NCBI GenBank assembly: GCA_036275915.1
Contig: DASUCV010000004.1
Location: 389,238-453,237, forward strand
DNA length: 64,000 nt
Reading direction: 5' to 3'
Origin: Candidatus Polarisedimenticolaceae bacterium
GTDB lineage: Bacteria; Acidobacteriota; Polarisedimenticolia; Polarisedimenticolales; DASRJG01
Shown: positions 1 to 64,000 of the stretch, piece by piece
How positions within the stretch are numbered: the first letter of the stretch is position 1
Layout of the letters: every line of letters begins with the position of its first letter
Made by a program: the position numbers and the translations under genes
The notes under the pieces: generated by a model
Databases searched by the model: none
What the model was told of the DNA's origin: nothing
Seen by the model: only the letters and a program-made list of their open reading frames with translations

Positions 1-1
1 G

Positions 2-802
2 ACGCGCACGGAAGGCCGGACGATCGAGGACAACCACCCTTCGCTGAAGCTCGACCTCATCGGACCGCTCGTCCACCACGACGACGGCAAGGACCGCCTG
101 CTGGGCGTCCTCTGCGTCGGCGGCTCGTCGTCGCGGCAGCGCGACGAGAAGCTCATGCTCCAGATGGTGACGAACCTCGCCTCGATCGCCTACACGAACT
201 CGCGGAACATGCGTCAGATGAGCGACCTCGCGAACCACGACGGGCTGACGAGCCTCCTCAACAAGCGCTATTTCATGACCCAGCGTCTCGGGCTGCTCAT
301 CAACGCGGCGGAGCGCGACGCGGGCGCGCTCGCGGTCTTCATCTTCGACATCGACCACTTCAAGAAGTACAACGACACGCATGGCCACCTCGCCGGCGAC
401 GAGATCCTCAAGGCCGTCGCCCAGGTCGTGCGCGAGAACCTGCGGCCCGGCGACGTCGCGTGCCGTTACGGCGGCGAAGAGTTCATCGTCGCGATGCCGG
501 GCGCCAAGGCGCCCGACGGCTGCGCGGCGGCGGAGCGCATCCGTGCCGCCATCGAGGGCACCCGCTTCCCGAAGTCGGAGACGCAGCCGCTCGGCCGCAT
601 CACGATCAGCGGAGGCGTGGCGCAATTCCCCCAAGACGGCACGAGCGGCACCGATCTCATCCTTCACGCCGACCAAGCGCTCTATCAGGCGAAGGCCGCC
701 GGGCGAAACCGCGTCGTCCAGTACCGAGGTGTCGACATCGGCGGCGACGGCAACGACGAGCCGGTCTGGGTACAGCAAACCGATCGCCCGAGCGATCGCT
801 AA
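2..802 (+). CDS. GAF-GGDEF diguanylate cyclase (5' end outside window)
   Basis: The reading frame is open from the left edge, so the N-terminus is missing. The visible N-terminal part (VHHDDGKDRLLGVLCVGG) looks like the end of a GAF sensor domain. A complete GGDEF domain follows, which makes cyclic di-GMP from two GTP. The active-site signature is RYGGEEF. An RPGD (RxxD) product-inhibition site lies five residues before GGEEF, so the enzyme is probably both active and feedback-inhibited. The IFDIDHFKKYND metal/nucleotide segment is intact. The stop lies 4 bases before the next ATG, which starts an EAL protein, so synthesis and breakdown of the messenger are probably co-expressed. The identity of the GGDEF domain is secure; the input signal is unknown. 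Confidence 0.93.
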   Translation, partial: TRTEGRTIEDNHPSLKLDLIGPLVHHDDGKDRLLGVLCVGGSSSRQRDEKLMLQMVTNLASIAYTNSRNMRQMSDLANHDGLTSLLNKRYFMTQRLGLLINAAERDAGALAVFIFDIDHFKKYNDTHGHLAGDEILKAVAQVVRENLRPGDVACRYGGEEFIVAMPGAKAPDGCAAAERIRAAIEGTRFPKSETQPLGRITISGGVAQFPQDGTSGTDLILHADQALYQAKAAGRNRVVQYRGVDIGGDGNDEPVWVQQTDRPSDR

Positions 803-806
803 CGCC

Positions 807-2087
807 ATGGCGAGTCCCCGTGACGGAGCGGCGCCGTCGCTGCCCCCGGAGCTTCCGCGTCTCGACGACCTGCTGGCATCTGCCGCGCCGCGTCTCGCCG
901 CGGATCACGAATTCGGACTTCTCTCGGTGACCGTGCTCCAGAGGCGGCACCTGTCGCACGGGGCCGACTGGCACGCCTACGACGCGCTCATCCGCGAGAT
1001 CGGCGCATTCCTCCGCAGCTATCGGACCGAGCGCATGCGCCGCGACGACCGGCTCTTCGAGCCCAGCATGAACGGCAACGCCTTCGCGGTCATGCTCGAG
1101 CCTCCGCGCAAGGGACGCGCGCTCGATCCCGGCGATCTCGCCCGCGTGCGGGCCCGGCTCGCGCGCGGCCTGAAGGTCCACCTCGCAAGACAGCTCCCGC
1201 GTGAGGTGGGCGACGCGTTCGGCTGGTACGTCGGCGCTGCGGTCATCGCCCCGGAGGCGGAGATCCCGTTCGAGCGGATCGTCCACCGGGCGCTCGAAGA
1301 GTCGTTCGCGGACGCGCTCAGAGAGAAGGAGCGCGAAGGCCGCCGTCACGCGGTGCAGCTCGCGCGTGTGCTCCACCTCGGCCTCGTCCACTCCGTCTAT
1401 CAGCCGGTCGTCGACATCGTCGACCAGCGGGTCATCGGATTCGAGGCTCTCACGCGCGTCGGCAGCGGTCGCTTCGAGAACGTCGAGCTCCTGTTCAAGG
1501 CGGCGGAAGCGAACGACGCCCTCTGGGCTCTCGAGCGTCTTTGCCGGCGTAAAGCCCTCGAGGACCTTCCGACCCTCGGGCCGGGTCAGCTCCTCTTCTT
1601 GAACGTCGAGCCCGACTCGATCCACGATCCTCACCTCGGCGGGCCGCAGTTCCTGGACGGCCTGGCGGCGGTCGGGCTCTCGGCGACCCAGGTCGTCCTC
1701 GAGCTGACCGAGCATTCCGCCGTGCGCGACTTCGTCGCCTTCCGGCGAACGCTCGAGCGCTTCCGCTCGCTCGGCTTCCGTCTCGCGATGGACGACGTCG
1801 GATCCGGCTACGCCGGGCTGCAGTCGATCGCGGAGATCGGTCCGGACTTCATCAAGGCCGACATGCACCTGGTCCGAGGCCTGCACGAGAGCCCGATCAA
1901 GCGCCAGCTCATCGACACGATCCGCCGGTTCTCCGACAGCACGGGGATCACCTTCGTCGCCGAGGGCGTCGAATCGCGCGACGAGCTCGAGGCGCTCGTC
2001 GACGTGGGCGTGCGGTGCGCGCAGGGGTTCCTCTTCGCACGCCCGGGCTCGCCGCCGACCTCTCCCGATTGGACGAAGATGCGCTGA
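807..2087 (+). CDS. EAL-domain cyclic di-GMP phosphodiesterase with degenerate GGDEF-like N-terminus
   Basis: A 426-residue protein whose C-terminal half is an EAL domain that linearises cyclic di-GMP. All expected catalytic elements are visible in order: FEALTR, FLNVEP (Asn), ELTE, DDVGSGYAG, FIKADMHLV (Lys, Asp), AEGVES (Glu) and AQGFLFARP (Gln). It should therefore be active. The N-terminal 200 residues have the layout of a GGDEF domain, but the signature is replaced by NGNAF, so that part is probably a non-catalytic regulatory domain. The frame is open further upstream inside the cyclase gene; ATG 807 is chosen because it follows the upstream stop by 4 bases. It pairs with the upstream cyclase as a turnover module. 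Confidence 0.9.
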   Translation: MASPRDGAAPSLPPELPRLDDLLASAAPRLAADHEFGLLSVTVLQRRHLSHGADWHAYDALIREIGAFLRSYRTERMRRDDRLFEPSMNGNAFAVMLEPPRKGRALDPGDLARVRARLARGLKVHLARQLPREVGDAFGWYVGAAVIAPEAEIPFERIVHRALEESFADALREKEREGRRHAVQLARVLHLGLVHSVYQPVVDIVDQRVIGFEALTRVGSGRFENVELLFKAAEANDALWALERLCRRKALEDLPTLGPGQLLFLNVEPDSIHDPHLGGPQFLDGLAAVGLSATQVVLELTEHSAVRDFVAFRRTLERFRSLGFRLAMDDVGSGYAGLQSIAEIGPDFIKADMHLVRGLHESPIKRQLIDTIRRFSDSTGITFVAEGVESRDELEALVDVGVRCAQGFLFARPGSPPTSPDWTKMR

Positions 2088-2115
2088 ACTCTCTCCGCGT
2101 TGGGGTGTGCCCGCG

Positions 2116-2124
2116 TGTTAGCAT
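2116..2124 (+). promoter_or_regulatory. Extended -10 element immediately before a GTG start
   Basis: TGTTAGCAT (TG-N-TANNAT type) ends 6 bases before the GTG at 2131, so transcription would begin at or next to the start codon. No Shine-Dalgarno sequence is visible in between. This suggests a leaderless transcript; the start site itself is inferred. Confidence 0.45.
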
Positions 2125-2130
2125 GCGGAC

Positions 2131-2475
2131 GTGGCCTCCGCATCCGCTCAGCCGCTCGCGCGCGGGACGTTTCGTACGACCCTCAGCGGCGTCGGGCGGC
2201 CCGGGCCGATCGAAGAGCGCCTCGGGAGACGCCTGATCCGGATCGTGCGTCCCGACTCGAAGGAAGGCATCCACCTGCTCCGCTCGGGATGCGTCACATT
2301 CCTCGGCCCGGAGGGACAGCCGCTCGGCTGCGCGGATCTCGAAGCGGCCCGACGACTCCTTCAGCGCCGTCTCCGAGAGCGCCTCTCCCCCTCGAGCGGG
2401 AGCGAGCACGCCGAGATCGTTCGCGACGGGCTCTCGCGCCTGAAGCGGGGCGACGCCCGCGTCGGCCGGGCCTGA
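2131..2475 (+). CDS. Small uncharacterised basic protein
   Basis: A 114-residue, Arg-rich reading frame with GTG start; I do not recognise a family. It has no signal peptide or membrane segment. The central part (RRLIRIVRPDSKEGIHLLRS) has alternating hydrophobic residues suggesting a small beta-rich fold, and the C-terminal half is helical and charged. The start is supported by a -10-like element 6 bases upstream and by clean spacing from the EAL gene (43 bases). It ends 13 bases before the convergent gene on the minus strand. Codon use resembles the neighbours. It could be a real small protein or, less likely, an over-predicted frame in GC-rich DNA. Confidence 0.5.
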   Translation: MASASAQPLARGTFRTTLSGVGRPGPIEERLGRRLIRIVRPDSKEGIHLLRSGCVTFLGPEGQPLGCADLEAARRLLQRRLRERLSPSSGSEHAEIVRDGLSRLKRGDARVGRA

Positions 2476-2488
2476 ACCGCGCCCCGTC

Positions 2489-2968
2489 CTACTCGACCCC
2501 GGTCTTCAGCGCCTTCTTGATCGCCTCGACGATGAAGTTCTGCATTGACGGCGGCTGATTGCGAACGGCCGCATAGACGAGGCACGGCAGCTTGAGCGAG
2601 ATTTGGACGCCGTTCTCGTCGAGACCGTCCAGCCAACGCTCGAATTCGGACCAGGATTTGAACGACTGCGCTTCGATGGCACCCTTGCGGTACAGCTCGA
2701 TGAGAGCGATCTCGTCCTTGAGCTTGAAGAGAACGTCGTCTTCGCGCTGCTCGGAGAAATCGCTGTAGGCGAAGAACTTCACCTCGCCCGCGGTCTGGTC
2801 CTTCCCCTTGATCGAGAGCTCGGGGACCTTGTTGCAGCGCAACATGATGTAGTCGTCCTTCCCCTTGAAATGGAAGGCGAGGATCGGGTCGGTCCGCGGA
2901 CTGTTGTCGGTCGGGGTCTTCAGAGCTCGATAGACGCGTCGTGCGATGTCTTCATTCGTTCTATACAT
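2489..2968 (-). CDS. Conserved-looking hypothetical protein, 159 residues
   Basis: A soluble 159-residue protein of balanced composition with lower GC than its surroundings. I do not recognise the family. It is rich in aromatic and charged residues (for example FHFKGKDDYIMLRCNKVP), has a single Cys, no signal peptide and no membrane segment, which fits a compact cytoplasmic domain. A plausible sigma-70 promoter (TTGAGT, 17 bases, TAGACT) lies just upstream on the same strand. It is divergent from the subtilase gene across a 364-base region that contains repeated GTCTCA/TGAGAC boxes. Function cannot be assigned. Confidence 0.72.
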   Translation of the reverse strand: MYRTNEDIARRVYRALKTPTDNSPRTDPILAFHFKGKDDYIMLRCNKVPELSIKGKDQTAGEVKFFAYSDFSEQREDDVLFKLKDEIALIELYRKGAIEAQSFKSWSEFERWLDGLDENGVQISLKLPCLVYAAVRNQPPSMQNFIVEAIKKALKTGVE

Positions 2969-3013
2969 CAGGGCCGCCCCTCACCAGTCGTATCCGTCAG
3001 ATCGAATAGGCCG

Positions 3014-3042
3014 AGTCTACGGCGGGACATAGCACGACTCAA
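3014..3042 (-). promoter_or_regulatory. Sigma-70-type promoter for the 2489-2968 gene
   Basis: Read on the minus strand: TTGAGT (3042-3037), a 17-base spacer, then TAGACT (3019-3014), about 45 bases before the ATG at 2968. Spacing is ideal and the hexamers are near-consensus. Predicted only. Confidence 0.5.
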
Positions 3043-3064
3043 GCGTGAAGTTTGAAATCCATCG

Positions 3065-3172
3065 TCTCATCTCAGAATGAGACTGGTCTCAGGTCCGTCT
3101 CAATCCTCTGAGATTGGACCGCAGATCAAGCAATTCCAGATGTCTCTCCGATGACTCGTATCAAGTTGAGAC
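3065..3172. promoter_or_regulatory. Cluster of GTCTCA/TGAGAC boxes in the divergent intergenic region
   Basis: The 364 bases between 2968 and 3333 hold no gene. Between 3065 and 3113 there are six copies of TCTCA or its complement TGAGA (3065, 3070, 3078, 3087, 3098, 3109), forming overlapping inverted repeats such as GAGAC-TG-GTCTC (3081-3090 core). A seventh copy lies at 3167 inside CAAGT-TGAG-ACTTG. The region is AT-richer than its flanks. Dense inverted boxes between divergent genes look like operator sites for a dimeric regulator, controlling the subtilase, the small gene, or both. The regulator is unknown. Confidence 0.5.
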
Positions 3173-3332
3173 TTGCATGCTCGGAGGCACCGCGCAAGAT
3201 CATCAGTCGCTAACTAGCTGAATTTAAACGATTTTCATCCGATCTGGGTGCCTCCACTCCATTGCGGGTCCACCCCTTGCTCTAAGGACGGCCGCCCGAA
3301 ACGAACCGAAACGGAAAGTGGGGGGAGACCCG

Positions 3333-5129
3333 ATGAACACGACGATGAAATCGATCCTGGGGATGGTGGTCGCGGTCGCGGCGTCGATCGCGCCGGGTTG
3401 GAGCGCGGCGGCGCGACCCGTGACGAAGCTGTCCAGCGACCTGCGCGAATCGATGTCGATCACGAAGAGCCAGCGCGTGATCGTCACCTACACCGACGGA
3501 CTGCGCGAGTCGAGCATCCAGTCGCTGGTCGCGCGTGCCGGAGTCGGCGCGAAGCGCTTCACCGGCGGCCACGCCTTCGCGGCGACGCTGTCGCGCCGTG
3601 ACATCGAAGCCCTCGCCGGCGACGATCGGGTGGCGCACATCTCCCCCGATCGTCCGGTCCAGGCCAACATGGATATCGCCGTGCCGACGATCGGCGCGGA
3701 CCGCATCAACAAGTACCTCGGCTACACGGGGAAGAACGTCACGGTCGCCGTGATCGACTCCGGCATCACCCCGGTCAGCGCGGTGCCCGCATCGCGCATC
3801 GTCGCCGCGGTCGACTTCACGGGGACCGGCTCGACCCTCGACGCGTTCGGCCACGGCACGCACGTCGCCGGCACGATCGGCGGATCGGGGCTGAACGGTG
3901 CGGTGAAGGGCGTGGCCCCCGCCGCGAGCCTCGTCAACCTGCGCGTGCTCGACGGCAACGGCCAGGGCTACGTGAGCAACGTGATCCGCGCGATCGACTT
4001 CGCGATCCAGTACAAGGACAAGCTCCGGATCCGCGTGCTCAACCTCTCCTTCGGGAATCCTCCCGGAGAGTCCTACGTTGACGACCCGCTCGCGCACGCC
4101 GTCGAGCGCGCGTGGGCGGCCGGCCTCATCGTCATCGCGTCGGCCGGCAACCGCGGTCGCGACGGCCACTTCACGATCAACTCGCCCGGCAACGATCCGT
4201 ACATCGTGACCGTCGGCGCGATGAACGATCTCAACACCCCCGACCGGTCGGACGACATCATCACGACCTACACGAGCCGCGGGCCGTCGATCGGCGACCA
4301 CATCTTGAAGCCGGATCTCGTCGCGCCGGGCAACCGCATCATCTCGGCGCTCGCGCCCGGTGCGAGGCTGGCCCAGATGTACCCCGACCGTGTGATCGGT
4401 CGCGATCGCCTCGAGCTCTCGGGAACCAGCATGGCGACCGCGGTGACCTCGGGCGCCGTCGCGATCCTGCTCCAGCGGAATCCGAACTTGAGCCCCGACG
4501 AAGTCAAATCGATCCTCGTTTACTCCGCCGACCGTCTCACCGGAATCGACCGCTTCGCGATCGGCGCGGGTTACCTCAATCTCATCCACGCGGTCGCCAT
4601 GACCGGCCACTTCCGCTCCGTGCGCTTCAACAGCGCGTCCCCCACCGTCGAGCTGAATCCCGCCGGCGGCTTCGTGCTCACGCACACCGCAGCGATGACC
4701 TCGGGCGACACGGCCACTTGGGGCGACACGGCCACTTGGGGCGACACGGCCACCTGGGGCGACACGGCCATCTGGGGCGATACGGCGATCTGGGGCGACA
4801 CCGCCACCTGGGGCGATACCGCGACCTGGGGCGACACGGCGGTGTGGGGCGACACGGCGATCTGGGGCGACACCGCGATCTGGGGCGACTCGGCGCTGTG
4901 GGGCGACACCGCGACCTGGGGCGACACCGCGACCTGGGGCGACACCGCGACCTGGGGCGACACCGCCACCTGGGGCGACACCGCGACCTGGGGCGATACC
5001 GCGACCTGGGGCGATACCGCGACCTGGGGCGACACCGCCACCTGGGGCGATACCGCGACCTGGGGCGACACCGCGACCTGGGGCGACACCGCCACCTGGG
5101 GCGACGCCGTCATCGGCTCCGGCGACTGA
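3333..5129 (+). CDS. Secreted subtilisin-like serine protease (S8) with 22 C-terminal WGD hexapeptide repeats
   Basis: A 598-residue protease precursor. Residues 1-27 are a signal peptide, about 45-108 an I9-type propeptide, and about 125-430 the S8 catalytic domain. The triad is Asp142 (AVIDSG), His174 (GHGTHVAG) and Ser366 (SGTSMA), with oxyanion Asn273 (SAGNRG), so it should be active. Residues 458-589 are 22 perfect-length copies of GDTATW-type repeats (variants [18 protein letters not shown]), ending [12 protein letters not shown] 3333 is chosen over an in-frame GTG at 3318 because a G-rich Shine-Dalgarno sequence lies 6 bases before it. The tail's role is unknown: surface anchoring, metal binding or a solenoid are possible. 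No LPxTG motif or barrel domain is present. Confidence 0.95.
4704..5099 (+). repeat. 22 x 18-bp tandem repeat encoding GDTATW units
   Basis: Twenty-two in-frame 18-bp units. Unit 4-5 and 8-11 carry amino-acid variants (Ile, Val, Leu, Ser), while units 12-22 all encode GDTATW and differ only at third codon positions (for example gac/gat, gcg/gcc). The homogeneous downstream half suggests more recent duplication or gene conversion. No spacers, so it is not a CRISPR array. Confidence 0.95.
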
Positions 5130-5237
5130 TCCGAAATCGGCATGGGGGAGAGACGGTGCCACAAGACCTTCGACGGCCACCCCCATTGAAGGCCTGGTGA
5201 ACTCAGTGCCCCCACACTGACACCGCCTCTCCCCCTC

Positions 5238-5265
5238 TTGCGGCCGCACCTCGGTGCGGCCGCAA
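5238..5265. terminator. Perfect 13-bp inverted repeat between convergent genes
   Basis: TTGCGGCCGCACC, a 2-base centre (TC), then the exact complement. It sits between the subtilase stop (5129) and the convergent ChaN-like gene (ends 5267). A stem this GC-rich flanked by A/T on both sides would act as a bidirectional terminator. The remaining intergenic bases 5130-5237 show nothing else recognisable. Confidence 0.7.
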
Positions 5266-5266
5266 T

Positions 5267-6901
5267 TCATTTCCAGGGACGGGCGAGGCGGAGCAGGCGA
5301 AGGACCTCCCGCCGCGCGCGCGGCGGGTCGAGGTCCTGCTCGAACAGGGTGCGTAGCCGTCGCGGTGAGATGCGCCCGCGCACGACGCGCTCGTAGAGCA
5401 GACGGCCAAGGCGGCGACCGAGATCGCGCGCGAGCGCACGGCGCAGATCGCGCGAGCGCATGAGCGGCGCCTTGAGCTTGGGCGGAAGGTCGAGACGGCT
5501 GCTTCCCTCGAACTCCTCGTGCGCGCCGAGCCATCGCGCGCGCGTCGTACTCCCGGAGGGCTGCGGGTCGGTCCACCCGGCGACGAAGTCGCTCGCCGGG
5601 TCGACGAGACGCGCGCCGAGATACGCCAGCGCCTCGTTGTAAGCGGCACCATACATCCGTTCGGAGGGGTCGGCCGCCGGCGCGTCCACGTCACGATGAA
5701 GGCGGCCCGACATCGCGATGCGCAGGAACCTCGCGGCCTCTCCCGCCGCCGAGCCCGGCAAGTAGCGGAGGAGAAAGAACGTGTTCGAGCGCGCGTCGTA
5801 GAGGGCGTCGCGCGCGGCGAGGAGCCTCCGCGCTTCGCGAATCTCCGCCGGACTCCTCCCGTGCTCCGCGAGCACGGGTCCGAGGAGCTGGCCCGCGTCG
5901 GAGCCGCTGTAGACTTCGGGGTAGGCGTCCTGCAGGTCGTCGACCCATCCCGCGCGATGGCGGAGCCTGTGACGGTCGGGACGGAGGCCCATCCAGCCGA
6001 CGAGCGTGTCCATGAGATGGTGGACCGCGGGGGTGAGATCGGCCTCCTCGTCCGCGGGCATCTCGCCGCGCCAGCGCTCCAGGACCTGGCGGTAGCACTC
6101 GTAGCGCGCGAGCGGCGGCGTGTGGAAGACGGCGAACGAGCCCCCGTCGAGACGGACGGTGTCGGGGACGAAACCGTCGCGCGCGAGCGCCGCCCAATAA
6201 ACATCCTCGGGATCCTGGAAGACGGTGATCGCCCGCCGTTTCACCCCGCGTGCCGCGAGGAGCTGCTCGACCTGACCGGGGAGGTGACTCTGAGCGATGT
6301 GCGATTCGCCGAAGAGCACCATCATCGCGGTGCGCGGACGCGCGAGGAGCATCGAAGCGATCCCGCGCGCGGCATGCGCGTCGCGGCGTCGCAAGCCGTC
6401 GAAACCTCCCCGCGGCGGCCGGTCGAGCGCGACGACCCGGACACCGAGGGCGCGCGCCGCGTCGAGCAGATCGCGGAAGCCGTCCCAGGGGTAACCCCAC
6501 TCCTCGCGATAATGGATCCGGCGGAGGAACGTCCGGTCATCGATCGCGCCGCGCTGGCGCCGGTCGAGGATCTCTTGCTGCCGCGTGTAGACGAACTCGA
6601 TCCCGAGCGCGAGATGCCGGCCGGGCCGCGCCATGCTCTCGAGAAGGCGAGCCGCCAGGTACTGGCATTCCGCGTCGGCGTGGAAATCGCCGACGTAGAC
6701 GACGTCGGCGCGGTCGCAGGCGGCATGGAGGCTCGCACGGGTCGAGCCGTCGAACGGCCGCGACAGATCGCGACGGAGGTCGCGGAAGTACGGATGTCTG
6801 AGCGAGCCGTCCGAGCCGAAGAGGTCGCGCTTGAGGCGCCGAACCGCCGATCGTTGGCGAGCGAGCAGGCCGACGGCGCCCGCCACCGGGTGGCGCCGCA
6901 C
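5267..6901 (-). CDS. ChaN-like protein (haem-binding uptake / Tiki-type superfamily)
   Basis: A 544-residue protein whose residues ~60-290 match the ChaN family: [10 protein letters not shown] near the start of the domain, [14 protein letters not shown], and [15 protein letters not shown]. These correspond to the paired His/Glu segments of ChaN-like folds, known from haem-binding lipoproteins and distantly related metalloproteases. There is no lipobox, and the N-terminus is basic rather than a clear signal peptide, so a cytoplasmic or peripheral location is possible. The C-terminal 250 residues are helical and unassigned. The GTG start is 8 bases after tatA, so it is probably translated with it. 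The biochemical role is inferred only. Confidence 0.7.
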
Positions 6902-6909
6902 GCGGTCCC

Positions 6910-7104
6910 TCAGCGGTCGCTGCTGTTGCTGTTGCGGTTCGAGTCGCCGCCGGGCTTGCCCGGATCGTCGCCTCGCATCCCTTCCTTGAAGTTACGGATC
7001 GCCTCGCCCAAGCCGCGGCCGGCGTCGGCGAGCCGGCGCCCGCCGAACAGGACGACGCCGATCAGCGCGATGACGAGTATCTCGGTCCAGCCGATGGAAC
7101 CCAT
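6910..7104 (-). CDS. tatA: Twin-arginine translocase subunit TatA/E
   Basis: A 64-residue protein with the standard TatA design: a short N-terminus (MGSIGWTEI), one membrane helix (LVIALIGVVLF), the FGG hinge, an amphipathic helix (GRGLGEAIRNFKEG) and a polar, Asn/Ser-rich tail. TatA oligomers form the pore for export of folded proteins with twin-arginine signals. A Shine-Dalgarno-like GGGAG precedes the ATG. It lies 18 bases after selB and 8 bases before the ChaN-like gene. No tatC is in the window. Confidence 0.92.
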   Translation of the reverse strand: MGSIGWTEILVIALIGVVLFGGRRLADAGRGLGEAIRNFKEGMRGDDPGKPGGDSNRNSNSSDR

Positions 7105-7122
7105 GGCGTGCTCCCGCGGCCG

Positions 7123-8991
7123 TTAGGAGGCCGCCTGGTCGATCAGGATCTTTCTCACGTTCCCTTCGCGCCGCGTCAACCGCTCGGCATCGAGCTGCTC
7201 GAGGAGCGGGATGGCGTTCTTGCGCGTCACGCCGGCGAGCTCCTTGAACGCGCCGACATCAATCGTACCCGATGTCCGGGCGAACTCGCGGAGCTTGAGG
7301 CGCATGCCTTCGAGCGCTTCCGTGTGAAAAAGCCGTCCATCCCGGATTTTCACGAGAACTCCCCTCTCGACGAGCAGGCCGAGGAGGCGCGAGCCGTTCT
7401 GTCCGGGTGTTGCGCGGAGGATCTCGTCCGCGGCCGGCGGGTCGAGCCCGGCATTGCGAAAGGCTGACTCGATGTGCGCGATTCCTGCCGCATCCGCGGG
7501 CGAAAGTACCACCCGGAAGCCGGCGCCCGCCACCCGATCGCCGCTCAGGACGAGAACCTTCTCGAGGGCCAGCGACTCCAGCAGATGGCGGAACGCCTCG
7601 CCCGGCATCGCGCGCGCCACGGCGGCGCGGAGCGTCTCGCGCGTCATCCCCGGCCGCAAAGGCTCGCGCGCGTGGAACGCGGCCAGCTCCCCGGCGACAC
7701 GCGCGCCGAGATCGGACCAGACCGGCGCGGCGAAGAGCAGCGCGCCGGCGCGCACGAGGTGTCCCGCGGAGGCGAGCGAGACGGCGGTGCGCTCCGTGTC
7801 CTCGAGCGTCGCGCCCAGCTCGGCGGCGATGGACTCCAGGGTCTTCCCCGCCACACCGGCGGCCGCGATGCGCGCGACCCATGCGCCTTCACCGGTCGAC
7901 GGCGCCGCCGCCGCGCGCGACCCCGCCGGGTGCGCATCGAGGACGACGCCGCCGCCGATCGTGTCGACCGGCGCCGGGCGCCGCAGGATGAAACGGTCTC
8001 CGGGGAGAAGGACCGTGTCCTCTCGAAACGTGATCTCCCCGACCGAGGCTCCCCGATCGTCGGCCTTCAGGCCGCGGAGGAGCGCCGCGCGCTCGCACGT
8101 GCCCTGGTGGAAGCGTACGGCGCCGCCGCGGCGCAGTCTTGCCGGCGCTCCGGCGAGGAATGTGACCGCGACGCGCGCACGCCGCGTGGTCAAGAGCGTC
8201 TCTGGGTGCGCGAGCGTCGCTCCGCGCGGAGACTCGGCGCGATCGAGACCCTGCACGTTGACCGCCACGCGCGATCCCGCGAGCACGCGCGAGACTTGCC
8301 GCTTGTGCACCTGCAGTCCCCGGATGCGCCCGCGCCGGTGCCGCGGCAGGATTTCGATCTCGTCTCCCTCCGCGAGCGCACCGGAGACGAGCGTTCCGGT
8401 GACGACCGTGCCGAACCCCTTGAGCACGAACGACCGGTCGATCGGCAGGCGGGCCACGCCCGCGGCCGCGCGCGGGGGAAGCTTCCGCAGCCACGAGCGA
8501 AGCGCGTCGCGGAGCGCCGGGAGGCCTTCGCCCGTTCGGGCGGAGACGGCGACGATCGGCGCATCCTCGAGGAACGTGCCGGCGGTGAGCTCCCGGGTCT
8601 CCATCGCGACGACCTCGCGAAGGTCCGGCTCCGCCAGGTCCGCTTTCGTGATCACGACGAGCCCCGCGGCGACCCCGAGGAGCGAAGCGATGGCGAGGTG
8701 CTCCCTCGTTTGCGGCTTGACGCCGTCGTCCGCCGCGATCACGAGAAGGACCGCGTCCAGGCCCGAAGCGCCCGCGACCATGTGCCGCACGAACCGCTCG
8801 TGGCCGGGCACGTCCACGAAGCCGATCACCCCGTCGTCCTCGAGGTCGAGGTCGGCGAATCCGAGATCGATCGTGATCCCGCGCCGCTTCTCTTCCTTGA
8901 GGCGATCGGGGTGGACGCCGGTCAACGCTTCGACGAGCGCGCTCTTTCCGTGATCGATGTGCCCCGCCGTTCCGACGACCAGATGCCGCAA
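7123..8991 (-). CDS. selB: Selenocysteine-specific elongation factor SelB
   Basis: A 622-residue GTPase that delivers Sec-tRNA(Sec) to UGA codons marked by a SECIS element. G-domain motifs are clear: GTAGHIDHGKS (P-loop), DVPGHERFV, and ITKAD. Beta-barrel domains follow (RSFVLKGFGTVVTGTL, HKRQVSRVLAGSRVAVN), then a C-terminal region of winged helices that bind SECIS RNA. The chosen TTG (MRHLVVGTAGH) matches usual SelB starts and has GGAG 8 bases upstream; a TTG two codons earlier overlaps the kinase stop as TTGA and is the alternative. selA lies at 58.5-59.9 kb; selC and selD are not seen. It is probably co-transcribed with the kinase gene upstream. Confidence 0.95.
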   Translation of the reverse strand: MRHLVVGTAGHIDHGKSALVEALTGVHPDRLKEEKRRGITIDLGFADLDLEDDGVIGFVDVPGHERFVRHMVAGASGLDAVLLVIAADDGVKPQTREHLAIASLLGVAAGLVVITKADLAEPDLREVVAMETRELTAGTFLEDAPIVAVSARTGEGLPALRDALRSWLRKLPPRAAAGVARLPIDRSFVLKGFGTVVTGTLVSGALAEGDEIEILPRHRRGRIRGLQVHKRQVSRVLAGSRVAVNVQGLDRAESPRGATLAHPETLLTTRRARVAVTFLAGAPARLRRGGAVRFHQGTCERAALLRGLKADDRGASVGEITFREDTVLLPGDRFILRRPAPVDTIGGGVVLDAHPAGSRAAAAPSTGEGAWVARIAAAGVAGKTLESIAAELGATLEDTERTAVSLASAGHLVRAGALLFAAPVWSDLGARVAGELAAFHAREPLRPGMTRETLRAAVARAMPGEAFRHLLESLALEKVLVLSGDRVAGAGFRVVLSPADAAGIAHIESAFRNAGLDPPAADEILRATPGQNGSRLLGLLVERGVLVKIRDGRLFHTEALEGMRLKLREFARTSGTIDVGAFKELAGVTRKNAIPLLEQLDAERLTRREGNVRKILIDQAAS

Positions 8992-8993
8992 CG

Positions 8994-11105
8994 TCAAGGC
9001 TCCGGAAGGGAGCCGAGCCGGCTCCGGACGAGGCTCCGCAGCTCGTCGAGCTCGAACGGCTTGCGCAGGAGGGCCGCATCGAGGCGCCGCGCGGCGGCCT
9101 CGGTCTCCCGATCGTCCCAGCGGACCGTCGTCAGGACGAGGCGCGGCGCCGAGCCCGGCCGCAGGCGCTCGGCCTCGGCGGCGAGCCGGTCGCCGGAGAG
9201 GCCGGGCATCTCGGCGTCCGTGACCAGAAGGTCGAAGGTGGAGACGGCGAGGCGGTCGAGCGCCTCGTCCGGTCCCGACGCGGTGACCGCATCGTGTCCA
9301 TCCGCCTCGAGCGCTTCCCGGATGAGCGACGCCAGCGCCGCCTCCGCGTCGACGACGAGGATCTTCGCGGAGACTCCGCGTCCAGGATCGTCCCTGACGG
9401 TGGGCGCGTCGTCGTGCAGCGCCTCCCCGGAAGCCGCCGGGAACTCGAGCCGGAAGCGCGCCCCTCCCGAAGGCGACGCGCCGAGATCGATCGTCCCGCC
9501 GTGCGCGGTCATCGTGTTGTAGACGAGCCAGAGACCGAGCCCCGTTCCCGAGCCCTCGGGCTTCGTCGTGTAGAACGGATCGAAGACCTTCGCGCGCGCG
9601 CTCTCCGGGATCCCCGGACCGTCGTCGGCGACCTCGAGACCGACGCGGTCGTCGCCAGCCCGGTAAGTGGAGACGGAGATCGTCCCCGGCCGGCCGGCGG
9701 CGCTCATCGCCTGGTAAGCGTTCGTGACGAGGTTGACGAGCGCCTGCTCGAGCTCGTGAGGATCGGCGACCGTCGCGGACAGGCCACGGTCGAGGGCGAC
9801 CTCGATCGCGGAGCCCGAGGTCCGCACGGGATATGCCAGCAAGAGCGTCACGTTCTCGACGATCTCGTTCAGCGAGACGACGCGCTTCTCGGGTCCGCGC
9901 GGCCGCGCGAAGCGCAAGAGGTTCTGGACGATCCTGCGACACCGCTCCGCTTCCTTCCGCACGGTATCGAGGCGGGCGGCCGCCTTCTCCCCCGGCGGAA
10001 GTGTCTTCAGGAGCTGCGCGTAGCCGATGACGGCGGTCAGCGGGTTGTTGAGCTCGTGCGCGACCCCCGCGATCATCCGTCCGAGCCCGGAAAGCTTCTC
10101 CGACTGCGTGACCTGCTCGCGCAAGCGCCGCGAAGTCGTCACGTCGTGGATCACGACGACGAGACCGTCCGGGAGCCCGGAAGGTCCCTTCCAAGGGGCC
10201 AAGGCCACCTCGAGGCACCGCCCGTCCGGGAAGCGCGCTTCGCCGGCCGACTCGGCACGGCGGCCGCAGAGGAGGTCGTAGGCGAGGGCGACGATGTCGA
10301 GATCGCCGAGGCTGCGCAGGGCTCCCGCCGTCGACAGACCGACCGACGGCAGCAGCGACTCGGCGGCGGCGTTCGCCGAGACGACCTCGAACGACGCGTC
10401 CGCGAGCACGACCGCGTGCGGCATCGCGTCGAGGATCGCGCGGAAGCGGCCGTCCTCCGCTTCGGCGACCGTCAAGACGCGGTCGAGGTGCAGGGCCACG
10501 TGGCTCGAGGCGCCGAAGAGGAGCCTCAAGGTCCGCTCGTCCGAGCCCGCTCGGGGGAGGACCGCCGCCCGAAGGACCTCGCGACCCCTGCGCTCGATCG
10601 GGACGACGACGACGTCGGCGTCGTGGAACGGGGCGCGGGCGCCCAGCAGACGGTCGCAAACCGCGAGCGGCCGCGCGACGATCCCCGAGGCGGCGGGCGG
10701 GACGAATCCGTGCGCGGCGGCTTCGCCGAGCCTCTCGGCGTCACCGCCGGCGAGCGGGCGGGCGACGTGGACGCGAACGTCGGACTGGCCGCCGGAGAGA
10801 CCCGCCCACGCGATCGCATCGGCACCGATCAACCCGGCGAGCGCCTCGGCGGCGCGATCGAGAAGCTCGTCACGGGAACGCGCGTCCGCGAGGGCGCGGC
10901 CCAGCCCGTTCAGCGCCTCGAGGTCGCGGATCCTTGCATCGAGCTTGTCGTCGATCGTCGCGCGGTGCGCCTTCCATGCCGTGCACACCGCGTCGGCGGC
11001 GGCGCCGTCGACCCGCTGCGACGAGAGCTCCGCGCTCAGAGCCTCGAGCTGCTTGCAATCGAAAATCCGCGGCCAGATGACCGCGGCGAGATCGCCGGAG
11101 GACAT
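8994..11105 (-). CDS. Hybrid sensor histidine kinase with C-terminal receiver domain
   Basis: A 703-residue soluble kinase. In order: a GAF-like region (about 60-215), a PAS-like domain (about 225-335), HisKA with phospho-acceptor His350 in GVAHELNNPL, a HATPase domain (NLVTNAY, DDGPGIP, GTGLGLWLVYN) and a receiver domain whose phospho-acceptor Asp lies in LLVTDAEMPGLSG. No membrane segments, so it probably senses an internal signal. ATG 11105 is chosen over 11138 because GAGGGAG lies 4-8 bases before it. It follows the sigma-factor gene by 51 bases and overlaps selB at the 3' end, so it is likely part of that operon. The target regulator is unknown. Confidence 0.92.
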   Translation of the reverse strand: MSSGDLAAVIWPRIFDCKQLEALSAELSSQRVDGAAADAVCTAWKAHRATIDDKLDARIRDLEALNGLGRALADARSRDELLDRAAEALAGLIGADAIAWAGLSGGQSDVRVHVARPLAGGDAERLGEAAAHGFVPPAASGIVARPLAVCDRLLGARAPFHDADVVVVPIERRGREVLRAAVLPRAGSDERTLRLLFGASSHVALHLDRVLTVAEAEDGRFRAILDAMPHAVVLADASFEVVSANAAAESLLPSVGLSTAGALRSLGDLDIVALAYDLLCGRRAESAGEARFPDGRCLEVALAPWKGPSGLPDGLVVVIHDVTTSRRLREQVTQSEKLSGLGRMIAGVAHELNNPLTAVIGYAQLLKTLPPGEKAAARLDTVRKEAERCRRIVQNLLRFARPRGPEKRVVSLNEIVENVTLLLAYPVRTSGSAIEVALDRGLSATVADPHELEQALVNLVTNAYQAMSAAGRPGTISVSTYRAGDDRVGLEVADDGPGIPESARAKVFDPFYTTKPEGSGTGLGLWLVYNTMTAHGGTIDLGASPSGGARFRLEFPAASGEALHDDAPTVRDDPGRGVSAKILVVDAEAALASLIREALEADGHDAVTASGPDEALDRLAVSTFDLLVTDAEMPGLSGDRLAAEAERLRPGSAPRLVLTTVRWDDRETEAAARRLDAALLRKPFELDELRSLVRSRLGSLPEP

Positions 11106-11156
11106 CGTCTCCCTCGGCGCGGTGCACTGTCGCGGCACCGCGCCGGGGAAAGTCTA

Positions 11157-12056
11157 TCAGTGCTCGACGACCGCCCGCGTCTTCGCGAGGGTGCGCACAG
11201 GAAACGGCTTCTTCGGAGGCGCCTTGACGAGGCGCTTCTTGGCGAAGAGCTTCCGGAGCCGGCTCTTCGCCTGGCACTCGATCTGGCGCACGCGCTCCCG
11301 GCTGATGCCCATCTTCTCGCCGATCTCTTTCAGGGTGAGCGGCGGGCCGCCGGCGAGGCCGAACCGATACGCGACGACGATGCGCTCCTGTTCGGTGAGG
11401 TGGGCCATCGCCTCGCCGACGAGGGAGTTGGACTCGCGGCTGATGAGATCTTCCTCGGGGCTGATGCACGCCGGATCGACGAGGTACTCGGCGATCGGCT
11501 TGTCGCGGTCTTTCCCGACCTTCTCGTCGAGCGAGACCTCGCGCATCGTGAACTGCAGGACCTGATCGATCTTCGTGACGCTCTTCGAGAGCCGGTTCGA
11601 GATCTCCTCCCGCTGCGGGGCGCGTCCGAGCGAGCGGCGGAGCGACGCCTCGGCGTCGCGGATCTCGCGCACCTTCTTCATTTGATAGTTCGGAACGCGG
11701 ACGAGGTTCGAATGCTCGGAGAGCGCCTTCAGGATCGACTTGCGGATCCACCAGATCGCGTAGGTGATGAACTTCGTTCCCTTGCTCGCGTCGTACCGGT
11801 GCGCCGCTTCGATGAGGCCGATGTTCCCTTCGTTCAAGAGATCTTCGAACGGCAACCCGAGGTTGCGGTACTCGCTCGAAACCTTGACGACGAAGCTCAG
11901 GTTCGACTCGATCAGCTCGTTCAGCGCGGAGCGGTCACCGTTCTTCACGCCTTCCGCGAGCGCCATCTCTTCGTCCTTGGTGAGCAGAGGGTACTCGCGG
12001 ATCTCCGAGAAGTACCGCGAGAGCACCGACCCTCTTTCCTTGGCGGAGGTCTCCAT
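11157..12056 (-). CDS. RpoD/RpoS-type RNA polymerase sigma factor
   Basis: A 299-residue group 2-like sigma factor. It has region 1.2 (SRYFSEIREYPLLTKDEE), region 2 (FEDLLNEGNIGLIEA, TYAIWWIRKSI), region 3 (APQREEISNRL) and region 4.2 (GISRERVRQIECQAKSRL). It lacks the long N-terminal region 1.1 and non-conserved region of the primary sigma, so it is probably an alternative (stress or stationary-phase type) sigma. The C-terminal 25 residues are Lys/Arg/Pro-rich and unusual. GAGGTGAA precedes the ATG. A hybrid kinase follows directly, suggesting linked signalling. Assignment as rpoS or a second sigA paralogue is uncertain, so no symbol is given. Confidence 0.9.
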   Translation of the reverse strand: METSAKERGSVLSRYFSEIREYPLLTKDEEMALAEGVKNGDRSALNELIESNLSFVVKVSSEYRNLGLPFEDLLNEGNIGLIEAAHRYDASKGTKFITYAIWWIRKSILKALSEHSNLVRVPNYQMKKVREIRDAEASLRRSLGRAPQREEISNRLSKSVTKIDQVLQFTMREVSLDEKVGKDRDKPIAEYLVDPACISPEEDLISRESNSLVGEAMAHLTEQERIVVAYRFGLAGGPPLTLKEIGEKMGISRERVRQIECQAKSRLRKLFAKKRLVKAPPKKPFPVRTLAKTRAVVEH

Positions 12057-12426
12057 TCAGTTCACCTCGATCGCGCGACGCGAGCGGGAAGGAAGTACAC
12101 GTTCGGCTTGACACGCCCAGAGGGCCGCCGTAGGTTGAGGGCGCTTTCGCGAATTCGGCGGAAGGATGACGCTAATAGCGTGACGGACGTTGATCGATCG
12201 ACATGGCGCGATGGACTTGCGGAAAGCCTGACCTGGCACCCGTCCCACCCTCCAACGCGCGACCCCTCGTGCCTCCCCCGATTGGAGCACGTGGTGGGCG
12301 CTTGTACTTTCCCCCGATGGCCCAAAGTTTATGGGGAGCGCACAACAGTGTCAATAGCGATCATTGTAAAGAATCCAGGGTGGGCAAGGCTTTTCGGGGT
12401 ATTCTGACTTAGCAAGGAGTGGGGCG
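12057..12426. other. Divergent intergenic region, 370 bases, no gene
   Basis: Lies between the sigma-factor gene (minus) and the XRE gene (plus). It contains TTGACA at 12108-12113 with TAGGTT 17 bases later (plus strand), an 11-base palindrome CGCTAATAGCG at 12170-12180, and TATTCT at 12400-12405 followed by AAGGAG before ATG 12427. The part from about 12330 to 12420 is AT-richer. No coding frame is convincing. It is probably a promoter/operator region for both genes; the palindrome is a possible site for the adjacent XRE regulator. Confidence 0.5.
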
Positions 12427-12792
12427 ATGACATCCCGGAATCCTCGCCGACGGCAAACGATTTTCGTCGGCAGCAAGATCCGACAGCTCCGCAAGGAGCG
12501 GGACCTGACGCAGGCCGAACTCGCGTCACGCATCGGCGTCCAGCAGTCCGATCTGTGCCGGATGGAGAACGGCGAGTACAAGGTCTCCCTCGACACGCTC
12601 TTCCGCATCCTCGCCGTGTTCGGGATGGACATCGGCGACTTCTTCCGTGAAGAGCAGCCGGGCGGTGGCGCCGCAGACGGCGAGCATGAGATCGTCCGCC
12701 TCTTCCAGCGGTTGGACGAGGTCTCGCAGGCCGAGGTCCTCGACTTCGTCCGTTACAAGGCCTCCCGCCGCGTGGAGGCCTGGAAGCGGTGA
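12427..12792 (+). CDS. XRE-family helix-turn-helix regulator
   Basis: A 121-residue DNA-binding protein. Residues ~16-72 form a Cro/C1-type HTH (KIRQLRKERDLTQAELASRI, then VQQSDLCRMENGEYKVSL, then LFRILAVFGMDIGDFF). The C-terminal 45 residues, after a Gly/Glu linker, are a short helical segment that may dimerise. AAGGAG lies 7-11 bases upstream of the ATG. The stop overlaps the GTG of the TPR gene as GTGA, so both should be co-translated. It may bind the 370-base region upstream. Target genes are unknown. Confidence 0.9.
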   Translation: MTSRNPRRRQTIFVGSKIRQLRKERDLTQAELASRIGVQQSDLCRMENGEYKVSLDTLFRILAVFGMDIGDFFREEQPGGGAADGEHEIVRLFQRLDEVSQAEVLDFVRYKASRRVEAWKR

Positions 12793-13697
12793 CGCCGCCC
12801 CCCCCGGAGCTGCGAAGCGACGGCTCGGACGACCGTGCCGAGCGCGCGGCGGCGGCTGTCCAGAGCGGCGATTTCCCCGCCGCGATCGCCTTGTACGAGC
12901 ATCTCCGCCAGGCGGCCTCGACGACCGACGACACGGACAAGGCCGAGCTCAACATCGCGATGGTCCGGCTGCAGATGGGAGAGGCGCGCCGCGGCGAGGA
13001 AGGGTTGCGCGAGATCCTCCTGCGCACCTCCGACCCGAAGATCGCCTTCCACGCCGCCTACAACCTGGCGTGCAGCCTCAGACAGCAGGGACGGTACGAG
13101 CGGGCTCTCTCGTACGCTCGGCGTGCGCTCGAGCGCGCCCAGGCGCTGGACTCGGCGGATTTCCTGGCGCCGGTCCATAACCTGCTCGGCAACGTGCACC
13201 TGAATCAGAACTACCTCGACCGTGCGCTGGCCGAGTACCGGATCGCGCTGTCGCTGCGTGAGCGCCAGGAGTGCGACACGCGGTTCTCGCGCGCGATCCT
13301 CGAGGAGAACATCGGCTACTGTCTGATCTTGAAGCGCCGCTTCGACGCGGGCTTCGAGCGCCTCGCGGTCGCCCTCACGCTCGCGGAAGAAGTCGGCGAC
13401 CGGCGCTGCCGGGCCGAGTGCCTTCAGGACCTCTGCTACGCCTACCTGATGCAAGGCCGGATCGACGAAGCGATCGAGGAGGGCGAGCGCGCGCTCGAGG
13501 CCGCTCAGGCCTGCCGGTTCCCCGACATCGTCGAGAACTGTCACTACCTGCTCGGCGAGCTGGGGTCGCGAGCAAACCGGCTCGAGATGCGCGACGCGCA
13601 CTTCGACGCGCTCCAGGATCTGCACCCGGAGGTTCCCTTCCTTCGCGAGTTCCTCTGCACCGTCGACGTCACCGACGTCATCACCCTCAAGCGATGA
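12789..13697 (+). CDS. Cytoplasmic TPR-repeat protein
   Basis: A 302-residue, all-helical protein of tetratricopeptide-type repeats spanning about residues 15-285 (for example AAYNLACSLRQQGRYERALSYA, HNLLGNVHLNQNYLDRALAEY, LCYAYLMQGRIDEAIEEGERALEA, with shorter matches elsewhere). No signal peptide and no enzyme domain. The GTG start overlaps the XRE stop (GTGA) and its own stop overlaps the next ATG (ATGA). HTH and TPR modules are joined in one chain in some signal-sensing regulators; here they are adjacent genes, so the TPR protein may partner the regulator. That link is inference. Confidence 0.85.
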   Translation: MTPPPPELRSDGSDDRAERAAAAVQSGDFPAAIALYEHLRQAASTTDDTDKAELNIAMVRLQMGEARRGEEGLREILLRTSDPKIAFHAAYNLACSLRQQGRYERALSYARRALERAQALDSADFLAPVHNLLGNVHLNQNYLDRALAEYRIALSLRERQECDTRFSRAILEENIGYCLILKRRFDAGFERLAVALTLAEEVGDRRCRAECLQDLCYAYLMQGRIDEAIEEGERALEAAQACRFPDIVENCHYLLGELGSRANRLEMRDAHFDALQDLHPEVPFLREFLCTVDVTDVITLKR

Positions 13698-14608
13698 AGC
13701 GCGACGCGATCCTCCTCTCGCTCATCGCCGTCGGGGCGCTCGCCGCGGCGCCGGCGCGGGCGGAAGTGCAGCGCATCGCGGCCGACGGCACCGTCTACCG
13801 TGTCGACGTCGATACGTACAACGGGAGCGGCAAGCCGAGCGGCACCGTGCTGCGAACCACGCGCCAGAGGCCCCGCGGCGGCAAGGACACGTTCGTCGTG
13901 ACCGGCACCGACGACGCCGTCGTCGATCGCGACCCCGCCTTGGAAATCGATCCCGCGACGGGGAAACCCGTCCTCGTGTGGTCCCGGAACGAAGGCGGGA
14001 GCTTCAATCTGTTCTTCAGCCGATTCGACACGGCGTGGTCGGCGCCGCAGATGCTGTTGCGCTTCGACGGCGATGAGCTCGAGCCTCAAATCCACTTGGG
14101 CGACGAGTACCTGCACGTCACCTGGCGGCAGAGCGTCGGCAACTCCTCCGCTTACTGGCGGGCCAGTTTCGACCCGGCGACGCTCCAGCGCCTCTTCGGA
14201 CCCGAGCGGCTACCGGTCGACGATGCCACGCCGATTCCCCCCGAAGGCGGACCGGAGCCCGCGACCGCGCCAACCGACTCCCAGTACTTCTGCACGAGCA
14301 CGCTCGGGAGGACGATGGCGGACCCGAGTCGCGCCTACATCTGGGGCGTACGGGACGAGCCGGTTCCCGTCGGTTATCACCAGTCGTTCGTCCTCCCCTG
14401 CGACATCCACGTGATCAACTCGCAAAACGCCGCTTTCGTCGGAGGCCGGCTGACGCTCTGGATCACGACCCCCAACCTCGTGTACTACACGACACTGGCG
14501 AACGGGCGTTGGGCCGACATACGCGTCGTCGAGATCACACCGCAGACCTCTGCGTCGGATGCGCGCCTGTTGATCGAGGACATCAACAACAGCCTCGGCG
14601 GGCACTGA
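13694..14608 (+). CDS. Secreted protein of unknown function
   Basis: A 304-residue protein with a clear signal peptide (MKRDAILLSLIAVGALAAAPARA). The mature part is beta-rich with motifs such as PVLVWSRNEGGSFNLFFSRF and HVTWRQSVGNSSAYW, which resemble blades of a sialidase/BNR-like propeller (value-comparison strands with WS/WR dipeptides). It has two Cys residues that may pair. I cannot assign a reaction. It is the third gene of an XRE-TPR-secreted-protein operon, joined by an ATGA overlap to the TPR gene, and ends before a short direct-repeat region. Confidence 0.75.
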   Translation: MKRDAILLSLIAVGALAAAPARAEVQRIAADGTVYRVDVDTYNGSGKPSGTVLRTTRQRPRGGKDTFVVTGTDDAVVDRDPALEIDPATGKPVLVWSRNEGGSFNLFFSRFDTAWSAPQMLLRFDGDELEPQIHLGDEYLHVTWRQSVGNSSAYWRASFDPATLQRLFGPERLPVDDATPIPPEGGPEPATAPTDSQYFCTSTLGRTMADPSRAYIWGVRDEPVPVGYHQSFVLPCDIHVINSQNAAFVGGRLTLWITTPNLVYYTTLANGRWADIRVVEITPQTSASDARLLIEDINNSLGGH

Positions 14609-14613
14609 CCGGA

Positions 14614-14646
14614 AGTCGACAGTCAACAGTTCACAGTCGACAGTCA
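14614..14646. repeat. Short direct/inverted repeat region with two AGTCGACAGTCA copies
   Basis: AGTCGACAGTCA occurs at 14614-14625 and again at 14635-14646, separated by ACAGTTCAC. GTCGAC is itself palindromic and the spacer repeats ACAGT. The whole 33 bases fill the gap between convergent genes and touch the rhomboid stop codon. It resembles the simple ACAGTC-type intergenic repeats dispersed in some GC-rich genomes; only one locus is visible here. Confidence 0.6.
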
Positions 14647-15369
14647 GTGGATCCAGCGGTCGTCGTCGTTCGGCGGCATCACCTTGAAACGGCGGCGCCG
14701 AACGCGCCAAGAGAGCTCTTGCCACAGCGCGCCGACGCGCCAGGCGCGCTTCAGGTAGAGCCAGCCGATCACCATGCCGCCGAGGTGCGCGACGTGCGAG
14801 ACGCCGTCGCCCTGCTCCTGCAGGCTCGAGACGAACGCGATCGCGAAGACGATCCACGCGAACGTCCGCGCCTTGATCGGGAAGAGGAAGTTCCAGAGGA
14901 TGCGCCGCTCGCCGAAGAGCGTCGCGTAGGCGAGGATGAGACCGTAGATCGCCCCCGACGCGCCGATCGTCGGAATGGCGACGTGCCGCGGCGCTCCGGC
15001 GGCCGTGACGCACAATCCCGCGCCGACACCGCAGACGAACCAGTAACCAAGGTACTTCCGTCCGCCCCAGTGCCGCTCGACGTCGCCGCCGAACATCCAC
15101 ATCGCGAGCAGGTTGAAGAGGATGTGCGTGATATTGGCGTGGAGGAACATGTAGCTCGCGAGCTGCCAGATCCATCCGTGGACGACCGCCACGGGGACGA
15201 GCCCCAAGAGCGGCGTGATGTCGATGCCGGCGAGCCGAAGGGCGAGCTGGACGGCGAACATGACCCCACACAGGATCATGAGGTTGCGGTTGACGGGCGT
15301 GACGACCGGTAGGCCGATGGAATCCCCGCTCCATCCCCCGCGCGGCGGCGTGCTGCGGTAATAGCTCAT
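14644..15369 (-). CDS. Rhomboid-family intramembrane serine protease
   Basis: A 241-residue membrane protein with about six hydrophobic helices. The catalytic Ser lies in TIGASGAIYG (GxSG) and the catalytic His in GVSHVAHLGGMVIGW, so the Ser-His dyad is complete. The conserved HANITHILFNLLAMWMFG (rhomboid HxxxHxxxN helix) is present. Rhomboids cut single-pass membrane proteins within the bilayer. The N-terminal 25 and C-terminal 35 residues are cytoplasmic and polar/basic. The ATG overlaps the upstream stop by one base (TGATG), so it is coupled to the small membrane protein gene. The substrate is unknown. Confidence 0.93.
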   Translation of the reverse strand: MSYYRSTPPRGGWSGDSIGLPVVTPVNRNLMILCGVMFAVQLALRLAGIDITPLLGLVPVAVVHGWIWQLASYMFLHANITHILFNLLAMWMFGGDVERHWGGRKYLGYWFVCGVGAGLCVTAAGAPRHVAIPTIGASGAIYGLILAYATLFGERRILWNFLFPIKARTFAWIVFAIAFVSSLQEQGDGVSHVAHLGGMVIGWLYLKRAWRVGALWQELSWRVRRRRFKVMPPNDDDRWIH

Positions 15370-15704
15370 CAGACTTTGAGCCCGGGGGAAGCGGAGCGGA
15401 GCAGCAGCACGAGCGACACGACCCCTCCCAGGAGTACGAGGAAGAGCAACAACAGCGCGAATCCGAACGTCATCAGGAATCGGCCCTTCCCGTCCCGCCC
15501 CGCCAGCGCATCGTCGAGGAGGCTCTGATGGAGCCGCCGGCCGGTGAGCGCCAGTCCGAGCGCGATCCCGGCGGCGATGCCGAACAGCGCCGCCAGGGGC
15601 ATGACGCCCGAGCGATAGTAGATCACGAGCGGCGACACGAGCGCGATCATCAGGACCCAGAGCGAGACCTCGAGCCAAGGTGCCCGTCGCACGCGCGCCG
15701 TCAT
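15369..15704 (-). CDS. Small integral membrane protein of unknown function
   Basis: A 111-residue protein with three hydrophobic helices (LEVSLWVLMIALVSPLVIYY; ALFGIAAGIALGLAL; LLLLFLVLLGGVVSLVLLL). No recognised family. ATG 15704 is chosen because the membrane protein begins there; an in-frame ATG at 15770 would add 22 polar residues and come within 10 bases of the divergent ATG at 15780. No strong Shine-Dalgarno is seen for either. Coupled by stop/start overlap to the rhomboid gene, so it may act with it. Confidence 0.65.
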   Translation of the reverse strand: MTARVRRAPWLEVSLWVLMIALVSPLVIYYRSGVMPLAALFGIAAGIALGLALTGRRLHQSLLDDALAGRDGKGRFLMTFGFALLLLFLVLLGGVVSLVLLLRSASPGLKV

Positions 15705-15779
15705 GCGTTGTGGGGACACAACCGGCGACCGCCGCGCTCCCGCTTGAGCGGAGGCCCAGCACCGATCCATGCTCGCGGT

Positions 15780-17303
15780 ATGACCAAGGATGCTCCGTCG
15801 AACGGCCGGTCCGAGAATAGCGTCAGCACTTCCCGAGCGTCAAACGAGCCGCTGGCGGCAGCGTGCCTCGCGGCGTCCCAAGCGCCGGAAGCGGCGCTCG
15901 GGATCGTGCTCGAGCACCTGCGCGCCGCGGCGGGCGCCGAGCGCGCCTTTCTCGTGGAGGCGGCTCCCCCGCCTCGTAACGCGCGGGTCGTCGCCGCATC
16001 GCCGCCGTCGGAGACGCCGCCCGCCGTGAGCCGCCGCCTCGCGGTGCGGGCGCTCGCCGCCGACCGGCCGCTCTTCTGGCCGGACCTGGCCCGCGAGCCT
16101 CTTTTCGTCGACGGAGCGTCCGTCCGGGCGCTCGCCCTCCGCTCGGCGGTCGCGAGCCCGGTCCCCGGTAACGATCCGCGACGCGCCGCCCTCGTGCTCG
16201 ATCACCGCGCGGCGATGCTCGTCGACGGGGCCTCCGCGCGCCGACTCGTCCGCGCGTTCGCGAGCCTCGTCGGGCTCCTGAGGCGCCCGTTTCACGTCCG
16301 TTCCCCGTCCGCCGTCGCCGAGGGTCCCGCCGTCCTCAACGGCCGGAGCCCCGTCTTTCTGCGGTTGATGCGGGAGATCGATGCGGCCGCCGCCGTTCCG
16401 CTTCCGGTGCTCGTGCTCGGCGAGTCGGGCACGGGAAAGGAGCTCGTCGCCCGGGCGCTTCACGCCGAGGGTCCGCGCGCCACGCGCCGATTCGTCGCGA
16501 TCAACTGCGCGGCCATCCCCGAGACGCTCCTCGAGCGAGAGCTGTTCGGCGCTGCCCGAGGCGCGTTCACCGGCGCCGACCGCGATCATCCGGGCCTCCT
16601 CCGGCAGGCGGACGGCGGGACCGTCTTCCTCGACGAGATCGGCGACATGCCGCTCCCCCTCCAGGCGAAGCTCCTGCGTGTCCTTCAGGAGCGCACGGTG
16701 CGCGCCGTCGGAGCGCTCGACGAGACGCCGGTCGACGTCCGCGTGGTCGCGGCGACCCATCGCGACCTCGACCGCCTCGTCGCGGCGGGCCGCTTCCGCT
16801 CCGACCTACGCTACCGGCTGGAGGTGCTCGTCGTCCGCGTGCCGGCGCTGCGCGAGCGCACCTCCGATCTCCCCCTGCTCGCCGACGATCTCCTCGCGCG
16901 CCTCGCGGCACGCTGCCGGATCGCACCGAAGCGGCTCTCGGCGAACGCCAAGGCGCGTCTCGCCGCGCATGCCTGGCCGGGGAACGTCCGCGAGCTCGAA
17001 TCGGTCCTCGCGCGCGCGCTCCTCCGGGCGCCCTCGGGGGTCATCGACGCCGACGACCTCGACTTCGCACCCGCCACGGCGACCCCGGCTGAGCCTCCCC
17101 CCGATGCGGACGGTCTGGTGCGGGCGATGATCGAGGGTGCGCTCGCCGCGACGCGCGGCAATCTGACGGCCGCCGCCGCGCGCCTCGGTTGGTCCAGGCC
17201 GACGCTCTACCGGAAGATGAACGCTCTCGGTCTGAGGGGAAAGGATCAGGCCGGCCCATCGGGCGGCGGGACGAGATCCTCCGACAGCTCGACGTTCCAG
17301 TAA
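15780..17303 (+). CDS. Sigma-54-dependent transcriptional activator (GAF, AAA+, Fis HTH)
   Basis: A 507-residue enhancer-binding protein. Residues ~25-165 form a GAF-like sensor, ~185-420 the AAA+ domain with Walker A GESGTGKE, the sigma-54 contact loop GAFTGA intact, Walker B VFLDEIGD and sensor arginine region FRSDLRYRLEV, and ~450-490 a Fis-type HTH (NLTAAAARLGWSRPTLYRKM). It remodels the sigma-54 holoenzyme using ATP. There is no receiver domain, so it is probably controlled by a small molecule bound to GAF. Its last 19 codons overlap the 3' end of the convergent HNH gene by 58 bases. No -24/-12 promoter was clearly recognised nearby. Confidence 0.94.
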   Translation: MTKDAPSNGRSENSVSTSRASNEPLAAACLAASQAPEAALGIVLEHLRAAAGAERAFLVEAAPPPRNARVVAASPPSETPPAVSRRLAVRALAADRPLFWPDLAREPLFVDGASVRALALRSAVASPVPGNDPRRAALVLDHRAAMLVDGASARRLVRAFASLVGLLRRPFHVRSPSAVAEGPAVLNGRSPVFLRLMREIDAAAAVPLPVLVLGESGTGKELVARALHAEGPRATRRFVAINCAAIPETLLERELFGAARGAFTGADRDHPGLLRQADGGTVFLDEIGDMPLPLQAKLLRVLQERTVRAVGALDETPVDVRVVAATHRDLDRLVAAGRFRSDLRYRLEVLVVRVPALRERTSDLPLLADDLLARLAARCRIAPKRLSANAKARLAAHAWPGNVRELESVLARALLRAPSGVIDADDLDFAPATATPAEPPPDADGLVRAMIEGALAATRGNLTAAAARLGWSRPTLYRKMNALGLRGKDQAGPSGGGTRSSDSSTFQ

Positions 17304-17863
17304 GCGACGTCGAGGAAGGTCTTCCACTCGTCGTAACGAGGGCCGATCCACCCCGTGCGCAGTACCGGATGGCCGGCCGGCCGCTTCGGCGTGCGCACCA
17401 GATGTATCCCGGCCTCGTGAGGCGTGCGATTGCCCTTGCGGCTGTTGCACGGGATGCACGCGCAGACGACGTTCTCCCAGCTCGACACGCCGCCCCGCGA
17501 GAGCGGTACGACGTGGTCGAGGTTGAGCTCGGCCTGGGGAAAGACCTTGCCGCAGTACTGACACCGGTTGCGATCGCGGAAGAAGATGTTGCGGCGGGTG
17601 AACCGGACGTCGCGCCGCGGCACGCGATCGTAGTGCACGAGCTGGATCACGCGCGGGATCCGGATCTCCCGGCGCGGCGTCACGATCGTCTCGTGGTCGG
17701 CGCCCGGCGGAAGATCGCACCAGTTCTCGAAATCGTACGTCCGAAAATCGCGCGCGACGGCACGGGCCCGGCCCGCGTAGAAGAGACGGAACGCGCGGCG
17801 CACCCCGGTGATCTGCACCGCCTGGTACACGTTGTTCAGGACGAGAACCGCGCTCTCCGCCAT
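17246..17863 (-). CDS. HNH endonuclease-family protein
   Basis: A 205-residue protein with a Zn-ribbon HNH motif: CQYCGKVF, then LNLDHVVPLSRGG (catalytic/ metal His), then NVVCACIPCNSRKGN. This family occurs widely as stand-alone genes in bacterial chromosomes and is often annotated simply as HNH endonuclease; the cellular DNA target is not known. ATG 17863 is chosen because MAESAVLVLNNVYQ is the usual N-terminus of these proteins and it follows the ddl stop by 4 bases. The 3' end overlaps the sigma-54 activator gene. Last gene of the trxA-ccdA-tlpA-ddl series. Confidence 0.88.
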   Translation of the reverse strand: MAESAVLVLNNVYQAVQITGVRRAFRLFYAGRARAVARDFRTYDFENWCDLPPGADHETIVTPRREIRIPRVIQLVHYDRVPRRDVRFTRRNIFFRDRNRCQYCGKVFPQAELNLDHVVPLSRGGVSSWENVVCACIPCNSRKGNRTPHEAGIHLVRTPKRPAGHPVLRTGWIGPRYDEWKTFLDVAYWNVELSEDLVPPPDGPA

Positions 17864-17867
17864 CGCC

Positions 17868-18974
17868 TCATCCGTCGCGGCGCGTCCGGCGCATGCGCTC
17901 TTCCGCATGGCGCGCGCGCGCCAGGTCGATCAGCTTCGTCAGGAGGTCCCGGTAGGACAGCCCCGACGCCTCCCAAAGCTTAGGATACATGCTGATCGGC
18001 GTGAAACCCGGAAGCGTGTTGACCTCGTTGATGAGGATCCGGTCGGACCCGCGCTCGAGGAAGAAATCGACGCGCGCCATCCCCGCCAGATCGAGAGCCC
18101 CGAACGCCTCCTGCGCGAGCGCGCGGATGCGCTCTCCGATCTCCGGTGCCAAGGGCGCCGGGATGAGCAGGCGCGACGAGCCGTCCTGGTACTTCGACGC
18201 GTAATCGTAGAATTCGCCCGCGGGGACGATCTCGCCGCAGATCGAAACCTCCGTCCGGTCGTTTCCGAGGACCGCGCACTCGATCTCGCGCACGTCGAGA
18301 CCCTTCTCGACCACGACCTTGCGATCGTGCTCGAACCCGGCCTCGAGCGCTTCGGGGAGCGCCTTCGCGTCGCGCACCTTGGAGATCCCCACCGACGAGC
18401 CGCCGTTGGCGGGCTTCACGAACATCGGGAAGCCGAGCGCCTCGGCGAGGCGCCGCTCTTCGGTCTCGCGATCCGCCGACCACGCGCTCCGCAGGAGCGA
18501 GCGCCAGGGGCCGACGGGGAGCCCGCGCTCCTGGAAGAGCGCCTTCGCGACCTGCTTGTCCATCCCCACCGCGGAGCCGAGAACGCCCGACCCCACGCAC
18601 GGAATGCCGGCGAGATCGAGCAGCCCCTGGATCCGGCCGTCCTCCCCGCCCCAGCCGTGGACGACGGAGAAGATGACGTCGAGCTGCAGGCGCGACGGCG
18701 CGTGCCCGTTCGCCGTCGCCAGGAGCCCGCCGGCGCCCGGATCGACGACGAGCCCCGCATCTCCGTCCGCCTGCGCGCGGGACGCTCCGGAAGCGAGGAT
18801 CGCGGCCGACGCGGCAGGCGCGAGCCAGCGGCCGTCCTCGGCGATCGCCACCGGCACGACGTCGTAGCGAGCTGGGTCGAGCGCGCCGGCGACGCCGCGC
18901 GCGGAGACGACGGAGACCTCGTGCTCGACCGAGGCTCCGCCGAAGAGCAGACCGACGCGCGCGCGAGGGGTCAC
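17868..18974 (-). CDS. ddl: D-alanine-D-alanine ligase
   Basis: A 368-residue ATP-grasp ligase that makes the D-Ala-D-Ala dipeptide of peptidoglycan precursors. Recognisable elements: GGASVEHEVSVVSA near the N-terminus, VHGWGGEDGRIQG, VKPANGGSSVGISKV (ATP loop), KYQDGSS (omega loop start, typical for D-Ala specificity), ARVDFFLE and INEVNTLPGFTPISMYP. Length fits the family. The GTG start overlaps the tlpA stop as GTGA. Its place in a thiol-redox operon is unusual but the enzyme itself looks fully conserved. Confidence 0.95.
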   Translation of the reverse strand: MTPRARVGLLFGGASVEHEVSVVSARGVAGALDPARYDVVPVAIAEDGRWLAPAASAAILASGASRAQADGDAGLVVDPGAGGLLATANGHAPSRLQLDVIFSVVHGWGGEDGRIQGLLDLAGIPCVGSGVLGSAVGMDKQVAKALFQERGLPVGPWRSLLRSAWSADRETEERRLAEALGFPMFVKPANGGSSVGISKVRDAKALPEALEAGFEHDRKVVVEKGLDVREIECAVLGNDRTEVSICGEIVPAGEFYDYASKYQDGSSRLLIPAPLAPEIGERIRALAQEAFGALDLAGMARVDFFLERGSDRILINEVNTLPGFTPISMYPKLWEASGLSYRDLLTKLIDLARARHAEERMRRTRRDG

Positions 18975-19477
18975 GACGGCCGCGCCCGCCCTTCCTGGCG
19001 GACGACCCGCTCGACGGCGGCCTTGAACGCCGCGTCGATCGTCCCGGCGCGCGCGACGATCGTCCCCTTCCGGTCGATGAGGAAGTGGGCCGGGATGTTG
19101 GTGGCACCGAACGCCGCGGTGACGGTACCGTCGGCATCGAAGAGGAGCCGGCCCGGATGCGGCTGCGAGGCGCCGAACTCCTGCAAGCGCGCCGCCGTCT
19201 GCCGCGTCGGCACCGCGACGAGGAACAGCCGATAGCCGTCCGCCTTCCAGCGGTCGTCGAGGTCGAAGAGCTTCGGCAGCTCCTGGACGCAGGGTTGGCA
19301 CCACGTCGCGAGGAACACGACGTGCATCGGCCCCTGCGCGGGGTCGAGCGCGACCTTCTCTCCCGTCGCGGGGTCGGTGGCGGCGGGAACCGGCGAGGGA
19401 AGCGACGCGGGCTGCTCGGCAGCGAGAGCCGCGCCGGCGAGGAGCGCCGCGCCCAGGAGCACACGGACGCGGCTCAT
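18971..19477 (-). CDS. Secreted TlpA-like thioredoxin-fold thiol reductase
   Basis: A 168-residue exported protein: signal peptide MSRVRVLLGAALLAGAALA, then a thioredoxin fold with active site WCQPC and cis-Pro loop NIPAHFLIDRKG. TlpA/ResA-type proteins reduce disulfides outside the cytoplasmic membrane, for example in cytochrome c maturation. It directly follows ccdA (ATGA overlap), which would supply electrons from the adjacent cytoplasmic thioredoxin. Anchoring is by cleavable or uncleaved signal; no lipobox is seen. Confidence 0.9.
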   Translation of the reverse strand: MSRVRVLLGAALLAGAALAAEQPASLPSPVPAATDPATGEKVALDPAQGPMHVVFLATWCQPCVQELPKLFDLDDRWKADGYRLFLVAVPTRQTAARLQEFGASQPHPGRLLFDADGTVTAAFGATNIPAHFLIDRKGTIVARAGTIDAAFKAAVERVVRQEGRARPS

Positions 19478-20217
19478 GCGCGACCCCCCATGTGCCTCCA
19501 GAGGTCGATGGCTTTCCATAGGAACCCAGCGCCGATCAGGATCATCGCGATGCCGAACCCCTTCTTGATGCGGTCCATCCATGCCCCGCCCCGCGGCAGG
19601 CTCGTCAGCAGTCCAGAAAATATGCCCAGGAGCATCAGGAGCAAACCGAGCCCCAGGGCGAACACGAAAAGGAGCGTCGCACCCCACGCGACGTTCTGTT
19701 TCTGGCCCACGTACGCGAGGAGGAGGCCCAGGACCGGCGCCGTGCACGGGGCGGCGACGAACCCGGCCGCGACCCCCATCAGGGCAGCGCCGGCGAACCC
19801 GCCGCGCCTGGCGCCCTGGCCCTGCACGCTGGTCATGAGCGCCGGGATCGTGAAGACGTCGAGCATCGAGAGGCCGAGCGCCATGATGACGAGCCCCACG
19901 GCGCCGAAGACCCAAGGCGAGCGTGTGAACTCTCCGAAGATCTTGCCGAGGAGCGACGCGACGACGCCGAGGGTCGCGTACATGAGCGAGAGTCCGAGGA
20001 CGTACGTGACCGACAGCGCCACGGCGCGCCGGCGGTTCCCTCCGGCGGCCCCGCCGATGTAGGTGACCGTCACCGGGATCATCGGGTAGACGCAGGGCGT
20101 CAGGCTGGTGAGGACGCCGGCCGCGAAGACGACGAACACGGCGCCCACCGAGCCGGCCTGGAGCTGCGCCTGGAGCGTCTGGCTCAGGTGGTAGCCCCAC
20201 TCGTTGAGGGTCTCCAC
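19474..20217 (-). CDS. ccdA: CcdA/DsbD-type transmembrane thiol-electron transporter
   Basis: A 247-residue membrane protein with about six helices. Two conserved cysteines sit in the inverted pseudo-repeats TSLTPCVYPMIPVT and AAPCTAPVLG, which pass electrons from cytoplasmic thioredoxin to periplasmic partners. It matches the transmembrane module of DsbD/CcdA without soluble domains. GTG start, one base after the trxA stop; stop overlaps the tlpA ATG. The order trxA-ccdA-tlpA forms a complete cytoplasm-to-periplasm reducing path in one operon. Confidence 0.9.
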   Translation of the reverse strand: METLNEWGYHLSQTLQAQLQAGSVGAVFVVFAAGVLTSLTPCVYPMIPVTVTYIGGAAGGNRRRAVALSVTYVLGLSLMYATLGVVASLLGKIFGEFTRSPWVFGAVGLVIMALGLSMLDVFTIPALMTSVQGQGARRGGFAGAALMGVAAGFVAAPCTAPVLGLLLAYVGQKQNVAWGATLLFVFALGLGLLLMLLGIFSGLLTSLPRGGAWMDRIKKGFGIAMILIGAGFLWKAIDLWRHMGGRA

Positions 20218-20218
20218 G

Positions 20219-20542
20219 CTAGAGAACCTTGTCGACCCTGTCCGCCAGCGCCTTCTTCGAGAGAACGCCGACGACCTGGTCCTTGACCTGGCCGCCGCGG
20301 AAGATCATGAGCGTCGGCACCGAGAAGACCCCGAACTTCGCCGCGGTTCCGGGGGCGGAATCGACGTCGACCTTCACGACCTTGAGGCGCGCGCCGTAAT
20401 CGGCCGCGATCTCGTGGACGATCGGCTCGAGCTTCTTGCACGGCCCGCACCAGACGGCGGAGAAGTCGACGAGCACCGGCGAGGCGCTCTTCAAGACCTC
20501 GGCGTCGAAGTTCTGGTCGGTCGCATTGACGATCTCGCTCAT
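20219..20542 (-). CDS. trxA: Thioredoxin
   Basis: A 107-residue cytoplasmic thioredoxin with the classic WCGPC active site, buried Asp (LVDFSAVWCGPC), cis-proline (FSVPTLMIF) and C-terminal GVLSKKAL. It reduces protein disulfides using thioredoxin reductase. First gene of a five-gene run to the HNH gene. An extended -10 element (TGCTACACT, minus strand, 20590-20582) lies about 40 bases upstream. Confidence 0.95.
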   Translation of the reverse strand: MSEIVNATDQNFDAEVLKSASPVLVDFSAVWCGPCKKLEPIVHEIAADYGARLKVVKVDVDSAPGTAAKFGVFSVPTLMIFRGGQVKDQVVGVLSKKALADRVDKVL

Positions 20543-20581
20543 GAGATGACCTCGTCGCCGCCGAAACGCGGCGTACCGGAG

Positions 20582-20590
20582 AGTGTAGCA
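20582..20590 (-). promoter_or_regulatory. Extended -10 element for trxA operon
   Basis: TGCTACACT on the minus strand, 39 bases upstream of the trxA ATG. No clear -35 hexamer, consistent with an extended -10 promoter. Lies back to back with a similar plus-strand element at 20616. Confidence 0.5.
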
Positions 20591-20615
20591 AGCGACCGGC
20601 GACCGAGGTTGAAAG

Positions 20616-20624
20616 TGCTACGAT
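20616..20624 (+). promoter_or_regulatory. Extended -10 element for sir2-larC-metG
   Basis: TGCTACGAT on the plus strand, about 54 bases before the TTG start at 20679. TTGAAA directly precedes it but too close to be a standard -35. Predicted from motif only. Confidence 0.45.
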
Positions 20625-20678
20625 GCGCCCTTTCCGGGGCGAGGCTCCCCCCGATTCCCCGCGCACCCGAGGACGCCT

Positions 20679-21416
20679 TTGGAACAGCCGGCCCCGACTC
20701 CACGCCTCGTCGAGCTTCTCCGCGCCTCGGGACCGCTCCTGGTGCTCACGGGAGCCGGGGTGTCGCGCGAGAGCGGGATCGCGACCTTCCGGGATGCCGG
20801 TGGCCTCTGGGAGGGCGTCGATCCCACGGAGGTCGCGACCCCGGGGGCTTTCGCCCGCGATCCCCTCCGCGTCTGGCGTTTCTACGACGAGCGCCGCGCG
20901 CGTGCGGCCGAGGTGCAGCCGAACGCGGCGCATCACGCAATCGCCGCGCTCGAGCGAACGGGGAGGCCTTTTCTCCTGGCCACGCAGAACGTCGACGGGC
21001 TCCACGAGCGCGCCGGCAGCGCGTCGCTCGTGCGTCTCCACGGCAGCCTCTGGCGGGTGCGGTGCACGCGGGAGGGAAACGAGCGCGAGGACCTGAGCCC
21101 CTCTCTGGCCCCGCTTCCGCCGCGATGCGTGTGCGGCGCCCTGCTCCGTCCCGCGGTCGTCTGGTTCGAGGAGCCGCTCCCGGCACGGGAGTTCCAGGAC
21201 GCCGCGGCGTTCGCGCGCCGGGCCGAGCTCGTGCTGGTCGTCGGCACCTCCTCGCTCGTGTATCCGGCCGCCTCGTTGCCGCTCATCGCGCGTGACGCCG
21301 GTGCTTACGTCGTCGAGGTCAACCCCGAGCGCACGCCGCTCACCCCGGATGCGCACGAGCACCTGGAAGGTCCGGCCGGGACGGTGCTGCCGGCGCTCCT
21401 TGCGGCGGCCGCATGA
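20679..21416 (+). CDS. Sir2-family NAD-dependent protein deacylase, with atypical zinc site
   Basis: A 245-residue sirtuin. NAD-binding motifs GAGVSRESGIATFRD and TQNVDGLHERAG are intact, with catalytic His121 (LHGSLW). FYDERR contains the YxxR pair (Tyr69, Arg72) of CobB/SIRT5-like enzymes, which favours succinyl/malonyl-lysine removal. The zinc module is unusual: Cys129 is followed by TRE where a second Cys is expected, and the distal pair is CVC (150, 152) instead of CxxC. The fold may have lost zinc or use another ligand. TTG start inferred. Its stop overlaps the larC ATG. Confidence 0.88.
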   Translation: MEQPAPTPRLVELLRASGPLLVLTGAGVSRESGIATFRDAGGLWEGVDPTEVATPGAFARDPLRVWRFYDERRARAAEVQPNAAHHAIAALERTGRPFLLATQNVDGLHERAGSASLVRLHGSLWRVRCTREGNEREDLSPSLAPLPPRCVCGALLRPAVVWFEEPLPAREFQDAAAFARRAELVLVVGTSSLVYPAASLPLIARDAGAYVVEVNPERTPLTPDAHEHLEGPAGTVLPALLAAAA

Positions 21417-22645
21417 CGCGCCTGCTCTGGATCGACGCGACCGCCGGAGCGTCGGGAGACATGATCCTCGGCGCCCTCGTCGATCTCGGCGCCTCGCTGC
21501 CGGCGATCCGCCGCGCGCTCGCCGGCCTTCCTCTGAAGGGCGTGCGGCTCGCGCGGACGAAGACGGTCCGCGGCGCAGTTTCGGCGACGCGGGTCGAGGT
21601 CAAGGTCGCCGGCGCCCGCCGCGACGACCATCACGTGCACGACCACCACGGGGCGGGTCACGGCCGCGGATGGAAGGAGATCCGCAAGGTCATCGCGTCA
21701 GGGGGGCTGCCGCCCGCCGTGCGCGACCGCGCTCTCGTCGTCTTCCGGCGGCTCATCGAGGCCGAGGCGCGGGCGCACGGCATGGAGCCGGACGCGGTGC
21801 ACCTCCACGAAGCCGGCGCCGCGGACGCGATCGCCGACGTCGTCGGCGTCTGCGTCGCGCTCGCGGCGCTCCGCGTCGACCGCGTCGTCGTCTCGCCGGT
21901 CACGACCGGCTCCGGGACGGTACGGTGCGCTCACGGGCTCTACCCCGTCCCGGGGCCTGCGACGAGTCACCTCCTCGTCGGCGTTCCGCTCACCGGAGCC
22001 GCGGCCGACGGCGAGCGGCTGACGCCCACCGGCGCCGCCCTCCTGACGTCGCTCGCGAGCGGTTACGGAGGGCCGCCGGCGATGACGCTCGAAGCCGTCG
22101 GCCACGGCGCCGGGAAGCACGACTTCCCCGACCGGCCGAATGTGGTCCGTGTGCTCCTGGGCGAGGCGCCCGCCGAGGCCGCCCGGCCGGACGCACGCGA
22201 GGTCGTCGTCGTCGAGTTCACCGTCGACGATGCGACGCCCCAGGCGCTCGCTTACGCGGCCGAGCGCCTCTTCGAGACCGGTGCCAGAGAAGTGTTCACG
22301 GCGCCCGTCCAGATGAAGAAGGGACGGCTCGGCCACCTCGTCACGTTCCTCACCGACGACGACCGGTTCGAGGCGGTGACGCGCGTCGCGCTCGCCGAGA
22401 CGACGACGCTCGGCCTCAGGTTCCGGCGCGAAGGGCGGATCGAGCTCGACCGCGCGGTCGAGCGCGTCGCAACGCCCTACGGCCCGATCCGCGTCAAGGC
22501 CGGCACGCTCGGGCGGGACGAGCTGCACGCGTGGCCCGAATACGACGACTGCGCCCGCGCCGCCCGCCGGCACGGCGTCTCGCTGTCCGCGGTGCAGCAG
22601 GCCGCGCTCGCCGCACGCCGCCGCCGGGGAGGACGAGCGCGATGA
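21413..22645 (+). CDS. larC: Nickel insertion protein LarC (pincer cofactor synthesis)
   Basis: A 410-residue member of the LarC/DUF111 family, which uses CTP to insert nickel into the pyridinium dithiocarboxylate pincer cofactor of lactate racemase and related enzymes. Family marks: LWIDATAGASGDMILGAL at the N-terminus, a His-rich stretch (DDHHVHDHH) probably for Ni, VHLHEAGAADAIADVVG, and the TGSGTVRCAHG / PVPGPAT segments. Here it is a single frame; in some lactobacilli it is split by a programmed frameshift. No larB, larE or larA is in the window. Joined by ATGA overlaps to sir2 and metG. Confidence 0.93.
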   Translation: MTRLLWIDATAGASGDMILGALVDLGASLPAIRRALAGLPLKGVRLARTKTVRGAVSATRVEVKVAGARRDDHHVHDHHGAGHGRGWKEIRKVIASGGLPPAVRDRALVVFRRLIEAEARAHGMEPDAVHLHEAGAADAIADVVGVCVALAALRVDRVVVSPVTTGSGTVRCAHGLYPVPGPATSHLLVGVPLTGAAADGERLTPTGAALLTSLASGYGGPPAMTLEAVGHGAGKHDFPDRPNVVRVLLGEAPAEAARPDAREVVVVEFTVDDATPQALAYAAERLFETGAREVFTAPVQMKKGRLGHLVTFLTDDDRFEAVTRVALAETTTLGLRFRREGRIELDRAVERVATPYGPIRVKAGTLGRDELHAWPEYDDCARAARRHGVSLSAVQQAALAARRRRGGRAR

Positions 22646-24561
22646 AGCCCTTCTACCTCACCACGCCGATCTATTACGTCAACGACGAGCCCCACATCGG
22701 GCACACGTACACGACCGTCGTCGCCGATGCGCTCGCCCGCTACCGCCGCATGACCGGCTGGGACGTCCGGTTCCTCACCGGCACCGACGAGCACGGCCAG
22801 AAGATCGAGCGCGCCGCCGCCAAGCTCGGGATCGCCCCGATCGCGCTCGCCGATCGCGTCGTCTCCCGCTACCACGAGCTGTGGAAGCGCCTCGCGATCA
22901 GCCACGACGATTTCATCAGGACGACGGAGCCGCGCCAACGACAGGGTGTCCACGCGCTTATCGCGAGGATGCAGGCCGCAGGCGATCTCTACCTCGGCGA
23001 TTACGAGGGGATGTACTGCGCCGGGTGCGAGGCGTTCTACCCGGAGTCGCAGATCAAGGACGGCAAGTGCCCCGACTTCGGTCATCCGGTGGAGAGGCTC
23101 CGCGAGTCGTCGTGGTTCTTCCGGCTGTCGAAGTACCAGCAGCCGCTCCTCGATTGGATCGACCGCAATCCGGAGGCGATCCGACCGGTGTCCCGGCGCA
23201 ACGAGGTGCGCGCGTTCGTCGCGTCGGGCCTCAAGGACCTGTCGGTCTCGCGGACCACGGTGAAATGGGGCGTCCCGTGGCCGGGCGATCCCACTCACAC
23301 GGTCTACGTCTGGCTCGACGCGCTCACGAACTACATGAGCGCGCTCGGATTCGGCGGAGAGGACGACGCGCTCTGGCGCCGGTACTGGCCGGCCTCCGTT
23401 CACCTGGTCGGCAAGGACATCGTCCGGTTCCATGCGGTCTACTGGCCGGCGTTCCTCATGTCGGCGGGGCTGCCGCTTCCGCAGTGCATCTACGCGCACG
23501 GCTGGTGGCTCCGGGACGAGGCCAAGATGTCGAAGAGCCTCGGGAACGTCGTGCGACCCGGCCCGCTCATGGACGCCGTCGGCCCCGACGCGCTGCGCTA
23601 CTTCCTCCTGCGCGAGATGACGTTCGGTCTCGACGGGAGCTATTCGGACGAGCAGCTCCTCGACCGGTACAACGGCGATCTCGCGAACGAGATCGGGAAC
23701 GTGACGAGCCGCGTCGTCACGCTCGCCGACGCCGGGTTCCACGGAGCGCTGCCTCCACCGTCGAGGCTTGCCGAGGCGACGGAGCTGCAGGGCGCCGCCG
23801 CGGAGGCGCACGCCGCGTGGCGCGCCGCGTTCGACGACTACGATTTCGCGGGGGGGCTCGCCGCGGTGTGGAAGCTCGCGGCCGAGCTCAACCGTTTCCT
23901 GCAGACGCACGCGCCGTGGACGCTCGCGAAGGACCCCGCTCAGGCCGGACGCCACGCCGCGGTCGTGCGCGGGGCGGCCGAGGCGCTCCTCCAGATCGCG
24001 GCGATGGCCTCCCCCGCGATCCCTCAGGCCGCCTCCGAGATCGCCGCGCGCCTCGGGACGACCCTTCCGAGCGATCTCTCGACGTTCCGGTGGGGGCTGC
24101 TCCCCGATCATGCACCTGTCAAGAAGGGCGCCCCGCTCTTCGCCCGCGTCGACAAGGCGGGCTACTTCAAGGAGACGACTCCCGTGAGCGAGACTCCCGC
24201 ACCGACACCGGCCGCACCACCTCCCTCACCGGCAGGTGACTCGATCACGATCGAGGATTTCCTCAAGGTCGACCTGCGCGTCGCGAGAGTCGTCGCGGCC
24301 GAGAGGATCGAGGGAACCGAGAAGCTCCTCAAGCTCCAGCTCGACGTGGGGGGCGAGCCGCGTCAGATCGTCTCGGGGATCGCCAAGGCCTACGCGCCCG
24401 AGCAGCTCGTCGGCAAGGCGATCGTCGTCGTGGCGAACCTGAAGCCCGCCAAGCTGCGCGGGGTGGAGAGCCAGGGAATGCTCCTCGCGGCCGACCTCGA
24501 CGGACGTCCGATCGTCGCCACCTTCGAAGAGCCGGTGAAGCCGGGAACGCGGGTGCGCTGA
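22642..24561 (+). CDS. metG: Methionyl-tRNA synthetase
   Basis: A 639-residue class I synthetase. HIGH motif is PHIGHTY near residue 18; KMSKS motif is KMSKSLGN. The zinc-knuckle region begins MYCAGCEAFYPE and continues GKCPDFGHP, where the fourth ligand position is His-like rather than Cys. After an Ala/Pro linker (about 520-535) a C-terminal tRNA-binding (EMAP-II/Trbp111-like) domain follows (VDLRVARVVAAERIEG to PVKPGTRVR), which promotes dimerisation and tRNA binding. Start overlaps the larC stop. Charges tRNA-Met and initiator tRNA. Confidence 0.96.
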   Translation: MKPFYLTTPIYYVNDEPHIGHTYTTVVADALARYRRMTGWDVRFLTGTDEHGQKIERAAAKLGIAPIALADRVVSRYHELWKRLAISHDDFIRTTEPRQRQGVHALIARMQAAGDLYLGDYEGMYCAGCEAFYPESQIKDGKCPDFGHPVERLRESSWFFRLSKYQQPLLDWIDRNPEAIRPVSRRNEVRAFVASGLKDLSVSRTTVKWGVPWPGDPTHTVYVWLDALTNYMSALGFGGEDDALWRRYWPASVHLVGKDIVRFHAVYWPAFLMSAGLPLPQCIYAHGWWLRDEAKMSKSLGNVVRPGPLMDAVGPDALRYFLLREMTFGLDGSYSDEQLLDRYNGDLANEIGNVTSRVVTLADAGFHGALPPPSRLAEATELQGAAAEAHAAWRAAFDDYDFAGGLAAVWKLAAELNRFLQTHAPWTLAKDPAQAGRHAAVVRGAAEALLQIAAMASPAIPQAASEIAARLGTTLPSDLSTFRWGLLPDHAPVKKGAPLFARVDKAGYFKETTPVSETPAPTPAAPPPSPAGDSITIEDFLKVDLRVARVVAAERIEGTEKLLKLQLDVGGEPRQIVSGIAKAYAPEQLVGKAIVVVANLKPAKLRGVESQGMLLAADLDGRPIVATFEEPVKPGTRVR

Positions 24562-24568
24562 GCCCGCG

Positions 24569-24847
24569 TCACTCCTCGTGAAGGTGCCGGACGTGCCTCT
24601 TCCGCAGGAAGACGTTCGGCCCGGAGCCCTCGGGAGTGTTGATCTTGATGACGTCGCGATCGTAGTACTCGACGACGCCGCGAAACACCGTGCCGTCGAT
24701 CATCTCGACGACGACCGCCGTGCGCTGCTCCCGGAGGCGCGCCAGATACTCGGCCTCCTGGCCGGTCACGTCGGGCGGCGGCATGCGCCGTTGGGGACGA
24801 TCGGCGCCGGCGCCGGTGCCGCCTCCTGGGGGCGTGGAAGGACGCAT
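24569..24847 (-). CDS. Hfq-like Sm-fold RNA-binding protein
   Basis: A 92-residue protein. Residues ~1-30 are Pro/Gly-rich and disordered; residues ~32-90 form an Sm fold, with Sm1-like VVVEMIDGTVFRGVVEYYDR and Sm2-like NVFLRKRHVRHLH. The family resembles the divergent Hfq-like proteins of Acidobacteriota, in which the Sm2 motif is KHCIK-like rather than YKHAI. It may act as an RNA chaperone pairing small RNAs with mRNAs, but RNA-binding face residues differ from enteric Hfq, so function is inferred. It lies downstream of pta by 26 bases and converges with metG. Confidence 0.75.
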   Translation of the reverse strand: MRPSTPPGGGTGAGADRPQRRMPPPDVTGQEAEYLARLREQRTAVVVEMIDGTVFRGVVEYYDRDVIKINTPEGSGPNVFLRKRHVRHLHEE

Positions 24848-24873
24848 CGTCGGAACCTCCTCGGCAGATCCTA

Positions 24874-25875
24874 TCAGCCCGCGGCCTGGAGAGCGGTGAT
24901 CGCGGCGACGAGCACGATGTCGCCCACCGTGCAGCCGCGCGAGAGATCGTTCGCGGGACGCGACAGTCCTTGCAGGATCGGGCCGGCGGCGTCAGCACCG
25001 CCCAGGCGCTGCACGAGCTTGTAGCCGATGTTGCCCGCGTCGAGATCGGGGAAGATGAGGACGTTCGCGTCGCCGCGTATCGCGCTTCCGGGCGCCTTCG
25101 ACGCCGCGACCTCCGGCACAAGCGCCGCATCGAGCTGAAGCTCGCCGTCGAAGGCGAAGTCCGGCGGCTCGCGGCGGAGGATCTCGACGGCCGACGCCAC
25201 CTTCAAGGCGCGCGGGTGGCGGGCGCTCCCCTTCGTCGAGAACGACAGGAGGGCAACGCGCGGCGTCTCCCCGGTGAGCGACCGGAAGCTGGCCGCCGTC
25301 CGTCGCGCGATCTCGGCGAGCTGCGCGGCGTCGGGATCCGGCACGAGCCCGCAGTCGGCGAAGGCGAGCAGGCGATCGCCCGAGGGTGTGGGCTCCCGGA
25401 GCGCCATCAGGAAGAACGACGACACGAGGTCGACGCCGGGGGCCGGACGAAGCACCTTGAGCGCGGCACGGAGGGTGTCGGCGGTCGTGTGCGCGGCACC
25501 GGAGACGCAGCCGTCGGCGAGCCCCGCGCGGAGGAGCCCGTTCGCGAAGTAGACGGGATCCGCGATCCACGCCGCCGCCTCGTCGGGCGTGGTGCGCGTT
25601 CCGGCGATCGCCTCGGCGATCGCATGGGCGACGAGCGCTCCGCGCGACGAGGCCGCCGGGTCCTCCACGGCGATCCCCTCGAGCGCGACACCGGCGGCCT
25701 TCGCGGCGGCGAAGACTTCGGTTTTCGAGCCGACCAGGAGCGGCTCCGCGATCCCCTCCCGGAGGAGCCGTGCGGCGGCGAGGAGCACGCGCGGATCGGT
25801 CGCCTCCGGAAGCGCGATCCGGCGGCGGCGCTCGCGCGCCCGGGAGACGATCGATGCGAACGGCCCTTCGCTCAC
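24874..25875 (-). CDS. pta: Phosphate acetyltransferase
   Basis: A 333-residue phosphotransacetylase (short class, without the DRTGG regulatory domain). It interconverts acetyl-CoA and acetyl phosphate. Family marks: [15 protein letters not shown] near the N-terminus, [34 protein letters not shown], and the C-terminal [23 protein letters not shown] start overlaps the upstream glycosyltransferase stop (GTGA). No ackA in the window. Partner pathway is probably acetate formation or acetyl-phosphate signalling. Confidence 0.92.
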
Positions 25876-27209
25876 CGGCGGGATCGTAGCGCGTCCTTCG
25901 TCATCCACAGAAGCGCGGGCACGACGATGAGGAGCCGGAGCGGCCATGAGAGATCCGCCGGCCCCGCGAGATAGCCGAGCGGCACCGCCGCGCCGAGGAT
26001 CATCCAGCCCCACGCCTCCTGCGCCGCCGCGAGCGGCAAGACCCAGAGCACATACCACGGGTGGAGCGTGGGAGACAGGAGGAGAGCCGCGCCCAGGACG
26101 TGCCGGGCCTCGGCGGCCGGATCGAGCCCGCGCCGGAACGACTGGACGATCGACCAGACGACGACCGCCGCCGCGACGGTGATCCGCGCGAGCGTTTCCG
26201 GCCAGACCGACCGGTAGAGGAGGTCCCATACTGCGCTTCCTCCGCCACCGAAGCGCGCTTTCGCTTCGGTGATCGCGGAGGTCAGCGCGGGAGCGAGGTC
26301 GAGCCGCGCGCACGCGGCCCGGACGCCGGCGAAGAACACGGCGCCGTGCTCCCAGCTCCGGGCGTAGGCGTGCACGCCGGCGCCGTACGCGGGGCCCCCG
26401 ATCGCATAGGGAAGTGTCGTGACGGCGATGACCGCGGTACCGGCGGCGAGGGCGCGCGCCGGGAATCTCCTGGCGAGCCCGGGAACGAGAACGAGCGGCA
26501 GGAGCTTCGCCTGGATCGCGGCCGCGAGCGCGGCGGCGCCGCGGGCGGGACGCTCGTCCACGAGGGAGGCGACCGCGAGCAGGACGAAGAGGACGCCGAG
26601 CGGCTCCACGTGCCCTGAGAAGGCGACCTCGACGACCGCAAGAGGATTCCACGCGTAGAGCACGAGACGCCCCGGCGGGGCGCGAAGACGGCGGAGGAGG
26701 CCCGCGAGCGCGACGACCGCCAAGACGTCGAGGAGCGCGAGAACGAGCTTGAACCCAAGAGGTCCGAGCCCGGCGGAGGCGAGCGCCGCGAAGAGCGTCT
26801 CGGCGAGCGGCGGATAGATCGTCGGGATGTCCGGGTGATTGACTCGCGGAAACACGACGGAATCGCGCAGGGCCGCAAGGCGCGGATCGTCGGGTGCGTA
26901 GCGGTACGGATGGTGTCCGGCCGCCTGCACGCGGCCGTCCCAGACGTAGCGGTACACGTCGTCCGAGAGCGACGGGGGTGCCGCGGCACCGACGAGGCGG
27001 AAGACGACGGCGGCGGCGATCGCGAGCCGTATCTCCCCCACCCCGCCACGATCGACGGCGTGCCGCGCGACGAGCATGAGGGCGATCAGCGCCGCGTGAA
27101 CGGCGAGGAACGCCGGAACGTGCGCCGCGAGATCGCCGGTCGCGGCGAGCGCCGCGTAGAGCGCGACCGACCCGGCGGCGGCGAGGAGGACGACGAGGCG
27201 AGGGCGCAT
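25872..27209 (-). CDS. Glycosyltransferase 87-like integral membrane mannosyl/glycosyltransferase
   Basis: A 445-residue protein with about ten hydrophobic helices. The first large loop holds [15 protein letters not shown] and [11 protein letters not shown], the DD-x-YR-x-WDG signature of GT-C polyprenyl-phosphate-sugar transferases in the GT87 group. It would transfer a sugar from a lipid carrier on the outer face of the membrane. ATG 27209 is preferred to the in-frame start at 27263 because a -10 hexamer (TATATC) ends 6 bases before it. Divergent from the GT2 gene, suggesting a shared glycan pathway; substrate unknown. Confidence 0.8.
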
Positions 27210-27215
27210 CGGCAG

Positions 27216-27223
27216 GATATACT
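27216..27223. promoter_or_regulatory. Overlapping divergent -10 elements
   Basis: The 8 bases GATATACT contain TATATC on the minus strand (27221-27216, ending 6 bases before ATG 27209) and TATACT on the plus strand (27218-27223, about 20 bases before TTG 27244). The two genes are only 34 bases apart, so RNA polymerase could serve only one of them at a time. Predicted from sequence. Confidence 0.45.
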
Positions 27224-27243
27224 CGCCCGTTCGGAGCGATCCG

Positions 27244-28713
27244 TTGCATCTTTCGACTCTCATCCTCCCGATCTACTTCGGGGTGCTCGGCCTCCTCGCC
27301 CTCTACGGCGCGCACCGCGCGTACCTGCTGCTGCTCCTCGCGATCCATCGGCGAACGACGGCTTCCCCCTCGCAGCTTCCGGACGAGCTCCCGTTCCTCA
27401 CGGTCCAGATCCCGCTCTACAACGAGCTGCACGTGGCGCGCCGCGTCCTCCTCGCGTGCGCTGCGCTCGACTGGCCGCGGGACCGATTCGAGATCCAGGT
27501 CCTCGATGACTCGACCGACGAGACGGCCTCCGTCGTCGCCGCGATCACGGCACGCCTCGTCTCGTCGGGGATCGACGTGCGGCACCTCCGCCGCGCCGAT
27601 CGCCGCGGCTTCAAGGCGGGCGCCCTCGCCGCCGGGCTCGCGGCGGCTCGCGGCGAGATCATCGCCGTCTTCGACGCCGACTTCGAGCCGGCCCCCGATT
27701 TCGCTCGGCGTCTCGTCCCCGCGTTCGCGGACCCGAGGATCGGGATGGTCCAGGCGCGCTGGGGACACCTGAATCGCGGAGCGTCGCTCCTCACCCGCGC
27801 CCAATCGGTCCTGCTCGACGGCCACTTCGCGATCGAGCACGCCGCGAGGCATCGCGCCGGCCGCTTCTTCAACTTCAACGGCACCGCCGGCATCTGGCGG
27901 CGGCGCTGCATCGAGGACGCCGGCGGCTGGCAGCACGACACGCTGACGGAGGACCTCGACCTCTCGTACAGGGCTCAGCTCCGGGGTTGGCGCTTCGCCT
28001 TCGTCGAGGACGCGGTCGCGCCCGCCGAGCTGCCGGTCGAGATGGGAGCGTTCAAGTCGCAGCAGCATCGCTGGGCCCAGGGCTCGATCCAGACCGCCCG
28101 CAAGCTCCTCCCCTCGATCTTGCGCGCGCCGCTGCCCCTCGCCGTGAAGCTCGAGTCGGTCGTCCACCTGACCGCGAACGCCACCTACCTCCTCATGATC
28201 GTGCTCGCGCTCCTCCTCGGACCCGCGGCATGGCTGAGGCGCGGCCAGGGCCTGCCGCCGCTCGTGTTCCTCGATCTCCCGCTGCTCGCGATCTCGCTGG
28301 CGTCGATCGCGACGTTCTACCTCGTGGCGGAGCGGCGCGCGACCGGCCGTGCCGGCGAGGGGCTCCGCGTGCTGCCGATGGTCCTGGCCGTCGGCGTCGG
28401 CCTGTCCGTCAACAACGCGCGGGCGGTCGTTCAGGGGCTCTTCAGCCGGCGTGCCGCGGAGTTCCGCCGCACGCCGAAGTACGGTCTCGCCGTCGTCGAC
28501 GACGTCGCGCTCGCGACGCGCCGCTACCGCGCAGGGCGGAATGCCGACACCTGGATCGAGCTTGCCGCCGGCGTCTACCTCGCCGCGTGGACGGCGATCG
28601 CCACGACGTGTGGGCTCTGGGGCGCGGCGCCGTTCCTCGTCCTGTTCGCCGCCGGCTTCCTCTTCACCTCGGGGCTCACGCTTCGCCAGGAGCGCGTGCG
28701 CCCCACGCCATGA
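27244..28713 (+). CDS. Processive GT2 glycosyltransferase (cellulose/glucomannan synthase-like)
   Basis: A 489-residue membrane GT2 enzyme. One N-terminal helix, then the catalytic domain: [12 protein letters not shown] (first Asp), [13 protein letters not shown] (DAD), [10 protein letters not shown] (TED) and QQHRWAQGS (QxxRW), the complete set of a processive beta-glycan synthase. Three or four C-terminal membrane helices follow. Closest look is to CslA/bacterial mannan or glucan synthases; donor sugar cannot be read from sequence. No PilZ domain is seen. TTG start. The 3' end overlaps moeA by 38 bases. Paired divergently with a GT87-like enzyme. Confidence 0.9.
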
Positions 28714-29896
28714 CGTCGACGCGCGCGCCCGCATCGAGCGAGGACGTACCCGCGGGGACGACGACGAACGCGTTGGCTCGGGCGAGCGAGAGGACGTCGC
28801 CCGAGCTGGCGCTCCGCACGGGAACCGCGACCGGCTCCCCGTCCGGCCAGGTCAATCGGGCGAGGACGTAGCCCTCGCGGCCGGGCCTCTGACGCAGCGC
28901 CTCGGCGAGCACGGCACGCCGCCTCGCCGGCCGCGGCGCCGGATCGCCCATGAGACGGCGCACCGCCGGGAGCACGAACACGCGAAACCCGGCGAAGGCG
29001 GAGAGCGGGTTCCCCGGAAGGCCGAAGAGCAGGCGCCGCTCGCGCCGCGCCGCCAGGAGCGGCTTGCCGGGACGCATCGCGACGTTGTGGAACAGGACGT
29101 CGTAACCGCAGCGCCGTACCGCGTCCTCGACGAGGTCGTAGTCGCCGACCGACACGCCGCCGCTCAGGAGCACGAGGTCCGACGCGCCCGCGGCCTCGAT
29201 CGCGGCGGCGAGCGCCTCGGGATCGTCGGCGACGTTGCCGCGCTCCTCGGCGGCCGCGCCCTCGTCGCGGAGGAGCGCCGTGAGCATCGGAGCGTTCGAG
29301 TTCCGGATCTGGTGCGGCGCGGGAGCGTCCGCGATGCCGACGATCTCGTCTCCCGTGGAGAGGACGACCGCCGAGGGGCGCTTCCCGACGCGCACGGTCG
29401 CGCGGCCGACCGACGCAAGGGCGGCGATCTCCGCGGGGCCGAGGTTCCGGCCCTCCTCGAGGACCGGACTCGCCGCGCGGGCGTCCTCGCCGCGCCGTCG
29501 AATGTGCTGCCCCGGGACGGCGGCCTCGCGGACGGTGAGCCGGCCGGTGCCGCGATCTTCGTCCGTCGCCTCGACCATGACGACCGCGTCGGCGCCTTCC
29601 GGAACAACCGCTCCGGTGAAGATCCGGATCGCCGTGCCTGCGAGGACCCTCACTCCGTCGGCGCTCCGCCCCGCGGGAAGCTCCCCTCCGATGCGGAGCA
29701 CCGCCCCGGCGGCGGCGTCCTTCGCCCGCACCGCGAATCCGTCCATCGCCGATCGGTCGGACGGCGGCGCATCGCGATCGGCCGCGACCGGCTCCGCGAG
29801 GAATCGCCCGCGGGCCTCGGCGAGGGGCACCGTCTCGGCGCCGAGCGGGGCGGCCGCCCCCAGCACGATCTCGAGCGCCTCGGCGACCGACCTCAT
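28676..29896 (-). CDS. moeA: Molybdopterin molybdenumtransferase MoeA
   Basis: A 406-residue enzyme that inserts molybdate into adenylylated molybdopterin. Family marks: [12 protein letters not shown] near the N-terminus, [54 protein letters not shown] and [12 protein letters not shown]. The ATG overlaps the prmC stop (ATGA). Presence of MoeA with SelA/SelB is compatible with selenocysteine-containing molybdoenzymes such as formate dehydrogenase elsewhere in the genome; none is present here. The 3' end overlaps the convergent GT2 gene. Confidence 0.94.
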
Positions 29897-30750
29897 CGCG
29901 GCCGCCGCGCGAGGAGGATGCGTGGGATGCCCCGGAGGTCGGGTCGAACCTCGATGTCCACGAAACCGGCGCCGGCGACGTGGCCCGACGCGGCGGAGGC
30001 GCTCGCAAATCCCAGCTCGAGCGCCAGCCAACCCTCGGGCTTCAAGAGAGACGACGACGCCTGCGCGACGGCGCGATAGGCCTCGTCGCCTCCCGGCCCG
30101 GGGACGAGGGCGGCGCGCGGCTCGTGATCCCGCACCTCGGGCTCGAGATCCTTCCACTCGGCTTCGGAGACGTACGGAGGGTTCGACACGACGACGTCGT
30201 AGACACCGCGCTCCGGCTCCGGGACCTTCGCGAAGTCGCGTTGGACGAGATGGACGCGTTGCGGGAGATTCGACGCGGCGATGGCGAGCGCCTCGGGCGA
30301 GCGATCGATCGCCGTGACCCGCCACTCGCGGCGCGCCGCGGCGAGCGCCGCCGCGATGCAGCCGCTTCCGGTGCCGAGATCGGCGACCCGCGCGTCGGCA
30401 GACAACGGGAGCGCGAGCACGGCGTCCACGAGATCCTCGGTCTCCGGCCGCGGGATCAACACCCCGGACCCGACGACGATGCGGAGGCCGTGGAACTCGA
30501 CGGCGCCGGCGAGGTACTGGAGCGGCACGCGGCGCACGCGCGCGGCGACGAGCGTATCGAGCCTCTCCGCTTCGGCCTCCGCGACGGGATCGGGCTTCCT
30601 GGCGAGCACGCCTCCGCGATCGGTCCCGAGCGCGAGCGCGACGAGCGCGACCGCCTCGCGGCCGGGATCGGGCACGCCGGCGGCCTCGAGGCGCCGCCGT
30701 GATTCGTCGAGGAGTCGTCCGACGGTGGCGGCCCCCGCCGGAACGCTCAC
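29893..30750 (-). CDS. prmC: Peptide chain release factor N5-glutamine methyltransferase PrmC
   Basis: A 285-residue SAM-dependent methyltransferase that methylates the Gln of the GGQ motif in release factors. SAM-binding motif [16 protein letters not shown] and catalytic [10 protein letters not shown] are clear, with the N-terminal helical substrate domain ([25 protein letters not shown]). GTG start overlaps the prfA stop (GTGA); the arrangement prfA-prmC is common and places enzyme and substrate together. Confidence 0.95.
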
Positions 30751-31841
30751 GCGCGGACCTCTTCCCTGAGACGCTGGGCCTGGTCTTGCGCGACGAGGGC
30801 CTCGATGATGTCGGCGATGCTGCCGTTCATGCGGCTCGGCAGGTCGTGCACGGTGAGCCCGATGCGATGGTCGGTGATCCGGTCCTGGGGGAAGTTGTAC
30901 GTGCGGATCTTCTCGCTGCGGTCCCCCGAGCCGATCTGCCCGCGCCGCTCGGCGGCGATCTTCGCCTGCTGCTCCTGGAGCATCCGGTCGTAGAGGCGCG
31001 ACCGCAGGACCTGCATCGCCCGCGCCTTGTTCTTGTGCCACGACTTCTCGTCCTGGCACTGGACGACGGTGTTCGTCGGCAGGTGCGTGATCCGCACGGC
31101 GGAGTACGTCGTGTTCACGCTCTGGCCGCCCGGGCCGGACGAGCAGAAGGTGTCGATCCGAAGATCCTTCTCGTCGATGTGCACCTCGACGTCGTCGGCT
31201 TCCGGAAGGACCGCGACCGTCACGGCGGAGGTGTGGATGCGCCCCTGGGTCTCGGTCTGAGGCACGCGCTGGACCCGGTGGACGCCGCTCTCGTACTTGA
31301 GGCGGCTGTACACCCGGTCGCCCTCGATGATCGCGATGACCTCTTTCACGCCGCCGACCGTGCTCTCCGAGAGGTCGCTTGTCTCGACTTTCCAACCCTG
31401 GGCTTCGGCGTAGCGCGTGTACATGCGGAACATCTCGGCCGCGAAGAGGGTCGCCTCGTCGCCGCCGGTGCCGGCGCGGATCTCGAGGACCACGTTCTTC
31501 GCGTCGTTCGGGTCGGTCGGGAGGAGCAGGACCTTGAGCTTCGCCTCGAGTTCTCCGAGCCTCGCCTCGAGCGCGCGCGCCTCGTCCTGCGCCATCGCCT
31601 TCATCTCGGCGTCGTCGGCCGCGGCCAGGAGCTCCTTCGCGCCGCGGAGGTCGTCCTCGGCCTTCCTGAAGGTCGCGTACGTGTCGACGATCGGGCCGAG
31701 CTCCGCATACGCCTTCGCCGCCGGACGGTAGACCGACATGTCGGAGACGATCGCGGGATCGGCGAGCTGCTCGGCGAGGCTCTCCCTCTTCGCGACGAGC
31801 GCGCGGAGCTTCTCTTCGACTTTCGGATCGAGGGCGGCCAC
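30747..31841 (-). CDS. prfA: Peptide chain release factor 1
   Basis: A 364-residue class I release factor that reads UAA and UAG. The catalytic GGQ lies in [18 protein letters not shown], and the codon-recognition tripeptide is PQT in [15 protein letters not shown] (the usual form is PAT). The N-terminal helical domain (about 1-100) is intact. GTG start; 18 bases downstream of rpmE. UGA reading by RF2 is separate, which leaves room for the SelB/UGA system. Confidence 0.96.
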
Positions 31842-31859
31842 CTTGGTCCCTCGGGGCGA

Positions 31860-32081
31860 TCAGCTCGCCGCCGGCGCGCCCGTGTCCTTCTTGTACCGCT
31901 TCTGGAAGCGCTCGACGCGCCCGGCGGAGTCGATCAGCTTCTGGCGGCCGGTGAAGAACGGGTGGCAGCTCGAGCAGATCTCGACGCGCAGGTCCTTGCG
32001 CGTCGAGCGGGTCTCGAACGACGCGCCGCAGGCGCACATGACCGTGACGGCGTGGTACTCGGGGTGAATCTTGGCTTTCAT
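31860..32081 (-). CDS. rpmE: 50S ribosomal protein L31 (zinc-binding type)
   Basis: A 73-residue ribosomal protein beginning [19 protein letters not shown]. The four-Cys zinc set (CACG and [10 protein letters not shown]) marks the zinc-containing C+ form. The frame is open upstream, but ATG 32081 gives the family N-terminus. It precedes prfA and follows a -10-like TACAAT element on the same strand. Confidence 0.95.
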
Positions 32082-32128
32082 GGCGACCTCATGGGCCCAG
32101 GGGCATATACCGAGGGCCGGACCCGCTA

Positions 32129-32138
32129 TTGTAGCGAG
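32129..32138 (-). promoter_or_regulatory. -10 element upstream of rpmE
   Basis: CGCTACAAT-type element on the minus strand (TACAAT at 32134-32129), 48 bases before the rpmE ATG. A TTGACA lies only 8 bases upstream of it, too close for a standard -35. Predicted. Confidence 0.4.
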
Positions 32139-32143
32139 AGCTG

Positions 32144-33391
32144 TCAACCCGCCATGGAATTGAGGAATTCCTCGTTCGTCTTCGTCTTCAGCATCTTGTC
32201 GCGGAGGAGCTCCATCGCCTCGACCGGCGACATCTGCTGGAGGACCTTGCGGAGGACCCACGTGCGGTCGAGCTCCTTCTTCGAGAGGAGGAGCTCCTCC
32301 TTGCGTGTGCCGGAGCGCGCGAGGTCGACCGCGGGGAAGACGCGGCGGTCGGAGAGGCGCCGGTCAAGGTTGATCTCCATGTTCCCGGTCCCCTTGAACT
32401 CCTCGAAGATGACGTCGTCCATCCGGCTCCCCGTGTCGACGAGCGCGGTCGCGAGGATCGTGAGCGAGCCCCCCTCCTCGACGTTGCGCGCGGTGCCGAA
32501 CCAGCGCTTCGGCTTCTGGAGCGCGTTCGCGTCGAGGCCGCCGGAGAGGATGCGGCCCGAGGTCGGCTGGACGGCGTTGTACGCGCGCGCGAGGCGCGTG
32601 ATCGAGTCGAGCAGGAGGACCACGTCGCGGCGCGACTCGACGAGGCGCTTGGCGCGCTCGAGGACCATCTCCGCGACCTGGACGTGCCGGCTCGCGGGCT
32701 CGTCGAAGGTCGAGGAGATCACCTCGGCCTTGACCGTCCGCTGGAAGTCGGTGACCTCCTCGGGGCGCTCGTCGATGAGCAGCACGATGAGGTGGGCGTC
32801 GGGATGGTTCACCATGAGCGCGTTCGCGATCGCCTGGAGCATCATCGTTTTCCCGGTCCGCGGCGGCGACACGATGAGCCCGCGCTGGCCGCGGCCGAGC
32901 GGTGTCATGAGATCGATCACGCGGCCCGTCACGTCGGAGCCGGGGAGCTCGACCGAGAGGCGCCCCTCGGGGTAGAGCGGCGTCAGCGCATCGAACGCCT
33001 TACGGCCGCGGACCTGATCGGGCGGCAGACCGTTGACGGTATCGATGCGCGCGAGGGAGAAGTAGCGCTCGCCCTGCTTCGGAGGCCGCACCTGGCCGGT
33101 GACGGCGTCGCCGGTCATGAGGCCGAAGCGCCGGAGCTGCTGCGCGGAGACGAAGACGTCGTCGGGTCCTGGAAGGTAGCTCGCCTCGAGCGCGCGCAGG
33201 AAGGCGTACCCTTCGTGGACCCGCTCGACGACGCCGTCGGCGACGAGCTGGCCGTTCCGCCGCGCCTGGGCCTGGATGATCCGGTAGACCAGCTCCTGCC
33301 TGCGGAGCACGCCGGCGTTCTCGATGTCGAACGAGCCCGCGAGGCGGACCAGCTGCGGCGCGTCCATCGTCTTCAGCTCACGGATGTCCAT
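32144..33391 (-). CDS. rho: Transcription termination factor Rho
   Basis: A 415-residue hexameric RNA helicase that terminates transcription. N-terminal Rho domain ([18 protein letters not shown]), cold-shock-like RNA-binding domain ([22 protein letters not shown]), ATPase with Walker [10 protein letters not shown], Walker [16 protein letters not shown]-loop/R-loop ([24 protein letters not shown]). Compact length with no insertion domain. ATG 33391 has GGGGA 7 bases upstream; it overlaps the engB 3' end by 14 bases. Confidence 0.96.
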
Positions 33392-34007
33392 GCGATGTCC
33401 CCACATTCTGTCGGTGCGCGGCGAGCGCTGCGTCGATCTGCTTCCACAGGGCCTTCATGCCGTCTCCGGTGACCGCCGACGCGAGGAGCGGCGGCAGGGC
33501 GCCGTCCCCGGTCGGGAACGCAGCCGTGAGGCGCCGGAGCGCCTGCGTCTTGGCGTTCCCCGAGAGCTTGTCGGCCTTCACCCCCACGATGACGCACGGG
33601 ATCTCGCGCTCGACGAGCCACTGCAGCATGACGCCGTCGAGCTCGCTCGGTTCGTGACGAGCGTCGACGAGGACCACCGCCGCCGCGACCGCACGCTTCC
33701 GCCGCTCGAGGAACCCCTCGACCATCGGCCCCCACTGCTGCCGGATCTCCTTCGGGGCACGGGCGTAACCGTAGCCCGGGAGGTCGATGAAGAAGTGCGT
33801 GCGGTTGACGCGGTAGAAGTTCACCGTCTGCGTCCGGCCGGGCGTCGACGACGTCCGGGCCAGGCCGTGCACGCCGAGGAGCCCGTTGATGAGCGTCGAT
33901 TTCCCCACGTTCGATCGCCCGAGGAACACGACGTCCCCCGCGAGCGGACGAGGCTCGTCCTCGGCTCGCGCGGTCGCCCTCTCGAATCGGCAATCGTCGA
34001 TCTTCAA
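33378..34007 (-). CDS. engB: Ribosome biogenesis GTPase EngB/YsxC
   Basis: A 209-residue TRAFAC GTPase for large-subunit assembly. G1 [13 protein letters not shown]3 DLPGYGYA, G4 VGVKADKL and the switch segment [14 protein letters not shown] are all typical. TTG start gives [11 protein letters not shown], close to the family's usual N-terminus. It lies downstream of lon (68-base gap that contains a GC-rich inverted repeat) and runs into rho. Confidence 0.93.
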
Positions 34008-34075
34008 GTCTTCCCGATCGGACGAGCCCCGCGGCCCCGAAAACCGGCGGCCGGGGGTCGGAGCGGCTCACGGCG

Positions 34076-36499
<2,424 letters not shown>

Positions 36500-36521
36500 G
36501 GACTCCTCCGGAAAAGAAGAC

Positions 36522-36549
36522 GGATAAGACCGGATCGGGGACAGGTCAA
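36522..36549 (-). promoter_or_regulatory. Sigma-70-type promoter for lon
   Basis: On the minus strand: TTGACC (36549-36544), 16-base spacer, TTATCC (36527-36522), 23 bases before the lon ATG and followed by a strong GGAGGAG ribosome-binding site. No HrcA/CIRCE-like inverted repeat was recognised. Confidence 0.55.
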
Positions 36550-36575
36550 GCACCGGAACCGAAGGCGAGAAGAGT

Positions 36576-37814
<1,239 letters not shown>

Positions 37815-37822
37815 CCGCCCTC

Positions 37823-38407
37823 CTAGGGCCGCTTGTCGATGACGTGGTCGACGAGCCCGTACTCCCGGGCCTGGCTCGCCGTCATGATGAAGTCACGGTC
37901 GGTGTCCCGCTCGATGCGCTCCAAGGCTTGCCCGGTGTGCTTCTGGAGGATGGCATTGAGCGATTCCCGCATGCGGAGGATCTCGCGGGCGTGGATCTCG
38001 ATCTCCGAGGCCTGGCCCTGAACCCCGCCGAGCGGCTGGTGGATCAAGAGACGGGAGTTCGGGAGGGCGAAGCGCTTTCCCCGCGCCCCGGCCGCCAGCA
38101 GCACGGCCCCCATGCTGGCCGCCTGGCCGACGCAGAGGGTGCTGATGTCCGGCTTGATGTATTGCATCGTGTCGTAGATCGCCATCCCCGCGGTGATCGA
38201 GCCTCCCGGGGAATTGATGTACACCGAGATGTCCTTGTCGGGGTCCTCAGCTTCGAGAAACAGGAGCTGGGCGATCACCAGGTTCGCGATCATGTCGTCG
38301 ATCGGGCTGCCGATGAAGACGATGTTGTCCTTGAGCAGACGCGAATAGATGTCGTAAGCGCGCTCACCGCGGCTCGTTTGCTCGACGACCATAGGGACGA
38401 GTGGCAT
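37823..38407 (-). CDS. clpP: ClpP, proteolytic subunit of ClpXP
   Basis: A 194-residue serine protease subunit. Catalytic Ser98 ([11 protein letters not shown]), His123 (LLIHQPLGG) and the Asp of [20 protein letters not shown] forms the oxyanion region. Forms a double-heptamer chamber with ClpX. Only 3 bases after tig. Confidence 0.97.
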
Positions 38408-38410
38408 GCT

Positions 38411-39688
38411 TCACTCCGCCTTTTGAATATTAGCAATGGAGCTAATCAAGTCAAGCGATTTCTCTCTAACTATCTGAGTCTCAAGGGCTTGTAGCCCTCC
38501 TCCCTTGGCGAGCCTCTCGCGGACGATCTCGTAACTCTCGCCGATCCGCTCGGCCTCACGCCGGATTCTGCCGTCGACCTCGCCGCGCTCGACGCGGACA
38601 CCCTCGGCGACGCCGATCGCATCGAGGACGAGACGAGCATGGACCACCTTCCTTGCGGGCTCCTCGTTCCGGTCGCGGAGCTGCTTCCAGTCGAGATTCA
38701 TCGTACGCGGATCGACGCCGTGGAACATCATTTCGCGCACCATGTCCTCCAATCGGTGCTGTATCTCCTCCTCGACGAGCACGTCCGGCAGGACGACCGG
38801 GTTGGAGAGGAGCACCTTGTCGAGGACCGATTGCCGGACCGCCGCGCGCGCGGCCGCGCTTTTTCTCTCGGTGAGATCGTTCCGGACCCTCTCGCGGAGC
38901 GCCCCGAGGTCGGCAAAATCCCCCAGGTCCTTCGCCAGCTCGTCGTCGAGCGGCGGGACCTCCTTGCGCTTCACCTCGTGGACCGCGATCCGGTAGGCGA
39001 CCTTCTTCCCGGCGAGCCCGGGGGCGGTGTGGTCCGCCGGATAGGCGACATCGAAGTCGAGGACCGAGCCGGTCTTTGCCCCCCCGAGCTTGGCGTTGAA
39101 CGCTTCCGGGTTCTCCTTGGCGCCCACCTCGAGCACCATCCGCTCCCGGGTCTTCGGCTCCTCGCCTTCCGCCTGCTCCCGCAGGTCGGCGACCACGACG
39201 TCTCCCGGCTCCGCCAGCCGCGCCTCGTCGGCGACATAGCGCGCGGCCCCCTGGCGGATCGACTCGAGGGCGTCTTCCAGATCGCGATCCGTGACGGCGC
39301 TCGGCGGCTCCTTGGCCTCGACGCCCTTGTAGTCCTTCACCTCGAATTTCGGCACGACCTCGAAGGTGGTTTTGAACCGGAACGGCGCGCCCTCCTCGTG
39401 CTTCAGCTCCTCCAGGACGGGATCGCCGAGGGGCAGGAGTCCCTTCTCTCGCGTCGCCTCGCGCCACAGTCGCGTGATCATCCGCTCGCGGACGTCGTCC
39501 TCGATCTCCTTGGCGAAGCGCTTGCGGACCATCGCGACCGGAGCCTTCCCCTGCCGGAACCCGGGGAGCCGCACCTGGCTCGCGTAGCGGCGGATCACCG
39601 CCTCCGTCTCCTTCGAGACGTCCTCGGCGTCGACCTCCACGGCCATCGTCTTCTTGACGGGACTGACGTCGGTCAGCTCGATCTTCAT
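38411..39688 (-). CDS. tig: Trigger factor, ribosome-associated chaperone
   Basis: A 425-residue chaperone. N-terminal ribosome-binding domain carries the signature VRLPGFRQGKAP (G-F-R-x-G-K), followed by an FKBP-like region (about 150-245; PGDVVVADLR, VLDFDVAYPADHTAPGLAGK) and a helical C-terminal domain. It binds nascent chains at the tunnel exit. AGAGGAG precedes the ATG. It lies 48 bases after tRNA-Lys on the same strand, so they may share a transcript. Confidence 0.95.
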   Translation of the reverse strand: MKIELTDVSPVKKTMAVEVDAEDVSKETEAVIRRYASQVRLPGFRQGKAPVAMVRKRFAKEIEDDVRERMITRLWREATREKGLLPLGDPVLEELKHEEGAPFRFKTTFEVVPKFEVKDYKGVEAKEPPSAVTDRDLEDALESIRQGAARYVADEARLAEPGDVVVADLREQAEGEEPKTRERMVLEVGAKENPEAFNAKLGGAKTGSVLDFDVAYPADHTAPGLAGKKVAYRIAVHEVKRKEVPPLDDELAKDLGDFADLGALRERVRNDLTERKSAAARAAVRQSVLDKVLLSNPVVLPDVLVEEEIQHRLEDMVREMMFHGVDPRTMNLDWKQLRDRNEEPARKVVHARLVLDAIGVAEGVRVERGEVDGRIRREAERIGESYEIVRERLAKGGGLQALETQIVREKSLDLISSIANIQKAE

Positions 39689-39736
39689 CGGAGCTCCTCT
39701 CGCGTCGCTCGACGGTTCTCGGGGACGGAAGGGGCA

Positions 39737-39812
39737 TGGTGAGCCGCCCAGGAATCGAACCTGGAACCCGCAGATTAAGAGTCTGCTGCTCTGCCAATTG
39801 AGCTAGCGGCCC
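39737..39812 (-). tRNA. tRNA-Lys (CTT)
   Basis: 76 bases including encoded CCA. Acceptor GGGCCGC pairs with GCGGCTC; D-arm AGCTCAATTGGCAGAGC; anticodon loop CTCTTAA gives CTT; TFC arm GGTTCGATTCC. An extended -10 (TGCTAAGAT) lies 29 bases upstream. Confidence 0.97.
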
Positions 39813-39840
39813 ATACCACCTTCCCTGAGGAAGGCGCGCG

Positions 39841-39849
39841 ATCTTAGCA
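39841..39849 (-). promoter_or_regulatory. Extended -10 element for tRNA-Lys (and possibly tig-clpP-clpX)
   Basis: TGCTAAGAT on the minus strand. A small hairpin CCTTCC-CTGA-GGAAGG (39819-39834) lies between it and the tRNA, which could belong to the leader or to the end of the upstream glycosyltransferase transcript. Confidence 0.5.
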
Positions 39850-39866
39850 CACGGTCTTTTGCCGCA

Positions 39867-41441
39867 TCAGCGGTTGGCGACGAGCGCGACATGGTGGCCC
39901 GCGAGCTCGGTGCGCTCGAGCACGACGGGCATCGCCGGAAGCCCCTCGAGCGCCTCCTCGTTGACCACCGCGAAGACGCGCGCCGGCTGGCCGAGGTGCG
40001 CTGCGAGCGCGCCGGGCTCGGCCAGGACGCGCGTGTAGACGCCGCCCGAGTAGAAGGCGAGCGCCTCGGGCAGGTTACCGACGTCGTAGGCGACGACGTC
40101 GTGCCCGGCCGCGCGCGACTCCGCGGTCGCCGCCGCCAGATGACCGGCGAACGTCCGCGCCGACTTGATGCCGTTGAGCGCCGGAAAGACGAGGGTCGCG
40201 GTGAGCACGTAGGCGGTGGCGGTGCCGAGAGCGGTCGCCTTGATCGCCCCCTCGAGCCGGCCCTTCCAGCATGCCCAGAGGGCCGTCGCACCGGTGAGGA
40301 CGACCGCGATCGACGGAATCACCGCCCGAATCGTCGTCAGATACCCCTCCCGCGGCACGATGACGGGAGCCGCGAGCCCGACCAGGATCATCGCCGCCGC
40401 CCAGACGGCGTGAGGCGCCGTCGCCAGCCGCCTCAGGAGCGGCGCCTCGAGGGTGCGCGCGACGAGGATCGCGAACGCCGGATAGGCCGGGAGCACGTAG
40501 AGGTCCCGCTTCTCCACCGGCACCGAGAAGAAGACGACGACGAACGCCGCCCATGCGAGCAGGAACCGGTCTCCAGGATCGCGGCGGCGCCACGCGGCGA
40601 GGATCGCCGCGGGCAGCATCATGGTCCAGGGCACGAGCTGCACGGGGAGCACCTTCGCGTAGTACCAGAACGGCTGCTTGTGATGCATGCCATGCACGGC
40701 GCGCTCGAGCACGTGCTTCTCGAACGCGCCCCACACCGAGTACGTGCCGTGGCCGCCGATGGTGGCGAGCGCCATCCATGCCCCGACGAGGCCGAGGAAC
40801 AACACGGGACCGCTCGCCGGCGCGAACGCGCGCCAGGACCTCAGATTCCGGTCGAGCGCAAGGGTGACGAGCGCGATGCCGAGCGGGAGCAGGAACCCGA
40901 CCGGCCCCTTCGCGAGCGTCGCGAGCGCCGCCGATGCCCAGAAGAGGAGCCCCGCCCGGCGGCCGCCGAGGTCGCCCGCCCGGTACGCCTCGAACGCGGA
41001 GACGGCGGCGAGGACGAGCACGCACAGCAGCGCGTCGATCTGTGCCGACCGTCCCTTGTCCCAGACCAGGTACGTCGTCACGAAGACGAGGCCGGCGACG
41101 GGACCCGCGCGCTCCCCGGCGAAGCGGCGTGCGAGCCGCATCGTGAGCGCCGCCGCGGCGATCATCGCGAGCGCCGACGGGAGCCGGGCCGTGAGCGAGG
41201 TCACGCGGTGGAACGGCAGCGAGGCGATCGCGATGAGCCAGAAGAAGAGCGGCGGCTTGTCGGTCGTCACCGCGCCGTTGACGTGCGGGACGGCCCACTG
41301 GCCGTCGACGACCATCTCGCGCGCGCCTTCGCCGAAGTAAGGCTCGTCCGGCGCCCAGAGGTCGTACGCCCACGCGTTCCACAGGAAGAGGAGCGCCGCC
41401 AGAGCGAGGACGTGTCGCGTGCGCAGCATGAAGCGGCGCAT
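39867..41441 (-). CDS. ArnT-like GT39 family glycosyltransferase
   Basis: A 524-residue GT-C membrane enzyme with about eleven hydrophobic helices. The first periplasmic loop has DLWAPDEPYFGEGAREMV (DE of the D-x-E active-site motif), then NGAVTTDKPPLFFWLI and the short AQIDALLCV, as in ArnT/PMT-like transferases using polyprenyl-phosphate sugars. A soluble C-terminal portion follows (about 430-524). The substrate (lipid A, protein or glycan) cannot be read. ATG 41441 is used; 41429 is an equal alternative. Divergent from the cDPG-synthetase-like gene. Confidence 0.85.
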   Translation of the reverse strand: MRRFMLRTRHVLALAALLFLWNAWAYDLWAPDEPYFGEGAREMVVDGQWAVPHVNGAVTTDKPPLFFWLIAIASLPFHRVTSLTARLPSALAMIAAAALTMRLARRFAGERAGPVAGLVFVTTYLVWDKGRSAQIDALLCVLVLAAVSAFEAYRAGDLGGRRAGLLFWASAALATLAKGPVGFLLPLGIALVTLALDRNLRSWRAFAPASGPVLFLGLVGAWMALATIGGHGTYSVWGAFEKHVLERAVHGMHHKQPFWYYAKVLPVQLVPWTMMLPAAILAAWRRRDPGDRFLLAWAAFVVVFFSVPVEKRDLYVLPAYPAFAILVARTLEAPLLRRLATAPHAVWAAAMILVGLAAPVIVPREGYLTTIRAVIPSIAVVLTGATALWACWKGRLEGAIKATALGTATAYVLTATLVFPALNGIKSARTFAGHLAAATAESRAAGHDVVAYDVGNLPEALAFYSGGVYTRVLAEPGALAAHLGQPARVFAVVNEEALEGLPAMPVVLERTELAGHHVALVANR

Positions 41442-41523
41442 TCTCGCACGGTCTTCCGGACGGGCGAACTCCACAATCGAAAGGAGATTTGAACCAAGAT
41501 GCCGGTCCGGCAAGGAGATGCAC

Positions 41524-42831
41524 ATGGAGACGCGAGTCATCATCATGGGAGCCGCCGGCCGCGACTTCCACAACTTCAACGTGGTGTTCCGCGACGATTC
41601 CGAGTCGCGCGTCGTGGCGTTCACCGCGACCCAGATCCCCAACATCGACGACCGCCGCTATCCCGCCGCCCTCGCCGGCCCCCGCTACCCGCAAGGGATC
41701 CCGATCCATCCCGAAGCGGACCTCCCCGCGCTCATCCACGACCTGAAGGCGGACGAGGTCGTCTTCGCTTACAGCGACGTGGCGCACGAGACGGTCATGC
41801 ACAAGGCCTCGATCGTGCTCGCCGCCGGCGCTGACTTCCGGCTGATCGGGCCCGACGCCAGCATGATCCGGTCCAAGGTGCCGATCGTCTCCGTCTGCGC
41901 CGTGCGGACCGGAGCGGGAAAGAGCCAGACGACCCGGAAGGTCTGCCAGATCCTCCGCGCCAAGGGCCGGCGCACCGTCGCCATCCGCCATCCCATGCCG
42001 TACGGCGATCTCGTCAAGCAGAGGGTCCAGCGCTTCGCGAATCTCGAGGACCTCGACCTCCACGAGTGCACGATCGAGGAGCGGGAGGAGTACGAGCCGC
42101 ACATCGCGGCCGGCGGCGTCATCTATGCCGGCGTGGACTACGGCGCCATCTTGAAAGAGGCCGAGCGCGAGGCCGACGTCATCGTCTGGGACGGCGGTAA
42201 CAACGACCTTCCGTTCTACAAGGCCGACCTCGAGATCGTCGTCGCCGATCCTCACCGGGCCGGGCACGAGATGTCGTATCACCCCGGCGAGGCGAACCTA
42301 CGGCGCGCGCACGTCGTCGTCATCAACAAGGAGGACACCGCGAACGAGGCCGATATCGTAAAGGTCAGGCGGACCGTTCACGCCGTGAACCCCAAGGCGC
42401 GCATCATCGACGCCGCCTCGCCGATTCTCGTCGACGACGCCGAGACGATTCGCGGCAAGCGCGTCCTCTGCGTGGAAGACGGCCCGACACTCACGCACGG
42501 CGAGATGAAGTACGGCGCCGGCGTCCTCGCCGCGATGAAGCACGGAGCGACGGAGATCCTCGACCCGCGCCCCTGGACCGTCGGCACGATCTCGAGCACC
42601 TTTGAGAAGTACCCGAACATCGGCGCGCTCCTCCCCGCGATGGGCTACGGCGACGCGCAGATGCGCGATCTCGAGGCGACGATCGAGCGCTGCCCCGCCG
42701 ACGTCGTGCTCATCGCGACGCCGATCGACCTGAGGCGCGTGATCACGATCGGCAAGCGGGCGCTTCGCGTGGGCTACGAGCTCCAGGAGATCGGCAAGCC
42801 GGATCTCGAGGAAGTCCTCGCTCGATTCTGA
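41524..42831 (+). CDS. Cyclic 2,3-diphosphoglycerate synthetase-like GTPase
   Basis: A 435-residue protein of the COG2403-type predicted GTPase family that includes archaeal cyclic 2,3-diphosphoglycerate synthetase. N-terminal Rossmann-like segment (VIIMGAAGRDFHNFNVVF), a P-loop CAVRTGAGKSQTTRKV, and conserved DVIVWDGGNNDLPFYKADLE and VVINKEDTANEADI. In methanogens the product is a thermoprotectant; in mesophilic bacteria the role is not established. ATG 41524 is chosen because AAGGAG lies 6 bases before it; ATG 41518 lies directly on that site. The stop is 4 bases before the encoded CCA end of tRNA-Arg(TCG). Confidence 0.8.
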   Translation: METRVIIMGAAGRDFHNFNVVFRDDSESRVVAFTATQIPNIDDRRYPAALAGPRYPQGIPIHPEADLPALIHDLKADEVVFAYSDVAHETVMHKASIVLAAGADFRLIGPDASMIRSKVPIVSVCAVRTGAGKSQTTRKVCQILRAKGRRTVAIRHPMPYGDLVKQRVQRFANLEDLDLHECTIEEREEYEPHIAAGGVIYAGVDYGAILKEAEREADVIVWDGGNNDLPFYKADLEIVVADPHRAGHEMSYHPGEANLRRAHVVVINKEDTANEADIVKVRRTVHAVNPKARIIDAASPILVDDAETIRGKRVLCVEDGPTLTHGEMKYGAGVLAAMKHGATEILDPRPWTVGTISSTFEKYPNIGALLPAMGYGDAQMRDLEATIERCPADVVLIATPIDLRRVITIGKRALRVGYELQEIGKPDLEEVLARF

Positions 42832-42835
42832 GCGC

Positions 42836-42911
42836 TGGCGCGCACGGAGGGAGTCGAACCCCCAACCGTCGGATCCGAAGTCCGATGCTCTATCCATTGA
42901 GCTACGTGCGC
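42836..42911 (-). tRNA. tRNA-Arg (TCG)
   Basis: 76 bases with encoded CCA. Acceptor GCGCACG/CGTGCGC, anticodon loop CTTCGGA (TCG), TFC arm GGTTCGACTCC. A TACGCT -10-like element lies upstream on the minus strand near 42930-42940. Confidence 0.96.
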
Positions 42912-42978
42912 GTGAACCCGAACGTGGTCGCCTAGCGTAGCGCAGGCGGCGAGTTCCCGACCGGGTTGTTGTAGGAAG

Positions 42979-43055
42979 TGGGGTGGGTGACGGGATTTGA
43001 ACCCGCGACAGCCAGATCCACAGTCTGGAGCTCTACCGACTGAGCTACACCCACC
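42979..43055 (-). tRNA. tRNA-His (GTG)
   Basis: 77 bases including the extra 5' G(-1) paired with C73 and encoded CCA. Acceptor GTGGGTG/CACCCAC, anticodon loop CTGTGGA (GTG). Only 12 bases separate it from the upstream tRNA-Arg(TCT), so both should be on one transcript. Confidence 0.97.
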
Positions 43056-43067
43056 ACGAGACAGGAT

Positions 43068-43144
<77 letters not shown>

Positions 43145-43243
43145 CCTTGTTTCGAGAAAGAGCCTCGGCCGTCTTCGCCGCGTGAACTCTAACGGAACGG
43201 TGCGGCCCCCGCAAGAATCGCGAGGGCCGCCGCCGAGGCTAAG

Positions 43244-43321
43244 TGGTGCGCGTGGCAGGATTTGAACCTGCGACACCTAGCTCCGGAGGCTAGTGCTCTA
43301 TCCGGGCTGAGCTACACGCGC
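43244..43321 (-). tRNA. tRNA-Arg (CCG)
   Basis: 78 bases with encoded CCA. Acceptor GCGCGTG/CACGCGC, anticodon loop CTCCGGA (CCG), D-loop with an extra base. A TGCTATCGT extended -10 lies at 43346-43338 on the minus strand. Third Arg isoacceptor in this 0.5-kb cluster. Confidence 0.95.
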
Positions 43322-43337
43322 GAATCTCGACCGGCGA

Positions 43338-43346
43338 ACGATAGCA
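43338..43346 (-). promoter_or_regulatory. Extended -10 element for tRNA-Arg(CCG)
   Basis: TGCTATCGT on the minus strand, ending 16 bases before the mature 5' end. Matches the recurring TGCTANNNT elements of this window. Confidence 0.5.
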
Positions 43347-43363
43347 CGCGACACAGGTGGGGG

Positions 43364-44554
43364 TCAGACGCAGCTTCCACCGACGCACGATTTCCCGCCG
43401 GTGCAGGGGTTGTTGCACCCGCCGCAATTCGCGTTGCTCGTGTTGATGTTCGTTTCGCAGCCGGTCGCAAACGTGCCGTCGCAATTGCTGTAGCCGGAAT
43501 CGCACGTTCCGCCGCAGAACCCGTTGAGGTTGCACGTCGGCGTCATGTGGTTCGTCGAGCACACGATGCCGCACGAGCCGCAGTTGTCGGTGGACCGGAG
43601 CGATGCTTCGCACCCGTCGGCAGGATCACCGTTGCAATTTGCGTAGTTGGTCGCGCAAGAGCCGCCGCAGCCGCCGCCAGAGCACGTAGGCGTGATGTGA
43701 TTCGTCGAGCAAGCACGACCGCAGCCGCCGCAGTTGTTCACGTCGCTCGTCACGTCGGCCACGTTCATCGGCCCGGGGTTCGTCTTCAGGCCGCTCGACA
43801 CCACGATGCCGTTCACCGTCGTCGACCCCGGCGTCCCCGGCGTCTTGTACTGAACGCTGTACGTGCCGGCCGCGAGGAAGGCGAGGTCATAGGTCCCGTC
43901 GGCGGCGCTGTACGACACCGCCGATCTCCCCGGAACATAGACGACGACGCCCGCTGCGGGTCCCGTGCACGTGGTGACGGTACCTGCGATGCCGCCCGTA
44001 TCGAGACCGTTCCCGGCCGGTCCGGGAGGTCCCGCCGGTCCCTGGGGCCCTTGAATGCACGTCGCCGTGCCGTCCGCGCCGACCGCGTTGATGGCGTACC
44101 CGTCGGGGCACGGGGTTCCGATCCGCTGCTGGTAGGCCGATGCGCCGACGCCGCCGAGGGACGCGGCATCGTCGGCGCGCCCGGCGGCGTTCGCGAACGG
44201 CGCGGTCGCGATCCTCTGCCTCGGCGTGAGCGTCTCTCCGGTGACGTGGATCTCGAGGTAGCGAATCTCGCCGCTCGAAAAGAGCGTCGGTGGCATCGCC
44301 GACGACGAGCCGAGAAGGACGTTGAAGAGTCCCTTGACCACCTGCACCGACTGCGTCTCGGTCCAGAGCGAGCTTCCGCCGGACGCGGCGTCCCAGATCG
44401 AGAAGTCCATCGTGACGGTGGCGTCGAGCGGGTTCTGCTGCGGCGTGTTGTCCGTGAGACGCCCTTGATAGTTGACGACGGCCGGCACCGCCGCGGCGGC
44501 GAGCGACGCCGTCACGGTCAAGAGGAAGCAGGCGATCAGCGTCTTTCTTTTCAT
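43364..44554 (-). CDS. Secreted Cys-rich protein with collagen-like segment
   Basis: A 396-residue exported protein. Signal peptide MKRKTLIACFLLTVTASLAAA; residues ~22-125 form a fibre-type N-terminal domain common before surface fibres (PAVVNYQGRLTD to LTPRQRIATAPFA); then a short collagen-like run (GPQGPAGPPGPAG), a carboxypeptidase-regulatory-like beta sandwich (GVVVYVPGRSAVSYSAADGTYDLAF) and about 120 residues of Cys-rich repeats (NCGGCGRACSTNHITPTC, SCATNYANC, CGSCGIVCSTNHMTPTC). The cysteines probably form disulfides outside the cell. GAGG precedes ATG 44554. Gap to the upstream gene is 7 bases. Confidence 0.85.
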   Translation of the reverse strand: MKRKTLIACFLLTVTASLAAAAVPAVVNYQGRLTDNTPQQNPLDATVTMDFSIWDAASGGSSLWTETQSVQVVKGLFNVLLGSSSAMPPTLFSSGEIRYLEIHVTGETLTPRQRIATAPFANAAGRADDAASLGGVGASAYQQRIGTPCPDGYAINAVGADGTATCIQGPQGPAGPPGPAGNGLDTGGIAGTVTTCTGPAAGVVVYVPGRSAVSYSAADGTYDLAFLAAGTYSVQYKTPGTPGSTTVNGIVVSSGLKTNPGPMNVADVTSDVNNCGGCGRACSTNHITPTCSGGGCGGSCATNYANCNGDPADGCEASLRSTDNCGSCGIVCSTNHMTPTCNLNGFCGGTCDSGYSNCDGTFATGCETNINTSNANCGGCNNPCTGGKSCVGGSCV

Positions 44555-44561
44555 GTCGACC

Positions 44562-45068
44562 TCACGGCGCAGCCGGCGGCGGTGGAACGGGCCCGGGTGC
44601 AAGAGCGAGCACGCTGTAGCAGGTCAGGCCGCTCGTGGGAGCGGATGCGTCGGTGTAGGCGTTGTTCGACGTCGTCGCGTAGATGCTCGAGTAGATCGTG
44701 GCGCAGCTCTCGGCGCGGTAGAGATCGTAGGGCGCGTCGTTCCCCGACCACGCGAGATCGATCGACTGCGGCTGTCCCGTCGTCCGGTTCGCCGACAGTA
44801 CGACCGGCACGAGACCGGACCCCGTGAACCCCCAGAATCCGGATTGCACGACGAAGTGCGGCGACGACGACGTCCCGATCGCGAGCGGTTGGGCGAGCGA
44901 CGCGCTCGCGACATGAGCGCTCGATGCCACCTGCGGCCCGGCGGCGTCGAGGGTCGCCGGCTCCAGCCGATAGCTCGGCGAGGTGGACGCTGTCTCGGCC
45001 TGAGCGAGAGATGCGACGCATGCCGCGACGGCGATCAGTGCGACGGCGCCGAGACGAGTCAACTCCAC
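44562..45068 (-). CDS. Secreted protein of unknown function, 168 residues
   Basis: Signal peptide MELTRLGAVALIAVAACVASLAQA, then a mature protein whose first part (SPSYRLEPATLDAAGP, then HFVVQSGFWGF) is a short beta-rich module seen before FN3-like domains in secreted proteins, and whose second part (SIDLAWSGNDAPYDLYRAE) resembles one FN3-like domain. Two Cys. Ends with a Pro-rich tail PGPVPPPPAAP. GTG start with GGGGG upstream. It lies 55 bases after the giant Kelch gene and 7 bases before the collagen-like gene, so these three are likely an operon. Confidence 0.78.
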   Translation of the reverse strand: MELTRLGAVALIAVAACVASLAQAETASTSPSYRLEPATLDAAGPQVASSAHVASASLAQPLAIGTSSSPHFVVQSGFWGFTGSGLVPVVLSANRTTGQPQSIDLAWSGNDAPYDLYRAESCATIYSSIYATTSNNAYTDASAPTSGLTCYSVLALAPGPVPPPPAAP

Positions 45069-45123
45069 GGCCCCCTTGTCGAATGCGACTCTGCCATGGA
45101 GATACCCCGCTTCGGTCCGCGTG

Positions 45124-48100
45124 TCAATTCATGACGGCGGTGACCTCGTACTCGAAGAACCCCGAAGCCCCATCGAGGAACGAGGTGTCGGCCGTCGTCC
45201 CGATCCTCGTGAACGCCGCCATCGACCCGCGGATCCGCCGCCAGACGTGATATTTCGACGGTGCGCCGGTCCCATCTTCTAAATACGGTATGCGCCACTG
45301 CAGGCGCACTCCGGAACCCTCGCGCCGCAGCGTGAGCGAGTTCATCTCGAGCGCGCGGCCGGTATTGATCTCCTCGTCGAGGCACTTCGCCTGCGCGCAG
45401 GTGTCCGAGCTGCGCGATGCGCTCGAGAGGATCGCGTCCGATGCGGCGAGCGACTGCCCCACCGTCGTGTTCGACCCGCACTGCGAGTCGATCTCCTGCT
45501 GCGTGCACACGCGCGCGCGGCAGATGTTGAGAGCGAGCGCCATCAGGTCGTCGTCGGTGCGATCGCACGCGTCGCCGTTCGGCTGACTCGGTTGTAGCTC
45601 GGCGCAGAGATCCGCCACGGTCGAGATCCCGGCGAAGGCGTGCGCCACGCTCGCCACGCACACCGCGTCGGCGTCGGTGAATTCATCGCCCGAGTGCGGC
45701 CCGAGGCAGAGGCGCTTGTAGTAGCCGGTCGAGCGCGGGTTCGGCTCGTTCAGGCCGCTGAAGCTCGGCGTGCACGTGCCGCCGATGCACGCGTCGCCGG
45801 TGGTGCAGAGGCTGCCGTCGTTGCACGCGGTGCCGTCCGGCTTCGCGGGGTTCGAACACGCCCCGGTTGACGGATTGCAGACTCCCGCGTCGTGGCACTG
45901 ATCGAGCACAGCGCACACGACCGCGTTCGTGCCGGTGCACACGCCGGCGGAGCAGACGTCGGTCCGCGTGCAGGCGTTCCCGTCGTCGCAAGGCGCGGTG
46001 TTGTTCGTGAAGACGCAGCCCATCGCCGGGTTGCACGCGTCGTCAGTGCAGACGTTGCCGTCGTTGCAGACGACCGGTGCGCCGGCGCGACATGCGCCGC
46101 CGCCGCACACGTCACCACTCGTGCACGCGTTGCCGTCGTTGCAAGGCGCGGAGTTGTTCGTGTGGACGCAGCCGGTTGACGGGTTGCAGGAGTCGTCGGT
46201 GCACGGGTTGCCATCGTCGCAGTTCAAGGGCGCGCTGGCGCGGCAGGTCCCGCTGCCGTCGCAGAACTCGGCGCCGTTGCACGCGTTGCCGTCGGCGCAG
46301 GACGTTCCGGCCGTTGCCGGAACGTGAGTGCACCCACTCGCCGGATTGCACGCATCGACGGTGCAAGGGTTGCCGTCGTCGCAGTCGAGAGGAATCACGC
46401 TCAAGCAATGACCGGCGCCGTCGCACGCGTCGAGCGTGGTGCAGGCGTTGCCATCGTTGCACTCGGTGCCTTCGGCGGTCGCGATGTGCACGCAACCCGT
46501 CGCCGGGTCGCAGGAGTCGTCGGTGCATGGATTGCCGTCGTCGCACGACGCTTGGACCCCGCCGACGCAGACGCCGTTCCCGTTACAAACGTCATTCGTC
46601 GTGCACGCGTTCCCGTCATCGCAGGGGTAATCGGGATAGGACGGCCAATGCGAGCACTGGCAACCGGCATTCTCGTCGGCGTAGTCATCGGTGCATTGAT
46701 TGCCGTCGTCGCACACCGAATGCCCGACACAGTAACCGTCGGCGTCACAGCGATCGTCCAACGTGCAGTTGTAGTAATCGTTGCACGCGCTTCCGGTCGG
46801 TGCTTGCGGATAAACGCAACCAGCGTGAGGATCGCAGAGATCGAAGGTGCACGGGTTGCCGTCGTCGCAGCTAGACTCGACCGACGGCTCGTGCACACAT
46901 CCGACGTCGGGGCGACACGAGTCCGCCGTGCAGACATTGTCGTCATCGCAATCGACCGGACTTCCCCCCAAGCACGATCCGCTCTGGCACGATTCGCCTG
47001 CGATGCAGGCGTTCCCATCGTCACACGGCGAGCCGTCGGGAGCGGGCGCATTCAAACAGCCTGTGACCCTGTCACAGCTATCGATCGTGCAACTGTTCCC
47101 GTCGTCGCACGTCGAGCGCGGACTGTGGTAACACCCTGTGAGCGGGTAGCAGCTATCGTACGTACAAACGTCTCCGTCATCGCAGTTGAGCCGGCCGGTC
47201 GAAACGCAGTAGCCGTCCTGGCAGTGGTCACCCGTCGTGCACGCGTTCGAATCGTCGCAGTCACCGGTGAGTACGATGTTTTGGCACCCATCAATTCCGC
47301 GGCAGGTATCCGCGGTGCACGCGTTACCGTCGTCGCAGAGCGCATCGCCCCCGTTGTCGATGATGCCGTCGCCGTCGTCGTCGAGACCGTTGCACGTTTC
47401 CGAACCCGTGATGAAGTACTGGCCGCCGGAGTCCAGATACTGCCCGCCGGCCCCTCCCCAGATGATCATCGAGTGGCCCGTCCAAACCGCAGTGTGCTGC
47501 GAGCGCCCGGACGGTGCATCGATCAGCGACGTCCCCGGAAACGACCACTGCTTCGAGATCAGATCGAATTTTCCACCGGTATTCTTTCCATCGCCACCCC
47601 AGATCAGCATGTGGCGACCGGTCCAGATCGTGCTGAAGTGCCGATACACGCCTGGACCAGGGTTGTACTGAATCGTCCAGGTCCACGTGTCCGCTTGAGG
47701 ATCGTATTCCGGTACGCTCCCGAACAGCCCGTACGAGTAGATCAGCATCCGGCTTCCCGTCCAGACGGCGGATGGGTAACCGTAAGCGATAGGAGCGTTG
47801 ACCATCGACGTCGGAAGCCACGAATCGTCCGCGGGGTCGTACTGACCGCCGGTGGTGTCGTTCCAATATCCCCTGCCCCACACGATCATCTTCCGCCCGG
47901 TCCAGACGCACGCATGCCCTTGGCGCGCGCTCGGTGCGTTCAACAGGCTGGTCGGCTTCCACTGATCCAAGCCGGGACTGTATCGGCCGCCGTCGGCGAG
48001 ATCGTCGTAGTTGTAGTCGGTGCCACCCCAGACGACCATCTCATGTCCGGTCCAAATGGCGCTCTGAGCCAACCTGCCGGCGGGAGCGTTTTCGAGAGCG

Positions 48101-50298
48101 GTCGGCGACCATGAGTCGCTGATCGGATCGTAGCGCCCGCCCGAGATCGGAAACGAATAGGCATTGTCGTCTTGGCCGCCCCACACGATCATTTCGTGTC
48201 CCGTCCAGACGGTGGTGTGACCGCCCCGGGCGGTGGGAGCGCCGGTCGTCGTGGTGGGGCTCCACGCGTCCGTTGCGGGATCGTATCGCCCACCGGTCCC
48301 CAGAACCCAATCGCCGTAGCCTCCCCAGATGATCATCTCGTTCCCTGTCCAGACAGCGGTGTGATACCAGCGGCCGGAGGGACGGCCACCGGTCGATGTC
48401 GGCGTCCACTTGTCCGAGACCGGGTAATAGCGGCCGCCCGAGGACCCGGTTCCGCCGACATCACCGCCCCAGACGACCATCTCGTCGCCCGTCCATACCG
48501 CGGCGTGAGACGATCGAGGGAACTGCCCTTCCGAGCCGATGGGTCGCCAAGCGTCTACATTCGGGTCGTAGGCCGCGCCACCCGGCACATAGTTCTCGTC
48601 GCCGCGATCTCCCCCCCACACGATCATCTCTCTTCCGGTCCACACGGCGGAGTGGAGTGTGCGGGGTGCGGGCGCACCGGCGGTGGTCGTCGGAGCCCAA
48701 GAGTCCGTCGATGGGTCGTATCGAGCGCCCGTGTTCAACGCATTCGTGGGCCCAAGCCCTCCCCAAACGATCATGACCCGACCGGCCCAGATCACGGTCG
48801 ATCCGAAAGCGCTGTGGGGCTGGCCCACCGTGGAAACCGAGTTCCACGCATTCGCGACCGGATCGTAGCTGCCTCCCGATATGGATCCCGATCCGATGAC
48901 GAGCATGCGCTTCCCGGTCCACACGGCGGGGTTTCCCGACGATTGGGAAGGCGCGCCGACCACGGAAGTGGTGGTCCATGAGTCGGTTGAAGGATCGTAG
49001 ATGCCGCCAGTATCGGTTGATGCACCGGAGCTCGTGATGAAGCCCCCCCAGATGACCATCCCGGTGCCGGTCCAAACCGCCGTGTGTCCGAAGCGAGCGG
49101 ACGGCGCGCCCATCGTCGATGTTGGTGCCCAAGTGTCACTGACGGGGTTGTATCGTGCGCCGGAGTTCTGAATGGGACTGCCGCCCCAGACGATCATTTC
49201 CGATCCGGTCCACACCGCGCTGTAATCCGAGAGCGCCGTCGGCGCGTGCGCGCGGGCGATCGGCCTCCAGGTGTCCGTCGCGGGGTCGTAACGTGCGCCA
49301 GTCATGACACCATTCGGCTCGCCGCCCCAGACGATCATCTCCGTTCCCGTCCAGACGGCACGCGGCTTTTGTCGTGGGTGCGGCTCGTCGTCCAGGCTTC
49401 CGTTCACCCACGTGTCATCGGGCACCCGTTCCACCGGACGCACCGGCTGCTGCGGCAGCCGTCGAAGGCCGGCGGACGACGCCGCGGCGGCGAACGGGGC
49501 ATCCGTGCGCACCGTCGCAACGCTGCGTGTCCGCCACCAGTCGGCCCACGCCGCTTTTGCAACTGCGTAGGTCGCATACCGGAGATGATCCGGCGTCGCA
49601 CTCAACGAAACTGTGAAAGCGAAGGAATCGCTTCGCTCCTCGATGTCGGACATCTGCCCGATCTTCACGGGCAGCTTCTTCCGTCGTGCCGCAAAGTCAG
49701 CCGCGGAGAGCGACTCCGTGCGGAACGCGTTGCGCGCGGGTTCACCGAGGACGACCTCGCCTGCATGCCGACACGGATGCTCCGCTTCGACGCTCAACTC
49801 CCCACTAGCCAGCTTCCTGTGCAACTCCTCCGCTTCCTTCCTCTCCGCGACATGCATCGACGGATCAAAGTCGTAGAAGTTGTGCACGAGCCGATCGACG
49901 AGCGTCGCGCGGACGAGCGTCTCCTTGATGAGGAAGGCGTCGTTGCCGAGCGCGGCATAGAGCTCAGTAAGGCGCTCGGGCATGCGCGTGCCGTTCGCCA
50001 TGCGCTCGAGCTCGCGGTCGAGCATGAGGTCGGTGACGGAGGTCTTCCAGTAGGTCTGTAACGCGGCGGTCTCCTCGAGGGACTTGCGGACCTTCGCCTC
50101 GAGGACGGAGCGCGGGACGGCTTCTTCGAACGGCTTCGTCGTGCCGATCTGGTGGCGGTAGTAGACGCGCTCGATCGCCTCCTGGGCGCGGACGCGATCT
50201 TCGAAGGTAAGTGTGCGCGGCGCGGGCTCGGCTGCCCGGATTGCCGCGGCAGCGAGGCAGACACACGCCGCCCGACCCAGGATCGAACGCAGTTCCAT
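45124..50298 (-). CDS. Giant secreted protein: SurA-like N-terminus, 14 Kelch-type repeats, about 20 Cys-rich repeats
   Basis: A 1,724-residue exported protein. After a signal peptide (to about residue 23), residues ~28-260 resemble the helical SurA-type N-terminal region (FEDRVRAQEAIERVYYRHQ). Residues ~290-960 hold 14 repeats with the core AVWTG-x-EMIVWGG, each ending in a YDP-x-TDxW strand: enough for two seven-bladed propellers. About 20 Cys-rich repeats follow (type CDDGNPCTDDSC-x-GC), which resemble Ca-binding disulfide-rich rods, then a Cys-poor region and a C-terminal FN3-like domain (SGVRLQWRIP to EYEVTAVM). ATG 50298 has G-rich Shine-Dalgarno sequence and a TTGTAA/TATCTA promoter. 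Role is probably adhesion or cell-surface structure. Confidence 0.88.
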   Translation of the reverse strand: MELRSILGRAACVCLAAAAIRAAEPAPRTLTFEDRVRAQEAIERVYYRHQIGTTKPFEEAVPRSVLEAKVRKSLEETAALQTYWKTSVTDLMLDRELERMANGTRMPERLTELYAALGNDAFLIKETLVRATLVDRLVHNFYDFDPSMHVAERKEAEELHRKLASGELSVEAEHPCRHAGEVVLGEPARNAFRTESLSAADFAARRKKLPVKIGQMSDIEERSDSFAFTVSLSATPDHLRYATYAVAKAAWADWWRTRSVATVRTDAPFAAAASSAGLRRLPQQPVRPVERVPDDTWVNGSLDDEPHPRQKPRAVWTGTEMIVWGGEPNGVMTGARYDPATDTWRPIARAHAPTALSDYSAVWTGSEMIVWGGSPIQNSGARYNPVSDTWAPTSTMGAPSARFGHTAVWTGTGMVIWGGFITSSGASTDTGGIYDPSTDSWTTTSVVGAPSQSSGNPAVWTGKRMLVIGSGSISGGSYDPVANAWNSVSTVGQPHSAFGSTVIWAGRVMIVWGGLGPTNALNTGARYDPSTDSWAPTTTAGAPAPRTLHSAVWTGREMIVWGGDRGDENYVPGGAAYDPNVDAWRPIGSEGQFPRSSHAAVWTGDEMVVWGGDVGGTGSSGGRYYPVSDKWTPTSTGGRPSGRWYHTAVWTGNEMIIWGGYGDWVLGTGGRYDPATDAWSPTTTTGAPTARGGHTTVWTGHEMIVWGGQDDNAYSFPISGGRYDPISDSWSPTALENAPAGRLAQSAIWTGHEMVVWGGTDYNYDDLADGGRYSPGLDQWKPTSLLNAPSARQGHACVWTGRKMIVWGRGYWNDTTGGQYDPADDSWLPTSMVNAPIAYGYPSAVWTGSRMLIYSYGLFGSVPEYDPQADTWTWTIQYNPGPGVYRHFSTIWTGRHMLIWGGDGKNTGGKFDLISKQWSFPGTSLIDAPSGRSQHTAVWTGHSMIIWGGAGGQYLDSGGQYFITGSETCNGLDDDGDGIIDNGGDALCDDGNACTADTCRGIDGCQNIVLTGDCDDSNACTTGDHCQDGYCVSTGRLNCDDGDVCTYDSCYPLTGCYHSPRSTCDDGNSCTIDSCDRVTGCLNAPAPDGSPCDDGNACIAGESCQSGSCLGGSPVDCDDDNVCTADSCRPDVGCVHEPSVESSCDDGNPCTFDLCDPHAGCVYPQAPTGSACNDYYNCTLDDRCDADGYCVGHSVCDDGNQCTDDYADENAGCQCSHWPSYPDYPCDDGNACTTNDVCNGNGVCVGGVQASCDDGNPCTDDSCDPATGCVHIATAEGTECNDGNACTTLDACDGAGHCLSVIPLDCDDGNPCTVDACNPASGCTHVPATAGTSCADGNACNGAEFCDGSGTCRASAPLNCDDGNPCTDDSCNPSTGCVHTNNSAPCNDGNACTSGDVCGGGACRAGAPVVCNDGNVCTDDACNPAMGCVFTNNTAPCDDGNACTRTDVCSAGVCTGTNAVVCAVLDQCHDAGVCNPSTGACSNPAKPDGTACNDGSLCTTGDACIGGTCTPSFSGLNEPNPRSTGYYKRLCLGPHSGDEFTDADAVCVASVAHAFAGISTVADLCAELQPSQPNGDACDRTDDDLMALALNICRARVCTQQEIDSQCGSNTTVGQSLAASDAILSSASRSSDTCAQAKCLDEEINTGRALEMNSLTLRREGSGVRLQWRIPYLEDGTGAPSKYHVWRRIRGSMAAFTRIGTTADTSFLDGASGFFEYEVTAVMN
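45750..47400 (-). repeat. About 20 Cys-rich CDDGN-type protein repeats
   Basis: Region of the giant gene encoding degenerate repeats of 20-35 residues with the core C-D/N-D-G-N-x-C-T-x-D-x-C. They alternate in part between a GCVH-ended form and a C-x-GxC form. DNA is repetitive, producing long spurious open frames on the other strand. Boundaries are approximate. Confidence 0.85.
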
Positions 50299-50324
50299 GG
50301 ACGCCCCCAGGGACTCTGGGAGCG

Positions 50325-50353
50325 TAGATACGATGAATCTTAAGGAATTACAA
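50325..50353 (-). promoter_or_regulatory. Sigma-70-type promoter for the giant secreted protein
   Basis: On the minus strand: TTGTAA (50353-50348), a 17-base spacer, TATCTA (50330-50325), 26 bases before ATG 50298. A second -10-like TACGCT follows a few bases later. Confidence 0.55.
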
Positions 50354-50391
50354 CGAAGTTCGGGACGGGAACGGTCGTGAAGCGGAAGGAA

Positions 50392-50421
50392 GAGGACGGC
50401 CACCAGAGCATGGCCGTCCTC
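50392..50421 (-). terminator. Hairpin downstream of the VOC gene
   Basis: Perfect 11-bp stem (GAGGACGGCCA with its complement) around an 8-base loop, 15 bases after the VOC stop codon. Followed on the minus strand by a pyrimidine-rich stretch. Likely Rho-independent terminator isolating the VOC gene from the giant gene. Confidence 0.65.
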
Positions 50422-50435
50422 GGGAGGTCAGAGCC

Positions 50436-50933
50436 TCAGCGATGCGTCTCCTGCATCTTCGACGCCATCTTCGACATCCACTCTTCCCCCGCCTTCTTCA
50501 TCTCTTCCGGCGAGACGTCCTTCACGTGCTGCGCGAGCACCCAGTGATGCCCGAACGGATCCTCGAGACGGCCGGTGCGGTCGCCCCAGAACATCGTGTC
50601 GAGCGGCATGACCTCCTTGCCGCCTGCCCCCAGCGCCTTCTTCCAAGCGTTGTCGACGTTCTCCACGAAGACGTAGAAGCTCGTCGGCGTTCCGCCGTAG
50701 CTCTTGGGTCCCTTGTTCCCCATCTCCGGCATCTCGTCGGCGAGCATGAACGTGGAGTCGCCGAACTTCAGCTCGGCGTGCATGACCTTCCCCCCCGGCC
50801 CGGGCATTCGCATGACTTCTTGCGCTCCGAAGGCGTTCTTGTAGAAGTCGATCGCCTTCGAGGCGTCCTTTACCGTGAGATTCGGCGTGATGGTGTGATA
50901 GCCCTGCGGAATCCACTTGACGTTCTGATTCAT
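50436..50933 (-). CDS. VOC-superfamily (PhnB/glyoxalase-like) protein
   Basis: A 165-residue protein of the vicinal-oxygen-chelate fold, PhnB-like: TITPNLTVKDASKAIDFYKN, EVMRMPGPGGKVMHAELKFG, FYVFVENVDNAWKKAL and TGRLEDPFGHHWVLA. Members include metal-dependent isomerases, dioxygenases and resistance proteins; substrate unknown. Longer than typical PhnB (about 140) by a helical tail. GGAG lies 10-13 bases before the ATG. Single gene between two hairpins/promoters. Confidence 0.85.
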   Translation of the reverse strand: MNQNVKWIPQGYHTITPNLTVKDASKAIDFYKNAFGAQEVMRMPGPGGKVMHAELKFGDSTFMLADEMPEMGNKGPKSYGGTPTSFYVFVENVDNAWKKALGAGGKEVMPLDTMFWGDRTGRLEDPFGHHWVLAQHVKDVSPEEMKKAGEEWMSKMASKMQETHR

Positions 50934-51145
50934 GAGCGATGTCTCCTCGTGAAAGACCGTGAAGCTACGAGCGTAGACCTCGTCGATGACACGGGCAAAC
51001 GCTCACTCTTCTACTGTTCGAAGATCGGTAAGGAAAATCTCTTCGCCGTTCATGAGGAACCACGCAACTCTCTTGGTGCCTGCTCATCGGAGGCTGGACG
51101 GAGCGCCGTCGGCGCCGTACCGTCTCGGTCAATCGGGGGGAAACG
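50934..51145. other. Divergent intergenic region, 212 bases
   Basis: Separates the VOC gene (minus) from the PNGase F-like gene (plus). It contains a short inverted element GCTACGAGCGTAG-like near 50970 (candidate -10 TACGCT on the minus strand). A strong G-rich ribosome-binding site (GGGGGGAAACG) precedes ATG 51146. No coding frame is convincing. Confidence 0.4.
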
Positions 51146-52873
51146 ATGAGACTCGCGGCTCTGGTCCTTCTCGGCTCGGCCACAAGTTTCGCCTTCGCGG
51201 CCGACGTCACTCCTCCCGCCTCCGTCACCGGACTCCTCGCGGCCAGGTCGGGCGCCGACGTCCAGCTCCAGTGGGACCCGGTGTCCCTTGATGCGACCGG
51301 CGGCGCGGAGACGATCACGGCCTACCGGATCTACCGCGGCACCTCGGCTGGATTCGTTCCCGACAAGACGCTCGGATCGAATCGGGTCGGAACGTCTTCG
51401 TCGCCTTCGTTCCTCGACGGCAATGCGATCGCCTCGGGGCTCGACGGTTACTACCTCGTCAGCGCCGTCGATGCGGCGGGCAACGAGTCGGCGACCCGCC
51501 CCGCTACGGCCGTGTCGGCGGCAACGCTCTCGGGGACGTACACCGACACGGGGGTCGACCTGAACTGGACGGCCGCCGCACCGGCCGACCAAGTCGCGAA
51601 GTACCTCGTGTACTACGGGACGGCCCCGCACCGCTACGACGCGGTGAAAGATGTCGGGCCGGCGACCTCGACCTCGATGACGGGCCTGTCGGCGAACGTC
51701 AACTATTACTTCGCTGTCGTCGCCGTCGACCCGGCAGGCAACGCCGGGCCTTACTCGAACGAGCACGTCGACTGCGTCGCGGGGCGCATCGCCCTCAAGG
51801 CACACGATGACGATGGGCTCTGCTGGCTCTCGGGCGGGCAGAGCTGCCCCGTGCGTGCCGGTGCCGTGCAGCGCGACGACGGCTTCCAGCTCATGGTCCC
51901 CGTCGACTTCCCGGAAGGCGCGTGGACCAAGATCACGATGACGCTGACGATGGACTCACGCCTCTGCAAGGTCGGCGCGAACGGCACGACCGACAAGTGC
52001 GGCAGCACGAATCCCACTCCCGGCGGCTGGAACCCGTGCGGCGACCCGTGGGACCGGATTGCCCAAACCTTCCTCGTCCTCGACAACTGTCTCGCCGGGA
52101 CCGGGTCGTGCATCACGAACGACAACCTCGAGCTGATCCACGCCGTGACACCGTTCGGCACCGACGCCCCCGCGCCGAACGGCACCGGCGTCGTGCCGCC
52201 GCGCGTCGTCACGATGGACGTCACGCCCTACGCGCCTCTCCTGAGCGGCCACCGGTTCATCGGCGCCGAGATCGCGAACTTCGCGACCGCAGGCTGGCAC
52301 GTTACGACCCAGTTCCAGTTCACGAAGCGCCCGGAAGAGGCGTCGCCGAAGCATCCGGCGGCGGGGATTGAGGTCGTCGGTTTCGGCGGCGCGCCGCTGC
52401 CGTCCCGCTCCGTCTCGATTCCCCTGGGCGCGACGCAGGTCAAGGGTCGCCTCTTCACGACCGGCCACGGCGGCACGCAGTACTGCGACGGCGGATCGAA
52501 CGACGGCGCGGCCTGCACGGCGAACTCGAACTGCCCCGGCGGCAGCTGCCAGAACTGCGACGAGTTCTGCCACCGCACGAACCGCATCTTGAAGAACGGC
52601 GCGCCGGTCTACACCGTGGTGCCCTTCCGCACCGACTGCAGCGTCCCCGTCACCGCGTGCCAGTCGTGGAATGCCTGCGGCTTTCCGTCGTGCGCCTTCT
52701 CGCGCGCCGGCTGGTGCCCGGGGTACCTCGCCTGCACGAGCAACGCCCCCGGCTGCGATCAGGACATCGATCTCACGTCGCAGTTCCCGCCCGGCGGGAC
52801 CTACAACGTGAGCTACGACGTCCTCGTCCAGCGAGGGAGCTGGTCGGTCAGCCTCGTCCTGTACTGGTACTAG
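51146..52873 (+). CDS. Secreted peptide-N-glycosidase F-like protein with two FN3 domains
   Basis: A 575-residue exported protein. Signal peptide MRLAALVLLGSATSFAFA; two fibronectin type III domains (about 20-110 and 115-205; LSANVNYYFAVVAVDPAGN). The rest resembles PNGase F: an N-terminal barrel (about 215-400) and a C-terminal barrel with VKGRLFTTGHGG, NCDEFCHRTNRILKNG, VVPFRTDC and SRAGWCPGYLACT. PNGase F-type enzymes remove N-glycans from asparagine. The conserved GHG/EFC/WCPG pattern supports homology, but catalytic residues were not all matched by eye. Fourteen or more Cys suggest disulfides. Converges with the M61 gene (4-base overlap). Confidence 0.75.
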   Translation: MRLAALVLLGSATSFAFAADVTPPASVTGLLAARSGADVQLQWDPVSLDATGGAETITAYRIYRGTSAGFVPDKTLGSNRVGTSSSPSFLDGNAIASGLDGYYLVSAVDAAGNESATRPATAVSAATLSGTYTDTGVDLNWTAAAPADQVAKYLVYYGTAPHRYDAVKDVGPATSTSMTGLSANVNYYFAVVAVDPAGNAGPYSNEHVDCVAGRIALKAHDDDGLCWLSGGQSCPVRAGAVQRDDGFQLMVPVDFPEGAWTKITMTLTMDSRLCKVGANGTTDKCGSTNPTPGGWNPCGDPWDRIAQTFLVLDNCLAGTGSCITNDNLELIHAVTPFGTDAPAPNGTGVVPPRVVTMDVTPYAPLLSGHRFIGAEIANFATAGWHVTTQFQFTKRPEEASPKHPAAGIEVVGFGGAPLPSRSVSIPLGATQVKGRLFTTGHGGTQYCDGGSNDGAACTANSNCPGGSCQNCDEFCHRTNRILKNGAPVYTVVPFRTDCSVPVTACQSWNACGFPSCAFSRAGWCPGYLACTSNAPGCDQDIDLTSQFPPGGTYNVSYDVLVQRGSWSVSLVLYWY

Positions 52874-54270
52874 CGGCCAATCAGCGCACGGAAGCGCGCC
52901 TTCGCGGCCTCGGTCGCCGCCGGGTCGGAGTCGACCCGCACCGAGCCTTCGCCTTCCGTCAATTTGAGGCCGACGCGCGCGAACGCCGCGTCGAGAGGCA
53001 ACGGCTCGGTGCCGTGAATGAAGCGGTGATGGAACTCCGTCCAGTCCGGCGGAGCGACGTTCGCGAGCGCGCGCGCGATATCCGTCCATGAATAAGGCTT
53101 CTTCGCGTCACGCAAGAGCGCGCGAAAGACGTCGCCCAGACCGCGCGCGTTTCTCGTCGCCTCGCGGATCATCGTGTCCCACGTGAACGCGACGAGCGCC
53201 CCGCCGCCGTAGAGCGGCGGCCCCTTGTGCGTCCCGGGTGCGTCGAGCGGCGTCTGAAGCTTCCGATAGTTCGCGACGTGCGACGCGAGCTTTGCCTCGA
53301 ATTGCTCCGGCGACGTGAGCCCGGCGGAGACGAGCGCGAGGTTCGCGGCGTACTCGGTGAACCCCTCCTGGAACCACTGCGTCGCCATGTAGTCGGCGCC
53401 TTGCAGGATCCACCCGTTCCAGTGATGGAAGATCTCGTGCGCGATCGTGTTGCCCCAGTCGTCGAGATTCGCGGCCGAAGGGGCCGCGTCGAGGGTCAAG
53501 GCGAAGCTCGCGCGGAACGACTCGCCTCCGTGCTCGTTCTGCGGAAGGAGGACGACGAGGTAATCCGCCGTGCCGCTCGCCCCGACGAAGGCGACGAGGC
53601 GCTTCACCGACAGATCGATGACGCGCCTCACCTCCGCGCGCGCCGTCTCCCAGGACCCGATCGGCACGACCCTCACCTGGAAGCCGCCCGCCGTCAGCGT
53701 ATCCGGCGCCTTCTTCGTGAAGGCGATCAGGTTCTCCGTCAGGTCGTCGGTCGTCGGGACGGTGCCGCGCCAGGGCGTCACCGCGCTCCATCCGCCGGGC
53801 GCCAAGAAGCGCACGGCGCTCGCCTGCTGAGCCGGCGTCGTGAGGAACACCGACCGCCCGATCACGATCACATGGTCGCCGTCGGCGAAGGCGCACTCAC
53901 GCGGCGCCGGCCAGCTCCTTGCCGCGAGCGGCGCGTAGTCGACTTCGTAGTCCAGCGTCAGCGTGCCCTGGACCGGCCGCGCGAGTTTCCAGCCCGCGGC
54001 GCCGGCCGGGCTCGTCGCCACGACGGCGCCGCGTTCGTCCGTCACGCGAAGATGACGCACGAGCCCGGGCCAGCCTGCGTCGGCCACCTCCGGGACGTCG
54101 CCCGGTCGCGAGGTCGCCATCGCGAGAGATTCGCCGTCGCTCGGAACCGTGGCGTGGACTTTGATGCGCGGGGACGGCGCCAGGGTCAGATCCACGCGAT
54201 AGACCGCCTCTCCGGCCCAGGCCGGACACGCGATCGACATCAGCAACATGGCCTGCGCACGTCGACTCAT
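52870..54270 (-). CDS. Secreted M61-family (glycyl aminopeptidase-like) metallopeptidase
   Basis: A 466-residue exported zinc peptidase. Signal peptide MSRRAQAMLLMSIACPAWAG (ATG 54270). After a beta-rich N-terminal domain (about 25-190), the gluzincin core has TIAHEIFHHWNGW (HExxH) and WFQEGFTEYAANL (third ligand Glu), the M1/M61 clan arrangement. A C-terminal helical/PDZ-like region follows. M61 proteins favour Gly/Ala N-termini. The frame is open further upstream through tRNA-Pro, so the earlier ATG is rejected. Probably acts with the neighbouring PNGase F-like protein on external glycoproteins; this is inference. Confidence 0.88.
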   Translation of the reverse strand: MSRRAQAMLLMSIACPAWAGEAVYRVDLTLAPSPRIKVHATVPSDGESLAMATSRPGDVPEVADAGWPGLVRHLRVTDERGAVVATSPAGAAGWKLARPVQGTLTLDYEVDYAPLAARSWPAPRECAFADGDHVIVIGRSVFLTTPAQQASAVRFLAPGGWSAVTPWRGTVPTTDDLTENLIAFTKKAPDTLTAGGFQVRVVPIGSWETARAEVRRVIDLSVKRLVAFVGASGTADYLVVLLPQNEHGGESFRASFALTLDAAPSAANLDDWGNTIAHEIFHHWNGWILQGADYMATQWFQEGFTEYAANLALVSAGLTSPEQFEAKLASHVANYRKLQTPLDAPGTHKGPPLYGGGALVAFTWDTMIREATRNARGLGDVFRALLRDAKKPYSWTDIARALANVAPPDWTEFHHRFIHGTEPLPLDAAFARVGLKLTEGEGSVRVDSDPAATEAAKARFRALIGR

Positions 54271-54397
54271 GGCTTGCCTCGAGGTAGGAATCCTAGCCCG
54301 CAGCAACGTCAGGCCCAACCTGCGGAGGGGTCGCACGCCCACGAAGTCTTCAATGACATCGCCTTTCCGCGATGCGGCTACTTGTGCGTCGAAAAAT

Positions 54398-54474
54398 TGG
54401 TCGGGGCGGAGGGATTCGAACCCCCGACCACCTGCTCCCAAAGCAGGCGCGCTACCGGGCTGCGCTACGCCCCG
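54398..54474 (-). tRNA. tRNA-Pro (TGG)
   Basis: 77 bases with encoded CCA. Acceptor CGGGGCG/CGCCCCG, D-arm GCGC-loop-GCGC, anticodon loop TTTGGGA (TGG), TFC arm GGTTCGAATCC. Confidence 0.97.
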
Positions 54475-54516
54475 ACACGGTGGTCGACGGCGAATCTAAC
54501 AAGGTTGCCGGCCACT

Positions 54517-54525
54517 TGCTACCAT
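54517..54525 (+). promoter_or_regulatory. Extended -10 element for ychF
   Basis: TGCTACCAT on the plus strand, 20 bases before ATG 54546, which is preceded by GGAG. Same motif class as 20616 and 39841. Confidence 0.5.
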
Positions 54526-54545
54526 CCCGCCTTCGCGGAGAACAA

Positions 54546-55622
54546 ATGCGCATCGGCCTCTTCGGATTCCCCCAGACCGGCAAGTCCACCCTCTTCCGCC
54601 TGCTCACCGGAGCGCCCGAGACGCCGCCCGGCGCTCGCGACGCCGTCCAGATCGGCGTCTCGAAGGTCCCGGACCCACGCCTTCTGCGTCTGTCGGCGAT
54701 GCACAACCCGAAGAAGACGACGCCGGCGACGGTCGAGTACATGGATCTCGCGGCGATCGAGAAGGGCGAGGCCGCGGAGGCCCTGCCGCTCGACCAGCTC
54801 CGCACGGTCGACGCGCTCGCCCACGTCGTCCGCGCCTTCCGCGACGAGGCGGTCGCTCACTCCGAAGGATCGATCGACCCCGCACGTGACGCTGCGACGA
54901 TGGAGACGGAGCTGATCCTCGCCGATCATACGATCGCCGAGCGGCGGCTCGAGAAGCTCGAGATGGCGGTGAAGAAGGCGGGGCGCGACGAGGACAAGAA
55001 GGATCTGGAGATGCTGAAGCGCTGCCTCGCGGCGCTCGAGAAGGAGACGCCTCTCCGGAACCTCGAGTTCTCCGAGGAGGAGACGAAGCGCCTGCGCGGG
55101 TTCACGTTCCTCTCACTGAAGCCGCTCCTCGTCGTCGTCAACGCCGATGAAGCCGATGCCGCAAGGCTCTCCGAGGGACCGGGGGCGTTCGGTCTCGCCG
55201 AGTTCGCGACGCGCCCGAACACCGAGGTCGTCGCGCTCTCCGCCAAGATCGAGACGGAGATCAGCCAGCTCGACGCCGCCGACGCCGAGACGTTCCGTGG
55301 CGAGCTCGGCATCGCCGAGCCGGCGCTCGACCGGATGATCCGGGCGTCGTACCACCTGCTGGGACGCATCTCATTCTTCACCGCGGGTGAGGACGAGTGC
55401 CGCGCGTGGACGATCCGGCAAGGGACGAAGGCGCGTCAAGCCGCGGGCGCGATCCACAGCGACATCGAGAAGGGATTCATCCGCGCCGAGCTGTGCGCTT
55501 ACGACGATCTCGTCGCCGCCGGGAGCTGGGCGGCGTGCCGTGACAAGGGAACGCTGCGCCTCGAGGGGAAGGAATACCCAATGAAGGACGGCGACGTCGT
55601 GAACTTTCGGTTCAACGTCTGA
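54546..55622 (+). CDS. ychF: Redox-responsive ATPase YchF (Obg-like)
   Basis: A 358-residue P-loop NTPase. G1 GLFGFPQTGKST; the nucleotide-specificity segment is VVVNADEADA (NxDE in place of NKxD), the known basis for ATP preference in YchF. C-terminal TGS domain (AHSDIEKGF-like: GAIHSDIEKGFIRAEL, and MKDGDVVNFRFNV). Acts on ribosomes in stress and translation. ATG 54546 gives the family N-terminus. Confidence 0.95.
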   Translation: MRIGLFGFPQTGKSTLFRLLTGAPETPPGARDAVQIGVSKVPDPRLLRLSAMHNPKKTTPATVEYMDLAAIEKGEAAEALPLDQLRTVDALAHVVRAFRDEAVAHSEGSIDPARDAATMETELILADHTIAERRLEKLEMAVKKAGRDEDKKDLEMLKRCLAALEKETPLRNLEFSEEETKRLRGFTFLSLKPLLVVVNADEADAARLSEGPGAFGLAEFATRPNTEVVALSAKIETEISQLDAADAETFRGELGIAEPALDRMIRASYHLLGRISFFTAGEDECRAWTIRQGTKARQAAGAIHSDIEKGFIRAELCAYDDLVAAGSWAACRDKGTLRLEGKEYPMKDGDVVNFRFNV

Positions 55623-55695
55623 GCTTTCTCCGAACCTCGGCCTAACGGACCTCTCGTGTCCCGAGAGAAGGCTGGCATCGTTGGGCGGGGGGCAT

Positions 55696-55701
55696 TAGCC
55701 T
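55696..55701 (+). promoter_or_regulatory. -10-like element 7 bases before a GTG start
   Basis: TAGCCT (within CATTAGCCT) ends 7 bases before GTG 55709, with no Shine-Dalgarno between them. Suggests a leaderless mRNA for the thioredoxin::DUF4266 gene. A weak hairpin (CTCTCG/CGAGAG, 55651-55667) just upstream may end the ychF transcript. Confidence 0.4.
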
Positions 55702-55708
55702 CGCCTGC

Positions 55709-56371
55709 GTGATGATCGCGACGCTCCTCCTCGCGGCGACACTGGCCCCCGCCCCGCAGGTCGCGATGGCGACGCGCGACGGCAAGCCCGTCGCGCTCTC
55801 GAGCTACAAAGGGAAGGTGGTCGTCCTCGACTTCTGGGCGTCGTGGTGCGGCCCGTGCCGGAAGAGCTTCCCGTTCTTCGAGGGGCTGGAGTCGCGCTAC
55901 GCGCCGCAGGGGCTCGCGATCGTCGGGCTCTCCCTCGAGGATGACGACGAGGCGGTCGCGACGTTCCTCGAGGAGGTCCCGGCGTCGTTCGCGATCGCGC
56001 GCGACCCGAGCGGCCGCGCCGGCGAAGCGTTCGGCGTCGTCGCGATGCCGACGACGTTCCTGATCGACCGCGAGGGGAACGTCGCCGCGCGCTTCGAGGG
56101 CGGCGACGTGAGCGTCCACGAGAAGATCGAGGCGGCGGTCAAGACGCTCCTCGCCGGAGGAGCGCTGCCCGACGGGACCGACGTGCGGGTCGCGTCGAGC
56201 CTCCATGCGACCGGCAGCCTCAAGGCGTGGGAGCGCGGCTATCTCGCCGACCCGATCATGAGCCTCGACGGAAGCCCGCTTTCGAGGATCATCAAGGAGC
56301 ACATCCACGCGAGCAAGGAAGGAGCGTCCGGCGACGGCGGCGCTGCCGGCGGCGGCTGTGGCTGTAACTAG
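55709..56371 (+). CDS. Exported TlpA-like thioredoxin fused to a DUF4266 tail
   Basis: A 220-residue two-domain protein. A short hydrophobic N-terminus (MMIATLLLAATLAPAPQ) is a likely signal peptide; residues ~20-145 are a thioredoxin fold with active site Cys47-Cys50 (FWASWCGPCRK) and cis-Pro (AMPTTFLIDREG). Residues ~155-220 match DUF4266 (SSLHATGSLKAWERGYLADP, then HIHASKE) and end in a flexible Gly-rich tail with GGGCGCN, a CxC pair at 217/219. DUF4266 is usually a separate small lipoprotein. It overlaps the DUF3570 gene by 14 bases. Function is unknown; the CxC tail may be a substrate or metal site for the thioredoxin domain. Confidence 0.8.
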   Translation: MMIATLLLAATLAPAPQVAMATRDGKPVALSSYKGKVVVLDFWASWCGPCRKSFPFFEGLESRYAPQGLAIVGLSLEDDDEAVATFLEEVPASFAIARDPSGRAGEAFGVVAMPTTFLIDREGNVAARFEGGDVSVHEKIEAAVKTLLAGGALPDGTDVRVASSLHATGSLKAWERGYLADPIMSLDGSPLSRIIKEHIHASKEGASGDGGAAGGGCGCN

Positions 56372-57563
56372 GAGGCGTCGCCAGCAGGCGCTCCGGCGAA
56401 GCCGCCTTCCCCTCGTCCTCGCCGGTGTCGGCGGTCTCGCCGCCGGGAGCGCGCGCGCGCAGTCGAGCCTCGAGTTCCGGTATCTCCTGTACCAGGAATC
56501 GAACAACCGCACCGAGGTCTCGAACCCCTGGATCTTCCTCAACCACGACTTCGGGCAGAAGGGCGGGCAGCTCTCGCTGCTCCTCGGCTACGACACGATC
56601 TCGGGCGCCTCGCCCACGGGCGCGTATCCGACGACCGACACGACGACCTCCGCCTCGGGATCGCACACGTCGAGCTCGTTCCCGATGGCCGAGTATCACG
56701 ACACGCGCAAGTCCGTGACGGCTTCGTATGGGCGGAAGTTCGGCGCGAACCTTCCTTCGGTCGACCTCTCGTACTCGAAGGAGAACGATTACACCGCGCG
56801 CGGCGCCGGCCTCTCGGACGCGTGGACGATGGCGAAGGGGCGCGGCACGCTCCACGCCGGCATCGCCTTCTCGCGGGACATCGTGACGCCCGTGACGACG
56901 AGGGTCGACCATCCGAAGTCGAGCGACAGCTACGCCCTCGGTTGGAGCTGGATCCTCGGCGAGCGGGACCTGTTCGACGTCTCGGCATCGCTGGCCCGGC
57001 TCTCCGGCTATCTCGACGACCCGTACAAGGTCGTTCCCGTCGGATCGCCGACGACGACGGTGCCCGAGCACCGGCCCGACGCGCGCTCGCGCTACGCGGC
57101 GATCTTCAAGTACGGCCACTTCTTCGTCGACGCGAACGGCGCGCTCAAGGTCAGCTACCGGTACTACTGGGACGACTGGGCGATCGGCGCCCACACCGTC
57201 GAGCTGCTGTACGACCAGCGGTTCGGATCCAGGTGGACCGTCTCGCCGCTGGTGCGCCTCTACACGCAATCCCACGCGTCGTTCTTCGGCTACGAGTTCG
57301 CCGTCGCCCAGACGTACATGTCGGCCGATTATCGCCTCTCCGCGTTCGACAGCGTCCTCGGCGGCCTGACGATCGCGTACGCGATCCGGCCGAACCTCGT
57401 CCTGAGCGTGGGCGCCACCTACCAGAGCCAGCACGGACGCGACCGCATCACGCCGCTCTCCGCTGTCCCGCCGTCGGACGATGGCGGGGGCGGCCCGGGA
57501 ACCGCCTCCGCGGCCGACATGAACGTCACGACCGGGACGATCGGGCTCACCTGGCGCTACTGA
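56358..57563 (+). CDS. DUF3570 outer-membrane beta-barrel protein
   Basis: A 401-residue exported protein: signal peptide (LPLVLAGVGGLAAGSARAQ, cleaved about residue 34-35) and a series of amphipathic beta strands ending in aromatic residues (final residue Tyr: GTIGLTWRY), typical of an outer-membrane barrel. It matches DUF3570. Residues 79-85 read DTISGAS, which fits the D-x-x-S/T-G-A-S/T pattern flavinylated by ApbE, and apbE is the next gene. The only in-frame start is GTG 56358, inside the upstream gene. An AGGAGG lies just downstream of it, so translation is probably coupled. Flavinylation is inferred. Confidence 0.82.
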   Translation: MAVTRRRRQQALRRSRLPLVLAGVGGLAAGSARAQSSLEFRYLLYQESNNRTEVSNPWIFLNHDFGQKGGQLSLLLGYDTISGASPTGAYPTTDTTTSASGSHTSSSFPMAEYHDTRKSVTASYGRKFGANLPSVDLSYSKENDYTARGAGLSDAWTMAKGRGTLHAGIAFSRDIVTPVTTRVDHPKSSDSYALGWSWILGERDLFDVSASLARLSGYLDDPYKVVPVGSPTTTVPEHRPDARSRYAAIFKYGHFFVDANGALKVSYRYYWDDWAIGAHTVELLYDQRFGSRWTVSPLVRLYTQSHASFFGYEFAVAQTYMSADYRLSAFDSVLGGLTIAYAIRPNLVLSVGATYQSQHGRDRITPLSAVPPSDDGGGGPGTASAADMNVTTGTIGLTWRY

Positions 57564-57565
57564 GC

Positions 57566-58528
57566 GTGGACGAAAGGACGCTCTACACCACGCGGTTCGC
57601 GCTCATGGGCGGGTCGGGGCTGATCCGCTTCGTCGACCGCCGCGGCCGCACGGAGGCGCAGCGTCTCGCGCGCGCGGCCGAAGCGGAGGCGCTCCGCATC
57701 GAATGGAAATTCTCCCGCTATCGCGAGGCGAGCGTCGTCTCCGAGATCACCCGCAACGCGGGACGGACGCCGGTCGCCGTCGACGACGAGACGGAGCTCC
57801 TCGTCGCGGCGGCGCTCGATCTCGCGCGCCTCACGCGCGGCCGGTTCGACCCGACGGTCGGTGTCCTCCGTCGCGCGTGGGACTTCCGCGCGCGGCGCGT
57901 CCCGGCACCGGACGAGATCGCGGCGCTCCTGCCGCTCGTGAATTTCGAGGCAGTGTCGATCCGCGAGAAGACGGTGTTCCTCCGCCGGCCCGGGATGGAG
58001 CTCGACCTCGGGGGGGTCGGCAAGGAGTACGCCGCCGACCGCGTCGCCGATTTGCTCGAGGAGGGCGGCGTCGAGTCGGCGCTCATCAACTTCGCGGGCG
58101 ACGTCCGGACCGTCGGAGGGCGGGGCGACGGCTGGCCGTGGTCGGTCGGCGTCGCCGATCCGCGCGAGGCGGGGCGGGTCCGCTTCGCGCTGCGGTTCCC
58201 GGGCGCGGCCGGTGTCGCCACCTCGGGCGACTACGAGCGCTGCTTCGTCGTGGACGGCGTCCGCTACCACCACCTCCTCGACGCGACGACCGGCCGCCCC
58301 GCGCGAGGCGTCGCGTCGGCGACCGTGCTCGCGCGGACGGCGTTCGAGGCCGGCCGTCTCGCGACCGCGTCGTTCCTCCTCGGCGCGGACGAGGGTCTCA
58401 CGGTCATCGCGCGCGGAGGCGCCGAAGGCGCGCTGGTGCTGGAAGACGGATCGATCCGCGCGACCCCGGGAATGGACCGGTACTCCGATCTCCCCGGCAG
58501 CCTCTACGCCGCGTACCCGGCGATCTAG
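57566..58528 (+). CDS. apbE: ApbE-like FAD:protein FMN transferase with a changed Mg site
   Basis: A 320-residue member of the ApbE family, which attaches FMN to Thr/Ser of exported proteins. Motifs are present: FSRYREASVVSEI, DLGGVGKEYAADR (Gly149-Gly150, Lys153), NFAGDVRTVGG and HHLLDATTGRPARG. The usual A-D-A-L-x-T Mg motif reads AGRLAT: Gly263 replaces the Asp ligand, while Thr267 is kept. There is no signal peptide, whereas most ApbE proteins are exported lipoproteins. GTG start 3 bases after the DUF3570 stop. It may act in the cytoplasm, use another ligand, or be inactive. The 3' end overlaps selA by 4 bases. Confidence 0.85.
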   Translation: MDERTLYTTRFALMGGSGLIRFVDRRGRTEAQRLARAAEAEALRIEWKFSRYREASVVSEITRNAGRTPVAVDDETELLVAAALDLARLTRGRFDPTVGVLRRAWDFRARRVPAPDEIAALLPLVNFEAVSIREKTVFLRRPGMELDLGGVGKEYAADRVADLLEEGGVESALINFAGDVRTVGGRGDGWPWSVGVADPREAGRVRFALRFPGAAGVATSGDYERCFVVDGVRYHHLLDATTGRPARGVASATVLARTAFEAGRLATASFLLGADEGLTVIARGGAEGALVLEDGSIRATPGMDRYSDLPGSLYAAYPAI

Positions 58529-59892
58529 AGGGCGTTCAGGAGGCGCGCGAGCAGGACCCCGTCCTGCTCCGGCAGAACGGTACGCAGGTCGAGCAGGACG
58601 CGGTCGTCCGCGACCCGCGCGATGACCGGCGGATCGCCCCGGCGGAGCGCCGCCTCGAGCTTCGCGGGGCTCGCGTGCTCGATCGCGAGAAGGACGGTCG
58701 GGATCTCACCGACCGGCGACGACCCGCCGCCGGGACGCGACACGCCGGGGACGAGCGACCAGCTCGCGGTGAGACGCTGTCCGATCGCTTCGGCGCGCGA
58801 CCGGATGGCTCCCGCGTCGAGCGCCATCATGCGCAGCGTCGGGACCTCTTCCTCGGCCCGCCCGGTCACGTATGCGACGAGCGTCGCGTGAAGCGCCGCG
58901 ATCTGCAGGCGGTCGAGGCGGAGCGCACGGGCCAGCGGGTCCTTCCTCATCTTCGCGACGAGGTCCGCCCGTCCGACCGCGAGGCCGGCCTGCGGGCCGC
59001 CGAGCAGCTTGTCGCCGGAGAAGGTGACGAGGTCGGCGCCGCGCGCGAGGATCGTTCCGACCGGCAGCTCGTCCCTCACGCCAAGGGGGCCGAGATCGAC
59101 GAGGTCCCCGCTCCCCCAGTCCACGACGAGAGGAACCGAGCGTGCGCGCGCGAGGGCGGCCAGATCCTCGATCGACGTCTCCTCGGCGAATCCGACGACC
59201 TTGAAATTGCTCGTGTGGACCTTGAGGAGAACGCCGGTCTTCGCGGAGAGCGCGGCCTCGTAGTCGGCGGCCCGCGTCCGGTTCGTCGTGCCGACCTCGC
59301 GAAGCTTCGCGCCCGACGCGGCGAGGATGTCGGGGATGCGGAACGAGCCGCCGATCTCGACGAGCTCTCCCCGCGAGACGACGACCTCGCGCCCCTTCGC
59401 GAGCGCTCGGAGCGCAAGGAAGATCGCCGCGGCGTTGTTGTTCACCGCGAGCGACGCCGAGCCGGGGAAGAGGCGGGCGAGCAGGCTCGCGAGCGGGCCC
59501 AGCCGGTCGCCGCGCGCTCCCTTCGCGACGTCGTACTCGAGATCGACGTAGCCGCGCGCCGTCTCGGCCACACGCGCCGCCGCGGCGTCCGAGAGGATCG
59601 AGCGCCCGAGATTCGTGTGGGCGATGACACCCGTCGCGTTGATCACCCTCCGGGGAGCGGCCCGGAGGAGCGCCCCCGCGCGCTCGTCGACGAGCGCCGC
59701 GAAGCCCGCCTCGTCGGGGATCCGGGGCGTGCGTCCCGCGTCCTGAAGCGCCTCTCGCAGCTCGTCGAGCGCCTCGCGAAGAAGCGCCGTGACGAGCGGA
59801 CGGCCGCGGCTCGCGAGGACCGGCGCCATCGCCGGATCGTCCAGGAGGCGCGACACCGCAGGCAGCGACTTGAGCGCTTCGTTCGTCGTCAT
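58525..59892 (-). CDS. selA: L-seryl-tRNA(Sec) selenium transferase SelA
   Basis: A 455-residue PLP enzyme that converts Ser-tRNA(Sec) to Sec-tRNA(Sec) using selenophosphate. PLP-Lys in FSGDKLLGGPQAG, with VINATGVIAHTNLGRSILS and VDWGSGDLVDL typical of SelA. Length fits the bacterial decameric enzyme. The N-terminal tRNA-binding segment is intact. Divergent from the MXAN_5187-like gene and convergent with apbE. Together with selB it shows a working Sec pathway. Confidence 0.95.
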   Translation of the reverse strand: MTTNEALKSLPAVSRLLDDPAMAPVLASRGRPLVTALLREALDELREALQDAGRTPRIPDEAGFAALVDERAGALLRAAPRRVINATGVIAHTNLGRSILSDAAAARVAETARGYVDLEYDVAKGARGDRLGPLASLLARLFPGSASLAVNNNAAAIFLALRALAKGREVVVSRGELVEIGGSFRIPDILAASGAKLREVGTTNRTRAADYEAALSAKTGVLLKVHTSNFKVVGFAEETSIEDLAALARARSVPLVVDWGSGDLVDLGPLGVRDELPVGTILARGADLVTFSGDKLLGGPQAGLAVGRADLVAKMRKDPLARALRLDRLQIAALHATLVAYVTGRAEEEVPTLRMMALDAGAIRSRAEAIGQRLTASWSLVPGVSRPGGGSSPVGEIPTVLLAIEHASPAKLEAALRRGDPPVIARVADDRVLLDLRTVLPEQDGVLLARLLNAL

Positions 59893-59978
59893 TCAGGGCA
59901 ATACGGCCCGAAATTGCCTCAGCCCCATCGCCAACCTATATTCGCTGCGCGACCTCGGGGCGGCTTCGGACGCTTCAT

Positions 59979-59984
59979 TATAGA
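59979..59984 (+). promoter_or_regulatory. -10 element 8 bases before GTG 59993
   Basis: TATAGA (within CATTATAGAGG) ends 8 bases before the GTG. GAGGGG lies inside this interval, so both leaderless and very short-leader initiation are possible. Confidence 0.45.
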
Positions 59985-59992
59985 GGGGTGCC

Positions 59993-60559
59993 GTGCAGGA
60001 CCAGCTCGGAGATGAGCTCGACGCCGACATCGTGCGCCTCGAGGCGGCCATCCGGCAGCTCAAGATCCAGTACGACATGTTCTTCGCCGGCTCCGTCCCC
60101 AAGCAGCCGCACGAGCTCCGGGCGGAGGTCGAGCGCATCATCAAGCGTTACGCGAACGCGCCGATCAAACGGTACGCGTCGCGCTTCCACTTCAACACGC
60201 TCGTCAGCCGGTTTGGCAGCCTCTCCGAGCTGTGGTCGAAGACGATCCGCTCGCTGGAGGAGGGGGACCGTCCCGCCCCGGCGGTCGCCGACCGCGCCGG
60301 GGCCGCCGAGCAGGTGGTCGCGCGGTGCACGGTCGCCGACTCGGCCGAGAACGGAGCCCTCCGCCTCCTCCACCAGCGCCTCCTCGAGGCGCGCAAGAAA
60401 TCGGGCGAGCCGACGGGAAAACTGACCTTCGACAGCTTCCTCAAGAGCGTCGCCGCTCAGGCCGGGAGACTCCGCGACAAGACGGGATGCGCTAAAGTGG
60501 AGCTTCGTGTCATCGTCCAAGATCGCAAGGTCACGGTCAAAGCGCGTCCCGGCCGCTGA
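59993..60559 (+). CDS. MXAN_5187-like helical protein
   Basis: A 188-residue soluble helical protein. Residues ~20-90 match the MXAN_5187 C-terminal-type domain of myxobacterial and related proteins: IQYDMFFAGSVPKQP, EVERIIKRYANAPIKRYASR, FNTLVSRFGSLSELW, ending in RSLEEGD. The C-terminal 75 residues form a second helical part (NGALRLLHQRLLEARKK). Function unknown. Start GTG with a -10-like element just upstream. Its end is 10 bases before the next gene, whose start is set at 60570. Confidence 0.75.
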   Translation: MQDQLGDELDADIVRLEAAIRQLKIQYDMFFAGSVPKQPHELRAEVERIIKRYANAPIKRYASRFHFNTLVSRFGSLSELWSKTIRSLEEGDRPAPAVADRAGAAEQVVARCTVADSAENGALRLLHQRLLEARKKSGEPTGKLTFDSFLKSVAAQAGRLRDKTGCAKVELRVIVQDRKVTVKARPGR

Positions 60560-60569
60560 GGGAGTGAGC

Positions 60570-61397
60570 ATGAGGAGAACGAGGTCAAGGATCGCGGCCG
60601 CGATCCTCGCGGCGGCCTGCACGGCCACGCTCGCTTCGGCCGATTCGTGGTGGACGCCCCGCCTGCGCGAGAAGCACGCCGCGCCGAGCGACCAGCCGGC
60701 AGGCTCGGACGAGGTCCCCAACAACCCGGCGGCTCCCCCGCCCGCGCCGGGCGCCGCTTCCGCCGAGGCCGTCGCGGCGTCGATCCTTCCGACACAGTCG
60801 CCGGGCAGCTCGCTTCACAAGCTCGGCCAGCATCTCCGTCAGGGTCCGGTCGGCGCGGAGCCGAACGCCGTCGCCTATCTCGACCTCATCGACGCCGGCA
60901 AGGCGACCGCCGCCCAGGTGAACGACTTCGCGGCCTACCTGGCGAAGCGCGGCATGCCGCGGGTCGCGCTCGCCTACCAGCACTACGCCACCGACCTGGC
61001 CCCGAAGGATCCGACGATCTGGCTGAACCTCGGCACGATCCAGCGAACCAACCATTCGCTGGGCGATGCGGCCGGCTCGTTCAAGAGGGCGATCGCGCTC
61101 GATCCCAACAACGCGCTCGCGCACTACAACCTCGGCGCCGTCTACGACGCCGAGAAGAGCTACGACGACGCGATCGAGGAGTACCGGCGGGCCCTCGTGC
61201 TCGACCCGGATCTCGCCGACCCGCGGAAGAACCCGCAGGTCGTCAACAACGAGAACCTCATGGCGGTCCGCCTCACGATCTATGCGAACCAGGCGGGTGC
61301 GCTCGGCCTCCCGCTCCTGCAGATGCAGAAGCCGGTCGATCCGAAGGCGGCTCCCGCCAAGCCGCCCGCCCAGGCGCCGAAGCCGCCGAAACAGTAA
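60570..61397 (+). CDS. Exported TPR protein
   Basis: A 275-residue protein: signal peptide (MRRTRSRIAAAILAAACTATLASA), an Ala/Pro-rich linker (about 30-70), then two or three TPR units (AYQHYATDLAPKDPTIWLNL; AAGSFKRAIALDPNNALAHY; AIEEYRRALVLDPDLADPRK) and a Pro/Lys-rich tail. Probably a periplasmic scaffold. ATG 60570 has GGGAGTGAGC upstream; an in-frame GTG at 60507 would overlap the preceding gene and is less likely. Partner proteins unknown. Confidence 0.82.
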   Translation: MRRTRSRIAAAILAAACTATLASADSWWTPRLREKHAAPSDQPAGSDEVPNNPAAPPPAPGAASAEAVAASILPTQSPGSSLHKLGQHLRQGPVGAEPNAVAYLDLIDAGKATAAQVNDFAAYLAKRGMPRVALAYQHYATDLAPKDPTIWLNLGTIQRTNHSLGDAAGSFKRAIALDPNNALAHYNLGAVYDAEKSYDDAIEEYRRALVLDPDLADPRKNPQVVNNENLMAVRLTIYANQAGALGLPLLQMQKPVDPKAAPAKPPAQAPKPPKQ

Positions 61398-61403
61398 GCG
61401 GTT

Positions 61404-62141
61404 ATGATGCGCGCCGTGCGCGCACGACTCGCCGCGGTCCTCGCCGTTCTCGCCGTCCCCTTCGCCGCCCATGCGTGGACGGCGCCGACGCGCGTCGGGA
61501 TGATCGACGACGCGGTCAAGCTCATGCCGCCGTCGCTCCGCGAGGTCCTGACCGAGCGTCGCGACGATCTCCTCAACGGCATGCTCGCGCCGATGACGAC
61601 CGAGGACGATCCGGCGCACCGTCCCGCGTGGGACCATGGGACGCTCGACGGCACGGTCGACGGCGCGGCGCGCGATCTCGTCACCGCGGTCAACGGACAT
61701 CAATCGTTCCACGACGTGGCGAAGCGGTTCGGCGCGCTCGCGCACTACGTGGCCGACGCCGGGTTCCCTCCCGGCGCAGCGGGCGCCCCCGGTGCGCCCC
61801 TCTACGCCCACTTCGCCGCGTTCTGCGAGACGAGGCGGTCCCGCTTTCCGCTCGTCTTCTACGGACACGACAACGCGGCCCTGGCGAAGGGAGACTGGAA
61901 GGCGTTCGCGAAGGGCGTCCTCGAGCGGGCGCGCGGCGAGGGCGGAACGCTCGCGGGCGCCTATGCGGCGGCGCCGAGCTGGGACGACCCGGCATCGTTC
62001 GACGACCGGTCGATCCCGTTCGCGATTGCCTCTTTGGCGTACTCGCACGCGGTGACCGACATCGCCCAGGCCTGGCTCGCCGCGTGGCGGACCTGCCACG
62101 GCGATCTCGCGGGGACGCCATACATGGCACCGTCTCGATGA
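61404..62141 (+). CDS. Exported zinc-dependent phospholipase C / S1-P1 nuclease-like protein
   Basis: A 245-residue protein with signal peptide (RARLAAVLAVLAVPFAAHA) predicted to leave an N-terminal Trp (WTAPTRVGM), as in the Plc/S1-P1 zinc-enzyme family. FGALAHYVADAGFPP fits the family's conserved HYxxD zinc-ligand helix. Several other His ligands (DHGTLDG, HQSFHD, SHAVTD) are present. Phospholipase or nuclease activity is inferred. ATG 61404 is given; GTG 61416 is an alternative because TATGAT (61403-61408) ends 7 bases before it. The stop overlaps purH (ATGA). Confidence 0.7.
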   Translation: MMRAVRARLAAVLAVLAVPFAAHAWTAPTRVGMIDDAVKLMPPSLREVLTERRDDLLNGMLAPMTTEDDPAHRPAWDHGTLDGTVDGAARDLVTAVNGHQSFHDVAKRFGALAHYVADAGFPPGAAGAPGAPLYAHFAAFCETRRSRFPLVFYGHDNAALAKGDWKAFAKGVLERARGEGGTLAGAYAAAPSWDDPASFDDRSIPFAIASLAYSHAVTDIAQAWLAAWRTCHGDLAGTPYMAPSR

Positions 62142-63697
62142 CATCTCCCGTCCGTCGCGCTCTCCTGAGCGTCCACGACAAATCCGGCCTCGTCCCCTTC
62201 GCCCGAGCGCTCCATGAGATGGGGATCGCGCTCCTGTCGACCGGCGGCACCGCGAAGATGCTCGAGGACGCCGGCCTCCCCGTCGTGCGCGTCGCCGATC
62301 AGACCGGATTTCCGGAGATGCTCGACGGCCGCGTCAAGACGCTCCATCCGCGCATCCACGCCGGCATCCTCGCGATCCGCGGGAACGCGGAGCACATGCG
62401 CGACCTCGCGGCGCACGGCATCGAGACGATCGATCTCGTCGTCGTCAATCTCTACCCGTTCGCGGCGACCGCCGCCGATCCCTCGAGGTCGTTGCCCGAC
62501 GTCGTGGAGATGATCGACATCGGGGGCCCCTCGATGGTGCGCGGTGCGGCGAAGAACTGGGAGGACGTCGGCGTCATCGTCGACGCGGCGGACTACCCGG
62601 GAATCCTCGCCGCCCTGCGCGAGCACGGGGGCCTCACGCGCGACACGCGCCTCGCCCTCTCCGCCAAGGCGTTCGCCCACACCGCGTCGTACGACGCCGC
62701 GGTGGCGTGGTACCTGGGGCGCGCCGCCGGGCCGGGAGCCGGCGACGCCCTCCCGGGAACCCTCGGCCTCGTCTTTCCCAAGGCGTCCGATCTGGTCTAC
62801 GGCGAGAACCCGCACCAGAAGGCCGCCTTCTATCGCGATCCTGCCGCCGCGGGCACGAGCCTCGTCACCGCCCGTCCGCTCGCCGGGAAGCCGCTCTCGT
62901 TCAACAACATCCTCGACTTCGATGCCGCGCTGTCGCTCGCGGCAGATCTCGGGCGCGAAGCGTGCGTCATCGTCAAGCACGGGAACCCCTGCGGCGTCGG
63001 TCTCGCCGAGCGCCCCGACAGGGCGTTCCGCAACGCGCTGGCGTGCGATCCGACGAGCGCCTTCGGCGGCGTCATCGCCTTCGGCGACGAGATCGACGGC
63101 GACGCCGCGTCGGCGATCGTCGAGGCGTTCTACGAGGGGGTTCTGGCGCCCGGCTTCTCCGCCGATGCGATCGCGGTCTTCGCGAAGAAGAAGAACCTTC
63201 GCCTCCTCGAGACCGGGCCGCTCTCCGCGTACCGGAGGGAGGGCCTCGACCTACGCCGCGTCCAGGGAGGAATGCTCGCGCAAGAGTGGGACCGGCCCGA
63301 CCCGTCGATTCGCCAAGGCAAGGTGGCGACGAAGCGCGCCCCGACCGATGCGGAGTGGAGCGCGCTCCAGTTCGCGTGGACGGTCGTCCGCCACGTGAAA
63401 TCGAACGCGATCGTCTACGCCTTCGCCGATCGCACGGTGGGGATCGGCGCCGGCCAGATGAGCCGCGTCGACTCCGCGCGTTTCGGCATCCAGAAGGCGC
63501 AGACGTCGCTCCGTGGAGCCGCGATGGCCTCCGACGCCTTCTTCCCGTTTCGCGACGGTCTCGACGTCGCCGCCGAGGCGGGGATCACCGCCGTCGTTCA
63601 GCCCGGCGGCTCGATCCGCGACGACGAGGTCGTGCAAGCGGCGGACGAGCGCGGCGTCGCCATGGTCCTCGTGGGCCGCCGCCACTTCCGGCACTAA
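62138..63697 (+). CDS. purH: Bifunctional AICAR transformylase/IMP cyclohydrolase PurH
   Basis: A 519-residue enzyme for the last two steps of IMP synthesis. N-terminal IMP cyclohydrolase domain (ALLSVHDKSGLVPFARAL, STGGTAKMLEDAG, GRVKTLHPRIHAG, EMIDIGGPSMVRGAAKN), C-terminal AICAR formyltransferase domain (YGENPHQKAAFY, VKHGNPCGV, QMSRVDSAR, SDAFFPFRDGLD). Length is typical. Start overlaps the upstream stop (ATGA), an unexpected neighbour for an exported hydrolase. Confidence 0.96.
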   Translation: MTSPVRRALLSVHDKSGLVPFARALHEMGIALLSTGGTAKMLEDAGLPVVRVADQTGFPEMLDGRVKTLHPRIHAGILAIRGNAEHMRDLAAHGIETIDLVVVNLYPFAATAADPSRSLPDVVEMIDIGGPSMVRGAAKNWEDVGVIVDAADYPGILAALREHGGLTRDTRLALSAKAFAHTASYDAAVAWYLGRAAGPGAGDALPGTLGLVFPKASDLVYGENPHQKAAFYRDPAAAGTSLVTARPLAGKPLSFNNILDFDAALSLAADLGREACVIVKHGNPCGVGLAERPDRAFRNALACDPTSAFGGVIAFGDEIDGDAASAIVEAFYEGVLAPGFSADAIAVFAKKKNLRLLETGPLSAYRREGLDLRRVQGGMLAQEWDRPDPSIRQGKVATKRAPTDAEWSALQFAWTVVRHVKSNAIVYAFADRTVGIGAGQMSRVDSARFGIQKAQTSLRGAAMASDAFFPFRDGLDVAAEAGITAVVQPGGSIRDDEVVQAADERGVAMVLVGRRHFRH

Positions 63698-64000
63698 GAA
63701 GACGGCAGCGGCCGGAACTGGAGCGCCTCGACCTGGTCGAGGAACCCCCGGTCCTTGGGCGCGTCGGCGTACTTCGTCGCGAACTCGCGCAGCTTCGTCG
63801 CCTGAGGATCGGCCGGCACCGCGGCGAGCGCCTCGTCGAGATGCGAGATCGCCTCGCGGCAGTCGCCCGCCCGAAGCGCGACGACGGCGAGGTTGTACCA
63901 GCCGGCGAGCTTGATCCCGCTCACGAACGAGTCGGGCACCGTCGCCGGCAGGCGGTAGGCGACGCGCAGCGCCGAGGCGTATTCCCCTTCCTTGAAGCTC
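63694..64000 (-). CDS. TPR-containing protein (5' part outside window)
   Basis: The frame is open to the right edge, so only the C-terminal 101 residues are seen. It contains helical repeat units (YNLAVVALRAGDCREAISHL, EALAAVPADPQATKL) and a C-terminal helical tail (FLDQVEALQFRPLPSS). No signal or enzyme motif is visible in this part. Its stop overlaps the purH stop on the opposite strand by 3 bases. Confidence 0.7.
   Translation of the reverse strand, partial: SFKEGEYASALRVAYRLPATVPDSFVSGIKLAGWYNLAVVALRAGDCREAISHLDEALAAVPADPQATKLREFATKYADAPKDRGFLDQVEALQFRPLPSS

Follow-up and report, generated by a model that had tools for sequence, protein, structure and literature searches.

The stretch of DNA analysed here, referred to as the window, comprises 64,000 nucleotides of a 4.5 Mb draft genome assigned to the Acidobacteriota. 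On its forward strand, three genes form a tightly packed operon: a tlpA::DUF4266 fusion gene with a GTG start (55709..56371), a gene encoding a DUF3570 protein (56358..57563), and apbE (57566..58528), encoding a FAD:protein FMN transferase. The fusion gene overlaps the DUF3570 gene by 14 nt, such that the GTG start of the latter at 56358 sits within the codons for the CGC tail of the fusion protein. The DUF3570 gene and apbE are spaced by 2 nt, and apbE overlaps by 4 nt with the convergent selA (58525-59892, minus strand), which flanks the cluster downstream; ychF (54489-55622, plus strand) flanks it upstream. A preliminary description, made from the sequence alone, had reported three overlapping or abutting genes, and all of them were present with their Pfam families confirmed. 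The fusion protein matched Redoxin (E = 1e-25, residues 14-134) and DUF4266 (PF14086, E = 3e-20, residues 172-220), and the other two proteins matched DUF3570 (E = 1e-58) and ApbE (E = 3e-73), all far above the cut-offs.

The Redoxin and DUF4266 domains indeed share a single reading frame, and the protein ends in GGGCGCN, in agreement with the thioredoxin-DUF4266 fusion and CxC tail proposed earlier. Its thioredoxin active site is CGPC (55847..55858), and nearly all homologues have CxPC at this site. The DUF4266 domain spans 56222..56368, and the CGC within the C-terminal tail (56357..56365) provides a predicted redox-active cysteine pair. The TlpA domain resembles ResA and DsbE structures (E down to 1e-29) and has the Redoxin fold, the CxxC motif and the export leader of the TlpA/ResA family, although the leader is weak if translation starts at 55709. 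A better leader is obtained from an in-frame GTG at 55658 on the same strand; the true start is uncertain. A role for selenocysteine, prompted by the adjoining selA, was considered and dropped, as the active sites of the cluster are ordinary cysteines. The genome does contain selenocysteine machinery: besides the selA gene that abuts apbE, a SelB wing domain is encoded at about 7150-7284 (minus strand) of the same window. Elsewhere in the window, the plus strand at 51146-52873 encodes an exported protein, cysteine-rich near its end, that combines fibronectin type III with a peptide-N-glycosidase F-like domain at the C-terminus.

Clusters of ApbE, DUF3570, thioredoxin-like and DUF4266 genes were described by Meheust et al. 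2021 (PMC8238504), among their 'DsbD systems'. Hence, the preliminary description erred in calling the system undescribed, and the two families that it regarded as unknown, DUF3570 and DUF4266, had already been placed in a flavinylation cluster. The 2021 study demonstrated by UV gel and Ser-to-Ala mutants that DUF3570 of Chlorobium luteolum is flavinylated by ApbE. This protein has two [ST]GA[ST] motifs, and flavinylation was abolished only when both serines were changed. The proteins were expressed in E. coli, cloning was done with signal-peptide-truncated genes, and flavinylation still occurred. The same authors suggested that the CxC of DUF4266 may undergo redox cycling. Our locus shares with the published clusters the four domains, the flavinylation motif of DUF3570 and the CxC tail of DUF4266, but here TlpA and DUF4266 are one protein and the cluster contains no DsbD. 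The latter still allows membership in the described system, because DUF3570 was found in 227 DsbD clusters and another 316 four-gene clusters had no DsbD (PMC8238504). The main text of PMC8238504 mentions no fusion, barrel or leaderless ApbE, though its supplementary tables may list the fusion, and 'outer membrane' appears in it only once, for siderophore transporters. DUF3570 does not come up in the accessible part of a later paper by these authors (PMC11334425). The system is real, well conserved and had been described before, and the locus is a fused variant of it; new here is comparative evidence on the place of flavin attachment and on the position of the flavin. The gene set, the motif, the barrel topology, the missing ApbE leader and the fusion were computed in this study.

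Relatives of DUF3570 were collected by a scan of bacterial and archaeal genomes, from which the best 80 of 263 loci were used, and by searches within the phylum, which together yielded 108 neighbourhoods. The 80 scan loci were picked by similarity, so that close relatives are over-represented, many of them Gammaproteobacteria, and the scan used a narrow alignment, one spanning all loop types (see below) being too diverse. All four domains occurred together in 85 of the 108 neighbourhoods (including the best 80 of 263 scan loci), which argues that the arrangement is not due to chance; the 23 remaining neighbourhoods were mostly cut by contig ends or had no detected TlpA. The four-domain neighbourhoods span Acidobacteriota, Eisenbacteria, Gemmatimonadota, Nitrospinota and many Proteobacteria. 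The possibility that DUF3570 occurs mostly without apbE, which would have spoken against the preliminary description, was not borne out: apbE adjoins DUF3570 in most loci examined. Among 149 sampled Acidobacteriota genomes, DUF3570 was found in 10, DUF4266 in 9 and both in 8. Acidobacteria bacterium Mor1, which belongs to the same taxonomic order as the source genome, also carries the cluster (one locus, L027 and L114).

TlpA and DUF4266 shared one frame in 17 loci of the 108 neighbourhoods, all in Acidobacteriota and including the window and Mor1. DUF4266 was a separate gene in 87 loci of this set (again including the best 80 of 263 scan loci). There is thus good evidence that the two proteins act together, since they are fused here and are neighbours elsewhere. 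Separate DUF4266 proteins usually have a lipobox (69 of 88 frames). The fused proteins lack one, and therefore the TlpA part stands in for the lipid anchor. On the tree, the fusion requires two changes, in a clade of 11 rows with the window and in a clade of 4 rows with Mor1. The fusion seems likely to have arisen twice independently; a single origin was not rejected (AU p = 0.24), and we make no claim on this point.

The tail GGCGC[NKST] was kept in 104 of 105 DUF4266 frames, i.e. in 17 of 17 fused and in 87 of 88 separate proteins. Such conservation of a terminal CGC could also indicate a metal site for copper, iron or zinc, in a module that takes up or detoxifies metal, with FMN as a local reductase. 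The VIT1 iron transporter found in 25 such clusters (PMC8238504) and the RND exporters that neighbour the cluster in 11 of our loci would fit this explanation. However, nearly every locus either fuses the tail to a thiol reductase or encodes the two side by side, which fits redox cycling, and no metal transporter adjoins the cluster in the window. We therefore regard a metal site as quite unlikely and favour redox cycling of the tail.

The DUF3570 protein, with a leader up to about position 56459, was modelled with AlphaFold2 using 48 relatives. The model has 16 strands (mean pLDDT 89.3, pTM 0.85), and its best Foldseek matches are the outer-membrane barrels OmpG, PelB, PorB and FadL; a search of solved structures by sequence gave no match. 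Outer-membrane barrels commonly end in an aromatic residue, and such a residue is found in 90 of 96 relatives of the window's barrel type. An even strand number, a leader and a C-terminal aromatic residue are all those of outer-membrane beta-barrels, and the porin-like model bears out the outer-membrane barrel assumed earlier. In the model, the even-strand turns comprise 2-8 residues, and the loops at residues 53-75, 184-207, 271-295 and 327-353 comprise 23-27 residues. The long loops are gathered at one end of the barrel and the short turns at the other. The flavinylation motif DTISGAS (56592..56612), which follows the pattern D..[ST]GA[ST], lies at the tip of strand 3 (residues 45-51 of the mature model); the loop that follows is of low confidence (pLDDT <50 at residues 61-69). 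Because the usual topology puts both ends of the barrel chain in the periplasm, the long loops and the motif tip would lie outside. Topology thus suggests that the motif sits at the outer end of the barrel.

Of 89 loci, 77 have the strict motif D..[ST]GA[ST] in this loop, and only one has two full motifs there. The published logo of the DUF3570 system shows two [ST]GA[ST] motifs; the window has one in full, SGAS, and a degenerate second one, TGAY. The serine encoded at 56610-56612 is the predicted FMN acceptor and does not vary when all three of the loop types described below are aligned. Together with the flavinylated C. luteolum homologue (PMC8238504), the motif in the window supports the earlier proposals of a barrel that carries flavin and of an envelope flavinylation and redox system.

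The ApbE of the window has no hydrophobic leader, and neither the signal peptide nor the lipobox of typical exported ApbEs is present. With a simple hydrophobicity scan as the leader test, a leader was flagged in only 1 of 85 ApbEs beside the window's barrel type, in a segment far upstream of the domain that is probably spurious. A controlled set of ApbEs beside this barrel type gave 0 of 12, ApbEs not linked to the cluster, from these and related genomes, gave 13 of 14, many with a lipobox, and ApbEs beside the two other loop types gave 5 of 5. The window's genome holds both kinds, the leaderless ApbE of the cluster and a leader-bearing ApbE at C4:634009. Since the ApbE beside the window's barrel type has no leader, FMN is probably attached to the barrel in the cytosol, before export. 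Periplasmic flavinylation of the ApbE/NqrC type (PMC12052999) uses the same enzyme family and the same motif, D-x-x-[ST]-G-A-[ST], but there ApbE is usually an exported lipoprotein, whereas here it is leaderless even though its target is an outer-membrane protein. The ApbE that serves the fumarate reductase of Klebsiella pneumoniae (PMC12052999) is cytosolic and also has no signal peptide, but its target stays in the cytosol.

A leaderless ApbE could instead modify another, cytosolic protein, with the barrel being a plain porin, and cytosolic ApbEs acting on cytosolic fumarate reductases set a precedent (PMC12052999). This is very improbable, however, as the motif D..[ST]G[AS][ST] is held at one barrel position in 96 loci and a DUF3570 homologue is flavinylated by its neighbouring ApbE (PMC8238504). 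Moreover, the sole FMN_bind protein found in the genome is encoded elsewhere, at C4:591675, 42 kb from the leader-bearing ApbE. Flavinylation of the barrel itself agrees better with these data.

The leaders of the DUF3570 proteins also differed between barrel types. Their median hydrophobicity was 1.90 in the window's type (n = 94) versus 2.41 in the other types (n = 12; Mann-Whitney p = 0.008, a guide only, given the relatedness of the sequences). TlpA leaders of the same operons had a hydrophobicity of 2.60, compared to the 1.90 of the window-type DUF3570 leaders. We speculate that a slow DUF3570 leader would allow modification before export. Weakly hydrophobic leaders with a recurring core such as AALAAASCALL or AALTLATTALL were seen in window-type DUF3570 proteins of Gammaproteobacteria (e.g. 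L065, L077 and L109), unlike the ordinary leaders of the same operons.

Three types of motif loop were distinguished. The window's type, D.[IVLM][ST]G[AS][ST], was found in 96 of the 108 loci (including the best 80 of 263 scan loci). A haem-type loop, D.I[ST]A[AS]SDSC.RCH or close to it, was found in six Acidobacteriota (L031, L034, L148-L151), and a third type, D.[IV][ST]SAS, in six loci (L153, L154, L155, L033, L163 and L164). In the third type, a second motif like VSSASR or VSGASR follows, ApbE has a leader, and the gene order is mostly apbE-DUF4266-DUF3570-tlpA. The tree joins the two non-window loop types on long branches, and we do not claim an order of descent.

The sequence CxxCH is the attachment motif of haem c. 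In haem-type barrels it directly follows the FMN-type serine, and these barrels contain no other cysteines. They share a histidine in strand 1 that is absent from the window's type. A model of the haem-type barrel again has 16 strands (pLDDT 91) and matches outer-membrane barrels, with the CxxCH in a short low-confidence helix of the same loop. The ApbE in these loci has a leader, and an additional upstream gene, found in all six haem-type loci but in no other locus, encodes a lipoprotein with one CxxCH. This monohaem lipoprotein weakly resembles, below the cut-offs, PccH and planctomycete cytochromes. Within 3.5 kb of barrels of the window's type, the operon strand showed no lipoprotein cytochrome gene. 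A frame change interrupts the monohaem cytochrome gene of one locus (L034:14385-15524) and marks either a pseudogene or a fault in the assembly. Haem-type genomes carry cytochrome-c assembly genes, as do all genomes tested, and a search of viral contigs for relatives of the haem-type barrel found none. The haem-type loop could still take FMN, because a Gly-to-Ala change in the motif left about half of the flavinylation (work cited in PMC12052999). From its sequence, the haem-type barrel is possibly a barrel with both flavin and haem.

These data are consistent with the following mechanism for a fused variant of the ApbE-flavinylated DUF3570 system, to which we assign a probability of roughly 60%. 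While DUF3570 is still in the cytosol, the leaderless ApbE would move FMN from FAD onto the last serine of DTISGAS. After export, DUF3570 would fold into a 16-strand outer-membrane barrel that holds the flavin in its vestibule or at the outer end. Electrons would pass from cytosolic thioredoxin via a CcdA/DsbD-type carrier to the CGPC of the exported TlpA domain, and from there to the cysteine pair that ends the glycine-rich DUF4266 tail of the same protein. The CGC tail, probably reaching into the barrel, would reduce the barrel flavin, which would hand the electrons to a surface acceptor. That export follows flavinylation is inferred, as are the route and direction of the electrons and the acceptor that they reach.

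A possible electron source in the window is a CcdA/DsbD-type membrane electron carrier (open frame 19474..20304, minus strand; PF02683, E = 4e-45 at C4:408768-409379), which adjoins a thioredoxin reading frame with WCGPC (20219..20617, minus strand). Thioredoxin, carrier and a TlpA-like protein stand in a row at 18971-20617 (minus strand). The neighbourhood of the cluster in the window contains no DsbD, the nearest CcdA/DsbD-type gene being 36 kb away. The electron donor is a guess, because none of the 107 other neighbourhoods has a DsbD gene near the cluster either.

The sequence does not fix the direction of electron flow, and the flavin barrel might take electrons from outside or sense an oxidant or metal, oxidising the DUF4266 and TlpA thiols inward. 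Genes of a response regulator or kinase family lie close to the cluster in 33 loci, and an AcrB-type (RND) exporter gene does so in 11 (counted after antisense open frames had been filtered out); such neighbours might point to metals or stress. These families are common, however, and may be nearby by chance, with many loci coming from few related genera. Furthermore, relatives of TlpA/ResA that have CxPC sites usually act as periplasmic reductants. Hence, inward flow or sensing seems unlikely, and we retain the outward path from TlpA to the barrel flavin.

Porin-cytochrome conduits of the MtrCAB type move electrons across the outer membrane by means of a barrel and multihaem cytochromes. Likewise, the barrel is proposed here to carry electrons across the outer membrane, but the multihaem cytochromes would be replaced by a thiol carrier and by FMN that is predicted to be bound covalently to the barrel, and no lipoprotein cytochrome gene lies within 3.5 kb of this barrel type on the operon strand. 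More tentatively, and with less than even confidence, DUF3570 barrels may be outer-membrane electron conduits whose cofactor loop was re-equipped in evolution. In the version of the window, a leaderless ApbE would attach FMN before export, and the thiol tail of TlpA::DUF4266 would supply this flavin with electrons through the barrel. The sister version would have flavin and haem on adjacent residues of the loop, an exported ApbE and a dedicated monohaem cytochrome.

Judging from the haem-type relatives, one barrel loop may be the site of electron transfer. The missing ApbE leader leads to a testable question, namely whether the Sec pathway accepts a barrel precursor that already bears its cofactor. 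The system bears on how bacteria send electrons out through the outer membrane. If the proposed mechanism is true, a flavin fixed to a barrel and supplied with electrons by a fused thiol carrier would form another sort of wire than multihaem cytochromes, and one small enough to rebuild in E. coli.

Follow-up and report, generated by a model that had tools for sequence, protein, structure and literature searches.

The window, a stretch of 64,000 nucleotides from a Candidatus Polarisedimenticolaceae bacterium of the phylum Acidobacteriota, encodes a protein in which a TlpA/ResA-like thioredoxin domain and a complete DUF4266 domain are fused in a single reading frame (Table 1). This in-frame fusion is confirmed. 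DUF4266 is otherwise found as a small separate lipoprotein; in the fused form the lipid anchor is lost and the thioredoxin stands in its place. The fusion appears from phylogenetic analysis to have arisen at least twice, and it lies in an operon with the genes for a predicted outer-membrane barrel, putatively flavinylated, and an FMN transferase.

Read from the GTG at its first position, the fused product comprises 220 amino acids; an ATG at position 55712 is an alternative start. The signal peptide is weak and has no basic n-region. Pfam assigns residues 14–134 to Redoxin (E 9.9e-26) and, in the same frame, residues 172–220 to DUF4266 (PF14086; E 3e-20, positions 2–50 of the 50-position profile). 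Both matches pass the Pfam cut-offs, with 73.3 bits against the gathering cut-off of 27 for DUF4266 and 90.7 against 26.6 for the redoxin families (AhpC-TSA, Redoxin), the latter including the WCGPC motif. The union of DUF4266 with a TlpA-like domain that carries WCGPC, as proposed in a preliminary description of this DNA, is thereby borne out. Its extent is larger than described there: not merely a Cys tail but the whole 50-residue DUF4266 domain is attached, and the interval given for the fusion (56150–56371) covers the linker and DUF4266 only, with the gene starting at 55709 or 55712. No lipobox precedes the DUF4266 domain, which ends in GGGCGCN and is redoxin-fused rather than a stand-alone lipoprotein. 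All 19 DUF4266 domains that were aligned share the CxC pair. Across 17 aligned fusions, the invariant positions include both active-site cysteines and the proline following Met112, presumably the cis-proline, in the thioredoxin part, and Trp173, Arg175, Met183, His197, Glu203, Cys216 and Cys218 in the DUF4266 part.

Table 1. Positions in the window of the fused gene, its parts, the operon partners and a candidate electron donor.
Feature	Position	Strand	Evidence and remarks
Fused gene	55709..56371	+	Signal-like N-terminus, TlpA/ResA-like thioredoxin domain, linker, DUF4266; Pfam, ORF list, in-frame homologues
TlpA/ResA-like thioredoxin domain, residues 25–144	55781..56140	+	HMM built here; Pfam Redoxin; PDB relatives 3gl3, ResA, TlpA
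WCGPC active-site motif	55844..55858	+	Sequence reading; Trp, both Cys and Pro invariant in 17/17 aligned fusions
Linker, 26 residues in the window protein	56141..56218	+	22–27 residues across 18 fused records (17 distinct loci)
DUF4266 domain, complete	56219..56368	+	Pfam and HMM; low-confidence model, pLDDT below 50 at residues 177–219
C-terminal CGC (CxC) motif	56357..56365	+	Sequence reading; followed by Asn and stop (to 56371)
DUF3570	56358..57563	+	Pfam E 8.9e-59; overlaps the end of the fused gene by 14 bases
SGAS, first [S/T]GA[S/T] flavinylation-type motif of DUF3570	56601..56612	+	Sequence reading; function according to PMC8238504
ApbE FMN transferase	57566..58528	+	Pfam E 8.6e-71 on 57701–58528; recognisable signal peptide absent
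DsbD_TM/CcdA-like transmembrane gene	19474..20217	-	36 kb from the operon; followed by its own TlpA-like gene

A sequencing error or missed stop, which had been named as the alternative that would undo the fusion, is ruled out by 15 genomes sharing the same in-frame arrangement. Frame length alone would mislead in this respect, because high-GC genomes have long non-fusion frames upstream of DUF4266. Five control loci of this kind (L147, L192, L195, L202 and L206) possess a long frame, lack an in-frame WCxxC and carry a lipobox immediately before DUF4266; unlike these, the window ORF scores for both domains on one frame.

Among 396 genomes sampled from the Acidobacteriota, 32 contain DUF4266. 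A search for other fusions, as had been suggested, located thioredoxin and DUF4266 on one frame in 15 of these 32 and on separate frames in 17. Three further fused records, all from Holophagaceae, were present among the best 80 of 146 matches in a scan of named contigs. The fused set therefore consists of 18 records but 17 distinct loci, since L052 and the already counted L123 lie on one and the same contig; this contig belongs to a Holophagaceae genome, which assigns the genome sample to the Acidobacteriota. All 18 records display WCxPC, a linker of 22–27 residues and the GGGCGCN end. No thioredoxin–DUF4266 fusion was found among the 98 DUF4266-bearing of 345 Bacteroidota/Chlorobiota genomes, where 30 loci were read and the remainder judged by their open frames, which at a length of at most 156 amino acids are too short to hold both domains. 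Likewise, none was found among the 30 matching of 398 Pseudomonadota genomes: reading the long frames of L192, L195, L199, L202 and L206 revealed no thioredoxin fusion, and L205, a weak DUF4266 match below the cut-off, was judged false. The names of the two comparison phyla rest on their centre genomes (L107, Chlorobium, and L036, Shewanella). A tblastn search of plasmids gave matches to the thioredoxin part only, none covering 80% of the query.

Several DUF4266 variants were observed in addition. In L199 and L200 of the Pseudomonadota sample, the domain is preceded by roughly 100 additional residues with neither a thioredoxin motif nor a pre-domain lipobox, which is another route to losing the lipid anchor. 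A subtype in which WVKPYER replaces PWER occurs in L177, L178, L179, L188, L195, L197 and L198, and two DUF4266 copies in some genomes were noted along with these loci. In L130 (genome G029), CxC is followed by some 25 further residues, the TlpA frame is short, and DUF3570 was not found; this locus may be degraded, frameshifted or subject to an assembly fault.

In the 94 loci with a separate DUF4266 gene the product is small, and a lipobox-like cysteine situated just before the domain is recognized strictly in 81 and by eye in 12 more; in the remaining one (L108) the N-terminus lies beyond the contig end. This agrees with the preliminary description, in which DUF4266 is usually a small lipoprotein with a terminal CxC. 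The mature peptide mostly has 53–56 residues and hence contains little beyond DUF4266 plus lipid. The +2 residue after the lipobox cysteine is Ala, Ser or Thr in 83 of 92 cases and never Asp. In E. coli, the +2 residue governs the membrane destination of lipoproteins, and by this sorting rule the pattern points to the outer membrane as the putative destination of the separate DUF4266 lipoproteins.

In a tree of 87 of the 112 loci, from which L052 and the loci without one of the four genes (TlpA, DUF4266, DUF3570, ApbE) were left out, the fused label requires two changes. Trees of DUF3570 and ApbE for 37 loci, with the fused gene excluded, unite the fusions in 0 of 200 bootstrap trees. A single origin is rejected by AU tests on these 37 rows, which were hand-picked to span the clades and include 12 of the 17 distinct fused loci (p 1.9e-16 with DUF3570 and ApbE only, p 9.2e-5 with TlpA, DUF3570 and ApbE). 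One fusion clade comprises the window, Holophagaceae and further members of the order and class to which the window belongs. The second consists of L111, L112, L113 and L120 and adjoins the gammaproteobacterial locus L080, which suggests that the operon may have crossed between phyla before that fusion.

Directly behind the fused gene lie DUF3570 and ApbE, the latter also matched by the NCBIfam ApbE model over its whole length, below the model's cut-off. Upstream of the fused gene is YchF, and past ApbE, on the opposite strand, is SelA (both Pfam); neither looks related to the operon. Across the 112 records, TlpA–DUF4266–DUF3570–ApbE predominates by a wide margin as the gene order, with 59 separate and 17 fused cases. 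DUF3570 is located near DUF4266 in 110 of the 112 loci, and 107 have a TlpA match no more than 3.5 kb away on the same strand. In L047 and L088 the only thioredoxin-like frame is on the opposite strand, and in L040 and L041 no TlpA match was found near DUF4266 despite the presence of flanking DNA; pairing within the operon is thus not obligatory. A DsbD-like gene occurs near 16 of the 112 loci and near none of the 18 fused records. The genome of the window contains two DsbD_TM genes, both outside the operon, and the one located within the window is a possible candidate for the electron donor. Elsewhere in the window, a 1759-residue ORF (45124–50403, minus strand) contains many Kelch-like WTGxEMIVWGG and Cys-rich DDGNxCT repeats.

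The AlphaFold model of the fused protein (17 sequences) displays a confident thioredoxin fold. The tail, where confidence is low, is probably flexible or disordered and could therefore reach the active site, although no contact between the tail and WCGPC is predicted in the model. For DUF3570 the model has a mean pLDDT of 91.9 and forms a barrel of about 16 strands, as counted from the strand list. Its best Foldseek matches are the outer-membrane barrels PelB, OmpG, FadL and BcsC, and the last residue is Phe, Tyr or Trp in 90 of 110 DUF3570 frames, incomplete frames included. Profile searches of the PDB with DUF4266 and DUF3570 gave chance matches only. The SGAS motif (residues 68–71 of the modelled protein) ends strand 3 in front of a long loop (residues 73–95), and strand counting would place this loop on the extracellular face of the barrel. 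All 17 distinct fused loci retain a motif of this type. The strict second [S/T]GA[S/T] motif is absent from all 17, with ASGSH at the corresponding site in the window; since it occurs in 20 of 107 aligned DUF3570 sequences, it is not general to these loci. Six loci from one Acidobacteriota group (L125, L128, L129, L131, L133 and L134) have a DUF3570 without the strict SGAS-type motif, and nearby at the same site a CxxC-like pair (ASDSCxRC) is observed.

A simple hydrophobicity test indicates a signal peptide in 15 of 91 operon ApbE frames, with none in the fused operons or in most proteobacterial ones. According to a review of ApbE (PMC12052999), the enzyme is secreted in most cases and cytosolic in few. 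In the present operons, where the substrate of ApbE resembles an outer-membrane barrel, attachment of FMN may precede export.

Taken together, a periplasmic thiol relay coupled in cis and feeding a flavinylated outer-membrane barrel is the most likely reading, and one that we consider moderately probable. The TlpA/ResA-type domain would be reduced by a DsbD-type membrane donor encoded elsewhere in the genome, WCGPC would exchange electrons with the CGC pair that ends its own flexible DUF4266 tail, and this pair would deliver them to the FMN that ApbE attached to the DUF3570 barrel. In most bacteria the equivalent tail is a lipoprotein in its own right, about 55 residues long, that would be reached in trans, and in the Acidobacteriota fusions the thioredoxin itself has replaced the lipid anchor. 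Reduction of CxC in cis by its own thioredoxin is plausible, given the predicted flexibility of the tail. However, fusion comes easily to neighbouring genes with little space between them and by itself is no proof of contact, and since the tail works without covalent linkage in the separate system, exchange in cis is not required. A neutral event, in which co-operonic genes lost the intervening stop and the product works like its separate parts with no reaction in cis, would agree with the unfused system of most bacteria and with the short distance between the TlpA stop and the DUF4266 domain (usually 50–120 nt in separate loci with TlpA first; in L126, for example, there is a 4-nt overlap between the two genes). 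This explanation is improbable, as the fusion has two origins, each of which has persisted through several families, and linker lengths vary within a narrow range.

TlpA/Sco-type proteins keep the cysteines of copper sites reduced for metal loading, and CxC could likewise be a site for copper, iron or zinc whose cysteines the thioredoxin keeps reduced. CxC, the invariant Met and Glu, and the His that is invariant in the fused set are possible ligands, and VIT1 iron transporters are reported in 25 clusters in the sections of PMC8238504 consulted. The His, however, is not conserved across the DUF4266 family (A1), no metal transporter lies beside the window operon, where the neighbours are YchF and SelA, and the constant partners are flavin-related; a metal site is therefore unlikely. 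Metallation of CxC by the thioredoxin, which the preliminary description had also envisaged, gains no specific support here. As sequence does not fix the direction, electrons could also run the other way, with the flavinylated barrel oxidizing CxC and then the thioredoxin in an oxidative thiol pathway; nothing that positively favours this was found. The forward direction is assigned solely by kinship: the nearest relatives of known structure bear the names ResA, TlpA and DsbE, which are reductases. DsbD donors in some such clusters, also noted in PMC8238504 as far as consulted, likewise speak against reverse flow, which is very unlikely.

More speculatively, and with doubt prevailing, the operon as a whole could form a haem-free outer-membrane electron conduit, in which a swinging CxC arm of the periplasmic thioredoxin feeds an FMN near the extracellular loops of the roughly 16-stranded barrel, the FMN having been attached by a signal-less cytosolic ApbE before export. 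In the Acidobacteriota fusions, the periplasmic half would then consist of a single piece. That DUF4266 was joined to one and the same neighbour in two separate events makes the thioredoxin the foremost candidate for its direct redox partner. DUF4266 is a domain for which sequence searches found no solved relative. Moreover, the fusion offers a single purifiable protein for probing the proposed path from WCGPC via CxC to the flavin, and the DUF3570 model raises a testable, cytochrome-free electron exit route for Gram-negative cells.

Comparison with known oxidoreductases reveals that the fused protein shares its fold family and WCxxC with ResA, TlpA and CcmG(DsbE), from which the DUF4266 tail sets it apart; its scores also fall short of the NCBIfam cut-offs for all three, ResA (96 versus 170), DsbE and TlpA. 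The best PDB match of the fused family's profile is 3gl3, annotated as a putative DsbE (1.8e-46), which is likewise matched by the operon TlpA of Chlorobium (L107; 5.8e-64). The latter, however, has no DUF4266 tail, and DUF4266 is encoded there by the next gene as a lipoprotein.

The thioredoxin/DUF4266/DUF3570/ApbE cluster has already been published (PMC8238504; eLife 2021;10:e66878), and a literature search found no other paper naming DUF4266, DUF3570 or PF14086. According to the sections consulted, [S/T]GA[S/T] is the flavinylation motif and is present twice in DUF3570, flavinylation of DUF3570 by ApbE was established by experiment in Chlorobium luteolum, DsbD donors accompany some of the clusters, and the DUF4266 CxC was proposed to redox-cycle, with the link drawn from gene neighbourhoods. 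The words fused, fusion and barrel do not occur in the main text of that paper, supplements aside. The window operon contains all four components, which it has in common with the DsbD-type clusters described there. It differs in that thioredoxin and DUF4266 form one polypeptide without a lipobox, DUF3570 has one strict flavinylation motif instead of two and, compared with the DsbD-type subset, DsbD is absent from the operon. The Rosetta-stone link seen in the preliminary description is accordingly genuine and recurrent, with at least two origins, but it is not the first clue to DUF4266 function, as thioredoxin and DUF4266 had been linked in that paper. In conclusion, the fusion is independent support for the existing redox-cycling hypothesis rather than a new hypothesis, and the present analysis adds the barrel model to it.
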